From positions 2,604,001 to 2,668,000 of the forward strand of contig JAHREC010000049.1 of NCBI GenBank assembly GCA_020081605.1: a DNA stretch of 64,000 nt, written 5' to 3'. Positions 1 to 64,000 of the stretch are shown piece by piece. The notes beneath the pieces are model-generated. The model had not been told where the DNA came from and did not search any database. It saw only the letters and a list, made by a program, of their open reading frames with translations. The position numbers and the translations under genes were made by a program. Position 1 is the stretch's first letter, and the number at the start of each line of letters is the position of its first letter. This DNA comes from Albifimbria verrucaria. Its lineage: Eukaryota > Ascomycota > Sordariomycetes > Hypocreales > Stachybotryaceae.

Positions 1-597
1 AAGGGCTCAGGGATGGCGGGATTGGGTAGGGCGCCCGGCTGATTGGCCGAGCGGTTTGGAGGCCGACGTCGTTTGAGCATTCGTGGAGGGCCCTGCACGA
101 GGAACCCTGTTCTGGTCGAGGTGCAGGATGCGGAATCTTGCTCCCATCGGTTCGTTCGCGCCAAAGCCGCCAGTTTTTGCGGGAAAAAGCAAACAAAGAC
201 ACTGGTCGAGGGGGCCAAGCCAGGATAGCCGCGTTTCGACCCGAGAAAACATTCAACGCACGCGGTCGTGGCTGGCCATAGCTCGCTGGCTTGCAGACAT
301 GGCACAGGCCTCGAAGTGAAGCCGGCCAGGCCCACACACACCCTCTCCTCCCAAGAAGCTTTCCCAATTCCCATAGTCGTCCATGGAGCACGGTATGGAT
401 GCGCCCCAAATAGAGGTAAGCGATGACAGGTAACCAGGCCAGGGAAAGGGTGTGGTAAGAGGGGAAAATGACGAGTCTCTTGGTGGCCGTGTTTCTGATA
501 TCGTGGCCCGCCGAGGCCGGGCCAGGTTGACGGACATCAAACATGGACGCATGTGCCTTGCCAACGGGACGAGAGGTACGGTAGCACGGCAGCAGGT

Positions 598-623
598 AGC
601 GCCAGCGCCAGCGCCAGCGCCAG
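598..623. repeat. Hexanucleotide microsatellite (GCGCCA)n
   Basis: Four near-perfect copies of a GCGCCA unit lie in the intergenic region, read directly from the sequence. Confidence 0.85.
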
Positions 624-656
624 TGGATAATGAGGTATCAGCAAAGTTGTACTTGC

Positions 657-700
657 GGGGAGGGTTGGGTAGGGTAGGGTTGGGGTGGTGGTGGAGGAGG
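657..700. repeat. G-rich tract with runs of GGG
   Basis: The + strand has successive GGG runs spaced by T or TA (GGGTAGGGTAGGGTTGGGG type). It resembles degenerate telomere-like repeats and could fold into a G-quadruplex. It is short and internal, so it is not a chromosome end. Confidence 0.6.
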
Positions 701-960
701 ACGAGGAGAGATAGTGTGGTGATGCTCACGTACATAGTAAGGTACCTGGTATCTGGGCACCTGTCATAATGTACGAACCCGGCCTGTTGCGCATCGTTTC
801 CGCCACTAGTGCCGGGCGAAAAAAAGGGAAAGGGAAGAAAAAGGAAGTGTTGGTTGGTTCGAGTTGGAGGGTTCATCCATATGGCCTATTCAGGTACGTT
901 GGGTCGTCAGCCGCCATCCATCATCAAATAGTTCGGCCGGAATGACCCTGCTCCTCCGGG

Positions 961-990
961 ATGCCATGCCATGCCATGCCATACCATGCC
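961..990. repeat. Pentanucleotide microsatellite (ATGCC)n
   Basis: Six ATGCC units, one of them degenerate (ATACC), lie in the IPK1 upstream region. Confidence 0.9.
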
Positions 991-2209
991 TGGGTGGTTC
1001 CAGCTGGTGTAGGTACCTGGCTCTTTTTGCTTTTTGGTTTTTGCTCTTTTTTTTCTTTCCCTTCGCTCCGGCTAGTTATACCCTTGCCCGTCATCGTCGT
1101 TTCTGAACAGAAGCCGTTCGGCCGGGCATGTTGCTTCACTCTATTTGACCTTGCTTGCATCGTCACATTCTTGCCCCCTCATTCTCCCGTCTCTCCGCTT
1201 TGGTGGTGGCGCAGGAGAGCATATGAGAGGAAAAAGAAAAGAAAGGAAAAAAGAGAGGAAAGGGAAAGGAGAAAAAGCAGGCATCTGTGTTCTCCGCGTC
1301 CGCTGATAAGGGAGGCCATTCGCACATGACGCCAGGCGACTCGTTTACTTACTTTTACAACCCGTCCGCCTACCTGGGATCTCTGCCTGCCTGGCTGTCT
1401 GTCTGTCTGTCTATCCGTCCATCCACTTCGTCTTTCTCCCTCTCCTGCTCCTGCTCTTACTCTTGGTTGCCTTGGCTCGCCTTGCATTTACTTGGGCTTG
1501 CTTGGTTTCCAACTTTTGTTCTTCTCTTTTCCTCGACAGCCCTGCCTTTCATTTTAACGGACAAAGTCGCTATTCTTCAGGATCTGGTAAGCACCATTTT
1601 CGGTTCATTCTCCGTCACTCTTTCCCTCTTTTATTATGATTATGTTTTATTTCTTATCTCTACTTCATTTTTCTTGTTTCTCGTTTCTTCTTCCTCTCCA
1701 TGTCTGTCTTTCTGCCTGTCCGTTCATTTGCTCGATTCCCCCTCTTAGCCTCTCTCGCTAAGAGACGCTCTCGTCCCGTCCGTCTCCCTTCACGAATCGC
1801 AGGCAATGCCTCCATCGTGACCCTCCTTTATTAGTCGCGTCTGCTTCTCCACCCGCATCTCTCGCTTCACTTTAGCTCCCATTCTTTTGCTCTCGGGCTT
1901 ATTTTGCTTGTCTCCACTACCTTACTTTACCTCCCTTGTCCCGATGGGCGCGAACCCGTGGGCACCCTCTCTTACATCCTCTGCCGCTTCATCCTCATCC
2001 TCATCTTCATCTCGTCCCGGATGAGGAGTACGGCGTTGTCAAAAGCTTGACAGTCACGGCCTCTCGCTCCTCGGCTGGCCTTACTCGAGATATCTCCGGT
2101 GTTACCCTGCGTGCCCGCTCCCCAGAGATCTTGCAGCATCTCCCGTGCCCACCCAGTCCAGCGCAGTGCAGTGTGCCTTGCATCAGCCTGCAGCACCCCG
2201 CCTCCAATC

Positions 2210-3793
2210 ATGGCCTCCCAAGCCTCACCACCCCAGCCCAGCCAGGGCCCTCGTACAAATGCGAATCGCCGCTCACCACCATTACCAGATTCCTCTGCTC
2301 ACGACTACTCGTGGGTTCCTCCCAACGACATGGCTCTGCTTCGCGAGATCGACGCACCCTCTGGCCATGTCGCGAATGGCTCGCAATACCAGCATAGCCT
2401 CAAGGTCCTCCCCAAGGGCACCAGGCCCGTCAAGTTTATCGGCGAAGGCAGCGCCAACGCCGTCTTTGAGGTCAAGGTCCCTGAGACGAGTCGCCATGCC
2501 TCCCTCTTTAAGGGTATGTCTTCCTGCTGCATCGCAGACCAACTCAACCACCGTCACCACCAGCATCATCATCAACCCTCTGCACTATTTATCAGCTTCT
2601 CACAACAACCCTTTGTCATAAGCATTCATCTCATGGTTCATTAGGTCTCTTACTCCGAGTGGCAAAAGTTTCTTCCCTTGGCCACGCCCCGACCTATGAC
2701 TATCTCCGCCAGCAAAAATTCTTCCAGTCAGTCATTCAGCCCGTTCTCGGCGACTACACTGTCCGCCAGGAACTCGTCATTCTCTATAATTCCGACATCA
2801 TCAATCACCTGAACAAATTTCTGCGCTCAGTGGAGCATCTACGAAAAGACAAGTTCAAGGGCACCTGGGTTGGCCAAAGTGACTGGGGCTTGCTAGTCGA
2901 GGATATGCGTCCCCAAGGTGAGTTCATCTCCCGCAAGTCACATTACCCTAACTTAAGACTAATACTTGCTCTTGCCAGAACACAACAGCTGTTTGTTTTT
3001 CGAGTTCAAGCCCAAGTGGCTCCTTCAATCTCCCAGTGCACCTAAAAACGCCATCAGGTGCAGGCAATGTGCCATGGAACTCTATCACATGGTCACAAAA
3101 CCGGCCTCTCAGAAATGTCTGCCGAAGGACAAGCCATGCCCATTGGCTCTCAGCAACGAGCACGCCCACCCCAGGGTCAGCTCACCACTTCGAATTGCCT
3201 GGGAAGTCCACGCTAAGCAATTCGATGAGCCCATCAAGGAAGCCCTCGCTCGAGCAGCAAACCACACCGCCATTTCAGAGTTGCGGAAGCTCCAAGCCCG
3301 CCTGGACCACACTGGACCTTTAAAGGTATCATCTGACAACTCAGATTTCAACCTCGCCATGACGCTTAGGGATTGTACTTGTTTCGTCCAGATTGGTGAT
3401 GGCCAATCAACAACGAACCCCTACCCAGATCTCAAGGTCAGGTTGAGTGACTTTGATTGGAAAGATCCCGGTGTCAAAGCCGACCGCTGGCGCCGCGCCG
3501 AGGAGGAACTCATCAAAGGCGGTTACTACACGGCAGAGTGGATTCTCTGCGGCGGCCAACTCTACCATCCTCCAACTCTTTGTCTGCTAGAATGGAAGCA
3601 GCGGAGACGAGTTGACGAGATGGAAGTCATCTGCCTTCAAGACGAAGGCTCAACCATATGCCTTGAAGCAATTCATACGGAAGGCGCTGGACAGCTCCCA
3701 CCCAACACCAAGATATATCATCATTCGACAGACCTCAAGATTTTGCATAAAAACTACGCGCATATAAAAAGGAGCCATCAGGAGCGCCTTTAG
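2210..3793 (+). CDS. IPK1: Inositol-pentakisphosphate 2-kinase (IPK1)
   Basis: This enzyme phosphorylates the 2-position of inositol pentakisphosphate to make phytate (InsP6), a nuclear and cytosolic signal linked to mRNA export and phosphate sensing. I join exons 2210-2513, 2645-2917 and 2979-3793; the introns have GTATGT and GTGAGT donors. The join is open for 463 residues without a frame break. Family marks are the nucleotide-binding GEGSANAVFEV at residues 78-88 and the inositol-phosphate-binding EFKPKW at 201-206 (family consensus EIKPKxG), followed by a Cys-containing stretch (RCRQCAMELYH). The ATG at 2210 is chosen because it opens the conserved frame; an upstream in-frame ATG at 2099 lies in leader-like sequence. 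It is longer than yeast Ipk1, as is usual in filamentous fungi. The gene converges with the ENT transporter. Confidence 0.9.
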
Positions 3794-4189
3794 ATTCTCT
3801 AATTAATCCTTACAGAACTGATCCTTTTCGCATGGTTTGATTCGTGGCATTGTTTTTTTTCTCCTGTCTTATTTGTTTACTCTTTCCTCGATTCCAAAAC
3901 TTGTTTTCGTTCATTGCATGATTCTTCTTTGTACGGCCTGGTGAGCATTGGTTACGGGATACAACATACTGGCTTGTGGTCGTGGGCGTCTAAGGTGCTG
4001 GAAGGGTCCTTAATTAGCATTCTACGCGGCATGTCTTACGATGGCTGATGGGATAAACTGCCCGGTGCATGATTTATGGAGTATTGATAATACGTGGCTA
4101 CTAGTAATCAAGATTCTATTGCTGTTATCTGTGAAGAGCGTCGCCCGCAGACCCAAAACGCCGGTACTATGTCCAATATCTGAGTTGAA
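3794..4189. other. Intergenic, convergent 3' ends
   Basis: This spacer lies between the stop codons of IPK1 (+) and the ENT transporter (-). It is T-rich after IPK1 (a run near 3850), consistent with 3' UTR and polyadenylation sequence. No gene is seen. Confidence 0.6.
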
Positions 4190-5562
4190 TCAAACTCCAG
4201 AAACAGTGAAGCTAAGCAAACTACCCGACGCCAGACCAAGAACAAGACAGAGGCTCATAAAGCCGCCTGCTGCCTCACGTTCGCCCTCATCCACCCACTG
4301 CCCAATGGCCATCATGCAGCTGGAGCCCAGCCATCCATTGGTAAGACCAAACAGTCCCTGAACGATGAAGAGGTAAAAGAAATCACTGTTAACTACGGCG
4401 CCTCGACCACCAATATTGCAGAGAAAGTAAAGGGGAAGAAGCCCCACGCGGGCAACAGAAAGGAGGAACAGCACCAGTGGCCGGTTCCTAGAGAGAAGGG
4501 AAGGGCCGTTGCCATCCTGCCACCGAGATCGCCCAGGTTCCAGAAGAAGAAGCCAAGAGGGATGAAGGCTTCCGGACGGAAAAGACCACCGGCGTCCGGA
4601 CGCACTGAGACGATCTTGGCGGTGAGTACGGGGAAGAACATTGTTACACTGAAGGTGACAGCAACACCAGCAGCGAGCCAGTGCAGCTTCTTGAAGAGAC
4701 GCCACAAAGATGTGACCTTGCGGGCGGCACGCTCCGCCTCCTCGATGCTGTTCATAGATTCGGCCATCTGCTCGACCATACGGTTCTCGACAATGTGATT
4801 GTGCCGCCGGACCAACGGCACAAAGGCTATGAGAGTAGCAGCAGAGACAATAACAGCAGCAAGGAAGTAGATGAAAGCAGCCGTCTGGCTCTTTCCAGTA
4901 GGTTCATCACTGCCAGACGCCTCGTCCGCGTTAGGTGGGAATATCATGACCGTGACAACTTGAGCCACAGCCGGTGACACGCCAGAGATGGCCTGGCCTA
5001 CCATGAGAGCCTGCATATACTCCGGGCGGCGGAAGCTGCCTGCAAAGGCAAAGGCGCCATTCTGGATGAGTCCCGTGGCCCAGGACGAGCAGGCAACGAC
5101 GGCGAGCAGGAAGGCGAGATAAGAGCCAGGCGAGGCGTTAAGGAAGACGGTAGTGGAGAAGGTGAGGATGGCAAACAGTCCGACGTTGACGCTGAGGGCG
5201 AGGTTGATGCGGAACGGGTACGAAGCAGCATACTGCAAGTGGGAGAGGACAAAGAGCGAGGCAAGGTTGGTGACGGTAGAGACAGTAAGGATAGCGGATT
5301 GAAAGTTGGCCTGGGCCCAGGCATCGCCGGCTAGGCGGGAGGAGAAGTAAGGTGCAGCGGCGAGGAACATGTTCCAGGCCCAGAGCATGGCAACACCGAG
5401 CAGGGTGAAGATGCCATACTCAGTCCACGAGAAGGGCACTTCGTCCTGTCCTTCGAGTACGGTGGAGCCTTCCAGCGCGGTGGGCTCCTCGGAAGCGTTC
5501 AGAGGCTCGTACTCAGACTCGGCAGGCGCCGGTTGGGCGAAGAATCTCCGTACACGATCCAT
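4190..5562 (-). CDS. Equilibrative nucleoside transporter (ENT/Fun26 family), one apparent frameshift
   Basis: This is a multi-pass membrane carrier for nucleosides; yeast Fun26 acts at the vacuole. The N-terminus is a polar tail of about 45 residues, followed by a first membrane segment with WAWNMF at residues 61-66. The C-terminal half has FWNLGDLGGR (family FNxGDxxGR) and a last block with GRGAVVNSDFFYLF and LGSSCMM, conserved in fungal ENTs. The frame breaks in the CT repeat at about 4487-4505 and continues in the neighbouring frame to the stop at 4190. One missing base would give 457 residues, the normal size. The break sits inside conserved coding sequence, and any intron using the local acceptor would be only about 36 nt, so I read it as a sequence error. 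The start at 5562 opens directly onto the conserved frame; an upstream ATG at 5640 is also in frame. Confidence 0.88.
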
Positions 5563-7200
5563 GGCTATGGTTATGTGCAGGTAGGCGATGATGTACAAGT
5601 CGGAGGTAGTCTGGTAACCACGCAATGAATGGCCGGACAAGCAAGCAGCCCGCTCAAATGCTTCCGTCTGTGTAAACTGGTGTGAATTGGTCCGCGTCTA
5701 TGCTCGAAGCAGGAATGGTCCTCCCGGCCCTGTGCGAGGTCGTTCCAGACGCCCAGCGCTTGGGGTCCTACGCCATGCGGCCGCGCTGCGGTTGTGGTTC
5801 AGCCTCGCGCTTTCGGCGATCGGTTCACGTGTGCGCGTTGGGCGGCTAACGAGACTTCTTGGGTCGCCAGCGGAGCCACCTTTGTGTCGTATGGCGGCGG
5901 AGGGCAGGCTGCCGTCTTGGTTGTGCGCGTGTGACGGGCTGATGGTGTCAGGTGTAGAGCTCACGTTGGTGTTGCAGGCATCAGGCGGGCCCGATCGGGA
6001 GTCCGTGTCATGGCTTATCGTAGATAGAGGGTCAGGTACTGTACCTCGGGGAATAAGTGGGGCGGACACGGTGGGGATCCGAGACTGGCCGACCCCCACC
6101 GTTCAATTGCTTGACTTGGAAATAGAGACACCTCCTCACCCAACTAGGATGGAATCAAGTGAGGAAGATGTTGTCCCTTACGAGCCAATACCTGCGACGC
6201 ATATCCAACCGGCACGATGACCAGTGAATAGGAGGAGCACGTGTCTCTTGAAACTGTATGTTTAACTACCGAAACCTCGGAATGATAAGTCAGATGTAGG
6301 CTTACACACCACTTTGCTTCCTCGGCAAGTGGTGGGCAAAGAAATGAGGATTGCAGATTGCACGCCTTAGACGTTTCTTAGAATATCATGCGCAAAACCG
6401 TAGAAGAAAATTCGAAAATTAATACAAAAATATGAGGATATATTTATGTATTTATTCAAACTATGTACTGATTTTATCCGAAGATAAATCTAGTATTTAT
6501 CGATCCTTGTTCTTACTTTATCAGTGCCTGCGGTCCTTATTTTATTGCTACCCACTTGCCCGGCTTCCACACTGAGCATCTGCACTTGGTTGATTTCGGT
6601 CTTGAACAAGCGGATGTGCATACCTGCTATCTGCTCCCTTCAATCGACTGTTGATTCCAATTCGTTAAATACCATTCTGAGAAATCCTATTCGTCTAACA
6701 GCCGTTATCTCAGAATGTGACCTTGCACCCTGAAAGAGGCTGCGTGTGGATTGCACACTCCCTACTCCGCTCAGCTTCCATTCGTCACAGTGACAGGCCT
6801 CGCTATCATCGTGCTTAGAATAAATCCCCTCCCTTGGGTATTTCTCTCGTGCGTGTCTTTCAACCCTGGCTTTGCCCTAACAAGCGAGCAAGCTTAGGCG
6901 GCCCGTTATGCGACCGCCTGAACACGTGAAGCAGACCCAATGCATGCAGATATGTCGTGCAGTGTTGGTGAATCTCAAATCTCAGTGTATATGCCCGGTG
7001 ATAGGGGTCCCTCCGTTGGTTTTTCTTCACGACAAGCGAGGGGTTACTAGGTATCCCACGTATCAAGCGGTATAGGTGAGATACGAGTATAAGCGGTCAG
7101 TGAGACCTGTATCTTTAACTCAAATATATACAAGTAGAAGTCCTGCAATAATAGCCAATAAATCACAAAATCACCATACACTACCCTGAAATAGCCCTCA
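5563..7200. other. Intergenic region with AT-rich patch
   Basis: No supportable gene. A 177-codon open frame at 5687-6220 has its complement open in part as well and shows no recognisable motif. From about 6360 to 6530 the sequence turns AT-rich, unlike its surroundings, and may be an old decayed insertion. The part next to 7200 will hold the 3' UTR of the catalase gene. Confidence 0.5.
6360..6530. other. AT-rich island
   Basis: A local run of A/T-rich sequence in an otherwise GC-balanced region, without open frames or terminal repeats that I can see. It could be a decayed, RIP-affected element, but this is not proven. Confidence 0.35.
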
Positions 7201-9604
7201 TTACTCATCAACGGGGAATCGATCCGTAAACTTGAAAGTCGCCAGACCGTCCTTGAAGTCCTTGACAATAGCTTTGACGTCCTTGGCAAAGTACACACCA
7301 GGGCCCTTGGGGACACCAGGAACTGGGCTGTTACCCTGACCAAGGAAGCCCAAAGGCTTGCCCCAGCGGTAGCCATCAGTCACGATCTGGGCTGGGCGAC
7401 CGGTAGGGTACAGGGTCGATCCCTTGCTGCCCTCGACGAGAGACTTGGCACCCTGAGTTACAATGATACCATCGAAACCGACGGCTCCCGCTGCAGAGTA
7501 GGTCTGGTCCACGCCTTCGGACAGCTTCTCACCGACGATGATGACGGTGACCTTGTCAGCCGCAAAGGCCTCCTTGATAGCCTTGGCCTGGGAGAGGGAG
7601 TCCTTGGAGTTGACAGAGGCAAGCACACCAACGCGGAGGGTGGCAATAGTGGGCAACTTCTCACCGAAGATGCTGATATCAGCAGTCTTGTTGTCGTGGT
7701 AGTAGGTAGGGTCTGCAGCAGGAGCCTGAAGTCCCAGCGCGTCGCCCACGCGGGCGGCAATATCGTGACTGATCTTGTTAAGCTGCTTGAGCACATTCTT
7801 CTGAATGTCCGAGCTAAGATGGCTCGTCTCGAAGCGGATAGCGTTGATGAGGAACTGCTGCTCCACCTTGGTCAAAGAGTTATAGAACAAGCGAGGCTGG
7901 CTCCAGTGGTCAGCAAAGCTCGACGCACGCTTTCTGTTCAGGAAACCCGAGATCTTGCGGCCAGGAGCAGTGAAGAAGCCGCGGCCGTTGGCCTGGTCCG
8001 CCTGTTTCGGGAAGCCCTTGTTCAGCGAGTTTGGTGTGTCTAGCAATTTGTCAATATACATAATTAAACCTTATTAGGGTATATACTCACAAGGAGCAGT
8101 GTTCTTGTGGATAAAATTCTGTCCAGCACCGTCACGATTGTTGTTGTGAATAGGCACATGGGGTCTGTTGATTGGGAGCTGCTCGAAGTTCGGGCCACCA
8201 TGTCGGTTCAACTGAGTGTCAAGGTAGGAAAAGATTCTGCCCTGAAGCAGCGGGTCTTCGGAGAAATCAACACCGCGAACGATGTGGCCGGGTTGGAACT
8301 AGGCAAGTAAGTAAGTCAGTGTGCCCGTCAACCCGAGAGTAAAGATATACTGACCATGATCTGCTCCGTTTCCGCAAAGTAGTTAACAGGGTTCGCATCA
8401 AGTCGCAAAACACCGAGAGGCTGCAGAGGAGCCAGTTCAACTGGAATGATCTTGGTAGGGTCCATAACATCAAACCCGAAGGCGAGCGCCTGGTCCTCGT
8501 CAATGACTTGGACATTCAGCTCCCACTCGGGAAAATTGCCTGACTCGATTGCGTCCCAGAGATCCTGTCGGTGAAAATCTGCGTTCAGGCCAGCAGTTTG
8601 CTGGGCTTCCTCCCATACAAGACTGGCTCTGCCCTGCTTTGACTTCCAATGCCACTTGACCAACTTACTCTTACCCTCGTCCGTAACCAAACGGAAAGTG
8701 TGAACACCGAAACCGTCCTATACATCGTTAGTTGCAAGATATAGAGTTATAGAAAGCCTCTACAACCGTATGGCGATAACTTCTAGGGATTCCGTTGCCA
8801 GCCATTGCCCAGAACAGGGTATGAAGTGTCGTAGTTTGAAGAGAGAAGAAGTCCCAGGCTGAATCGTGCGCCGTTGCGGCCTGTGGCAGTTCGTTGTCCG
8901 GACTGGGCTTCACGGAGTGAACCAGGTCAGGAACTGGATGGCATCCTGGATGAAGAACACAGGCACGTTGTTCCCAACGATATCGAAGTTGCCTTCATCT
9001 GTGTACCTTCATCGTGTCAGCTTCTGTTCGAAACAAGGCTCAGTAGTCGATTAAGAAACTCACAGTCGAGTAGCAAAACCGTGAACATCTCGAGCCGTAT
9101 CGGCACTACCCTGGAGCCGGCAACGGTGGAGAAACGTACAAAGGCGGTTGTCTCCTTGCCCTTGGCTTTCAAGAAGGATGCCGCAGTAAGGTTACTGAAG
9201 TCTCCATAACTAGTGAAAGTTCCATAAGCTCCAGCGCCTCTTGCATGGACGGCTCGCTCGGGAACCTCAACGCACTATGTTAGTTTCCATATACAGTATA
9301 TGTTGCAGGGAGGGACACATACCCTCTCATGGTCAAAATGAGTAATCTTCTGACGGAATATGAAGTCCTCGAGTAGTGTAGGGCCTCGTTCACCGGCCTT
9401 GAGACTTTCCTGGTCCGCGAAAGGGCCTCCAACATCAGATGTCAGGTAGCCTTTAGAGTCATCAACATCAAACTCAGAAACATATTGCCGCGAGCCTTCA
9501 TCATCTGCTCTAGCACTGAGCTTGGAGGGATCAGCGTAGGGGCATTGGGCTTGTACAAGGCTTGCAACGCCAATAAAGGCGGCAAGCACTGATGAGCGAA
9601 CCAT
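7201..9604 (-). CDS. Secreted large-subunit catalase, two apparent frameshifts
   Basis: This haem enzyme disproportionates hydrogen peroxide outside the cell or at the wall. Exons on the minus strand are 9604-9323, 9265-9064, 9006-8767, 8717-8355, 8298-8091 and 8039-7201. Residues 1-20 look like a signal peptide (hydrophobic core, then VQAQ). Catalytic His is about residue 101 (ERAVHARG), catalytic Asn about 174 (DIVGNN), and the haem-ligand Tyr about 388 (RIFSYLDTQ). The C-terminal flavodoxin-like domain typical of the large-subunit clade follows, through to the stop at 7201. Single bases appear missing in a G run (about 9108-9112) and near 8923-8934. With both restored the exons sum to exactly 712 codons (711 residues), the expected size. 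Introns are 49-58 nt with good signals. It is closest to CatB/Cat-3-type enzymes. Confidence 0.92.
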
Positions 9605-12600
9605 GGTGTATGATAACACAAAAAGGAGGCGGGAAACACTGGTTACTCCAATCCGAACTGTGAGACAGTTTGACCACGGATTTGAGGAGAAAAGAAGGAG
9701 CTGGGGAGAAAACTCTGTTTATATATCTAACACGGCGAGCTTGGGAGGGATAAGCAAGTCACGATTTGTCCCAGAAAAGCAATTACCAAAGCCTCGCCCA
9801 AGCTTTGGATCAAATACTTGGCGTGATTTGAGTACAACCTGGTACTTACCGTCCCGTCTGTGGCGCTACTAGTCGATCCATGCCCATAAAGATTGAGATG
9901 GGGATAGTGTTGTGCGACGGAACGGCTTGTCCATCATGGGTGGTTATGCTGCCTTGTCTTGAATCACAAAGACCCCTGCACACGGGAGGCCGTGGAAGAA
10001 GCTAGTTGCACGTTGTCTGTTAGTCTCCTTCCTTGGACAAATCAAGCAGGTCCTAATAAATCCGATCAATCGGCGCGATTCCAGAGGGTCAACGTGTGAA
10101 GAAACAAAAGTTGGGCCCAACATTAATCGGACCCATTGTACCCCATTGTCCGGGGGCAAGTCATGCGATGATGTATGCTTCTCTCAAGGGTGATCCACCA
10201 GGAAACCGGTGCTCAATGGGGTCGTTGCCGAGATTGAGATCCGAGAAGCAAGATTGCTCGAAGGGGCTGTGATAAGCCGCCATGCTCAGAGCCTGGTGCC
10301 CGGGGTGGGTTGAATACACGCGTGTTGTTAGATGTCGTGCAAAGTTGATAAGTGCTTACAGAATTGGGCACATGAGCCTGTACGGAATGCGGTGGTCAGA
10401 AATGCCCTGTTGTGAACATCCGGAACATTTGCTTCACATCGCACGCCATATGCTGTGATGGGCCGTGTGTGCTTCTCTCGGTGGATCCGATTTAGCTCGG
10501 AATTCCCACCAATGGAGCTGCCACAGTGACCATGCTTGAGAAACTGGGTCGCATCAAGGTGAAGTTGTGCGAGGACGGAGGAGATTATGGTGATGGGGAC
10601 GACCATTGCTTGGCCGGCGCTTCCGCCTCGGACGTCGATTGGCAGGAGAGAATAGCAACAGACGTCGGATCCCAGACAGGTAGCAATGCCGAGAAAGGGA
10701 GGACCCTGCCGGCAGACCAAGTGGCCGAAGCTGCAGCTACGTGACGACGACGTCCCATCTGCGCGCATGCATATTCGCCTTGCTTGCTCGACAGGGGTGG
10801 GTTCCTTTTGCCTGGGCCGCGTTACATGGGCAATACCTCATACTGTATGTACTGTGATGGATTGCTATGTCGGCCCACCAGCATGGGAGCGCAGCTTGCG
10901 CAGGATGGGTGATCGACCAGAAGAGGCATTGGCTGCGCTGGCCGTCGTGGGGATGCGGTCGAGATTGGGGGTGGACGCATGGAGCTCCCCGTCAGGCAAA
11001 CTCATCCCAGGCCCTGGTACTGTGGCAATTGGTTTTATTTGCTTAACGGTACTTGTGATTAGCTTTAGGTCCTCCGGTATCCGTCTGTTCGGGATGGTTA
11101 AGCGCCGGCTGGTTGAGGAAGCTGTGTCTAGATGGATAGCCAGCTTGCTCATGTGGGCCAAGGCAAACCAGCGTGCCTGAGACTAGCGAGAAGCTAAAGC
11201 ATTGGCACAGACCTTTGACAGAAGGAATATGACATGTTTCGGCACGTACAGTACAACGTACAGCCAGCATGTTGCGGTGTGTCTAGACCTTGACGTCTGA
11301 GTACGATGGGATTGGAGGCTGGCTGATGAGTGACGCTGACGGTCTCGGTCTCGAGGGCTTAGCGTGTTCAGCGAACCAGTCTTCCACAGCTTATGTTCGG
11401 TGAGACGGCTTGGGCGCATGGGGGACGTTTGGTAAGAAAGAGAGCAAGTGACCCTCTATGGGATGGGGATGGGGTTGTGGATTGTGGCCAAGACGATGAG
11501 GTGAGGTGAGGCTCCCAAATATCTCACCACTCACCACGCGACGCACATGGCAGTTAGTGATATCGTCACCCACCCCGGTCTGCCGAGTTCCTTGGGTGAC
11601 TTTTTCAAGCTAATGATGTGCATTATTAAGAAAGGTCTAACCTATTTTCTGACTGGGATTACGACGCTTTCTCTTGGTCAAGTTTTTGTTGGCTCTGCAG
11701 CTGTGTCTCTGGCACTACTCTGTATGCTATTCTCTCTTTGCATGGACATGGTCTAAACAATAAGCTTCCCTATGCCCAGTTTTTTCGCTTGAAACATCCG
11801 AACTTGCCATGTGGATCTCAGACCAACAATTAGTAACCCGGTCTTCTGGTCCGGGACATTGGTCGACGAGAATTAACGGTCTGCAGCTTGGCGTTCTGGG
11901 CCCCGACACCGGTCTCGTCCACTTACAGCCGTTTGCCGATATTGGATCGGCCTTTGAAGGAGGTTTTCGACCGGCGATGGGGGGCCATTCTTTGTTGAGC
12001 GCTTCGAAGGCTCGGAATGAGATCAATATGGCACGGAAAATTGGTTCATGGTTGCACTGCACTGTCGCTCACATCTCCAGTCTGGGACATGATTGGCAAC
12101 CCACTCTCGTGGCGAGAGTTGAGCAACAATGCCGAATCGGCGAGCAATTAACTTATATCTTGGGTTTTCATACTAGGTAGTTTTACTCCGATTTTCATTC
12201 CAGCTTTATTCTAGTCTTGTTCTAATTGTATTCTAGCTATATCTTGATTGTGTTCTAATTGCATCCCAACAACCGCAATGGTTCACAGAAGTGACAGGTA
12301 AAATCCAATAGAACCCAGTATACAGTGCTGCATAATTGAGTTTGACATTGGTTATTTTTAAAACCAAGCCGCTGATAAGAAAGAAAAAGGTGTTGCTGGG
12401 GTCATATGCAGTTTCCTGCTCTATTTTAAGCTGCTGTACTGCTACGTTGCGTGCAGCGCGTGTTATTTATCTGCCGCTGGGCAAGTTTTCTCTCGCCTCC
12501 ACACAGCATCGCGTTTTTGTTTTTTTCCCCTTTTCTCCGTGCTTTTGTTCCGGGATAAAACTTCAACAGACCATTCATGAACCCTTGTTCTTTGTGACAG

Positions 12601-13050
12601 AGGAGCATGCTTGCTGCATCGCTGCTCCGAGTATCCTGCGTGGAGCCTTTGAGCAAACCCACTTGCGATGTGACTCAACGTGGGCAGCCCCAGCCAAATA
12701 TCTCCGGTTATGAGACTCGGTAATTCAATGGAACACAGTAGTCACCCCTTTCAAAGACCAGGAACCACGAGCATCTTTCTATTAGCTAAATCAAACGAAC
12801 CTCCCAATCGATCTCAGGTATCTTCATACACCAAACCCATCTCACATCGGTATACAATCCCATCCCAAGCCTACAAAGAACAACTAATATCACACTTCGA
12901 TCGCCGCCTCGAGCATCTCGATCGTTCCCGCCCTCTCTCCCCAACACTCCGGATCTCCACTCCCAACCGGCGTACCCATCTACAGTCCCCTGATCCAGAA
13001 GATCCTCCATTTTCTTGGTAAATCGTAAGTTTTGTTTCCTTGGCACAAGT
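9605..13050. other. Intergenic region of about 3.4 kb
   Basis: This stretch separates the catalase start from the HET gene stop. Several ORFs of 60-165 codons overlap one another on both strands around 10300-11400 and 11550-12180. None has a family motif, a signal peptide or a splice pattern I can defend. It should contain the catalase promoter at its left end. A degenerate T-rich repeat lies at 12185-12265. Confidence 0.5.
12185..12265. repeat. Degenerate TTCTAATTGTA-like tandem repeat
   Basis: The + strand repeats an imperfect unit built on TTCTA followed by ATTGT or a variant, about four times. The tract is AT-rich relative to its flanks. Confidence 0.4.
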
Positions 13051-15078
13051 CTAGCCGAGGAGAATGGGTATGTTGTCTTGCGCGTGGGTATCCCACGCTT
13101 TCTGCAAGATATGACCCATGCCCCTCCGGTAAGCAACCTCACCGATCCTCTCAATCCATAGTACATTGACAATGTGGATGGCCTCGGCCCCATCCATGTT
13201 CTCCTCAAAGCGCTCCGGGTTGAATACGTAAGATCCTCTCCGCTCAGTAGCTGTAGATATCGCAATAAATTCAAGCTTCTCGTCGCCGTCGTAATTGGAA
13301 GACTGAATGCCCAGCCACCCATCATGCGCTCTGAATTCTCCAACCCACTTGTTGGTCTTGCTCCAGATGTTCCCCACGGCAATCCCTGGGTTTAGTCTGT
13401 CCTTTGGAGCCAATGTAAGAGCGAAATCAACCTCAAAATAAGCTCCCTGGGTCACAAATGAAAGGTATGGGCCCGGAAAAGCCATCTCTCCAGGCGGCGG
13501 TTCATATTCGCCAGCCTCGGGCGGGTCTTCTACAGGAACAGGGTATTTGAAGATTGCCGCATCGTCACTGTCGTGTTTGAAATGCGGTCCAGCTTTTGAC
13601 CACCCTGCAGGCAGAGCGGCACTCGAGGTTCTCCGAGAACGCAAGTCTCGGAACTGAAAGCCTGTATTAGCCACCGGTACCGTCGCCGCCCGGTCCGTCA
13701 GATGCCAGGTGACCGTCGGTTTGATCTTGAATAAATGCGTTGGCTGAAACCGCTTCGAGGCCTGCCCTCGCTTCGCGATTTTTGTGTCCTCCACATAATC
13801 AGCCGATGCTTTCCAGAGCACCAAATCAACCGGAATTCCATCGAACCACCACCCCATCCAGGACCAAGATGGGAGAAACGGAGGACGGGTAACTACTCGT
13901 CGGCGGATCGCTGCAGAGGGTCGCCAAAGCAATGCGACATCCAAAAACATGAGCGGCATCCCATAGACGAAACCTCCCGGAAAGACCTTGGACAGCATCT
14001 GTGTGACACCCGAGAAAGCCCTGAGTGTATCTTCAACAAAGGTTACGCGCCTGGAGCTGTAATCGGAGGCGATGCGCGCGTACTCGTCCAGATCAGGCCA
14101 CGGCGCATGGTGAAACCCAAAGGCACTCGACGCGATCCTGTTTGTACAAGTGTGGCGATTGCCTCGCAGCGACTTCATCACACCCGTCGGGCTCCCTGCC
14201 AGAGCTCACAGTGGCACTCCCAAGTGATGGTATCCTCGAAGAAGAAAACGGCTCTTCGGGAATACAGCAACTCTTGCATTGTCCAACCCCGTGTGTTCCA
14301 TCTAGATTGCACTAATAGATCATTGTGGTCACGGCTGGCGGGCTTCGGACCTCGTGTTGGGCGTCGCGGAGAGAGCGCCAACAGTCCAGTGTGGACATCG
14401 CCATAGGCCGCGACAATGGTGAAATATGCATTGAGTAAATAAACGGCATGCGCCGAATGTGAGTGTTGAATTCCTCCTCGTCATCCTGGACAATGCATAA
14501 TCGGTCAACCCAGAGATATCGCAGGCCCAGCTTCTTAGACAGCCACATGGCATCCAAGACAGTCTGGGAACTCCGGAATCCGGGAGGCTCAGCTGGAAAG
14601 CGTCTACATTGCTTCGAAGCAGCTGCGCCGGGGCATCCGGAGTGTTGCGCCGTGGTCCAGTACCCCAGACGTAACTGAGAGCGAGATATCTATCCGTAGG
14701 CTTCGCTCTCACGAGGATGCGCTCAACCGAATCGATGAGCCAAACTGGGCGCCAAGTCGCCGCGTCAGCCTCGTCCGCTCCACTGCAGTGGTGGTCATGT
14801 TGGCTATTGCAGGTGTCTAACCACTCTCTGATACGAGATACAGGACTCGCAGTGTTGGCAGAAGAAGCGCGCCTCTGGATGGAAGCTGTTGTGTCACTGC
14901 GCGCCTGCTTCAAGCCGCCAAACAGACGATCCGTGATGCTATTCCGCTTACTAGGCGGGTCGCGATCGCGCGGCCAACCTGTCTCAGGCATTGCTTCGTC
15001 TGGCGACTGAAGTCGCGACTGTGTCGCTGCAGAATCTTCAGGTGCTGCCGCGAAGTCGGCGCAATGGCCATCGTACAC
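13051..15078 (-). CDS. HET domain protein (heterokaryon incompatibility family), three apparent frameshifts
   Basis: HET proteins take part in non-self recognition and vegetative incompatibility in filamentous ascomycetes; the specific partner is unknown. The frame has a polar Ser/Arg-rich N-terminus of about 85 residues, then the HET core: RYLALSYVWG, a following AQLL.SN block, LGLRYLWVDRLCIVQDD, and further on SRWNTRGWTMQE and an LYSRR segment. A long C-terminal region ends at 13051. The core is split by three apparent one-base deletions at about 14563-14570, 14430-14436 and 14178-14186. With them restored the gene is 677 codons without introns. HET genes do accumulate true lesions, so a real pseudogene is possible. 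The breaks nevertheless match the one-base pattern seen in essential genes nearby. Confidence 0.85.
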
Positions 15079-15565
15079 AAACTGGCCGATCCCAGGTGGT
15101 TTAAGTGGTGCCAGACGACCAGGACATGGGACCGGCGTTGTTTATTGTGATGTGATGGCTAGGAAGGCTGCGGCCCCTCCGTCAGCCCAGCATCAGCATC
15201 CCTGATTGGCCAGCGTGAAACGCAGGCAAGATGGCAGTGTTGGTCATTTGTGTTTGATAATTGATTGTCATATGGAATTTGAAGCTCCAAACCGTCCGGT
15301 TGTGTTGTCGAGTTGTAAATACCTATAGATATAGTACAAAGAACTTATATGCGTTCAACAAGACAGCGCCCAAGTGATACATGCTTTATCCATGTATTCT
15401 ACCTAGGTGGGTTGGAGCAGGGGCTACTTAGAACAGTAAGAGATGTTTAATAGGTACCTCCTACTGAGCCAATGCAGGGGTGGGTGGGTGAAGGGGAAAA
15501 GAAAGGGCCTACCTGGCAGGTAGGCAGTGTTATGCGAAGTTTGGTAGCGAGATGCGCAAAAAAAT
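15079..15565. other. Intergenic between HET gene and tRNA
   Basis: This holds the presumed HET promoter and sequence downstream of the tRNA. It contains TAGGTACC-type motifs near 15420-15460 that recur in other promoters of the window. No ORF of note. Confidence 0.5.
15558..15564 (-). terminator. RNA polymerase III terminator (T7)
   Basis: On the minus strand a run of seven T begins two bases after the predicted 3' end of the tRNA. This is the expected position and form for a Pol III terminator. Confidence 0.85.
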
Positions 15566-15601
15566 TACGGGATGCGAGGATCGAACTCGCGACCTCACCG
15601 G

Positions 15602-15624
15602 GTTTACGATCGGTCATTGCCGAA
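15602..15624 (-). other. Canonical tRNA intron (position 37/38)
   Basis: A 23-nt segment lies directly after A37 of the tRNA-Val. It contains a small hairpin (TCGG with CCGA) and sits at the only place where the tRNA splicing endonuclease normally cuts in fungi. Removal closes a normal seven-base anticodon loop. Confidence 0.8.
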
Positions 15625-15641
15625 TGTGAACGGTGCGTGAT

Positions 15642-15693
15642 CTGAATGTTTATTAGCTCAGTTGCAGGTTGCTAGTGTTAGGTAGGAACTTAC
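15642..15693 (-). other. GT-AG, spliceosomal-type intron inside the tRNA D-loop
   Basis: Fifty-two nucleotides interrupt the D-loop between GTGGCT and ATCAC. The segment begins GTAAGT, holds GCTAAT (fungal branch consensus RCTRAY) about 12 nt before its end, and ends TTCAG. Its length matches the protein-gene introns of this window (49-58 nt in the catalase gene). Excision rebuilds a perfect AGTGGCTATCAC D arm. I see no bulge-helix-bulge that would suit the tRNA endonuclease. That the spliceosome removes it is inference. Confidence 0.7.
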
Positions 15694-15713
15694 AGCCACT
15701 ACACCAATCCCGC

Positions 15714-17285
15714 TTCTGTTGTGGTAAGTCGGGAAATTTTGAGTCCTATATTGGTGATGCAATCTTTTCCGCTTTGGTTATGGTGATTTTGCTGTGTACC
15801 TGGAATATCCCATTCCTCGAATTCCGATTGCAGGCAACATCGACTCTGTATTTTATCATTCCCGGTTGTAAGTGTTTTATCCCGCATTACACATGGATGA
15901 TATTGTGAACGAGTATCGTCATCCAAACCGCTAGTCATTGCGATCTCTTTGGGTAGGTTGGTAGCACGGAAGACACTGTTCAACAAAACACAATATTGAG
16001 GACTACAGAAGCAACCACACACAATATCCCAGGATAAACCTGTATTTAAATCGACCAACAAGTAGATCAAAGCTCTACATGAACTCCTCACCAGTAAAGC
16101 TACGCTGGTAGAATGATGCTAAACACCAAGTGACGCTTTGAATTTCCGTAGACACCACCCGAGGTATAGGGTATGTGCAGCTCATGCCACCCGCCTGTGC
16201 CATTAAGTCCGTTTGGTAATATGCAAGTCTCCATAGGTATGGGAGACGCAATGAGAAAGCTGATAAGCCAGAGAAGGAGGACTGCATATTAACCATGTCT
16301 TGGATGGATTTACGAATATTATTCGTTAAATACAAGAGAAACAATACAATATCAGCAGAAAAACGTGCGAATATACTTACACAATTCTTCGGATTATATA
16401 CGGTATCGTTCCGAATAAAATCCCGAGATTTGTCGAATTTAATTCTCATTTATCGATGCCTACAATTCCTGTTCTCAACTTCATCACAATATGGGCCTCA
16501 TACATGCAGCTTACCAAGTCCACTTTCTTCGATTCAGCTCGCATATGCACACCATGGATGCCTTAACTAATGTAAGTCCTCTATGACATGCTTGATCCCA
16601 GGAGCCATCGGGAACTAAGTTTCCTTTACATGCGGGTTTGCTTCGTATGCGCTGATCTCCGCCCACGACCAGCCAATAAGTGCATGCAGCTCCAAAACCA
16701 TGCATCAGCCCAGTGGACTGCTGCCATGGCGACTTGGTCACAGGCCCTGTCCAGGAGGCTTCGCCAGCGCGGGGTACTGCCTGCAAGCGCCCAAGCAGCG
16801 CACTCTGCCAGGAGCGAGGGGCTGCTGACAAGGTAGGTACTTTGCCGTTTTGGCCGTTTCCAGGGCAACGTCCCTCCAACATCCGACACTCTGTTTGTTT
16901 TCCCACGGCCAATCACGGCACTGCAGCTGAGTACAGCCACTGCTTCCTTAAACACCAGGCCGGCACCGAAACGGCCCTCCTCTCGACTATTCTCCTTGAC
17001 AGGCACATCGCTGCTATCTTTGTTTAGTTCAGCGACGCTCTCCTTGCGAGCCGAGCCGCCGTCTGCCCTTCTCTTCTTTCGTCATCCGTTATTGAAATTG
17101 CAGTGTCTTATTGTTTTTGGATTACAAGATCCAAAGTGCCCAACTCGCCTCGCCTGTCTCTTGGTTGCGCCGTCGCCAGACTAGTGACATTCCATCGCTT
17201 CATTTCCCTGCTACACCTTGAGTCGCGTGCCGATGAGTGCCCGGCTGGCATAATACCTATCCATCAACTCCAGCGCCCGCTCAGC
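15714..17285. other. Intergenic upstream of BUD4
   Basis: No supportable gene. Sequence around 16290-16460 is AT-rich. ORFs of up to 133 codons at 16075-16912 overlap on both strands and lack motifs. The last several hundred bases are pyrimidine-rich and probably form the BUD4 promoter and leader. Confidence 0.5.
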
Positions 17286-20200
17286 ATGGCATCTGAACCG
17301 GTATGTTGGCGCCAGTCCCCACGCCCCAGGTTCCTTTCTCGCTGACATTCTGGATCGCAGGTCCATCCTTTGCGAATCGCAAAGAATAACCCAGTCCTCT
17401 CACCCACCAAAATGGCCAGTGGCGTGCCCCGCCCACTGTCTGAGATTCCACCGACGGAGAAGAGGCGCAACTCGCCCAGTTGGAACCAAGCATCTCCAAA
17501 GGTTGGTGGAATGTTGTCTGCGGCGTGCTTTTCTCGCTAACCCTCCTCTCTAGAAGATGACCATCAACACAGACTCATCACCTTTCCAGTCATCGCCCGT
17601 CGAGTCCGTCACCTCTCCTCGTATGTTTTGGCAGAACCGCAATTCGGAGAACTCGCTCTATGGCGGGCGCACTGGCTCGCCATCCCCGAACCGTCGCTCC
17701 TCCATCGAACGCCTGCAGAAGGCCTCCCGGGTCAAGAACAGCAATATCCTGGCGCTCGAACAGAAGCAGGAATATGATCCAACTCGGCTCCCACAGATCG
17801 AAAGACCCCTTGCTAAGGTGCAGGGAAATGCCTTTGGCGCCTCTAACAACCTGGGTCTACGCTCGCCCGACGCTGAGCTCTCGGCTTCCGATGTGTTTGG
17901 CAGCGACAGCAAGAACAACAGCTTCACAATGAGCCTGACAAAGTCTCCTCCACTGCCTGCTCCTGGAACACCACGCACTCCAAGCAGGGACCAGGTCTCC
18001 CCAACCAAATCTTCTCTATCGCCCTCCAAGTTCAAGAGCAGCTTCGACCCAGAGACTGGAATCTGGTCTGCTGAGACGTCCATGGTCGAACATGAACTCC
18101 CTAGCGGTCATTCCCTCCACCGCCATGCGAAAAGTGTCACATTTGATAACGCCCCGCCACAAATCAACGAATACGAAATGGCGACCCCGATCTTTCATCT
18201 ATCGGCACAAACTCCCGTGAAGGTAGTTATGAGTCAATGGATGATGAAGACGATGAAGACAGTATGCTGTACGATCCTGCGCGGATAGACCCCCAAGACG
18301 ATAGCTTCGATGCTTCGCTTGAAGATACAGACAAAACCCCGTAGTTGGCCCTGATGACTGGAGAGAGAAAGTCCCTTCATCCACCAACAACGGCAGACGC
18401 CAGAGTATGAAAGAAGCCCTATGCCGGAGGCTGCTCCGTCAGTTGCCAACTCTGGAAGGCCCTCCCACAACCGCACTGATTCAACAAACTCGAATGGCGA
18501 GCACCGCCCCTTCCTCCTCTCCCAGGCGTTGGTCTCACGCGTAGCCAATCCAACAGCTCATCACGGGCATCCCTGGTCTGTCTGCAACTGCAGAGCGCAT
18601 GCTCGGCTCTCACCGTAGTCTGCCCTCGCCTCCACCTGCTTCAGCGAGCAAGTCAGACATCCAGAATATTGGAAACGGCAAGATGTCGCTCGAAGAGCGG
18701 CTGAGGCTGATGATGCTGTCTGATGAGCACAATGGAAAGACAGCCGCGGAACAGCAGCGCGAGCGTCGACTCCGACGTGCCGTTGGCAAGGACAGGTTCT
18801 CAAGCCCTGTTTCCGAGCCGGAGTCGACCATGAGCCTCAATGAGGCTCATGAGGAAGACGACACAGTTGGGGATATCTCGGGACTCGAAGACTATCAGTT
18901 GCCGGCCCGAATCTCTCGTGAGTCTATCATGCGTCGCGTTAATGGCAACAAGGGTCTTGACTCCGAAGCGGATTACAACTTCTCTTCCCCACCCCCGAGC
19001 TCAAGCCCTCAACGGGGTATGACGCGAAGCCCCGAACGACTTCTCCCGCTTGACCCAGATATTCCAATTCCCTCCACTGAGGATTCCATTCTGGATGACA
19101 TCAACGAGGAGGACGAAGATGATAACGAAGGCAGTGTCATTATCAGAAGGAATATCCATTACGACTCTGATTCGGAGGATGATGTTCTTGATATGTACCA
19201 AGACTCTGAGGCAGGTATTGATGACCTTGACTCCAAGGAACATCATGACGATGATGATGGCAGCCACTACTCTGAGACTGAAGCTCGTCAAGAAGTGGCT
19301 GAGACCAAGGAACCATCCCAGGAGCAGATCACGACACCACGTGCTGCCTCTCCCGTTCAGGCCGAAGGTCTGAACAACGCTCTACCGAGCTTCGCACAGA
19401 CGTCGAAGGAGTCTTTGCTTTCTACTGAACTAGAGTCCTACATGGTCTCAGAGTCCGAGGAAACCCCAGTAGCTACGGAAACTGCAAAGGTGGAAGCAGA
19501 GGCCCCTAAAGTAACGGACGCGCCAACCTATCTCCGAAGACCTGTCACACCCGAACAGCCAATGTCCAAGCCTGAGTATGATGGGTCAGGCTGGGGTGAA
19601 CCAGACGAGGAAGAGGAAGAGGAAGATGAGCCAGGAACGCCTGAATCAGTCATCCACCATCCTCTCCCGGCGGAAGAGGAGCCCAGAGAGTCTCCAGCTA
19701 TCCCAGAGCGACTTGCCACCATCAAAGCGTCAGGCTCTAAGCTCAAGACACGTGTGTCCAACACTCCTTCAGATCTAGCTGCCATGAGAGAGGCGCGTAG
19801 ACAAGTCAGCTACGAGGTCCCTGATGTGCCTCCCATTCCGGACAGGCACCGCAACCGCCTGTCGCGAGACATGAGCGTTGAGAAAGACACTTCTGGCGGT
19901 GACTTTTTGGAGCGCCACCCTAGTTTCAAGAACCGCAGTCTGACACTTGACCTCGACTTGGGTCTTAGCCTTGACCAGGATTTCGATCGGGTCATTGAAG
20001 CACAGAAGGTTAGTTACAATTCCAGCCCCTGTTGCGCCCCAGTGTCATCAAAGGCATTGAGGGTGTTCTATTACATCATATGCAAATCGACTCTAACACA
20101 ATCTCTTATAGCGTGGGTACCTCATGAGACAGAACACGAAGCTTGTTGCAGCCAGCGATAAGGACGCGGACGACTACTGGAAGGCGCGTTCGGCAGGTAA

Positions 20201-21761
20201 CTCACCCGTCAAGAAGGATCGACCTCAGTCGTGGACCGTAGAGCCGTGGAATCCGCAGCCGAGACAGCGCAGCATTCGGAAGCGCCCAGTGGGCGGACCT
20301 GTTCCGCCTTTGCCTGGCCACGAGAGCAACGCTACTGCCCTTAACCAGGTGGTTGAAGAGGATATCAGTGCTGAAATTGCTACTCCTGATAGTGGTGAGA
20401 GGGGCCGTCTCTTTGTCAAGGTTATGGGTGTCAAGGACCTCGATCTGCCGATTCCCAAGAGTAAGTGATAATCCATTCATTCTGCAGTATCTGGGCCTCG
20501 CTGACAGTAAACAGACGAGCGTAGCTGGTTCAGCCTGACTCTCGACAACGGTGTACACTGCGTAACTACGGCTTGGTTAGAGCTAGCACGCAATGCACCA
20601 ATCGGTCAAGAATTCGAGCTCGTGGTACCCAACGACTTGGAGTTCCAGCTCACACTCAACGTCAAGATGGAGAAGCCCCTCCTGTGCGGTTACCGGCATC
20701 TACTGCTAAGGTGAGCAAGCCAAAGACATCCACCTTCAGCCGGCTCCTTGCGTCACCCAAGAAGCGCAAGGAGATGGAGTTGCGCCAGAAGGAGGAAGAG
20801 GAGCGCTTCGTTCAGCAGCAGAAGGATGCTTTGGCACGACAACGCAAGGCAGCGCCTACCGCGTACGACCTCTTCTCCCCGCTCGCAGCCGAGGACGGCA
20901 GCTTCGCTCGTGCGTATGTCTGCCTGAAGGAGCACGAGAGCCGCTGCTTCGGCCGACCTTACATGACCGAGGTTGCATGCTTCAACGAGTGGGCCACTGA
21001 AGAAGCCAGCTTTGCATCAAGCGTGAAGAGCAAGCGTGGAAACACTGCGGTGGTGAGACGTGCTCCTTACCACATCGGCAAGCTCGAGTTGCAGCTGCTG
21101 TTCGTTCCACGCCCGAAGAACGCAACAGATGACGACATGCCCAAGAGCATGAACTCGTGCATCCGAGAGCTAAAGGCTGCTGAGGAGAGACTCGCCCGCA
21201 TGTGGGAGGGCCACCTGAGCCAGCAGGGCGGAGATTGCCCAGTAAGTAAACCCTTCTGAATAAACGAGTTGCTTCAATGCTAACAAATGGCCTTAGTACT
21301 GGCGCCGCCGATACTTCAAGCTGGTGGGTACCAAGTTGACTGCCTATCATGAGGCTACCCGTCAACCCCGAGCTACCATTAATCTCTCGAACTGCAAACG
21401 GCTGATCGATGACCGTCGGGCATTGACGGAGAAGGAGACGACCGGTAAGGGTGGCAAACGTCGCCGGTCTGCCTTTGCAGAGGAGGAAGAGGGGTACATG
21501 TTTGTTGAGGAGGGATTCCGCATCCGCTTCAACAACGGAGAGGTGATTGACTTCTACGCCGACACAGCCGAAGACAAGGAAGGCTGGATGAAGGTGCTCT
21601 CCGAGATCATCGGCCGTGGCGATAGCGGTAGCGACGACGAGAGCAGCGGTCCTCGATCAAGAGCCAAGTGGTGCGAGCTCGTTCTGAAGTCAGAGGAGCA
21701 GCTTCGTCGCCGCGCAGAGGGCCGCCGGGTTCACTCACGAACTAAGAGCATGTACATGTAA
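17286..21761 (+). CDS. BUD4: Bud4-type septin/axial landmark protein with C-terminal PH domain, six apparent frameshifts
   Basis: Bud4 is an anillin-like scaffold that marks septation sites and binds septins at the cell cortex. Exons: 17286-17300, 17361-17501, 17554-20008, 20112-20460, 20515-21241 and 21297-21761. The N-terminal two thirds are disordered, Ser/Pro/Asp/Glu-rich and full of short motifs (NRRSSIERLQ, HAKSVTFD). Then come an anillin-homology-like block (RGRLFVKVMGVKDLDLPIPK onward), a basic coiled stretch rich in K/E/Q, and a PH domain starting YWRRRYFKLVG and ending near GWMKVLSEII. Five one-base deletions cluster at 18185-18580 and one lies at 20674-20682. Restoring all six makes the exon sum exactly 1386 codons, the usual size in filamentous fungi. 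Introns have clear donors, acceptors and a TGCTAAC branch site. Confidence 0.88.
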
Positions 21762-22775
21762 GCCCGGGTGGAAGCTCTGGGGAGTGAAAGGGCTTTGATG
21801 ATGAAGGCGATTTGAAAAGTTACGCGAAGATGAGGGTCATTCTGCGACCAGGCCTGGAGCTTGATACAAGGACGGTACACACCACTTCCTACGCAGAGGT
21901 TCTTTCTTCTCTGAAGGAGCTGGGCCGGCATTACCTGTTTATGGTGTTTTGACAATGTTGGCATACGAGACACGGGACAAGATAAGGCGAGGAGGGACAC
22001 ATGATAATGGCTGCACTTTTTGTCGGCGTAACATTGGTTTGCAGCTTCTTTCGAGTCAGGACTGGACAAGGAGTTTTAGGGTGTACATGTGTCTGTTTGT
22101 ATGAAGTACAGGGAATCATAATGAAATGGCATGCACTTGACTTGACTTGACTTGACGGGCTGGTGGTGGGTGGGTGGGCAGTCTGCTGCGTTGATGGCGT
22201 ACGTGATTGATAGACAACAAGCAACCTTTGGTGTCGTACCTTAGCAGTAGCTTGGACAATGATTGGTGGCAAGGGAGGCATCGTTGGGTGCCTACGCCGT
22301 GCCGTGACGGCAATGCCTCCTTTTTGCCTTTTGACTTGGAATGGAGTTGCATGCATGCATTGATGGATGGGATGGCAGTGGTAAGTTAGCAGTACTTAGT
22401 GGTGGTGGTGGGGGAAGCTGGCGAGGCGCAGCTGGAGGTTTGCCGTTTCAGACCGCCTCCAATGTGCCCTGTAAACAGCTATGGCTCGTAGCGCTACCTC
22501 CGCCTGCGGGCGCCCTCGGTACCTCATCCGCCGACCGTGGCTCCGCTGGTACCTCGCCCCTTAGTCCAGGTACATGCACCCCAGACAGTTCGCAACAACT
22601 GCAGCAATTCCTCGAACTGAACTACAAGCGACAGCCCATCTTCACCTTGTCATCTCGTGATCACGAGCACGCCTGGCTCATAGAATCTGGTCACATCTCC
22701 TCGCATAGGCCATTGCCTCCCCACCTATTTCTATCCCTCCGCCATATCCCTCCGTATCCTTACCCATCCGTCATC
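21762..22775. other. Intergenic between BUD4 and coronin
   Basis: The left half is the likely BUD4 3' UTR. The right half has several GGTACC motifs (about 22518-22575) and a pyrimidine-rich leader before the coronin ATG. No gene is seen. Confidence 0.55.
22135..22156. repeat. Pentanucleotide microsatellite (ACTTG)n
   Basis: Just over four perfect ACTTG units lie between BUD4 and the coronin gene. Confidence 0.9.
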
Positions 22776-25054
22776 ATGGCTGGCCGCTTCGTCCGGGCCT
22801 CCAAGTACCGTAGGCACATGTCGCAGCCGCTTCCGTTGACCCTCAAGCCTGACCATCCCCTTCGCTTCTAGGACACGTCTTCGGGAAGCCCACTAGAAAG
22901 GAGTTCTGCTACGACAACCTGCACATCAGTCGCAATGCCTGGGACACCAACCTGGTCAAGGTGCGCCGCCCTCGAATCTCCGTTTGCCGCGTCTCCTGTC
23001 GACGCCACTGGCCGCGCTTTTGCTGACGAGGCCATTTCCTTAGGTCAACCCCGAGTATCTGTCGGTCAATTGGGACGCCTCTGGCGGCGGCGCATTCGCC
23101 GTCATTCCCCTGAACGAGAGGGCAAGCTTCCCGACCAGATCCCGCTGTTTCGAGGTCACACTGCCGCCGTGCTCGATACCGATTGGTACCGCGAACCGAA
23201 CCCCCTGACTCGACATGGCAGCTTGGCTAACATGGCTGGAGGAACCCTTTCAACGATCGCATCGTCGCCTCCGCTTCCGAGGACGGAAAGGTCTTCGTCT
23301 GGGAGGTCCCTGAGGGCTTCACCCTTTACACAGACGCTGAAGAAGTCCCGCACGTGTCGCCTGTTAGCAGACTTGGTGGACACTCAAGGTAATCCCCACG
23401 CCTTGGAGTTTCCATTTCCATATCCACGTCCTCACGCGCGGTACTGATATCCCCTAAAGGAAGGTCGGACAGGTTCTATTCAACCCCGCGGCCGAAAACA
23501 TCCTCGCTTCTGCCTCTGGCGACTTCACCATCAAGCTCTGGGACGTGAGCACCGGACAGTCGCCCCTCACCCTCAAGCACAGCGACATCGTCCAGAGCTT
23601 GACATGGAACGCCAGCGGCAGCATGCTCGCGACCACCTCGCGAGATAAGAAGATTCGTGTCTGGGATGTGCGACAGGAGAAGCCGGTCCACGAGGCCCCT
23701 GGCCACGCTGGAGCCAAGAACAGCAGGGCTGTTTGGATGGGCGAGCACAACCGTTTCGCAACCACCGGTTTCTCCAAGATGAGCGAGCGACAAATAGCTC
23801 TGTGGGAGCCCGGCAGGACTGAGCCTATCGGTGGTTTCACTATGCTAGATTCCATCTCTGGTGTCTGCATGCCTTTCTGGGGTGGGTGCACCATGGCTTA
23901 TATCAATTGTTCATCACACATGTGCTAACCATTTCTCTACAGATGATGGATCCAACTGTCTCTACCTGGCAGGCAAGGGGTATGGGAGACTCCTGTTTTT
24001 GAAAGAGCTCTTTGTGTCTAACAGTTTGCAGTGATGGTAACATCCGGTACTACGAGTACGAGAACGACAAGTTCGAGTACCTCAGCGAGCACAAGTCGGC
24101 TGAACCTCAGCGCGGCATCGCCTTCCTGCCGCGTCGCGGTATCAACGTAAGACATGCTGTTCGTGGTGCCTGCAGGGAATACAAGCTTACAATATCAGGT
24201 CCACGAAAACGAGGTGATGAGGGCTTACAAGACGATCAACGACTCTTACATTGAGCCCATCTCGTTTACTGTCCCTCGACGAGCTGAGTCCTTCCAGGCC
24301 GATATCTTCCCACCTGCCATGGGCGTCAAGCCCGCTGTGAGCGCACAGGAGTGGCTGGAGGGCAAGACCGGCATTCCTCACAAGATTGACCTCGAGAGTA
24401 TCTACGAGGGCAATGCCCCTAAGGAGGTTGCCTCTGACTACAAGCCACCGGCTCAGGTTACACCTACCCCAGCTGCTAAGCCTGCGCCCAAGCCTGAGGA
24501 GCCCAAGGAGGAGCCTAAGCCAGCTGTGGTCAGGTCGCCTCCCCTTCTATCAACGATCAGAAGGGCTCCATTGCCGCCATGGCCAACAGGTACCAGGACA
24601 AGGAGGAAGATGAGGAAAAGGAGGAGAACGATGATGATGGATCCAGCTTTGAGGAGATTGGACGACCAACTCCTCGCAGCGCTGCGCCCATCCGATCGGA
24701 GCCGAAGCCAGTCTCGGCCCCTGCTCCTACTCCTGCTCCTGCTCCTGCTCCTGCTCCCGTTTCCGCTCCCGCTCCCGCTGCTGCTCCGTCGCCGCCAAGT
24801 CGCCAGTTACCACATCGGCACCCGCTCCTCGAGTCTCTGCTGCTCCGGCTTCATCTGGCAGCGACTCAGCAACCCTGGATGAGATCAAGCAGCTCATCGA
24901 AAACCAAACCAAGATCATCAGCCTGCAGAACGAAAAGATTGGACAGCTTGCCTCGGAAGTCGAGTCGCTGAAGAGGAAGGTCGGCACTGGAACTCAGGAC
25001 CAGAGCGAGCGTATCCGGGAGCTTGAGCTCGAGCTCGAAGAGCTGAGGTCCTAA
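22776..25054 (+). CDS. CRN1: Coronin, actin-binding WD40 protein, three apparent frameshifts
   Basis: Coronin binds F-actin and regulates Arp2/3 at cortical patches. Eight exons: 22776-22809, 22872-22960, 23044-23185, 23242-23388, 23460-23881, 23943-23979, 24032-24146 and 24199-25054. Order: an N-terminal coronin motif (RFVRASKYRHVFGKP), WD40 repeats (ASASGDFTIKLWD, TTSRDKKIRVWD), the coronin C-terminal WD extension (PRRAESFQADIFPP), a Pro/Ala/Glu-rich linker, and a C-terminal heptad coiled coil (DEIKQLIENQTKIISLQ) for oligomerisation. One-base deletions at about 23117-23123 (G run), 24537-24545 (C run) and 24790-24798 break the frame. With them restored the exons sum to 615 codons. The ATG sits in a good context and opens directly onto the conserved motif. 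Confidence 0.93.
24717..24790 (+). repeat. Coding Pro-Ala repeat (GCTCCT-like)
   Basis: A hexameric repeat encodes alternating Ala-Pro in the coronin linker. A one-base deletion in the frame follows immediately, so the tract may have been hard to sequence. Confidence 0.8.
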
Positions 25055-28000
25055 TCTGATAGAAGGGAAAATGCCATGTCGTGACAAGGGGGTGTGTATG
25101 TTGCAGCAATTGTGTAGCTTGGGAGAGGTTGGAAAAAGAAGAAAAAGAAAAGTGATGCGCCAGCATGAGGGGCGGACAAGCTTTTCGATGATGCCTTTTG
25201 CAAAGCAAGTTTGTTTTCCATGCAAAAGATACACAGGGGCCGCAAGCTAGTCCTTGGTCTCGTCGCTTCGTTCAATCCTAAACTGTTTCTACCCACGGCC
25301 GACTGGGTTACCCTGTGTTCACTACTTTGTCTCAAGTTAGGATAACGGGTGCGGCAGCCCGGGCTCGTCTGTAGCAGATGCTATGCAGTTGATTGTCGTT
25401 CATCTCCTCCAAGCCGACGCGGTGGCGCAAGCCATATCGTTTGGTGGCCTCAGCTCTGTCCAAGAGGCGAAGCTAGGCTTTCTTCGTAGGCATGTTACCT
25501 CCATTACGCTCATTCGACGTTACCTGGGAAGATGCTGGGGTTTCACAAGGCTCATGTGTGATGTAACCAATTCCCAATTCTTGTCGGATGTCCAGCTATG
25601 ACTTGTGATACCACTCAGAGCGGTCTGTCAGCTAAGGCGGACGGGTTGAGCTCGTGCGGTCCTTGACGTGGAAAGGCAGAGTTGATTTCACATGTTGATA
25701 GGTTGTCACATGTCGTCAACATTCACACGGTTGTGTAATTAGTTGTCGGATATGACCCATCTACTCCTCCCTAATACTTCTCTCGTATCGAAATGCCTTG
25801 TGCCGTAGCCGACATTACCTTTACCGAATATATGCCCACTATATCAATAACCAACTTGATATTTGCATGAGAAATTTCCTCCATACCCTTGGCCAGCTCC
25901 GAACTATCTATCAGTAGTCTCGATGGGGAGATTTGCTCTCATCTCGGTCCTCATCTCGTTTCTCTCCTACCCTATCTCAACTATCCTTACCACTTGTCGA
26001 TCCGTTTGCTGGCGATGGGGCTTGATGCTTGCGTTACCCTATAACTGCCATGTTAAGGACTAAAACATTTCTCAACAATAATACCGGTCATTATACAGTA
26101 TATGCACAGGGTAGGGACCGAGCAGGCCATGTCAGAAGACTCGTATGGGTCGTTCTAAACCGCATACAGCAACCCTACCTAGCGCATCAAGGATTATGCA
26201 GCGGACAATGGGGAATAGCCAAGAACCCGTTGGACGCGCTCGAGAACGGAACCCGTGGTTCGCTGTGGAGCCTGTTATGAGCTGGTGGCTAACACCATGG
26301 AGACCGGGACTGCAGATGTGTCCACCAGAGCCCACGGTAGTTGCTAGACAGACCTCGATCATTAAGGTAGGACGAATTAATACCGAATCCCACAGAGATG
26401 AAGCATTGCGGACTTACGTACTAGCGATTCTCTTCTATGTCCACACCTTGCTCCAGTCCAAGGAAAAAGTAAGATGACACTAAGCCTCACGAAATCCCTA
26501 CTGTGTCGGTATTTGGGGATCTGGTCCACAGCTCCCAATTGAGTGCGTGCAGGAAACAGCCGGGCGAGGGTCCCGAGTCGACTATCCCATTTTCCCAGAG
26601 CTTCCACTGGAGAAGACTACCGCTGGGGTAGCCCAGAACAACCCGTCCTTACTCGCGTGACAACCCACTCTATGTTTTGCCCCAAGCCAAGATATCTCAA
26701 ACATGGCGGGCCCCTCATCGACTCCTCTCCCGGGTGGTAGGGGACGAAGAGACTTCGGAGAATTCATGCTCTCCAGCTCGGATCTTATCACAAAGTGCAG
26801 AGGCAGCTCCACAAGGGCAGCTCATAAGCGAGTGTTCTCCACGCACCAAATCCCGGGAAGGACGAGCACGGAGTAACAATCGCCCTGTGATGATGGGTCA
26901 GCACCCACCGGCATTATGCCGCCTTCAAGGGCCGCTTCCGTAGAGCATCTCGCCGGGATGAGGCATGACAATACGAGTCAGCCATCACGGCCCCTGGGAA
27001 GCGCGGGAACCGGGCCTAGGTGTTTGAGAAGCAAGGCGGGAGCAAATCGTACGTGAAGAAACATGGGAACCTTGCATCAGTAGGCGGTTTCAGAAATTAG
27101 ACTGCCGGGCCGTGCTGGGCATGGCTCCATGCATTCGAGGGGACCCTAAAGCCACAGACACAGAGCAGGATCCAGAGAAGCTGAGTATGTAGGCTTGAAC
27201 GGACCATCAGAAGACCTGGAATGATTTTCTATCTTGTCCAAAGTAGGAACCGAACCCCGGGACTAAAAACCTGAATAGGCAGGCGTAAGATGAGCACCCA
27301 GATTCGGAATATTTCGAACTGAATAGATGGCATAGGTGGATAGAGCAGTTCGAAAGAGAAGAACGATGTGCTCACACCATGATTGTGAACTCCAATATAG
27401 CGGACAACGGCGTTTGTATCATCCTAATTGCGATGCTGAACCGTGAGCTGTGGCATTGCGCCTATCCTAACCGATACCAACTAGTGGATACGAAAAGAGT
27501 ACCCAGGAGCCAGCAATAGCGGGATGTTGGCCAGGAGAGCAGGTGGCTGAAAGTCGAATTCGGAGCTTACCAACTCGAGGCCAGGGCACTCGCCCGTGGC
27601 GTCCATGAGTGGATATCGACCTACAGCGGGTTGCTCGACGAGAATGCTGGGGCAAATGCACAGATGCACAGTCGTCACCAACGAATACGGAAGCGCAAGT
27701 CCAATATTAGCATATGGTATGGCATGGCATGACGGACTACGGTCCAATGTGGTTGCTTCAAGTCCTTCCAGAAGTGCCTGAGACAACCGAACCCGTGTCT
27801 CATGTGCCTCGCATGCATGAGATGGTAGTTTCGGCTTTCTTCTCAGTTCAAGCGGGAACCTTCCGGTAGGCAGGTAAGTGGCTGGTCACACGAAACTCAC
27901 CGGCGCGGACGTCGCTTGACCAGAAAAGGATCAAGGCATCTGCATGTGCCCAGCGGCGATCGTTTCTGAGACAGCTCATGCAAGGCACCTGATCCATTTG

Positions 28001-31000
28001 CACGGCCCAAGCTGCAAGTTGGCTCGTGTGCATGTTGACGGCCTCGGTCACTGCAGAGGAGCAGAGGCAATCCGAAAGAATCGAGGGTGTTTCAGGTCAT
28101 CCAAACCGATCAAAGTCCACATTGAGAAGATCTTTGCGGGTTCCGCAGACAAATATCTGGCGAGCTTGCTAAAAACGGCAAGATGTGGACTACGCACGGA
28201 AGCAGGTAGGTGATAGATATGGCATTAACGCAAAAGATATGGACAAGGTCTTTGCCCTGGTACGGTGGGATGCAGACCGGTTGCCTCAACGGAGTATATC
28301 GAGGCGGTAGATGCGATGCCATGATAGGGTTTCTTAGTTGAGCAAGGCAGCGGCGCTGTCAACGACGTGTGACAGCTGACTTGAAGGTCTTGAGACGTAG
28401 ACTAACGGATGCGGTGTGGGCTCGTTGACTCGCGCTCGCTCGCTGCCTGTCAAATCAGGTCCCCGAAACTACGCGGTTACTATTTCCAGCTGCGAGGCCG
28501 AGAAGCATCCGTTGGCGCCCAGGTTGCCCCAATGAGTATCAGAGACGGCACAGGTTGCGCAGACGGACATGTCGACTTACGGCCGAACACTTTGCTTGTC
28601 TGTACCGTGTTGCTATTCCTGGGTGCAACAAGCCCAGACTTGACGGAAGCGGCAAATGTGGTCGGAAGAGGGCTTGCAAGGGACAACCTGAGGAGGCCAA
28701 TCAGCGGAAGAGCGTACCTGCAACTCGGTCCCGCAGGAGTCAGGTAAGCCCGTGATTGGTTGTGACGAGATCTTGCCCTGGACTGAAACACCCTTGTTCC
28801 TGGCTGCTGAAACCGTGCCGTTGCATTGGCGAGCGGGCTAGATTCGACGTTGAACCTGCTGTCTCGCTTGCCCACTCTCCTCCGCACTCCGAGGTGGTGT
28901 CTCGCGCTGTGGCTACCGTACTTGCTCTGCGATCGAGCGGACGATGATCTGGCGTTGCAGATGACCTGTGACCTGTGCTGCTGAAGATTGGTGGGCGATA
29001 CGCCATTTCCTTAACGAGGCTTACAGACAAGTTAGTTAGCATAGCACAGCACAGACAGGAAGATCGTGCCCACACTCATTAGAAGAAGAGAGCCACACCG
29101 CGATGGAAACGGTGCTGCCGGCGACCTTCCGTCGTAGTGCGTGCCCTAATCTTGTGGCCAGCTTGCGGCTGGTGAGGTGTCGAGAGTCATTTTTCTCCCT
29201 AGCACAGTATGCATGCTTTTTGTCATTGTTCCCGTGGTGGATGCACCGCACGGCAGATGTCATTCTTCCCCACGTGACGCGATGGAGACGTAATTTTAAA
29301 ATGCGCAAGGATGTCACTTGCTCTTCCCAGTTAGCATCGTGATGGGACCTGCAGTAGCCTCCATCAATCCTTCAGAGGTCGAGTGCTTTTGTGCAATGAC
29401 CTGTAGCTTACAGCCTCTTGCATGTCCAGATTCGCTGTCAGATTGTCTTGACTGCTAGTGCAGCGTCCGTGTGTCATGCACAGCTGCAGCACAGAACAGC
29501 AAAGGCGGGCCTAGGGTCCCGCGCACCGTAGAGGACAGACACTGCAATGTCCTGGTGCCATCAAGAGGGGGCATCTTCACCGGGAGCGGGACGATCAGGT
29601 ACGCAGAACGTTGCTGTTTCAGAGGGATGGGCCCTGGTTTGGGTAACAACCAAACGAAGTGCTGCTGATGCCATGCGTGGGACGGGGTGGTGCTCAGCGT
29701 CATCGCATCCCAGATCTTGCTTCGAGGCCAACACAAAAGTGAGCAGAAACAGGGGGTCGGTCTCCGCCAGCCTTGGTCGTCAGGCACCAGCTGACATGCA
29801 CTGAACGATTTACCCGTTATGGTTATTTTGGGTGCACAGCCTGCGAGTATCGGCCTCTCTCTCACCAAGATGTGACGGGGAAGACCTTGGGAAAAGGGGC
29901 TTCCATGCATACAGCTCAGTAATAATCGTGGCCAAGGTTGCAACGATAAACAGCCACATGCGGAGGAAAATGAGCTGGCGCAGCTTGACTAGCAACGGAT
30001 GCTCATTTGCCAAATGAAGCCGGCGCCTTCTGGTTGACTTTAGCCCCCATAGTCGCTTGCAGAAGCAGATGACCTTCCATACCGCCGCGAGGGACGTGCG
30101 ATTGACGAGTCGGCGAGCCTGGCGTGTACGGAGTCACGAGTCGTCGACATTGGTCTTTGCAGAAGGCCATGGCTATTTTTGACGACAATGCAACAGCGGC
30201 AGCACGGCTGGCGAGTAAACCACCGGCGCAAAACAAAAGCCGTTGTCGCCCAATCGATTTCGAGAACCAGCGCTTACACGGCCTGCTTGCCTCACGACAT
30301 CATTCATAGGTCAGCCGTGTTGATTCAATGCGCCTTCGAAATATGGACTAGCCCAGAGCTGATCCTCATGCAGGGGTATGCGACACCTGTGTTGTTAGTG
30401 CCAAACCTGGCGCAAGAATGTGCTGCTCTGAAGCAGCGTCCCAGGAACGTTTCATCTCCGGTATCCTGACCAGGGTTCCGTGAGTAACCAGCCATGATGA
30501 GCTTGGTCTTTGGTGCTCTTTCTGCCACTTTGGCCTTTGAAATGCATGGACATGCCAGCGTGCCCCGACCATCACTTAGCCTCAAGGGGTGTATGTATTC
30601 CTGCCATCTATAGGCAAGTCGTAGGTTTGCTTCAAGAAGCGTCGACGAGAACCGAGGGTATGTCTGGAGCGGCGCCAGCTTTCTGCAAGCAACCGAAGTC
30701 TAAAGCTCATGTTCCAGATTGAGACTGAACTGCTAGAACATTGGCCTGATAAGATGAAGCACTCTGAGCAACAAGCAACGGATGACTCGCAGACGTCCAA
30801 AGGCAACAATTCGCCATTTGCCTGTGCGTGCCGTTCTGTGGAGTGTTTCAAATGGGCAGAGAGCAACGAGAAGGTGGATCTCAGCGCAGGATGCAGCCCG
30901 TATACTCCGGTCTTGTGGTCCGTTGAGATCTCGAAGCCCCGTCTATGGGGGCTTTGGCCCGTAGCTAGATGATGAACAGGCATAACATGGCTTGAATGCT

Positions 31001-34000
31001 TTCGGTATCTATCCACCCTGCCTCGGTGCTTCAACAGGATCCAGTTGTTGGCACTGTCGGTGGTGCTGCTTTACCATGATGCCATACCTTTAGACCCCGG
31101 CCAGCTTTGTAAGTCTTTGTGATCACCAGGGCCTTGACTACTTGGCAGGATTCATGGACTTTGCCTCCGGCAGCCTGGTCATGCTGACAGGTTCTGAATA
31201 CACGAAATGAACACTACGTCAAGCTAGAAAGGGCAATGGGAATTGATCTTGACGTGATGCAGGCCTTTGACCTGACCCCACAACTACGCAAGGCTAGCTT
31301 TCATATCTGAATCTAGAAATAGATGCTGCGATGGCCTTTACGTAGCGTGGAACAGCTCAGTAAAAACACGACAAGAGGGTAGCTTTTTCAACCCCACTGT
31401 GAGTCGGTGGGTGGTTTTGCAGCAAGGGAACATTGGGGCCACTGAAAGAGAGGCCGATGTAAAGTCCGACTGGACTCAGTAGACACAAACCGATTCTTGG
31501 TGGGCAGCGAAATCATGGGCGCCTGCAGGGTGCATGAGGGAACAATGCCCTGAACCGCCCGATGGCGAGCAAGCGGCTACTCTGGGCTGGTTGCGGACAA
31601 GGGGTGCCTTGCTCAGAGCATTTCCCGTTTGCTGTGGGCTTCTCTGATGACTTCTCGTTCGAACGAGGCCTATGCGCCAGGCTTCTAGCCGAGTCGAGTC
31701 CAAGCGGCTTCCATCCGCAGACTCTTTGGGAGGGAGGGAGGCTCGTTCCCTGGCGCCCAAGCCTCGATCCTGTGGCAGATTCAGAATGACGGCAGCGCCC
31801 AATCAGCAGCCTGATACAGGCGACCACTAGGATGTCTCAAGAACCGCCAAGCGCCGTGACAATGTATATTTGTGGAATGCATTTTTGCTGGCACCTTGCT
31901 TGAGGAAGTGTACCGGCATTGACACATACTTAGCCGGCAGACTTAGGTGCCTACCCTGCCAAGGCGAAAGACGATATGGAGAAGGTTATTGACAAGGCCC
32001 ATAACAGTTCCTGCAGAGGGGCCGACGCGATGCGATGCGGATAGGCAAGCTGGGGGAAGGGCACACAGTGGTACAGTAAACGGCGCCCTTGCTCATGAAA
32101 GTGACGATAGGGTCTGGCCTGCGCCGCGCGTGGGAGTGCCCATACCACAGACCATGTCGAAAAGGGGAAAAGGGGAAGATCAAGACGGGCACGGAAGTGG
32201 CAGTGAGGGACAAGAAAGGTTCATCAACCAGCAAGTTGGCTCAAGCGAGCTGTTGAAGGCAATCTCCAGGACGTGTCCTGATCGCCACAGAAGCCGATCG
32301 ATCTGTCTGTGCCATTAATGAGATGTCAATGACCGTGGCTAGTGAGGTCGCTCAGGCGGCGTATCGTTGACCAGACATGGAGCGGACGACAAGTAGCGCG
32401 AGGGATGGAGACGAGGCTCCACGGGCACGCACAACACTTGGGGTGTCCCTGGATTGTTGCGGCACCCTCCAGCACAGTACAGTACTCAGTGGTGCTTGGT
32501 TTGGTTAGGCAATGGCTAGGAATACCCAGAGGCATGAAGGCGCTCGGAGCCCATGATCCCAGGCTGGTGGGTGAGCCGCCCCAATTTTTTTCACGGCCAG
32601 GGTGGTGGATTGATTTCTCACCATCCATATCCACATTCTGGCTGTCGGTCAGATAATCAATCTTGGGGATGCATGGAGGCTGCATGGGTTGCGTGCAAGA
32701 GCGAGGCAAAGCGAATTAGCAGCGAGGGCGCGGGCAGCAAACGGAGTGCGCACGGCCAATCCGTTGCCGCCGCCTGCGAGAGAGGTTCAACACAAAGCGT
32801 CGACGATGACGATGGATGCAGGTTACGCGTGCAGCCAGGCGTGAGCAGTGGCAATGGCAATAACAACAACAACCACCACCACGTAGACGACGCTTCTGGG
32901 CTGTGTTGTCTCTGCGTGTCGGCGGTGTGTGAGCCACCAGAACAAGCGGAACCAGACAAGAAAACTAGCGACGAGTTTTGGGGATAGCTGGGGACCTATT
33001 GCCGTACCTGTACCTAGCCTAGCCTACAGCACAGTCCTGCTGCTGCTGTATTACGCTGTGTGGCCGCCACAACGGCTCAGGCCAGGGACCGGTACCGTGT
33101 GCCTGCGCCGACCTTACTGCTAATAGAGGTAGACCCGAAGCGGGCGACGAGTGACCTTGACTCTCCTACGCGCCTTGGCCCACCCTCGAGGTACCCTCGA
33201 GGTCGCCTTCTAGTGGCTCTCGACGCGCCTCTCTGCGCATGTAACCGTCACCCACCCTCCCTGGCCACGAATGGTTGCGCTGTACTGGAGCGGGCTGCAC
33301 AGGTAGGGCAGGTACCTTTTCCTCTGGACGGGATGGTACCTTATGCCCTCCCTCACAAGCCTCCCTCCCTCTTCTTCTTCGTCTTCATCCACCTCATCCA
33401 CCTCCCTTGTCTGCTTCTCACCCACCCCACCCACACATACGCCCACCCTGCATCCACTTCCAACCTGGCCTGACCTGGGTCTCTTCTTCGACTCTCATTA
33501 AACCCCTGAGGTGTCCATCTCCCGTCCTCCCCAGAAGCTCTTTAGAAATCTCCTCCCTCCCTCTCCCCTTGAGCCCTGCCTTTTGTCGTTCCCTTTCTTT
33601 TCCAGGCCACCCCTGATCCGAGAGCCCCCCGCCAGCAAACCCTGCTCTCCAGCTCTCGCTCCTCTCTCTTCGTTTCTTTACCACCCCCTCGTCCATCCCC
33701 CGACCCAGCCCCCTTCAACCCGTGTCTCTGACACTTATTGTCGCACGCTCTTAGTTCGTCGTTATCTTACCGCCAGGCTTTGACGCGCAAAGACTCCCGG
33801 GCACTGTTGTCTTCTCCCTTCCCATTTCTTCTTCAAGAGGGCTGTTTCTCCGTTTTCTTAAAACGTTTAATCCAATTCGATCCCTTGTTGTTGTTTCCTT
33901 CGAAACAACTGGGCTTCGACCTGCTCTCCTCTCTGCCCAGTCGCAGTTGCAGTCGCCGTTGACGGTCATCTCCAACTGACCAGGCATCACGCTCGCCCTT

Positions 34001-34343
34001 CGCTCGCTTGAAGCTGTCGTCGGGTCCTACTACACTGCGTGCAGAGGCTTCATCTTCTCGGGCTGGTCTCGACATCATTCTTTATTCCATCATTACCGCC
34101 AACCGATCACTCTCGCTCGAAAGCAGGCTGCGCCTCGACACTCTCACACCTTCTCGGCCACCGCCACCCTTTTCCTCGTGTCAACTCTTCAGTTCTTCCC
34201 TCGAAAGAGCGGATCTATTTCATCTTTATTGTTGATTCAACCGCCGACGCGTGTTACTCACGCACACTTTCGTCCATTCCACGGACCTTGACGCGATCGC
34301 ATAGCTTCGGTTAAGTCAGGCCCTCACTGGGTTTTTGCCCATC
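25055..34343. other. Nine-kilobase stretch without a supportable gene
   Basis: No ORF here exceeds about 160 codons, and those present overlap on both strands with no motif or splice pattern. Base composition is balanced, so it does not look like an RIP-mutated transposon block or an AT-rich centromere. I see no terminal repeats, tRNA or rRNA. The right end (about 33340-33900) is strongly pyrimidine-rich and should be the STE12 leader. GGTACC motifs recur at about 33090, 33190, 33310 and 33335. The remainder could be an extended promoter for STE12, unannotated noncoding RNA, or an old decayed region. Confidence 0.5.
33340..33910 (+). promoter_or_regulatory. Pyrimidine-rich core promoter and leader of STE12
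   Basis: Long CT-dominated sequence on the + strand ends about 430 bases before the STE12 start codon. Such tracts mark transcription starts in filamentous ascomycetes. The distance implies a long 5' UTR or a leader intron. The start site is not determined. Confidence 0.5.
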
Positions 34344-36824
34344 ATGTATTCCCAACACGCCAACATGGCACCCCAAAAGCCAGAGACCTTCATGCTGAGC
34401 ACGGAGGCTCAGCAGGCCTTGCCACACGACGCTCAGGTTGCGCTGCAGCAGGTTGACAACCGTAAGTTGAGTCCTATGGTCCACGGACTTGCTCGGTATG
34501 CGCGTCCAGTTCTAACAATCGTGTAGTCAAGTACTTCCTCATCTCCGCCCCTGTCGACTGGCAGGCCGACCAGTACATCCGACGCTTTCTCCTGCCGACC
34601 GGCGAGTACGTGTCGTGTGTTCTCTGGTAAGTGAAGCGCAGACGTGCGATGGTCCAAAATGGGGCTCTGAACTAATCGCTCTCCAGGAACAACCTCTTCC
34701 ACATCTCTGGTACCGACATTGTGCGATGCCTTTCCTTCAGATTCCAGGCCTTCGGACGGCCAGTCAAGAACTCCAAGAAGTTCGAGGAGGGAATCTTCTC
34801 AGATCTCCGAAATCTGAAGTCGGGTACCGACGCCTCCCTTGAGGAGCCCAAGAGCGCATTCCTGGACTTTCTCTACAAGAACAACTGCATCCGAACCCAG
34901 AAGAAGCAGAAGGTGTTCTACTGGTACAGTGTACCCCACGACAGGCTGTTCCTTGACGCTCTTGAGCGTGACCTGAAGCGTGAGAAGATGGGCCAGGAGG
35001 CCACCACCGTCGCCGTCAGCGAGCCAGCTCTGTCGTTCCAGTACGACTCGTCCCAGTCCCTCTACGAGCAGCTCACCAAGGCCCAGCAAGCCAACTCGTC
35101 CTCCTTCAACGCCCAGCAGCCCTCCTTCTCGCAGAGCCAGTCCACCTCCCCGTCATGCGGGCAATGGACTCGATGCCCCTCCCAACATGATTCCTCAGTC
35201 GATGGCCCCTTTAGCGGAGGGCATGGACACGATGGTGCCTTACGGAACGATGGCTATGGCCCCGACCGTTAACCCCCATGTCGCTTCTGTCAAGCGGGAG
35301 CCTGACTACACCCGTGTCCAGTACAACCAGAACGGCGTCCCCATCACCCACGGCCACCAGCGACATGCTTCCATGCCTGCTTACGGTCTGGAGTACTCGC
35401 CCGCCCTGTCTTTCGTCTCTTCGCAGTACGAGGACTACAGCAACCGGGGTATCTCGTTCGAGCCCATCACCCCTCCCCAGCAGGCCCTGGGCATGGCTGG
35501 AGAGCCCGCCTACATTGCCAACGAGGAGACCGGCCTGTACTCTGCCATTCCCGACCACATGGCCACTATGAACGGTCTCAATGGCGTTGTCCACCTGCCT
35601 CCTGCGAACATGGCTGGCTCTCAGTTCACTCGCTCTTACGGTGCCAACAACGTGTACTCGGTAATTGAGGGCTCACCCACATACAAGCAGAGGAGACGTC
35701 GCTCTTCGATCCCTCCCTCTATGTCCGCAATTGCTGCTGCCACCGCCACCGCTCAGGCTGCTGGAACCGCCACCCACACCCACAGGCCTTCGGATCTGCG
35801 ACGATCCGTCTCCGTTTCTGTTGGACCTGTCCCTGAGGGTGAGGAGTCTGCTACCAACTCTCCCCGGCTTGGCTTATAGCAACAACGGCATGCCTTTGTC
35901 CAACCACCAGCACAAGGACGTTGTGGACATGTCCCGACATGGAACTCCCTTTCCACTGTTGAGGGCAGCCCTGCCATGAACTCCATGGGCCTCCAGCACG
36001 ACTATTCTCACGGTGGTGATGATTCTGTCGATGGCTCCATCCATGAGCACAGGGGCTCCTCGGGCCCCAGCGGTATCATCCGCCGGGCTCGTTCAGCTAC
36101 CGTCATGGAACTCGGCCCCTACCCTCAGAAGTCTCACTCCTGCCCCATCCCTACCTGCGGACGTCTCTTCAAGCGTCTCGAGCACCTCAAGCGGTAAGAA
36201 CCATGTCTTATTTTCCTTTGTCAACATATACACCTACCGCGGTGAATCTGACGCAAGCCTTAGACACGTGAGAACACACACCCAAGAAAAGCCCTACATC
36301 TGCCCTCATTGTAGCAAAGCATTCTCCAGATCGGACAACCTTGCACAGTACGAGTTACCATTTCCTTCATGTCTTTTCCTTTGTCAGATAACGCCTCCCT
36401 CTTGCTATCTCAAACTCACCCCTCCGTCGTCGCCTCCCTCGAGCTATCTTTGACCATCCATATTCGCAACCGCCAACCATGATCTTATTTCATCTTCAAC
36501 GACTAACGTTTTCTTTTCTACAGACACAAGCGCACCCACAGCCGCGAGGATGGCGGTGAAGGTGCCTTCCCACTTTCTGGTGAAGAAGATGAAGAGTTCT
36601 CTGGCGAGGACCACCTTGGTTCTCTCGAAGAAGCATCCCCAACATCCGAGTCAGCTTACGTTACCGGCTCGCTCAACTCGGTCATCAGGGATCCCACGTC
36701 ATCACACGGCGTGGGAGTGCCAGGCGGTATGGCGCCTAACCAGCAGTACAACAGCCTGCACACCTTGAGCATGCCTATGACCATCAGCCAGCCAACGGCA
36801 ATCAATGCCAGTGGAATGATGTAA
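34344..36824 (+). CDS. STE12: Ste12-type transcription factor with two C2H2 zinc fingers, apparent frameshifts
   Basis: This is the nuclear effector of the pheromone/invasive-growth MAP kinase pathway, required for mating and host penetration in many fungi. Exons: 34344-34461, 34527-34626, 34687-36193, 36264-36347 and 36524-36824. The STE homeodomain-like DNA-binding region spans roughly residues 40-160 (LKYFLISAPVDWQADQYIRR, then TQKKQKVFYWYSVPHDRLF). A Gln/Ser-rich middle follows, and then two C2H2 fingers (CPIPTCGRLFKRLEHLKRH and CPHCSKAFSRSDNLAQHK) split by introns 3 and 4; these distinguish filamentous fungal from yeast Ste12. Frame breaks lie near 35148-35152, 35175-35190, 35868-35876 and 35950-35956. 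The third needs either one extra base or two missing ones. The corrected length is about 703 residues. Confidence 0.93.
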
Positions 36825-37371
36825 TGAAGTTGAAAAGCGGGAAACTGATGGTGGAATTCATTTTTTAACGTGGGTTATGACATCGGGGTGTAGGGTTTGA
36901 GTATGGGAATTGCGTCTTGGTTTCTTCAGTCCACTTTTGGCGCAGTGGATGATTACCCCTTTAGTGCTATTTGTTTTATTGGTTCTTTTCTTCATTGTCA
37001 ACCAGCGTTATTGCAACGATGGGAGGAAGGCACACCTCTATAGACTTGTTATTTGGAGGATGGGGAATATCTTGTCAAGGTAGGCTATGGCAATAGCTAC
37101 TACGCAAGATATTCTGTAGCAGGATACCTGGCATTTACCGAGCCTGAAGTTAAAGTATCTGTATATATAGCTGCTCTTTATAAAAAGATGAAGGCTTCAT
37201 TGAGGATACTAGGATGGAAGCGCTTTTTCGACAGTTGGAAAAAAGAATGAGAGCTTGTCGACTCTTTTTTTTTAGCAAATACTATTAAAATACTCCGTGT
37301 TTCCATGGGTCGCATGCATTCTCCTAGTTGCTACTTAAAATCATGTCCATGCCGAAGCTATTGCCTTCTAT
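36825..37371. other. Intergenic, convergent 3' ends
   Basis: This lies between STE12 (+) and the Faf1-like gene (-). It is AT-rich with T runs near 37265, consistent with two 3' UTRs. A 65-codon ORF at 37053 has no recognisable content. Confidence 0.5.
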
Positions 37372-38337
37372 TTATCTTCGCCCTCTTCTACCGAAGGTAT
37401 CCCTAGTCCCCTCTATGCTCTTGATATCTCGCTCACTCAGCTTGAGACTGGCTCCGGTGAGTCTACCCACGCCAGGTCTATCAACGCCGGGATCTCTTCG
37501 CCTATCTCGCTTGCTCTTCTTGGGAGCCTCTCTCTCCAGGATAACACCATTCTCCTTGGCTTCACGCCTGCGCTTAGCCTCTCGAGCCGTTGCCGCGGCT
37601 GTGATGCCCTTGCGAATATGCATAGGCATCTTCTCCTGCTTCAGAATGGAGGTTTTGGACCCTAAGGCTTGAATGCGCATGTCCGTGGCCTTCTGGCGGG
37701 TGCGGCCGGCGGCAAAGGCCTTGGGCTCGGCTGAAGATGGGGAGGCGAAGGAGCCGTTCAGCGCGGAAAGAAGATGGGATTCGGAAAGGAGGCGGCGAAG
37801 TTCGAGGTCTTGGGCGAGGAGTGAGGGTGCGTCTTCGGGGAGGGCGGTGGAGGATGCGTTGTCGCGGGTGGTGGGCTTGGAATCTTTGGTGAGGGATGTC
37901 TGATCTGGGGGCGCGATGACTGTAACTGAGATTCAGTAGATGCGCAATCAGGATCCAGCCTGGCGGCACATACCATGAATGCTTTTAGCTCTCGCTTCGA
38001 CATGGTTGTCGGTTTTGAAGGTTGTGACGAAGAGTGGTCAACTACCTCAATTACCTGTTGCTCTGCGCCCACGCTGTCAGTGACGAGCCTACAGAAGATG
38101 TTTTCCCAATTGTAACATACCTGTCTCCTCTGCTTCCGCCTCGTCCTCCGATAAGCCTCCCCATTCTGAGTCTTCCTCATCGTCCTCGTCGTGAGCATCT
38201 GGTGTGGCACCCAACTTCGCAGTCTCCTCGGCAGGCAAGGGCTTGAATCGGGCTTCGAAGTGGCGGCGAAAGATCTCCTCGGCGTCTTCCGTGGACGGCG
38301 ATTGCTCGGAGGCCTTGCGCTTCCCTAGGACTGCCAT
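37372..38337 (-). CDS. Faf1/C1orf131-like ribosome-biogenesis protein (DUF4602), one apparent frameshift
   Basis: Yeast Faf1 acts in 40S pre-rRNA processing in the nucleolus; this is a probable homologue. Exons on the minus strand: 38337-38121, 38062-37974 and 37925-37372. The N-terminus is acidic (DEDDEEDSEWGG), followed by SKRELKAFM. The C-terminal DUF4602-like block is basic: MPMHIRKGITAAATAREAKR, REAKENGVILER, then a KKSKRDRRRDPGVDRPGVG tail. A C5 run at 37907-37911 appears to lack one base. With it the exons total 287 codons. The second acceptor is chosen at 38063 because it keeps the frame; for exon 3, an acceptor six bases further on is also possible. The assignment rests on the C-terminal motif and overall charge pattern. 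Confidence 0.7.
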
Positions 38338-38823
38338 TTTTTCTGGTCGTGGGTATATGTTGTTGGAGGGTTTGCGCTGGGAGGCGCTGCTCTGATGGTT
38401 ATCGGTAATCTATTTTTTTACTGGGGACACACTCAGCCTTATTTAGATAGTGGGATGCTGTGGCTGCCCCGCCAGTGCCTACCTCGCTGATAACTATAAC
38501 TGCTAGGGATCTCGACTCTGTGGCGCTTGTTACTTGATGATGGATAAAAGGATAATACAAGTGGTTTGATGTTCTCTGCGGTTTGGCTCAACTTTGGACA
38601 ATATTGATATTCACTGTCCGTTAAGCCGAGCCTACTGTGAGGCCATCACAACTGTGGTCAAGAGTGCTATGAATGCATTCTTTATCCATATTTCAACATA
38701 GCATTCCTAATTGCGTCAGGGATTCTCAAGAAACCCCCAATGCAATCGAATTATCCATTTCCATAAACGCCGCCTGATGGTATCTAACCCTAACGCCATA
38801 AATCACTACGCCCTGCACACACC
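38338..38823. other. Intergenic between SWC5 stop and Faf1-like start
   Basis: Probable promoter of the Faf1-like gene plus the SWC5 3' UTR (both genes on the minus strand). No ORF of note. Confidence 0.55.
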
Positions 38824-39862
38824 TTATGCTCGACCACCTAACCGGACCCTTCTGGCTTCGCCTTCGATCCTGGCCTCGCTCCTCGCCAAGAAGTCCTGTC
38901 GAGCACTATATGACTCCTTTGACTTGCCGGCCAGCTCCAGCTCGTCCTTGATGCCCTCCTTGTCCACGTACCCGGCCCAGTCCATGCGACTCTTCTCCAC
39001 TGTGTTGAGCTTCTTGGCTTGGGCTTCCCGTCCGGCCTTCATGCGAGCGGCCATTCCGAGGTTGAGGTCTGCGCGCTGGGGTAGCGGGTCCGTCATGGGC
39101 TCGAATGCCGAGCGGAACGCCTTCTTGGTCGTGCGCTTCGTCGGGAGCGCGTCTGTATCGCCGTTCTGGTCTTGCGAGGCAAGGAAGAGCTTGGCCTCGG
39201 CAGAATCGCGCGCCACGAGCTTCTCTTCGGTATGGACCCGGCCGGCGAAGTTGTAGGTGCGCTTTATTCGTATCATGTTCGAGTCATCGGCATTCGACGA
39301 AGCCTGGACAGTGGATGAGACGTCACCAGTGCTAGCTTGTTGAGCGTCGTCTGTCTCTGGACCTGCCTCGTCCGTTACGTTCGCGGTAGCAGCTTGTTGA
39401 GAGGTTGTTGATGTGCCGGCAAGCATTTGCGCCCAGATCGCATCCACGTCCACCGTAACGGGACCTGTATTGGCGGCATACTTGCGCTCTTCTTTCCTAG
39501 ATAAAATGAGCTTCTGTCGCTCTAGAATGACCGGAAACGCTCTTACTCTGCTGCGCGCTGACGTCTAGTCTTGATCAGCCCACCTTCTCCTCCTTCATCA
39601 TCTTGAGGCTCATTCGCCGCACTCTTGCTTTTCCGTTGTCGTTTCTTCCCTCGATCAATGATTGCCTCATCGCCAGAATTGTTGTATCCTGCATCTTCGG
39701 CTTCTACCTCGCCGTCGCGTGATCGCTTCTTTTGGGTTGAGATGCATCGTCCTCAGAGTCAGACTGGTCTGATGCAGGCTCAGCAGCAGCGTCGGGGGCG
39801 AAGTCTGAGTCTTGGGAAGAGTCGTACTGCTCATCATCATCTGAAGGAGCGTCGGGCGGCAT
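38824..39862 (-). CDS. SWC5: SWR1-complex subunit Swc5 (BCNT-C domain), one apparent frameshift
   Basis: Swc5 helps the SWR1 remodeler load histone H2A.Z into nucleosomes. Two exons on the minus strand, 39862-39547 and 39496-38824, flank a 50-nt intron (GTAAGA donor). The N-terminus is very acidic (PSDDDEQYDSSQDSD), suited to histone binding, followed by a basic patch (GKKRQRKSKS). The C-terminal BCNT-C domain includes KSRMDWAGYVDKEGIKDEL and SYSARQDFLARSEARIE, the family signature. A T/A run at 39728-39733 seems one base short, so the first exon would otherwise stop early. With it the gene has 330 codons, typical for Swc5. Confidence 0.9.
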
Positions 39863-40570
39863 GGTGGAATGTGAAGGACCAGCTATGGCAAGCCGTTGAG
39901 TAGGTCGTGCTAAGAATTCTTGATATACGCGTTAACGCAAAGCTACCTAGGTACTAATTCAAGGATCTCGGTGAAGGAAGTGGATGCTCGGTATGTGGCC
40001 AATCAGCGTCAACTTCACATCAACTTCCAACATGTGCTCCATCTCTCACAGACAACAGCCGAATCCACCTGCAACATTCTGAACACAGCATATAATTGGT
40101 TTCATGTTTTAGTAGGAAGCCAGCAAGATTGCCAACCGGGTTAGATACCGGAAATATGGCCTTGATTGCACTATACTATGCAGCTGATCAGAGTAGCATT
40201 TAACCGGGCATTGCCTCCTTAGGCGCCAGCCACTGCCTAAATAGATACTGCCTACCAGTTCCCCATAGACGCGGAATTTTAAGTCCGATATAATACACCA
40301 TTGTCCAATGGCTGCGTAGATTCACATTTAGAGAGCCGGCCATGGCTCTCACCGAGACTAATGCAAGCAGCAGATGACCGCATCAGATGAGGGGCTTGCG
40401 TCGATAACTCAGTGAAAGCGCGCCTTTATAAGTACATCGTTCTTATTATTTAACAGCGAGGCGTCGAATCAAGGTAATACTGGGCAGACTCCTATAATTC
40501 ACCACTATTTCTTGGCAACGACCCTGGAATAGGAATTGATACAGGGCATAAGTTCATCAGCATTGCAAAC
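39863..40570. other. Divergent promoter region, SWC5 and PhyH-family gene
   Basis: About 700 bases lie between two divergent start codons, so both promoters should be here. No further gene is seen. Confidence 0.6.
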
Positions 40571-41526
40571 ATGGCATCACCACCAGCACCACTTACCTCT
40601 GAGCAAAAGGAGCATTTCCTCAACAATGGATTCATTCACCTCAAAAACTGCTTCACGCGCGAGCAAGCTGAGGCAATAGTCAAAGGCGTATGGACACGCC
40701 TCGGCATGGACCCTTCGAACAAGTCTACCTGGAATGCATCGTGGACCAACATGCCCCACCATAACACCTTCGACGCCGCCGAGTTTGCGCCAAAGGCTTG
40801 GGCTGCCATTTGCGAGCTCTGCGGTGGAGAGGATCGGGTAGACCCTGCGAGCAGAGAATGGCGGGACGGCCTGATTGTCAATCTCAGGACCCCGAGTTTG
40901 ACGGCAAAGACGTTCATCCCCACGAACTTGACCGATGGCACGTTGACGGCGACTTCTTTGTCCATTACCTCGACAGCCCCGAGCAGGGACTGCTTGTCGT
41001 TCCTCTCTTCACTGACATTGTTCCTGGCGGCGGCGGCACAGGCATATGCCCTGAGGCTATTCCCAAGATTGCCAAGCATCTTCATGACAACCCGGCCGGT
41101 GTGTCACCTCAAATGGTCCCGCGAGGTCAGCCTGGGTTTGAAGCCGAGGAGGACTGGTGTGGTTCAATCAGGTAGCGCAGAGCTGTAGCGACTTCCTTGA
41201 AGTAACAGGCGATTGTGGTGATGTGTTTCTCCTGCACCCCTCATGCTCCACTGCGCAACCACCAATCCGCGACGGGCCTTGCGCATCATCACCAACCCCC
41301 TATATTCCTCAAGGAACCCTTCGTCTTCGACCGGCCAGACAAGAGTTACAGCCTCGTCGAACAGAAGACGTTGAGAGCGCTCGGAAAGGACGAACTGCCT
41401 GGGTGGAAAATCACAGCGCCTAGAGAGGGACGCGTGCCCGCTAGATTGAAGCAACAGGCCAAGTGGAAGGAGGAAGAGATCAGGAGACTTGCGGAGGCAC
41501 AGAAACTCGGTGTAACGGTGGCGTGA
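40571..41526 (+). CDS. Phytanoyl-CoA dioxygenase-family Fe(II)/2-oxoglutarate enzyme, four apparent frameshifts
   Basis: Members hydroxylate small molecules using Fe(II) and 2-oxoglutarate; the substrate here is unknown. The start MASPPAPLTSEQKEHFLNNG leads to the usual N-terminal motif FIHLKNCFTREQAE. The metal site is visible: WHVDGDF gives His (about residue 124) and Asp (about 126), and the distal His lies in LLHPLMLH (about 228), followed by RRALRI with the co-substrate Arg. The frame breaks at about 40890-40893 (C run), 41153-41160, 41237-41242 and 41294-41308. Each break is followed at once by conserved sequence in the next frame, and four missing bases give exactly 320 codons. There is no intron. 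No biosynthetic cluster surrounds it, so a primary or stand-alone role is as likely as a secondary-metabolite one. Confidence 0.82.
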
Positions 41527-42104
41527 CGGGAGTGAGTTGTTGCAAGGCTTGGACGGTAGCAATGCCTGCCAAGCAGCGACGTGTAGAGCATCACCATCCA
41601 TCTGACTCACCAACGAGTTGTACGAAACATGACATCTTTCTTCTAGTAGCTCCACTTTGCAATCTCCCATGCGACAATCGTGGTAGTGTTGTAGTGTCTC
41701 ACAAATATAGCTGGCTCATCAGAAAATGATGTCGAAGATCCAGGAGAAGGCAGCTAGCCCAAGGCAACGTCGAAACCATGCCACGAAATCAAAGTAAGCC
41801 GCAAGAAAACGCCAGGGACCTGTGACATGACTGGCTCCCAACGATTCTTGTTCGGCATGGTGCTGGATATGTAGGTAGACGGTCAAGAAGAAGCGAGGTG
41901 GTTTGGCGCCAGCACATCAGGCCGCTAATAAGACCCCTACAAGCGCACGTTTCTAAGTGGCGTCTCTGTATCATCAATCACCTGCCAGCTCGCCTTGCCT
42001 TGCCTTGCCTTGACTGACTTTATTAATCCCGACCTTCCCCTCCCCACCGCCTTTGTTATTTTCCTCCAGCACACCATTTCCCAGGCCCGCTTCAATCCTC
42101 GACA
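41527..42104. other. Intergenic, promoter of the WDR70-like gene
   Basis: Promoter and leader of the downstream WD40 gene, with a short pentanucleotide repeat about 100 bases before its ATG. No gene is seen. Confidence 0.55.
41992..42012. repeat. Pentanucleotide microsatellite (GCCTT)n
   Basis: Four tandem GCCTT units lie in the leader of the WDR70-like gene. Confidence 0.85.
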
Positions 42105-43865
42105 ATGAGCAGCGACGATGAGTACGAAGTCGAGGGCCCCGACCTGGCCGAGGACGACCCCATGAGGGCCTTTCTGCCAACGGCATTTGGAAAGAAATCC
42201 AAGGAAGCCGATATTGCGGCCCAGATTGACCGAAGCCGGAGACAAGTAGACACCACCGCAACAGCCGGCAAGGATTCCACGCAAACGCAGGAGCCTCGCA
42301 AATCTCGTGCGTCTAGCGATGACGACAGCGACAGCGACAGCGATAGTGACGACTCTGATGATTCCGACCCTGGGGACCAATATCCAATATCACACGAACT
42401 TGTTCTAAAAACCCACGATCGCACCGTCTCTACAGTTTCGTTAGACCCTGCTGGTGGTCGCCTTGCGACCGCATCTTTGGACTGCACAATCAAGCTCCAT
42501 GACTTTACCTCAATGACACCATCGACATTGCGAGCTTTCAGATCAGTCGACCCTTTCGAGGCAAAGTCCTCCGCTGCCAACGCCGAGTCGCATCCAATCA
42601 ACCATGTGCAGTTCAGCCCGTTGGCCGGAAGCGTGTTCCTGTGTGTATCCGCCCATCCACAGGCCAAAATTATCTCTCGAGATGGCGACATCGTCACAGA
42701 GTTTGTGAAGGGCGACATGTATCTTCGGGACATGCACAACACTAAGGGTCACATTTCAGAAATCACGACTGGAACTTGGCACCCCACGGACAAGAATCTG
42801 TGCATCACGGCGGGAACCGACAGCACCCTTCGCATTTGGGACATTAACAACAAGCGCTCCCAAAAAGAAGTGATTGTATTCAAGTCCAAGACAGCAGGCT
42901 CAGCGGGCCGTACCAAGATGACAGCCGTGGCATGGGCAGGCTCCAGCTCAGGGACGGGTAACGTCCTCATCGGTGCTGCCCTCGATGGAAGCTTGGTGAT
43001 GTATGGCGGCAATGGACCCTTTACTCGTCCAGCAGCCGAAATAAGAGACGCTCATAAGCCTCAAACGTGGACCGGAGGATTGGACATTTCGTCTGACGGC
43101 CGTATGGTGGTCACGAGAGGTGGTGACGACTTGATCAAGCTCTGGGACACACGAAAATTCAACAAACCTCTCGTTAGCGTGACACACCCGTCCACATCGG
43201 ATCATTATCCCACGACGAACATCCGCTACGCGCCTAATTCAACGAGCATCATCACAGGCTCAGCTACGGGTCATCTTCATATACTCAACCCCGGCAATCT
43301 ACGAGCCGAACACGTCACGCCAATCACACTGGGATCGCCCTTGATCACCGTGGAATGGCACTCAAAGATTAATCAAATCGTCACAGGTTCGGCCAATGCA
43401 GAAACCCACGTCCTGTACAATCCGGATAAGTCCACGCGAGGCGCAGTGGACGTCATGTCCAGAGCACCAAAGAAACGACATGTCGACGATAACCCAGAGT
43501 TTACGACTGACCAGTCTCTTGGACTTTCGGGAGATTCGATCGTGACACCCGGAGCCATGGCAGGCTCTAGAAAGGCCGGCGTAACTGGAACCGGCAGATC
43601 CAAGGATCCACGCAGGCCACACATTCCTCAACAGACACCTTTCCAGAAGTCTCAACCCGATGAAAAACAAATTGCCGAGAACATACCCCTTGCCCGCATG
43701 CTGCACGAAGATCCGCGCGAGGCTCTTTTGAAATATGCTGACAAGGCCCAGAGCGATCCGATGTTTACCAAGGCTTGGAGCAAGACGCAGCCTCAAACAC
43801 AATACGCGGAGCTCAGCGACGACGAGGAAGAGGAGGGCCCGAACAAGAAGAAGGTAAAAAGATGA
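42105..43865 (+). CDS. WD40 protein of the WDR70/gastrulation-defective family
   Basis: WDR70 homologues work in the nucleus; in fission yeast and human they act with a CRL4 ubiquitin ligase in H2B ubiquitylation and DNA resection, so that role is inferred here. This is one uninterrupted frame of 586 residues without introns. The N-terminus is acidic (SSDDDSDSDSDSDDSDDSD near residues 70-88). WD repeats follow: KTHDRTVSTVSLDPAGGRLA, TASLDCTIKLHDF, ITAGTDSTLRIWDI and VVTRGGDDLIKLWDTRKF. The tail carries basic nuclear-localisation-like clusters (APKKRH, NKKKVKR at the very end) and a conserved block, NIPLARMLHEDPREALLKY. It is one of only four frames in the window without an apparent indel. The ATG at 42105 is the first in the conserved frame. 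Confidence 0.9.
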   Translation: MSSDDEYEVEGPDLAEDDPMRAFLPTAFGKKSKEADIAAQIDRSRRQVDTTATAGKDSTQTQEPRKSRASSDDDSDSDSDSDDSDDSDPGDQYPISHELVLKTHDRTVSTVSLDPAGGRLATASLDCTIKLHDFTSMTPSTLRAFRSVDPFEAKSSAANAESHPINHVQFSPLAGSVFLCVSAHPQAKIISRDGDIVTEFVKGDMYLRDMHNTKGHISEITTGTWHPTDKNLCITAGTDSTLRIWDINNKRSQKEVIVFKSKTAGSAGRTKMTAVAWAGSSSGTGNVLIGAALDGSLVMYGGNGPFTRPAAEIRDAHKPQTWTGGLDISSDGRMVVTRGGDDLIKLWDTRKFNKPLVSVTHPSTSDHYPTTNIRYAPNSTSIITGSATGHLHILNPGNLRAEHVTPITLGSPLITVEWHSKINQIVTGSANAETHVLYNPDKSTRGAVDVMSRAPKKRHVDDNPEFTTDQSLGLSGDSIVTPGAMAGSRKAGVTGTGRSKDPRRPHIPQQTPFQKSQPDEKQIAENIPLARMLHEDPREALLKYADKAQSDPMFTKAWSKTQPQTQYAELSDDEEEEGPNKKKVKR

Positions 43866-44966
43866 AGAGGTTTTCCAGTGCGGATCTTGCAGAGTCCCTC
43901 TTTCATGTCACCCTCACAGCAACTGCGACGATATACCCCATGATTTGGTACTTGACAGGATGCGCCCATAGTAGATTTGGGTCCTCTGGGTCAACGAAGG
44001 CACGATGGTCGCCTCCCATCCAACGACAGCTGCGTCAGATTGACTCGCACACTCCCACCCAGTAGCGAGCTCTTAAGCTCACATCGACCATCGTAATAAT
44101 TGAGCAATGGTCCAGCTAGTATATCATAGTGATGATTGAGTAGCGATAGCTCACGGCACACGTGACTGCTGGAGCATGTACTCCGGTACCTGTTCGCTTG
44201 TATCTTTTCGCCCTCCATGACAGTGAGAGGCTCCGCCTAATAAGACCCACATTTTGCTCCCAGAGTGGACTTTTGCCTAGAACTTTTTCTGGCCTCAGGC
44301 GCAGGCAGAATGCTGCGCTGGGGCCGTGCTGAAATTTACCATGGGGGCTGTACGTACACTGCACCAACCATCACGCTGAATCTTGTCAGTTGTGTCTTCA
44401 CCACTCCCCATCATCAACCGGCGAGCGCGCGCATCCCAAAAAATCGCCCGGTCCCGTCTGATAGCATCGAATCCCATCTCCAATCCTCGCCAACTTCGAG
44501 TTCCACGCGATTTGCACGCCGCCACCCTCGGCGCTACCTCTCCGACGCGCCCCAACACCTCTTTCACGCATTTTTCCACCAGCCGCGAACCCCTTGGCCT
44601 GGTTTTTGCAAATCCCACGCCTGACAAGCCAAGATACAGGCGTCCTATGCGGCTCAACCTCTAAGTCGCTCCCGAAAGACGCGCCTCCACGACGTGTCAC
44701 CTACCCGAGCTGACTAGCAGACTTGCACACCATCGTCGCCGCACTCGACACGTTCCGCATTCGCTTTTCTCTTCACTTCTCGGCATTCTTTTTCGTGTTT
44801 TTGCCCTTGCTGCCGTTTCGCCAACTCGCGCCGCGGTCATCGACTCTTTGCGCGACAAGCCCCGACATCACGCTGCCACTCGACATGCACAATATATAGA
44901 CAAGACCAGCACGGGGTAATTACTGGGGTGTCAATTGTTGAGGCATCATCACAAAGCACCACCATC
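43866..44966. other. Intergenic, promoter of the SNF2/STH1 gene
   Basis: Contains the 3' UTR of the WD40 gene and about 700 bases of probable promoter and leader. Short ORFs on both strands have no motif. Confidence 0.55.
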
Positions 44967-47900
44967 ATGGCGTCGGTACAACCTGCACCTGCGGTTCACC
45001 ACCCAGGTGTGCCCATGTCTGCGGGCGTCACCAAGCAGCAGGCTGAGGAAGTCTTGAATGTACGTGTACCGCGTGGATCTCGACGCGTAATTGATTTTAG
45101 AGAACCCGGCTGACCTTTTGCGCGCAGAAACTTAAGCAGATGAAGGAACAGGGCGTTCCTCAAACGGACCCCGAGTTCATCAGGGCCACGCAGTTTCTCG
45201 TTAATATCCAGGCACAGCATAACATGCGCCGGAATCAGCAGCAGTTCATGCAGGCCCAACAACAACAGCAGCAACAGATGCAGCTTCAGCAGGGACAAAA
45301 TGGCGCCGTTAATGGCGTTCCCGCTGGCCGCCCACAACAGGGTACGCCACAAGCTTCGCAACCTGCGGCGCCTCCATTGGCAGCATCTGCTCTGCCTAGC
45401 CAGAACGCATCCGGAGCTGGTGTATCACCATCAACTGGTTCTTCGAGTCATTTCACGCAACAGCAGCTGGGTTTGCTGCGCCAACAAATCCACGCGTTTA
45501 AGATGCTTGGAAAGAATAACGGCGTTCCGCTGCAGCTGCAACAGGCCATCTTCAACCAGCGTCAGCGTCGACAGGCAACCATGTCCGAGTCGTCGCAGGC
45601 AAGTCTGACCAAGACAGCTCAACCTAGCCAGGGCGCTGGAAAGAGTGCTTCCAATGAACCCGAGTCGGCCACACAAGACGAATCCACCTCCCACCCGAAG
45701 CCGCATACCTACAAGACTGTTAAATCCCCTACGGAACGAGCATGATTCGACCGACTATCAAATACTTTGACCACGCTCAACGGAAGAACAGGTGGTTTAT
45801 CCCTGGCGTCTTCCCTACTGGCATCGACTTCGACCACCTTCGCTACGAGAGGGAAGTTGTTGTGTTCAACCGCATGAGCCAGCGATACGCCGAGTTGAAG
45901 AACCTGCCCGCCAATCTCGCACACTGGGATACAACCAAGGAGAACCTCGAGGCGGATGATACGCTGAAGAGGAAGGCTATCATTGAGATGAAGAGTCTTG
46001 CACTGTACGCGAAGCAGCGCGCACTGCGCGAAAAGATTGCCCGCCAAATGATGCACTACGATAACCTGGCTATGACCACTAATCGTACCAACTACCGGCG
46101 CATGAAGAAGCAGAATGTTCGTGAAGCACGCATCACTGAGAAGCTCGAGAAGCAGCAGCGCGACGCACGCGAGAATCGCGAGAAGAAGAAGCACACCGAT
46201 TTCTTGCGTGCTATTCACAACCACCGCGCTCAAATCCAGGAGTCGGCATCTGCTCAAAGGAACAAGTCTCATAAACTCAGCCGCCTTATGTTCTCTCAGC
46301 ACTTCAACATTGAGAAGGAGGAGCAGAAGCGTATTGAGCGAACGGCCAAGCAGCGTCTGCAGGCTCTTAAGGCCAACGATGAAGAGGCCTACCTCAAACT
46401 GCTCGACCAGGCCAAGGATACCCGTATTACTCATTTGCTTAGACAGACCGATGGTTTCCTGCACCAATTGGCTTCCTCTGTCAAGGCGCAACAGCGTCAT
46501 GCTGCCGAGCATTACGGCGGTGATATCCAAGACCTCCCTGAGGAGGAAGACGAGAGCGATGGGGATAACGAGGAGGGTGGTGCCAAAAGATCGACTACTA
46601 TGCTGTCGCTCACCGTATCCGTGAGGAGGTCACCGAGCAGGCCAGCATTCTTGTTGGTGGCACTCTTAAGGAATACCAGATCAAGGGTTTGCAGTGGATG
46701 ATTTCGCTGTACAACAACAACCTCAACGGTATCCTTGCCGACGAAATGGGTCTTGGTAAGACTATTCAAACAATCAGTCTGATCACGTACCTCATTGAGC
46801 GCAAGCAGCAAAGTGGTCCATACCTTGTTATTGTTCCCTGAGTACACTTACGAACTGGAATCTCGAGTTCGAGAAGTGGGCTCCTTCTGTGTCTCGTATC
46901 GTTTACAAGGGCCCTCCCAACGCTCGTAAACAACAGCAGGAGAAGATTCGTCAGGGCAAATTCCAGGTGCTCCTGACGACTTACGAGTACATTATCAAGG
47001 ATCGACCCATCCTCAGCAAGATCAAGTGGTTCCACATGATCATCGACGAAGGTCATCGTATGAAGAATTCCAACTCCAAGCTTACTGTTACAATTCAGCA
47101 ATACTACACTACTCGTTTCCGTCTCATTCTCACTGGTACTCCTCTCCAGAACAACCTTGCCGAGCTTTGGGCCATGCTCAACTTCGTTTTGCCGAATATT
47201 TTCAAATCTGCTACAACGTTTGACGAATGGTTCAATACTCCTTTGCCAACACTGGTGGTCAGGACAAGATGGAGCTCACTGAAGAAGAGCAAATTCTCGT
47301 CATTCGTCGTTTGCACAAGGTGCTGAGACCCTTCTTGCTCCGACGTCTGAAGAAGGATGTCGAGAAGGATCTTCCTGACAAGACCGAGAAGGTCATCAAG
47401 TGCAAATTCTCTGCCCTCCAGTCTCGACTGTACAAGCAGATGGTTACCCACAACAAACTTGTTGTTAGTGACGGCAAGGGTGGCAAGACTGGTGCACGTG
47501 GTTTGAGCAACATGATCATGCAGCTCAGGAAGCTTTGCAACCATCCATTCGTCTTTGACGTGGTTGAAAACGTTATGAATCCTATGAGCATCAGCAATGA
47601 TTTGCTCTGGAGAACGGCCGGCAAGTTTGAATTGCTTGATCGAATCCTACCTAAATATCAGGCTACCGGACATCGAGTCTTGATGTTCTTCCAAATGACG
47701 GCTATTATGGACATTATGGAGGATTATCTCCGATACCGCAAGGTCGAATATCTTCGTCTGGACGGTACGACCAAGTCAGACGAACGATCTGACCTGCTGC
47801 GAGAGTTCAACCAGCCCAACTCCAAGTACTTCATGTTCTTGCTGTCCACTCGTGCTGGTGGTTTGGGACTCAACTTGCAGACTGCCGACACTGTCATTAT

Positions 47901-49364
47901 CTACGATTCTGATTGGAACCCTCACCAAGATTTGCAGGCACAAGATCGTGCGCATCGTATCGGTCAGAAGAACGAGGTGCGAATTCTGCGACTCATTAGT
48001 TCCAACTCAGTTGAAGAGAAGATTCTTGAACGTGCTCGCTTTAAGCTTGACATGGACGGCAAAGTTATCCAGGCCGGTCGCTTCGATAACAAGTCTTCTG
48101 AAACTGACCGTGATGCCATGCTTCGAACTTTGCTAGAAACGGCTGATATGGCTGAATCAGGTGAACAAGATGAGATGGAGGATGATGAGCTTAACATGAT
48201 CCTGGCACGTAGCGACGAAGAGATCGAAGTCTTCCAGAAGATTGACGAAGAGCGTTCGAAGGATCCCTCTATGGATCGCGTGCAGGAAGTAAAGCTAAGC
48301 CTCGTCTCATGGGCGAGGATGAGCTTCCTGAGATTTATCTGAGCGACGGTAATCCCATCTCCGATGAGACCGAAGAGACTGTTCTTGGACGTGGTGCTCG
48401 TGAGCGTACTAAGGTCCGCTACGACGACGGTCTGACAGAAGAACAATGGTTGATGGCTGTGGATGACGACGATGACTCGCCTGAAGCGGCGGCAGCCCGT
48501 AAGCAGGCTCGAAAGGATAAGCGTGAGGCAAACCGTGTCAAGAGAATTGGCCCTGGAAATTCCATGGACAACTCCCCGCCGCTAGCCGAGCTAGCACTGA
48601 AGAGATAGAGACGCCCAAGAAGCGCGGTCGCAAGCCTGGTAGCAAGAACGACAAGCGAAAGGCCGAAGACGGCGACGAGGAGCCTCCTGCCAAGAAGCGT
48701 CGTGGACCTCAAGGCAGACCGAGCAAGGTTGCAGTCAACGGCAATGATTCTAAGGTGCCACCACAGCAACGAGAGGTTTTGCAAAAGAGCTTGCGAGCCT
48801 TGTATGACGCCTTGATGACTTTGGAAGTTGACGATATCGAGCCCCTGCCGAAGATGACGAGTCTGACGCAGGTAAACGTCTCATCATCGGCCCCTTCATC
48901 AAACTCCCACCCAAGCGCGAATATGCAGATTACTACCTGATCATCCACAATCCCATCTGCATGAACCAGATCCAGACTCGAATCAAGAAGGAGGAGTACA
49001 ACAGCCTGAGCGACTTGCGGAAGGATTTCGAGTTGATGATCAGCAACTGTCAAACGTACAACGAGGATGGCAGCATTCTGTATCAAGATGCTAAGACAAT
49101 GAAGGTAAGCGAGACATGCGGTACCGCGAATAGGTGAAACAGATGGCTAATTGACGTTTAGGAATTCTTTGATCAAAAGTATCAAGAGGAGTTGTCTGCG
49201 CATCCTGAGCTGCAAGAGCTCGAGGAAGGAGGCAAGACTGAATCCGCAGCCCCTCAGCCAGCGGAGGCACCCCACAACCGAGTGGGACGCGCATCCGGTT
49301 GATATCCAGTGGTTCGCGCGAACCCAACGGCGGCAGCACAGCAGCGCAAAGTGATGAAGAATGA
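44967..49364 (+). CDS. SNF2/STH1-type chromatin-remodeling ATPase (RSC or SWI/SNF), about eight apparent frameshifts
   Basis: This is the catalytic subunit of a SWI/SNF-class nucleosome remodeler. Exons: 44967-45059, 45128-49104 and 49162-49364. Order: Gln-rich N-terminus, QLQ domain ([19 protein letters not shown]), HSA domain (basic helix with MMHYDN), ATPase with DEMGLGKT (about residue 569), DEGH (about 671) and QDRAHRIGQ (about 970), SnAC-type region, an AT-hook-like KKRGRKPGS, and a bromodomain near 1240-1350 ([10 protein letters not shown]). Breaks lie at about 45725-45731, 46583-46590, 46838-46842, 47239-47245, 48288-48292, 48580-48587, 48842-48850 and 49296-49300. Seven missing bases make exons 1 and 2 an exact multiple of three. 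The eighth decides whether translation ends at 49302 or, giving an acidic SDEE tail, at 49364. The length of about 1426 residues fits Sth1/Snf21 better than the longer Snf2. Confidence 0.9.
45259..45294 (+). repeat. Coding CAA/CAG glutamine repeat
   Basis: A short run of CAA/CAG codons encodes the Gln-rich segment before the QLQ domain of the remodeler. Confidence 0.8.
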
Positions 49365-50215
49365 GATGAGCTCGGGAATGCTTAGCAGCGTCGACCAAAG
49401 ACGGCTGCGGTGACCCGGTGCTGAGGATTAGCGAGATGTCCACCTCGAGTGGCGTTGTTTGAACATATAAGTCTCAGGCGTTTGGAACGGATGGGGTTTT
49501 GATACATGTGTATCTCAAGGATGCGGCCGGGCGTCGAGATTCGAATACCATATTTATACAAAGAAAGGGGTGGGTGTTTTATGAAAAAGCCGGCGGAGGC
49601 TTAGCGAAACATGGGATACTGCTGCTGCGAGAGAGGCGGAGGGTGAGGCAAGCTGTGCCATGGCCAAGCATGCGCTGGCTCTCACCCATCTGGCATTGTT
49701 GCCAGATATCCCTGTATGCATGTCTAGATAGCACGTAAAATGTATTCTAATAGACGTTGATAACCAAGAATGGAGCTTCTCAACAAGATCACTTTGGCTA
49801 CTGGCGTGACTGCATGCGTTGTCAGAGGTAGGGTGACGTGTATGGCTCTACAATCTAGATGCTGTGGGAAGATGACAAGGAAGTATTCTTTGTTGCGCTC
49901 GTAGATTGCGTAAATGTGCAAAGAAAAGAAATATGAGGCAGTAGACGCCATCACCATGACACAGTGAAATGCAGCAAGTAAGTGAGCCAACTGACCTACT
50001 AGGTAGGCAGTTAGTTGTAGTGGGGCAGGTGGTGTTCAGTTCAGGTGTACTTACTGTGCATCACAGGCTCCGAGTCGCCACATATCAGCATGTTGATTCC
50101 CCATCTACAACCACAGTAGACGCATATCAGATCAGCAGCACACATCGTTTCCAAGACTCGTTCGGTTGAAAACTCTCATTTTGAATATTCGAGACACGGG
50201 GCGCGCGTGGAAAGC
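49365..50215. other. Intergenic, 3' end of SNF2 gene and promoter of hydrolase
   Basis: No supportable gene. Short ORFs on both strands lack motifs. Confidence 0.55.
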
Positions 50216-51597
50216 ATGAAGAAGACGTTGATCCTTTGCTTCATCCATGGCTTCAAGGTATGTGGAGCTCGTGACCATATTCTTTTCCTGCTCATTTGGG
50301 ATGGAAAGCCGCTAACGCCGGGATATAGGGAGGAGAATCCACGTTTGGTGACAAGTACCAGTTCACAGAGGACTTGCGGAATCGCGTTGCGCGCGAGCTG
50401 CCCAAGGTGGATGTAAAGGTGCTCGTGTATCCCAAGTACGAGACGAGAGGAGATCTGGGAGAATGCGTAAGCCGATTTCGTAGCTGGTGAGTTGAGCACC
50501 ATTTGGAATTTCACTGCATCAGGTCCTTTATGGAGTTGCTAATTTTCATCTGTACCAGGTTGGAGGAGAAGGTCATCGACATGGAGGTAGCAGCCGCTAC
50601 GCCGTCTCCGACCGTGGATCCCTCGGTGAGGACTATTCTCATCGGCCATTCTATGGGAGGAATCGTGGCCGCAGAGCTTGCGATAGGATTGAGTTCAGAG
50701 AAGCCCATCTACTCTGAGGACGGGATTGAGAAAACCGACAGGCCAATCTTTAACAGCCTGATGTTCCCGTATATCCAAGGAGTGCTGGCATTTGACACAC
50801 CTTACCTCGGGATTTCGCCTGGAGTCGTGGCGCATAGCGCGGAGAGCCATTACCAGAACGCAGCGACTGCTATTTCGCAACTCAGCGGGCTCGGCGCTCT
50901 ATGGGGCGCCGGGAATGCCACATCTGCCAAAACGAAACCATCGGCTGGCGCCTTGCCCGCGCCGCCAGCTTCGGCACCACAGTCTGGCGGAAGCGCATGG
51001 CAGAAGTGGGGTCGTGTCGCCATGTATGCCGGGGCTGCTGGGGCTGTTGCGGCCGGTGGCGCGGCCGCCTGGCTGAATCGTGACCAGATCACGGAGGGCT
51101 GGACATGGGTGTCGTCCCACCTGGAGTTCGTCGGGTGCCTGGCCCGAGCAGAGGAGCTCAAGAAACGGGTGGCGTATATGGTCAAGATAAATCAAGAGCT
51201 TGATGTCGGCTTCGCCAATCTTTACACGCGGCTGGGCAAGGCAGCGCCATCCAAGCAAGTCAGCATGGTAGGCACAGTGCTTGGCCATGACAGGACGTTT
51301 TGTAACCTGCCGAACAAGCTGGCGGCAGGTGTATGGAAGGAGGCTATCAATGATAAAGCTACGGACGAGACGTTGGCACATATGAGTAGGTCTTCCCAAT
51401 AATGCTTGCTGGCAGTATCTGAAAGATGGACAATACATTAACATTCTGACTACGCAGGCATGTTTGAGGCCAAGGAGAACCCTGGCTACAACAAGTTGGC
51501 TGAGGATGCTACGAGTTTCATCCGAGGTTGGGTGCAGAATGAATGGTACGAGACGAGCGCTGAGCCGAAGCCTATGCTTGAGTATGAAGCGGCGTAA
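50216..51597 (+). CDS. DUF676-like alpha/beta hydrolase (putative lipase/serine esterase) with internal membrane segment
   Basis: A predicted serine hydrolase of unknown substrate. Exons: 50216-50257, 50329-50486, 50559-51385 and 51458-51597; they sum to 389 codons with no indel. The fold starts with LILCFIHGFKGG (oxyanion strand and HG). The nucleophile elbow is GHSMGG (about residues 96-101), the Ser being the catalytic residue. Asp and His partners are less clear; FDTPYLG is conserved in this family. A Gly/Ala-rich hydrophobic stretch (AMYAGAAGAVAAGGAAAW, roughly residues 205-225) could anchor it in a membrane. Fungal members of the DUF676 group share this lay-out. The ATG at 50216 is the first in frame and leads straight into the first beta strand. 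Confidence 0.82.
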
Positions 51598-51822
51598 ACG
51601 CATTTAAGAGCCGGAAATGGCGTATGGCGTCACAAGAGCAGTCTCTTAGGGTGAGACGACTGACATGACGTATCTTAATGTTACAATGGACTAGCCATAT
51701 ATGTGTATTAAATATTAGAGTATGCCTTCCATCATCTCTATACAAGTTCGTCAACGTGCTGTACAGTATGAGAAGTCTATAATATAAGACAGTCCTGGCA
51801 CATGCTATATAGGTTGTGGGCC

Positions 51823-52632
51823 TTAGCGAGAGGCTTTCTCATCCTTGGCCTTGAGGTCTCGCATGACCTTCTTTCTCTGGGCAATCATGTAGGTGTAAAG
51901 CACATACGAACCTAGTAGATGTTAGCATTAACGCAGCCAAAGCAGAGATTAAGCCACAGAGAATCTTACCAGGGACATAGATGGCAAGAATAGCATAGAG
52001 AGCATAGGGCGCAAGCTCGTGGATCTGGCTGGCAGGGCCGGTGGCATTCCAGACCATGGCACACTCGCTCAGGATGCCGATGGGGTACAGGATGTAGAAG
52101 GTGTTGTAGCGCAACCAGGTCAGGAGACGAGGCTGCCAGCCGGACAGGCTGAGAGCGAAGTAAGAGTAGCGGATGACCTCGGTCACGGACCAGGCAATGA
52201 GCATGGACGAGTAGAAGGGCAGCTGGGCGAGGTAGGGGAACGGGTGGACGATACCCCAGACGAGGAGGAAGCGGGACGAGACCTGCATGATGGTGGTGAA
52301 GAGAGGAGCGCGAACGATGCCTGAAGAAAAAAACAAAGTGGTTAGCGAGCTTGATTTCGAGCAAAGAACCCGACGGAGAGGCTAGATTCGAGGGTGCTTC
52401 AGCTCTTACCGAACAGCGAGTGCAGAACCTCCATGCCAGCCAGAGTCTGCGTCCACTTGGTCCAGTCACCGACGGCAATGTGGGTGAAGAGCGGCCCACG
52501 GAGCGCCAGGACGGAGAGGGTGCGGCCAAGCACGACGCTCCATGCGACGGCCGAGACGAAGTTGTAGAGAATGAGGTACGCCGTCTTGGCCGCCGAGGGC
52601 TGCTGGGGAGCCTTTGCCGCCTTGTTCGCCAT
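51823..52632 (-). CDS. PHS1: Very-long-chain 3-hydroxyacyl-CoA dehydratase PHS1
   Basis: This is the third step of fatty-acid elongation in the ER membrane, dehydrating 3-hydroxyacyl-CoA to trans-2-enoyl-CoA for sphingolipid synthesis. Exons on the minus strand: 52632-52410, 52320-51970 and 51911-51823; 221 codons with no indel. There are about six membrane segments. The PTPLA signature is clear: LYNFVSAVAWSVVLGR, LEVLH-like AGMEVLHSLFGIVRAP, then SSMLIAWSVTEVIRYSYFAL with the catalytic Tyr (IRYSYF) and Glu (SVTEVIR), and NTFYILYPIGILSE. The tail is short and Lys-rich (QRKKVMRDLKAKDEK), facing the cytosol. It shares a 434-bp divergent promoter with HIS6. Confidence 0.95.
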
Positions 52633-53066
52633 GGCTGTCGGAGTATTTGGGGAAGGGAACGGGGTTTGGTTCGGTGATTGGAAGCTGTATCAGTGCCGGT
52701 GCGTGCCGATTGAACGTGCGGAAGGCGAGTTGACGGGGAGGGAAGCTCGGAATGGCGGAGGAGGATGGTGGGTTTTTGTTGAGGCTTCGGCTGGAGAATG
52801 ACGATGGTGGTTTTGCGGCGTGAATGTTTGGTAGTGCCAGGTCGGTACGTACCTTTTTCCGTTTTGGTCCATTCCATCCTCCCCACCATGGCCTTTGCCT
52901 CAAACTCACTGAGTCCTACATACATGAATAACTAAAGACATCGCATGTAATACCCGCTTGTGAAGCATCGTTGACAAACCCGCTTCCTATTTATTTAAAT
53001 TCTTCTTCTTCTTTTCTTTTCTTCTTCTTTCATTACTGCACACACCACACACATACACACACAAAA
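52633..53066. promoter_or_regulatory. Divergent promoter of PHS1 and HIS6
   Basis: The 434 bases lie between two start codons. A TTC-rich pyrimidine tract (about 53001-53031) and a CACA repeat precede the HIS6 ATG by less than 70 bases. TGAGTC at 52909-52914 matches six of seven positions of the cross-pathway (Gcn4/CPC1) site, plausible for a histidine gene but weak. Confidence 0.5.
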
Positions 53067-53973
53067 ATGACTCGCTTTCGGCCGTGTATAGACCTGCACG
53101 CCGGCCAGGTCAAGCAGATTGTCGGCGGCACCCTGGATAGCTCCTCGGCAGCCCTGCAGACGAACCATGTATCGCAGCACCCCCGGCGTACTTTGCCAAG
53201 CTGTACAAGGACAACTCGCTGGCCGGTGCCCATGTCATCATGCTTGGGCCCGGGAACGACGTTGCTGCGAAAGAGGCTCTGCGGGAGTGGCCGAACGGGC
53301 TCCAGGTCGGGGGCGGTATTAATGACAAGAACGCAAAGGAGTGGTTAGATGCCGGTGCCGAAAAGGTATGAAAAGGGAACGAGATGTGTGATACCAGTGT
53401 TTGTTATATGAAAACTGATCATTGGTCCCTAGGTTATCGTCACCTCGTTCCTGTTTCCCAATGGCAAATTCAGCCAAGAAAAGCTAGACGCCGTCCTAGC
53501 AGCCCTCGGAAACGACAAGAACAAGCTTGTCATTGACCTGAGCTGCCGCCGCGTCGACAGCAGCTGGTACGTCGCCATGAACAAGTGGCAAACCATCACG
53601 GACATGGAAGTCACACAAGGTAAGCAGCCCCCATCCATCCCCTAACCCCAAACCAGTGGAAACACAGAGCTCACAACATCACAACCCAGCCTCCATCAAG
53701 GCCCTGGAGCCATACTGCTCCGAGTTCCTCATCCACGCGGCTGATAACGAGGGCCTGCAGAAGGGTGTTGATGAGACGCTCGTCGAGAAGCTCGCGGAGT
53801 GGTGCTCGATACCGGTGACCTATGCCGGAGGCGGCAGACACCTCGAAGACTTGGAGCTCGTCAAGCGTCTCAGCAATGGGAAGGTGGATCTCACGATAGG
53901 AAGCGCCCTGGACTGCTTCGGAGGCTCGGGTGTCAAGTTTGATGACTGTGTAGAATGGAACAAAAAGCAATAA
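53067..53973 (+). CDS. HIS6: HIS6, ProFAR isomerase of histidine synthesis, one apparent frameshift
   Basis: This enzyme isomerises ProFAR to PRFAR in the cytosol, the fourth step of histidine synthesis. Exons: 53067-53365, 53433-53619 and 53690-53973. The TIM barrel opens with [20 protein letters not shown] (catalytic Asp in CIDLHAG) and continues with [22 protein letters not shown] (phosphate-binding loop), [37 protein letters not shown] and [14 protein letters not shown] run at about 53179-53184 appears one base short. With that base the exons total 257 codons, the normal size for the eukaryotic form. Introns have GTATGA and GTAAGC donors and clean AG acceptors. Confidence 0.93.
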
Positions 53974-54044
53974 TAAAATCTGATATGTGTCATGGTATAC
54001 AGCGTGTGCCTGAGTCCCTCCCGCACTGATATGAACACAAGAAA

Positions 54045-54082
54045 TAAGAAAATAAAGAAGAAAAAGAAGAAAAAGAAACATG
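54045..54082. repeat. A-rich GAAAAA tract between convergent genes
   Basis: A purine-rich low-complexity run lies in the 119-bp gap between the HIS6 and APH-like stop codons. Confidence 0.7.
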
Positions 54083-54092
54083 CGGAGCAGTA

Positions 54093-55432
54093 TCAGCTCA
54101 CACTGCTACTCGCCACGCTTGTAATCTTGGAAACATCATGCCCGTCTGTCCTCGCTGCTGGCTGCTTGTGCCAGAGATTGCCTACCTTTACAAATAACCC
54201 TCCCACTGCTAGCCAGACATTCCTCAACCATGATACCCACGTCTTCCTCTTGACGTTCCGACCAAAATATGTGTCCAGACCATCGTCGGCTTGCAAGAAC
54301 ATATGCAATTTACATATATCCATATCGTCTTGACCCGTTTCAACTAGTCGATCGATTCGGCCATTCTCAAAAGCCAGTCCTCGCCAGAGCAGTATGCCCA
54401 GCCTCCGTGCCATCCTGACATCCTTGAGCTGGGCTTTGTCATATAACTTATATCTAGAGTATTCCATGAACTTCCTCCAAAAGAGCTGCCGGAGTTCATC
54501 ATGCTCTGTGTAGTACCGGAATTCTTTGTCGGATATTTCTTCACCTAGAAGCTCCTCAAGACCGTATAAACCAACGCCAAATGGAAGCCATTCCCCTTCT
54601 GCCCAATCGATGAGTCCTGTCAGTCTACCGGTCTTAGGATCAACCATGACATTCGCTGGAACCATGTCACCATGTGTCAAGCACCACGGCAGTTTTTCAA
54701 TATGTGGCAATGCTTGCTGTACCTGAATGACGTGACGGCCCACCCTTTCGCTTCCAGACCTCTGAGCAACTCCAATCGCCAGTCGAGTGAACTTCCCACA
54801 TAGCCCTTTGAGAATGCAACCCTCGAATTGTTCTGACCATGAGCTTGAGCCGAGCTACGACCTTGAATGAATGCAATGGCAAAGGTCCGAGCGACATCTT
54901 CGATGAGCCGCCTCCGACATATTCGGGTTTCCTTTGTGGACGCATATCTCATCCTCTCGCGGAAGGCAGCTAATGGTATCCCCGGTATCCTGTCTTGCAG
55001 ATACACATGAAGAATGGTGCTCTCTTCGTTACTGCCACTAGGAATAGCTGAAATACCACGGACTGTTCCGACATGGCTGATCTTAGGTACCAGGTCTCCA
55101 TAGACTGATCTTGCTTGATCCGAGGTACTCAGGTCTAATTGAAAATTCACCGGACGGAACTGCAACATATGCGCTTTCTCAATATCCAATGTGTAGGAAC
55201 AGTAGCCTTGCGGTTGGACTACTGTGATCTTGCATTCGGGGAATTGCTGGCGAGCAAATTGATCGCATATTTCTAACGTGCAAGCATCATATCCATTTCT
55301 ACGGAAGAATGCGGCTGCCTCCTCGGGTTCATGGCCCGTCCTCTGGGTTTCCTCGTGGTCGTCTTGTTCCTTAGTATGTGATTCAGACCCGACAATCAAT
55401 GGAAGTCTTTGACCAAAAGCGTTTGACGCCAT
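54093..55432 (-). CDS. Aminoglycoside-phosphotransferase-like kinase domain protein, one apparent frameshift
   Basis: This is an APH/choline-kinase-fold protein; the substrate is unknown, as for most of the large fungal APH family. A short Glu-rich N-terminus is followed by the small lobe. ILHVYLQDRIPGIPLAAF marks the hinge region. The catalytic loop is LTHGDMVPANVMVD (Brenner HGDxxxxN motif) and the metal-binding Asp lies in TGLIDWAEGEWLPFG. The C-terminal helical part ends near a hydrophobic TWVSWLRNVWLAVGGLFV segment, perhaps membrane-associated. One base is missing at about 54743-54747, just before the catalytic loop; with it the gene is 447 codons without introns. It converges with HIS6 at a spacing of only 119 bases. 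Confidence 0.82.
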
Positions 55433-56049
55433 GTTAATTCAAACGGTTGTTGGCATATCGTCGGATAATGACCCAAACTGCCACCTGTGAGCGATTGAGC
55501 ATGTGTATGGGTGATAAACCCGATGGAAGAAGCGCTGACCCGGTGCTGCGTTCGGATGCTCACGGGGTCAGCCCAACCCCACGCTCGAATCCAGCGACGA
55601 GCATACGGATGTGCAGTGATGAGCATACGTTAGATCCAGCGAACAATCACCAACCCTCTTCTGCTATTGCCGGATGGTCGCCCACTATCCGATGTTCCAT
55701 CCTGGGCAGCTAAAGGTGGCGCGCTCTACGGGTCAGCACAAATTGACTAGTCGCCTGGATAATGCTGGGCTGAAGCTTGTTGGCCGACACATGCTAGCGA
55801 GGGTGTACGTTATTGGAAGTTACTGTGCGCTGACCAGGATTGAAAAGGTGAGGCTGCGCAGGCCATGCTCCCCAATGTCAAATATGATAAATTCGTCGCA
55901 ATGAAGGCACAAAGGTTGAGGGAATGTTGGGTCGCCCTTGTCATCAGCCTACACGTATTTCAACTAATAGAATCAGATACCCAACATGCGAGTTCATTCT
56001 TGGTAGACTAGATTAGTGAGTATTTCCAAAAAGAGGCATTAGAGGAGCC
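55433..56049. other. Intergenic between APH-like gene and dioxygenase
   Basis: Presumed promoter of the APH-like gene and 3' end of the dioxygenase. No gene is seen. Confidence 0.55.
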
Positions 56050-57216
56050 TCAGTATGTCGCGGCCAATCGTTGAACCAGGTAATCACCACTATTGATGCC
56101 TTCATATTTCTTGTCCTTTTCCGACTCATACGTCCCTGGGATGACATCGATGTAGCTCTTGTTGTTCGGATTGCAGAAGTATCTGTAGGGTGTTTGTGGT
56201 AAGCAACATACCAATAACTGCAGGCAGGCAGGAAGGGGACTCACGCAATGCTATATCTCGGTGGGTATGCAACATCCTCCTTACGAGGTGGTTCTACAAC
56301 ACGATGAACCGTGCTTTTGATGGTGTCATTGCTCCACCGAGCGAGGAGATCTCCGGCGTTGACTACAATGGTGCCCTCAATAGGTGTGGCATCCACAAAC
56401 TGTCCCGTCGGGCTCCTCACTTGAAGCCCTCCTCTATTGTCTTGAAAGAGGAGTGTAATAGAGCCATAATCCTACTCATGGTCAGCTAGGGATGGGATCA
56501 ATGGAACATGGTACCAACACTGTGTTCTCCCGCTCTCACTTGTCCTGGGTTGATCTTAAACACATCTGCCTTAACTTCGGGGTAGTGCAACAGGCGCAGC
56601 GTGTTGTCTCCAACATCGACGAACCCATCGAAGTAAGTGTCATCTATACCCATGCCAACAGCAATCGCCCGCATAACCTCAACATGCATTTCTTTGCATG
56701 ACTCGAAAAAGGCCTTCATATCGTCCTTGAAGCCAGTCAAGCTGCCACTTTCTTTGGGCCACATGTTTGGGTGGCCAGGGTCACCTTCACGTCCAATCTC
56801 GAAGCTCTCTTTAGATCAGGCGCTGCGGCACGCACTTTTCAACGTCGTTGATGTCGATCAACTGGCTGACCTTTTCGCGGCCAGGCGCAGAGTAGCCACG
56901 GTTTGCTTCTGGGGTGGTCCAGCAAACGGACATTTTGTCGTCTTTTGACAAGTCGAAGAAGCGAGCAGACATGGAGAAGATGTGCTTCAACTTGTCTGCT
57001 GGAATCGGGTGGTTTTTGAGATAGATGAAACCAGCATTTTGAAAGCCCTCCAATATAGAATTCGCAGTTTCTTTGCGCTCATCTGAAGTGCCGTCCAGGA
57101 ACTTGGAAAAATCAATAAGCTGGAGGATGTATTAGCCTGAGGAAACGAGAGACGGTTGGAGGACATACCGGGATGACGAGCCCCTCCTTACTGACAGCAG
57201 TGTCGGTAGCAGCCAT
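56050..57216 (-). CDS. 2-oxoglutarate/Fe(II) dioxygenase, isopenicillin-N-synthase-like, two apparent frameshifts
   Basis: The DIOX_N and 2OG-FeII_Oxy domains oxidise small molecules; the substrate is unknown. Exons on the minus strand: 57216-57169, 57119-56519, 56471-56245 and 56182-56050. The N-terminal part has LIDFSKF and GFQNAGFIYLKNHPI, then NRGYSAPGRE. The iron ligands are His and Asp in GEHSDYGSITLLFQD and the distal His in STVHRV; the co-substrate RxS motif is PPRYSIAYF. One-base deletions at about 56832-56840 and 56810-56814 interrupt exon 2. With both the exons sum to 337 codons. An intron splits the HxD motif directly (between Ser and Asp). No tailoring or backbone enzymes lie nearby, so a cluster role is not indicated. 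Confidence 0.87.
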
Positions 57217-59836
57217 GGTGTTTTACACAGAGATGGATGGGTTAGCCACAAGGTATGAATTGGTTGTAGAAGAAACGAAGCGCCCGGACAGTGTTATCGC
57301 AGCGAAAGAGAAGGGAAAAAGGAGGCAACGTCGAAGGAAGGAATTGGAATGGTGGATATGCCAGCGCAGCTTTCTGAGGGGCCAGACGCCTCATTGTGTC
57401 GCGTGTACAGAGGAAGGTTCGATAGAGAAGCCAACCAATGATGAGAGACGCAGCGTCAATGTGAGGTACCGCTACAACCCGTCCAGGACCGATGCAGCAG
57501 GAGGTTGCAGGTATAGATTGGTACTGCCTGATAAGAGCAGGCACGGCTGGCACCTGCATGACCGGGTCGTCTGGCAACTACTCCAAGTAAAAGCGTCGGT
57601 TCAACAGTATAAAGAGAAGCCAAGTCTGATATTTCTAGTACGAATACCTACCCACCTAGGCAATACCTTGTGCTAGCACCAATCTTGGACCTTGGGCGTA
57701 TTGCTAGGCGGTCATCACCGTCACCTACGCCTTCGTCGAACAATGGGTGGTTTCAATCATATAATGCGAGTCGGGACATCGTTCTCCATCCGTCAGACCC
57801 CTGTCTTCGGCTTCAACCTCCAGCATCGTCAGCCAATATCAGATAGATATCGAATCAATACAGTACCGCGGACGTACAGTAAGTTAGCCTATAATTTAGT
57901 GGCCCCACGTGCTGGGGAGCCTGGTCTAGTCCAAATCTCCCTGCATAATTTAGTTTACTTTCCTTGGTCATTTCTCTTTGCCGCGTATCTTGATCGGTCT
58001 GCCCATATCTTTCGATATTCTGAATCATCATGTGGTTGGAAACCGATCGGATTACGGGTCATCTCCCGGAAATACCCAAAGTTGCGAGAAGAACAAGGTG
58101 GCTAAACACCGCCCCGCTCAATAATAACTGTCTATACGCAACAGTCCAACTGCGGCTCCCCGCTGGCTTGCGAACAAATCTGCCGTGCTTAAACACGAAA
58201 GACATGGTGGTGTCTGGTATACATCTGGAGCTATAACCTCTCTTTAGAGGCAGCCACGTATGGAGCTAGACCCTGAATGAATTACCTTCTGCTGAAGAAG
58301 AAAAGAAGCAAAAACCTGGGCGGGATGGGCTTGAGGCTTCAACCCCTTGGGATCTGGAAGCACCTGTTTGTCTTTCACTTTGCCACTGGCTTTGTTGCCG
58401 GGACAAGGAGAAGGGATGATTGTTGAAGAGGCCGCTACAAATATGCTATTACGTAGAGAAGCAACACGCCGTGTACCCGTGGACGCTAGGAAGGGACAAC
58501 TTTTAAAAGCATATAACTTTCTATCGAGCATATCATCACTAACATAGAGTCTCCAGACTTCCTCTCCTAACAATGCCACCCAACAAGCCTAGCAGCATAT
58601 GGGTTGTTCTTCAAAGGCATTTCGAAGCTAAATTCAAAGGCCGTCTGAATTAGCGGTACTTTGCAATCAACTCCGTGTGCTATTGGCTCCAGTCCTCCAT
58701 CTCCCACATATCCGATTGCTTCGGTTTCCTTACTCCCGGATCTCCTTATCACCAAGCACACCAAGGAGGCGCCATACTTGCTTTCAGTCTTCTCCTTTTG
58801 GCCTAGGGTTCACTCTCGATGCACTCTTGATATACTTGTTCGTCCCTATGGAAATCGCTACACCACCTCAAGAATATTGTGTGTTCCTGCCAGCTGTGTA
58901 TTTACTCTTCTTGGAATATATAGAAGCTACATCCAGTTAAAATGCCCTGAAACGGGTTACACTTAGTAACATGGCCCTGCTGTTTTCTCTCTTGTTCTAC
59001 ATCGAAGCCAGTGACCATGCTCATACTTTGTTCACACACTCCCCGCTCTTGGGTGAATGGTGCCAAGTAAAATCATAGGCATCTGAAAGCTCAAAGTACT
59101 ATCCAATCTCCATGATGACTAGATGAGCGCTGAAATAGTGGTCATATTGGTAGTGACTGGCGAATAGCCTTTGTCGTGTGTCTTCTTTATGCTTCATTCT
59201 CGTTTCCTAATCCTTCATAACTCTACCAACTTACAACACTTGCGGAGTACACTTTCTCAACTTTATCATATCTCTGCTCCCACGCCCCACGCAAGCGTGA
59301 GAGCGGGGTGGTGGGACCCTAATGTGCTCCAGTCTGTTTCGTACACAGGCATAGCATGCTTCCTATCTACCTACCAATGTAAGTTAAAGATCAGGCCAAT
59401 CTTGCCGTATAACCCATGCCTATGCCCAGCGCGGGGCTTGGAGATAGCCACCATGCATGCTTGCCTTCAGGCATCGCGGCAAGACTCGGCCCAGTCACAA
59501 AGATTGTATCAGGCTGTCCCTAGCTACCCCGCCTCCATGCCACCCATTGATAAGAAAGACGCTGTGTGGTGGATACGACAAACAATCTGAAGAGACTTGC
59601 CATCGATTGGAGGATCCGTCATTGGCATGTAACTCCGAAACAGGCGTTTGTGTCGTGGGACAGTGCTCCTCTTTCAAAGCTCCTGCCTTCCTAGCCCGTC
59701 GTTGACGACAGGTATGAGAAACGTCGTGGTTTGACACTTACTACGTCTGCCTCGAAAGAAGATTGAGATTCAGCATCTTGTCAACTATCACTCTATCTGC
59801 ACAGTTTGGGTTCGCGCGAGCATTGAGCACTTGAAC
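57217..59836. other. Intergenic region of about 2.6 kb
   Basis: It lies between two divergent starts (dioxygenase on the minus strand, amidohydrolase on the plus). ORFs of up to 167 codons overlap on both strands without motifs. No tRNA or terminal repeats are seen. Confidence 0.5.
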
Positions 59837-60970
59837 ATGGCCTCAGCCGAGAAACGTGTTGTGGACATCCACACTCATATGTACCCGCCCTCCTATATCA
59901 AGATTCTTGAATCTCGCTCGACGATCCCGGTGGTGCGAACGTTCCCTCAAACACCTGATCCGCGTCTCATCCTCCTCGAGGCAGAGGTCAGCTCTTTAGA
60001 AGCGGCCAGCAAAGACCCTACGGCAAAGCCGCCAGGACGACCACTCACATCTCATTATGCATCACTCGCACAGAAGATTCATTTCATGGATACACATCAT
60101 ATTGATATCTCAGTTATATCTCTAGCCAACCCTTGGTTGGATTTCCTGGACAGATCCGAGTCTGGTGGAATTGCCAAGTCCGTCAACAATGAATTCTCCA
60201 GCATGTGCGCTCAGCACCGGGACGGCTGTTTTTCTTTGCAACTCTCCCCTAACCGCACCTCTTGAAGAAATTGTCGCGTCTATAACCCACGCCAGCGGTC
60301 TCAAGTACTGCAGGGAGTGATTCTCGGAACGTCGGGTTTGGGCAAGGGTCTGGACGACCCTGATCTCCTCCCCATCTTGGAGGCTATAGCAGCTGCTCGA
60401 CTGACTATTTTCCTGCACCCTCACTACGGGCTGCCCAACGAAGTCTGGGGTCCAAGAGCCAGTGCAGAGTATGGCCATGTGCTCCCATTGGCACTCGGCT
60501 TTCCTATGGAAACGACGATTGCTGTAACGCGAATGTATCTCGCGGGCGTGTTCGACCAGGTCAGAGACCTGAGGATGATCCTGGCCCACAGTGGTGGTAC
60601 ATTACCGTTCCTAGCAGGAAGAATAGAGAGTTGCATCTTCCATGACGGGCAGCTAGTCCGAGAGGGAAAAGTTGGAAAGGGTCGACGGTCCGTTTGGGAT
60701 GTACTGAAAGAACAGATCTATCTAGATGCTGTGATCTACTCTGAGGTTGGCTTGAAGGCGGCCGTACACGCGAGCGGCGCTGACAGACTCATGTTTGGTA
60801 CGGACCATCCATTCTTCCCGCCTCTTGAGACCGATGAGCAGGGCGAGTGGGAGAGCGTGAGTCTGAACGCCGAGGCGGTGGCGCGGGCGGTTGGGAAAGA
60901 ATCCCCAGACGCAGACGCCATCATGGGTTCGAATGCTATTCGGATCCTCCGACTGGATGAGTCGGCATGA
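59837..60970 (+). CDS. ACMSD-family amidohydrolase, probably uracil-5-carboxylate (iso-orotate) decarboxylase-like; three apparent frameshifts
   Basis: Metal-dependent decarboxylases of this family act on ACMS, iso-orotate or related acids. The metal site is visible: VDIHTHMYPPSY (HxH), FLHPHYG, LAHSGGTLPFLAGRI, and the catalytic Asp in FGTDHPFFPP. The fungal iso-orotate decarboxylase group shares the HTHMYPPSY start and the ISLANPWLDFL strand, so that branch is my first guess; ACMSD proper or an unstudied relative remains possible. Frame breaks lie at about 60229-60233 (T run), 60245-60250 (C run) and 60311-60318. Three missing bases keep the total at an exact number of codons (379). There is no intron. 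The ATG at 59837 precedes the motif by about 10 residues. The stop lies 42 bases from the convergent DnaJ gene. Confidence 0.8.
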
Positions 60971-61012
60971 ATAGGAAAATGGCGAATTGTAACTCATTCG
61001 ATCAACTCGTCT

Positions 61013-61839
61013 TCATAGCACGGTAGCTTCCGCTTGAAATTTCACCTCTGCTTCTTGAATCCTCCTCCTGGCCTCCTGCACCCCCGTTCAGCTTCAAGTA
61101 ATTCATCACCACTCGAGCTCAGTTTTTGAAGATTCCTGACAGTTTGCACAGCCTGGAGCTTGTCGCATACCAGCTCCCAGTACCGCTTCTTCTCGTTGCC
61201 CAAATCAACCACGTAGTTGCCTGGTACGGTGACAGCGCCGTTGACAGGACCCGACGGTCGTGTGCTTGCTGACACCCCTTTCATCGTTTCCTTTGCCATC
61301 TTCCTCCTCGCTTTCTCGTCTTTCTTCTCTTTCAAGCGGCGTTTGGCCTCAGCTAGATCTTCCATTTCCTGCTCTGCTTGAGCGCGACGCTGTACCTCTT
61401 CCTCGCGCATCCGATTGACTTCTGCCAATCGCTCACGCTCCTTGTCGAGCATCTCCTTGTCCTTTTGCTGCTTTTCCTGGCGTAGTTTTCTTGCCGCATT
61501 TTCTCGGGCCTCGAGGTCATCTGCAAATTTTTGACGTTCTTTGTCCATGGCCTCACGTTCTTGTTTCCGCAACAGCTTGGCCTTCATAGATTGATCGTAG
61601 GCCGCGCGCGCATTGGGGTCGGCCAGAATGTCGCGCGCGCGCTCAAACAGCTCCCATTTTGCGGCATCGAAATTATCACCAGCCTTGTCAGGGTGGTACT
61701 TGAGAGATCGTTTCCTCCAAGCGCGATGAATGTCTTCCTTGGAGGTGAGCGCGTCGACGCCAAGCATGTCATAGAGGTCGACATTTTGATCAGCATATTC
61801 TGCGGCAAGACGCATCAGGTCTTTGTTATCGTCGCTCAT
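61013..61839 (-). CDS. DnaJ-domain protein, Cwc23/DNAJC17-like, one apparent frameshift
   Basis: A type-III J-domain cochaperone; Cwc23-type members help spliceosome disassembly in the nucleus. The J domain spans about residues 20-85 (LYDMLGVDA, HPD in SLKYHPDKAGD, YDQSMKAKL). A long charged coiled coil follows (about 90-185; repeated ERE/KEK/RR units), and then a short C-terminal region GNYVVDLGNEKKRYWELVCD. As written the frame ends at 61042. A C run at 61080-61085 seems one base short; restoring it replaces a Gly/Arg-rich tail by EARRRIQEAEVKF-type helix and moves the stop to 61013 (276 codons). The Cwc23 assignment rests on architecture; no RRM is evident. Confidence 0.72.
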
Positions 61840-62498
61840 GGTGTCTGGTGTCTTAAAAATGTGATATCAAGCCGATTCTACTGCCTTCGAGGCAGCGTGT
61901 TCCTGGTGTTGAGAGTTCCTGGTGTTGAGACCTCACGATGAACCACAATGCTTGCCGTTACGTTTCCACGAAGTAAAAAAGTAAAGCAGAAAGAATTTTC
62001 AAGTGCAAATCTTAGATTCTAGCCCAGCAAGAATTTTCGTGGGATTCTTCTGGTGCTGAACACTTTGATGTCACTGAAGTTTTGCCTCAAAACAACTACC
62101 TGAGTTTACAAGCATGGCTGGGACATTTTAGCACCTGCCTGCGCTGCCTTGACTGAGCCAGCACGTGACGTGACCAACTGCCTTCATCGCAACCACTATA
62201 ACACCATCAATCTCACGAACTTCCTCACACAGTCGATGAACCTCTTTTCTTGTTTAATCCGAATTGAATTGCTTCATGACGATTTCTAAATTAACGCATT
62301 CTGGTATCATTATCCTTGTACAGCCCGGCGCTATAAGCTTACAATCTCAAATCCCAAACACCCATTATGATACCTAGCTATTACATGATCCAGCTGCACA
62401 GTCGACTGTTAATTTTACTTATTCCTTACTCCCTCATCGTATGAATCACCCTGATCCCGACTCCAAGTTATGGGTGTATCAAGCAAATATCCATAATA
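61840..62498. other. Intergenic between DnaJ gene and DUF2235 gene
   Basis: Promoter of the DnaJ gene and 3' UTR of the DUF2235 gene. AT-rich near 62240-62460. No gene is seen. Confidence 0.55.
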
Positions 62499-64000
62499 TC
62501 AGAGCTGGATATTTTCCGCATATTCATATACGTTGGGTTGACCACCAGCGAGCCTGAGGTAATAGCGCTCATACGGCCCCAGAGGCTCTTCGACCAAGAC
62601 TCTTTGTTTGGGATCTGTGGGTGCATCTTTTGCGCTTCCATTGTACTCCCAAACCCATCTTTCCTGAGGATCATTGTCTTCTTGGCCGTGATCTCCGGCA
62701 TCTGGGGCCCAGCGTGGATGGCGAGGTACTGGGTCGTTATACTTAGTGTTGGTACGCTTGAGACGCCATTTGGAGAGGGCCGGGCATGCCCATTTCCCTT
62801 GTCGTTCACTCCGAGGCCTTTGCAAGCTAGACGAACCCGCACAGAACTGTGAACGCGCTCATTCGTATCAAGCAAGAACTTGCCGTCTTCGATACCAGTC
62901 TTTGGATTGGCCTGTCGGTATAGGCCTGGTGTTCTGGTGGCCGTGCCAGAAAGTCGATATAGAAGATTGATCTTGTCATGGATAGCGCCCAAACCCCAAG
63001 GACGAAGCGGCTGGTTCTTTTCATAAATTGAGTCTTCTGCCCACTTACTGACCTTGACCTTGTTCTTGAGGTTTTCTGCTGCAGAGGTTTGGTAATATTC
63101 AGTCGCCTGCTTGAAGAGGCGATCAAGAGACCCGGAATCAAACTCTACCCCAATAGAAGCCAGCTGGTCCATCATCCCTAACAACCGTTCAGTATGTGCT
63201 ATTGTCAAATCCGCTTCGTACACTTACAAGTTAGTGTGATGTCTGCCATGCCTTGGTCAGGCCAGCCTCCGCCGCAGTTCCCATGGTTTCCAGGGAACCA
63301 GACCTGTCTCAAGTCTGTGGTGAGCTTGTTCTCTGATAGTCTCTCCCAGACCGCAGGACTGAATGGAGATCGGGTCTCGTCCAGAGCAAGGGCTTGGAAG
63401 GCATGCTCAATTCGATCCGAAAGGGACGTGTCATGCCACTTATATGTTCACAGATGGTCAGCTCAAGTCAAACAGCATCGACAAGGGAGACTTATTCGTC
63501 GTTATCCGCACGGATGCCAATGCGATCAAGCCAAGCGACGCGAGGGATTCCAAGACTGCCAACAGTGTCCCACACACAAACAGCCTTGATCTTGATCAAC
63601 TCTCCACTTTCTTGGACAACGCGGGTGTAGCCCAGCTTCTCGAGTCTAGCCCTATACTCATGGGCAGCATTTGGACCCTTTGGCTTATCAGGGAATGGCA
63701 CGTTAGGGAACGGGTCATCATAGTCATCGTTCATCCAGTTTTGCATATCCTTGAAGATAGGGTAAAGTGCTCAACACCCTCACGGGTGAGCAAGCCAAGA
63801 TCCGCGACCATGCCGGCGACAGATCGCACGGTAAAGGCTCCTCTCGAGAAGCCCAGCATGATGATCTCGTCACCACTCATGTAATTGGCGCATAGGAAAG
63901 AGTATGACTCACGAACGCGCTGACATTGACTTAGCAGAGTCCTATAATTGGGCGCGGCGAAGGTTTTGAAGCATCCTGTAACAAGTGCCGCTGTCACTTG
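62499..64000 (-). CDS. DUF2235 alpha/beta hydrolase, 5' part beyond the window edge, apparent frameshifts
   Basis: DUF2235 proteins are serine hydrolases related to bacterial Tle1-type phospholipases; fungal members are numerous and mostly unstudied. The nucleophile elbow GFSRGAFTVRS lies near the right edge, followed by GLLTREGVEHF, a block with VCVWDTVGSLGIPRV (acid residue of the triad), HDTSLSDRIEHAFQALALDE, and VWFPGNHGNCGGGW with the catalytic His. A GTAAGT intron (about 63231-63180) joins TLT to WMMDQL. Breaks occur at about 63759-63766 and 62767-62775. The segment at 63480-63535 probably holds another intron whose donor I cannot fix. The stop is at 62499. The start codon lies outside the window. 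Confidence 0.82.

Follow-up and report, generated by a model that had tools for sequence, protein, structure and literature searches.

How is a tRNA made from a gene whose D-loop is interrupted by what looks like an mRNA intron? In textbooks, tRNA splicing is independent of the spliceosome. In the window (the whole 64,000-nt stretch of DNA analysed here, C36:2604001-2668000), a tRNA-Val(CAC) gene carries two inserts, one at the canonical tRNA intron site and one in the D-loop with the signals of a pre-mRNA intron. Its parts are as follows.

15566-15713, minus strand: tRNA-Val(CAC) gene with two inserts, 148-nt precursor and 73-nt mature form (direct reading, and ARAGORN on the spliced form)
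15694-15713, minus strand: exon 1, 20 nt, comprising the acceptor 5' strand and the D-arm to position 20a, with the A box inside (assigned by eye; identical in the second copy)
15642-15693, minus strand: spliceosomal-type insert of 52 nt in the D-loop (20a/21), GTAAGT...GCTAAT...TTCAG (direct reading)
15688-15693, minus strand: 5' splice-site motif GTAAGT, which is GTACGT in the second copy (direct reading)
15652-15656, minus strand: branch-point motif CTAAT, 10 nt from the 3' end of the insert (motif position)
15642-15644, minus strand: 3' splice-site motif CAG (direct reading)
15625-15641, minus strand: exon 2, 17 nt, comprising the D-stem 3' strand, the anticodon stem 5' strand, the anticodon CAC and A37 (ARAGORN on the spliced form)
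15602-15624, minus strand: canonical-site tRNA intron of 23 nt at 37/38, which is 22 nt in the second copy (ARAGORN)
15566-15601, minus strand: exon 3, 36 nt, comprising the anticodon stem 3' strand, the T-arm with the B box, the acceptor 3' strand and A73 (direct reading)
15558-15564, minus strand: T7 run, a Pol III-type terminator, separated from exon 3 by one A (direct reading)
15741-15754, minus strand: TATA-like element CCAATATAGGACTC, 41-28 nt upstream of the gene (presumed role)

Direct reading and ARAGORN confirmed the layout given in a preliminary description of the locus: the D-loop holds a GT-AG insert of 52 nt, and an intron of 23 nt lies at 37/38. When both inserts were spliced out by script, ARAGORN called the 73-nt product tRNA-Val(CAC); with the D-loop insert alone removed, it gave the same name and placed a 23-nt intron at 37/38. 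The unspliced gene yielded a false tRNA-Arg when introns were allowed. No tRNA was reported in the window by ARAGORN at default settings or by Rfam at the gathering score, and positions 14500-16800 had no Rfam match at E ≤ 1. The terminator and the two promoter boxes were also as first described: the A box lies upstream of the D-loop insert and the B box downstream, which leaves the Pol III internal promoter, as read from the sequence, intact except for its spacing. 'Flawless', the word first used for the spliced 73-nt tRNA, was slightly too strong, as the D-stem has T-T as its fourth pair and the first acceptor pair is G-U. Folding leaves the ends of the Val inserts ambiguous, with 24-27 deletions yielding a cloverleaf in a scan; in the window copy, one non-GT-AG deletion scored 31 versus 29. 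The D-loop insert lies at 20a/21, and not at the canonical position for introns cut by the tRNA endonuclease (TSEN), 37/38. It has the GTRNGT-like 5' context, YAG end, CTRAY distance and length of a U2-type intron.

With the whole 148 nt as query, a search of the genome (48.4 Mb, 41 contigs) returned one other locus, C22:938762-938911 (L002). The exons of the two Val genes are identical at 73 of 73 bases, and both insert sites are common to both. The D-loop insert of the second gene is 55 nt long, starts with GTACGT and ends with ACAG (GTAAGT and TCAG in the window gene), with CTAAC 9 nt from its end; its 37/38 intron is 22 nt long and retains a hairpin, TTCGG/CCGAA as against TCGG/CCGA in the window copy. 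At full length, the two D-loop inserts aligned better than nearly all shuffles (2 of 2,000 aligned as well), whereas once 9 bases at the start and 4 at the end were left out their similarity was at chance level (1,116 of 2,000 shuffles at least equal). Identical exons, a diverged insert interior and retained splice signals together argue for selection on the spliced product. The flanks of the two genes are unrelated except for a TATA-like stretch (CCAATATAGGACTC in the window, CCAATATGGACTCC in the second gene), which lies about 10 nt further upstream in the second gene; a stretch like CCAATATAGGACTC also occurs upstream of a tRNA-Met gene (L009). Directly downstream of the second gene there is only a T4 run, with a T7 run some 40 nt beyond.

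We searched the genome by pattern for an uninterrupted Val(CAC) gene. The D-arm pattern GTGTAGTGGNTATCAC, with up to two mismatches, had 93 matches (76 in the control), none of them exact and one with a single mismatch; ARAGORN identified no Val tRNA in the 30 that were fetched, among them the one-mismatch locus. The recurrent two-mismatch form of this pattern is tRNA-Glu(CTC). A 28-nt pattern from the 3' half (exon 3), with up to three mismatches, matched only the two split Val genes in the genome. An intron-less Val anticodon-loop pattern had 29 matches (47 in the control), of which 12 were one identical string that occurs in a Val(AAC) gene, and the sole CAC-like match contained no tRNA according to ARAGORN. 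Using Val(AAC) as a query gave 13 matches at 97-100% identity and no others, and no Val(TAC) gene was identified with the Val patterns. None of these pattern searches thus revealed an uninterrupted CAC gene, although a CAC gene that has diverged and carries an intron of its own could be missed. Split-D-loop scans of the genome returned 15 and 9 rows, and a tRNA was present at the match (by ARAGORN or on splicing by script) only for the two Val genes; one of the chance rows (at L089) has a split Ser gene, described below, about 0.4 kb away. The count of other tRNA-Val(CAC) genes proposed at the outset therefore stands at one found by these searches of the genome, split in the same way. GTG makes up 36 of the 144 valine codons in six long ORFs of the window.

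Inserts of the same kind were present in other tRNA genes. In the fetched DNA, 132 candidate GT...CTRAY...AG segments near a B box were spliced and the products tested as tRNAs. Besides Val, three genes emerged, all interrupted at 26/27: a tandem pair of tRNA-Ile(AAT) genes on C4 and a tRNA-Ser(TGA) gene on C41. A similarity search with the Ser gene added a second Ser copy. The additional loci are as follows.

C4, about 889.5-890.8 kb, minus strand: tandem tRNA-Ile(AAT) pair (L006) with 54- and 55-nt GT-AG inserts at 26/27, adjoined by an uninterrupted paralogue
C41:4368336-4368511, minus strand: tRNA-Ser(TGA) copy 1 (L089), with a GT-AG insert at 26/27 and a canonical-site intron
C10:1531640-1531960: tRNA-Ser(TGA) copy 2 (L106), split at 26/27 and with a canonical-site intron

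The uninterrupted Ile(AAT) paralogue, about 1 kb from the split pair, supplies an empty site (GAGCG/TCGTA) that sets the Ile junction to within one base, the residual ambiguity being a G. The uninterrupted and split Ile bodies differ solely at the 5-68 pair (U-G versus G-U). The wider Ile family comprises eight further stretches of 75-82 bases at 80-82% identity, and the one member read (L107) appears by eye to be an uninterrupted Ile(AAT). The 5' site of Ser copy 1, GTTGGT, is weak; copy 2 has a 61-nt insert (GTAAGC...CACTAAC...TCAG) and a canonical-site intron of 55 nt. Differences between the acceptor stems of the two Ser genes are paired, and each spliced form was called tRNA-Ser(TGA); other GT-AG deletions, one in copy 1 and two longer ones in copy 2, also gave a tRNA call (Leu). 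No uninterrupted Ser(TGA) gene was found with the Ser gene as query, which would miss some serine tRNAs, possibly including a diverged copy. The inserts of both Ser genes share AGTCACAAGTTCGA, which resembles a B box. A pattern for inserts at 26/27 had 22 matches versus 48 in the control; 3 were split tRNAs, and the other 19 held no tRNA with a CTRAY-bearing GT-AG insert. All six split tRNA genes were absent from the 63 matches of a genome-wide Rfam tRNA search, and ARAGORN with introns allowed misnamed the five that were run (both Val genes, both Ile genes and Ser copy 1) as Arg, Cys, Trp or Leu.

All six inserts start with GT, end with CAG, carry CTAAY 9-14 nt from the end and are 50-61 nt long. 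We compared them with shuffles of their own composition, scoring GT[A/G/T]NGT, CTRAY 7-15 nt from the end and YAG, classes that were chosen post hoc and widened for the two Ser copies. Per 1,000,000 shuffles, all signals were kept in 3 for the window Val insert, 0 for the second Val insert, 0 and 1 for the first and second Ile inserts and 5 for Ser copy 1; for Ser copy 2, 3 per 500,000 passed with a slightly looser 5' class. The GTAAGT, GCTAAT and CAG named in the preliminary description are therefore a combination that chance would rarely produce, within the limits of classes set after the fact. A separate cloverleaf scan of the fetched DNA allowed one insert of 30-90 nt at positions 8 to 27 and made no GT-AG requirement. 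It returned 26 ordinary sites and a further 11 that correspond to five distinct genes needing an insert (loci overlap, and sites were not deduplicated), and all five admit GT-AG; the sixth gene, Ser copy 2, came by similarity. The Val loci were part of the scanned DNA owing to the Val finding, while the Ile genes and Ser copy 1 were incidental.

We asked whether the inserts share an origin. Among the ten pairs formed by five of the inserts, interior likeness was seen only between the two Ile inserts (10 of 500 shuffles) and between the second Val insert and Ser copy 1 (2 of 500), and the two Ser inserts are clear homologues (0 of 2,000 shuffles). A mobile intron family was rejected, as the interiors are mostly unlike each other. 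A sequencing artefact was likewise rejected, with six inserted genes spread over five contigs (C36, C22, two on C4, C41 and C10). Two pattern searches of IMG/VR returned no match; the one pattern match in GTDB contigs, on a contig named Coriobacteriia, was taken as chance.

The signals are those of mRNA introns in the same DNA, as first noted. Joining open frames in the window gave 16 candidate mRNA introns versus 3 in the reversed sequence, 44-120 nt long and with the same signals as the tRNA inserts (for example, 55 nt at 21242-21296); the list is impure, as two candidates overlap and one, 4910-5001, lies within a gene that is intron-free in relatives. In 317 kb of fetched DNA, GTANGT...CTRAY...YAG occurred 30 times in the 50-59-nt bin, four of these being the tRNA inserts, versus 13 times in the reversed control; over all lengths, the same motif occurred 163 times versus 230. 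Branch-to-AG distances in this set, which includes the four tRNA inserts, peak at 9-13 nt. The short T runs of the inserts (at most 2) were rejected as proof of Pol III transcription, being weak evidence, because T4 is likewise missing from 11 of the 15 mRNA-like introns listed (15 of the 16 window candidates were used; one overlapping row was dropped). The nucleoside-transporter gene of the window offered no introns usable for comparison. At about 4483-4486 (minus strand), homology within this gene shifts frame where the proteins of relatives are uninterrupted, reflecting a sequencing error or a real break. The window's WD-repeat protein is 87% identical to a Paramyrothecium foliicola protein, with the next named matches in Hypocreales, and the transporter, at 84% identity, gives the same taxonomic picture.

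The U6 snRNA gene of this genome is also interrupted. The only U6 match above the Rfam cut-off among 7 genome matches at E ≤ 10 was at C22:312500-312770 (L095). It fits the consensus well from ACAGAGAAG onward and poorly in its 5' part, and AACGATACAG, the consensus stretch expected just before ACAGAGAAG, was found 75 nt further upstream. The intervening segment is as follows.

C22:312639-312713, minus strand: U6 intron of 75 nt, GTTAGT...TACTGAC...ACAG, inside the ACAGAG box at ACAG/AGAAG

Within this intron, GGGTTCGAATTC resembles a B box by eye, and a stricter B-box expression did not match it; TTATAT lies upstream of the gene. No intron-less U6 was found among the Rfam matches, where it would presumably have scored higher. 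That a gene of the Pol III class in this genome has an intron of the mRNA type fits spliceosomal excision of the tRNA inserts.

From these features we conclude that the D-loop insert of this nuclear tRNA gene is very probably a genuine U2-type spliceosomal intron. This reading draws on the fact that every one of the six inserts has GT, branch-point and AG signals, a stronger argument than the absence of a strict bulge-helix-bulge at the Val insert. A relaxed tRNA splicing endonuclease might nevertheless cut the D-loop and 26/27 inserts, as reported for Cyanidioschyzon and nucleomorphs, with GT-AG being due to chance or inheritance, a possibility we regard as unlikely. Non-canonical tRNA introns outside 37/38 are known in algae and nucleomorphs (PMC4090602, PMC3978253), and in both Ile copies and Ser copy 1 the four bases past the 5' bulge can pair with exon 2 (4/4, including G-U). 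However, the central helix of the Val D-loop insert has only 1 of 4 pairs in both copies and the inner helix 0-1 of 3; in the Ile genes and Ser copy 1, the inner helix has 0-1 of 3 pairs and the outer 2-3 of 4. A strict bulge-helix-bulge intron (3-nt bulges, a 4-bp helix and flanking helices) was thus rejected for Val and incomplete for Ile and Ser copy 1. This absence is weak evidence, since the canonical 37/38 Val introns, taken as a control, also fall short of the strict form (2/4, 2/4, 1/3). The endonuclease has no requirement for the GT, CTAAY and CAG that all six inserts carry.

Two further explanations dispense with productive splicing of a Pol III transcript. Were the split genes pseudogenes, the inserts would never be removed; single eukaryotic tRNA family members with short insertions in the D- or T-arm have been supposed to be pseudogenes (PMC4090602), and the Ile pair adjoins an intact paralogue in a family with the eight further stretches described above, of which the one read looks uninterrupted. 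Yet both CAC genes found are split, the pattern searches found no intact one, and all 73 Val exon bases have stayed the same in two genes while the insert interior diverged; the compensated Ser acceptor stems and the G-U to U-G swap in Ile point the same way, making decay very unlikely. A single dead copy was rejected by the second Val gene and the CAC census: intact single-intron CAC copies, which the preliminary description would have taken as the mark of a dead gene, were not what we found, the sole other CAC gene that came up having the same double-intron layout, identical exons and retained signals. Alternatively, the spliced product could derive from a Pol II read-through transcript, with the tRNA body a by-product of an mRNA or lncRNA. 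The normal substrates of the spliceosome are Pol II transcripts, which speaks for such an origin. Against it, both copies have an A box, a B box, a TATA-like stretch and a following T run (T7 in the window, T4 in the other copy) amid otherwise unrelated flanks, the only ORFs on the Val strand that overlap the gene ends are of 56 and 130 aa, and the U6 gene of this genome, which belongs to the Pol III class, itself has an mRNA-type intron. We consider a Pol II origin very unlikely.

The spliceosomal reading is thus preferred, and the window insert is one of at least six tRNA inserts of this kind, accompanied by a similar intron in U6. We infer from the sequence that these inserts are excised; the proposal that the spliceosome does so, made when only the window gene was in view, gained support from five further inserted tRNA genes and the intron-bearing U6. 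On the best reading, the spliceosome would remove the tRNA inserts and the tRNA endonuclease the 37/38 introns. Transcription of the Val gene by Pol III would rely on its B box and on its A box, which lies wholly ahead of the insert, and the spliceosome would remove the 52-nt intron in the nucleus. The D-arm and elbow would be restored, the precursor would become a substrate of the tRNA endonuclease, and that enzyme would then cut out the 23-nt intron at 37/38. This presumed order follows from the human enzyme, which recognizes the mature tRNA body and whose TSEN34 subunit senses the D- and T-loops (PMC10539383), and on that basis the insert in the D-loop would be expected to leave first; the initial expectation that such an insert would hinder the endonuclease agrees with this. 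Folding carries little information on the order, as the energy model fails to return a cloverleaf for the Val tRNA even after splicing. GUG decoding by tRNA-Val(CAC) would then depend on the spliceosome. More broadly, we think it likely that the spliceosome is obligatory for tRNA maturation here: every Val(CAC) and Ser(TGA) gene found would be matured by the spliceosome and then the endonuclease, and part of Ile(AAT) by the spliceosome alone, while the dependence of GUG decoding would be joined by a feedback loop closed through the split U6.

Should the inserts be spliceosomal, a single Pol III transcript would pass through two splicing systems in turn, and translation of particular codons would be tied to spliceosome capacity. 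Short D-arm insertions in eukaryotic tRNA genes presumed to be pseudogenes (PMC4090602) would also deserve re-examination, and the split genes would allow the question of whether splicing by the spliceosome requires coupling to Pol II to be tested directly in a small and well-known RNA. Annotation may conceal further genes of this kind, given that Rfam omits all six and ARAGORN misnames the five run.

In a 2026 review, tRNA splicing is described as a process in which the spliceosome has no part (PMC13149111). The claim that no such case was known held for tRNA: the literature searched, with subscription papers mostly outside reach, did not report any tRNA gene with a spliceosomal intron. Precedents from U6, rDNA and algal or nucleomorph tRNAs nevertheless belong beside it, the U6 intron of fission yeast and the rDNA introns of lichen fungi coming closest. 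Introns of Cyanidioschyzon merolae and nucleomorph tRNA genes resemble the Val case in lying in the D-loop or elsewhere outside 37/38, sometimes beside a canonical intron (PMC4090602, PMC3978253). They differ in that C. merolae introns are described with bulge-helix-bulge motifs, Guillardia nucleomorph inserts are given as 3-24 nt long and both are linked to the tRNA endonuclease; neither GT-AG nor a branch point features in the descriptions cited (PMC4090602, PMC3978253). Among canonical eukaryotic introns at 37/38, the 23-nt Val intron is one and the 52-nt insert is not. The rDNA of lichen fungi, like the Val gene, has spliceosomal introns in a structured non-coding RNA made by a polymerase other than Pol II in ascomycetes, and yeast splices such introns from Pol I transcripts; unlike the Val gene, the host is a Pol I rRNA and the organisms are lichen fungi (PMC8527467). 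The U6 snRNA gene of S. pombe has an mRNA-type intron (PMC8917221), as does the U6 of the genome studied here, but its host RNA is part of the spliceosome rather than a tRNA, and it does not undergo a second splicing by the tRNA endonuclease.
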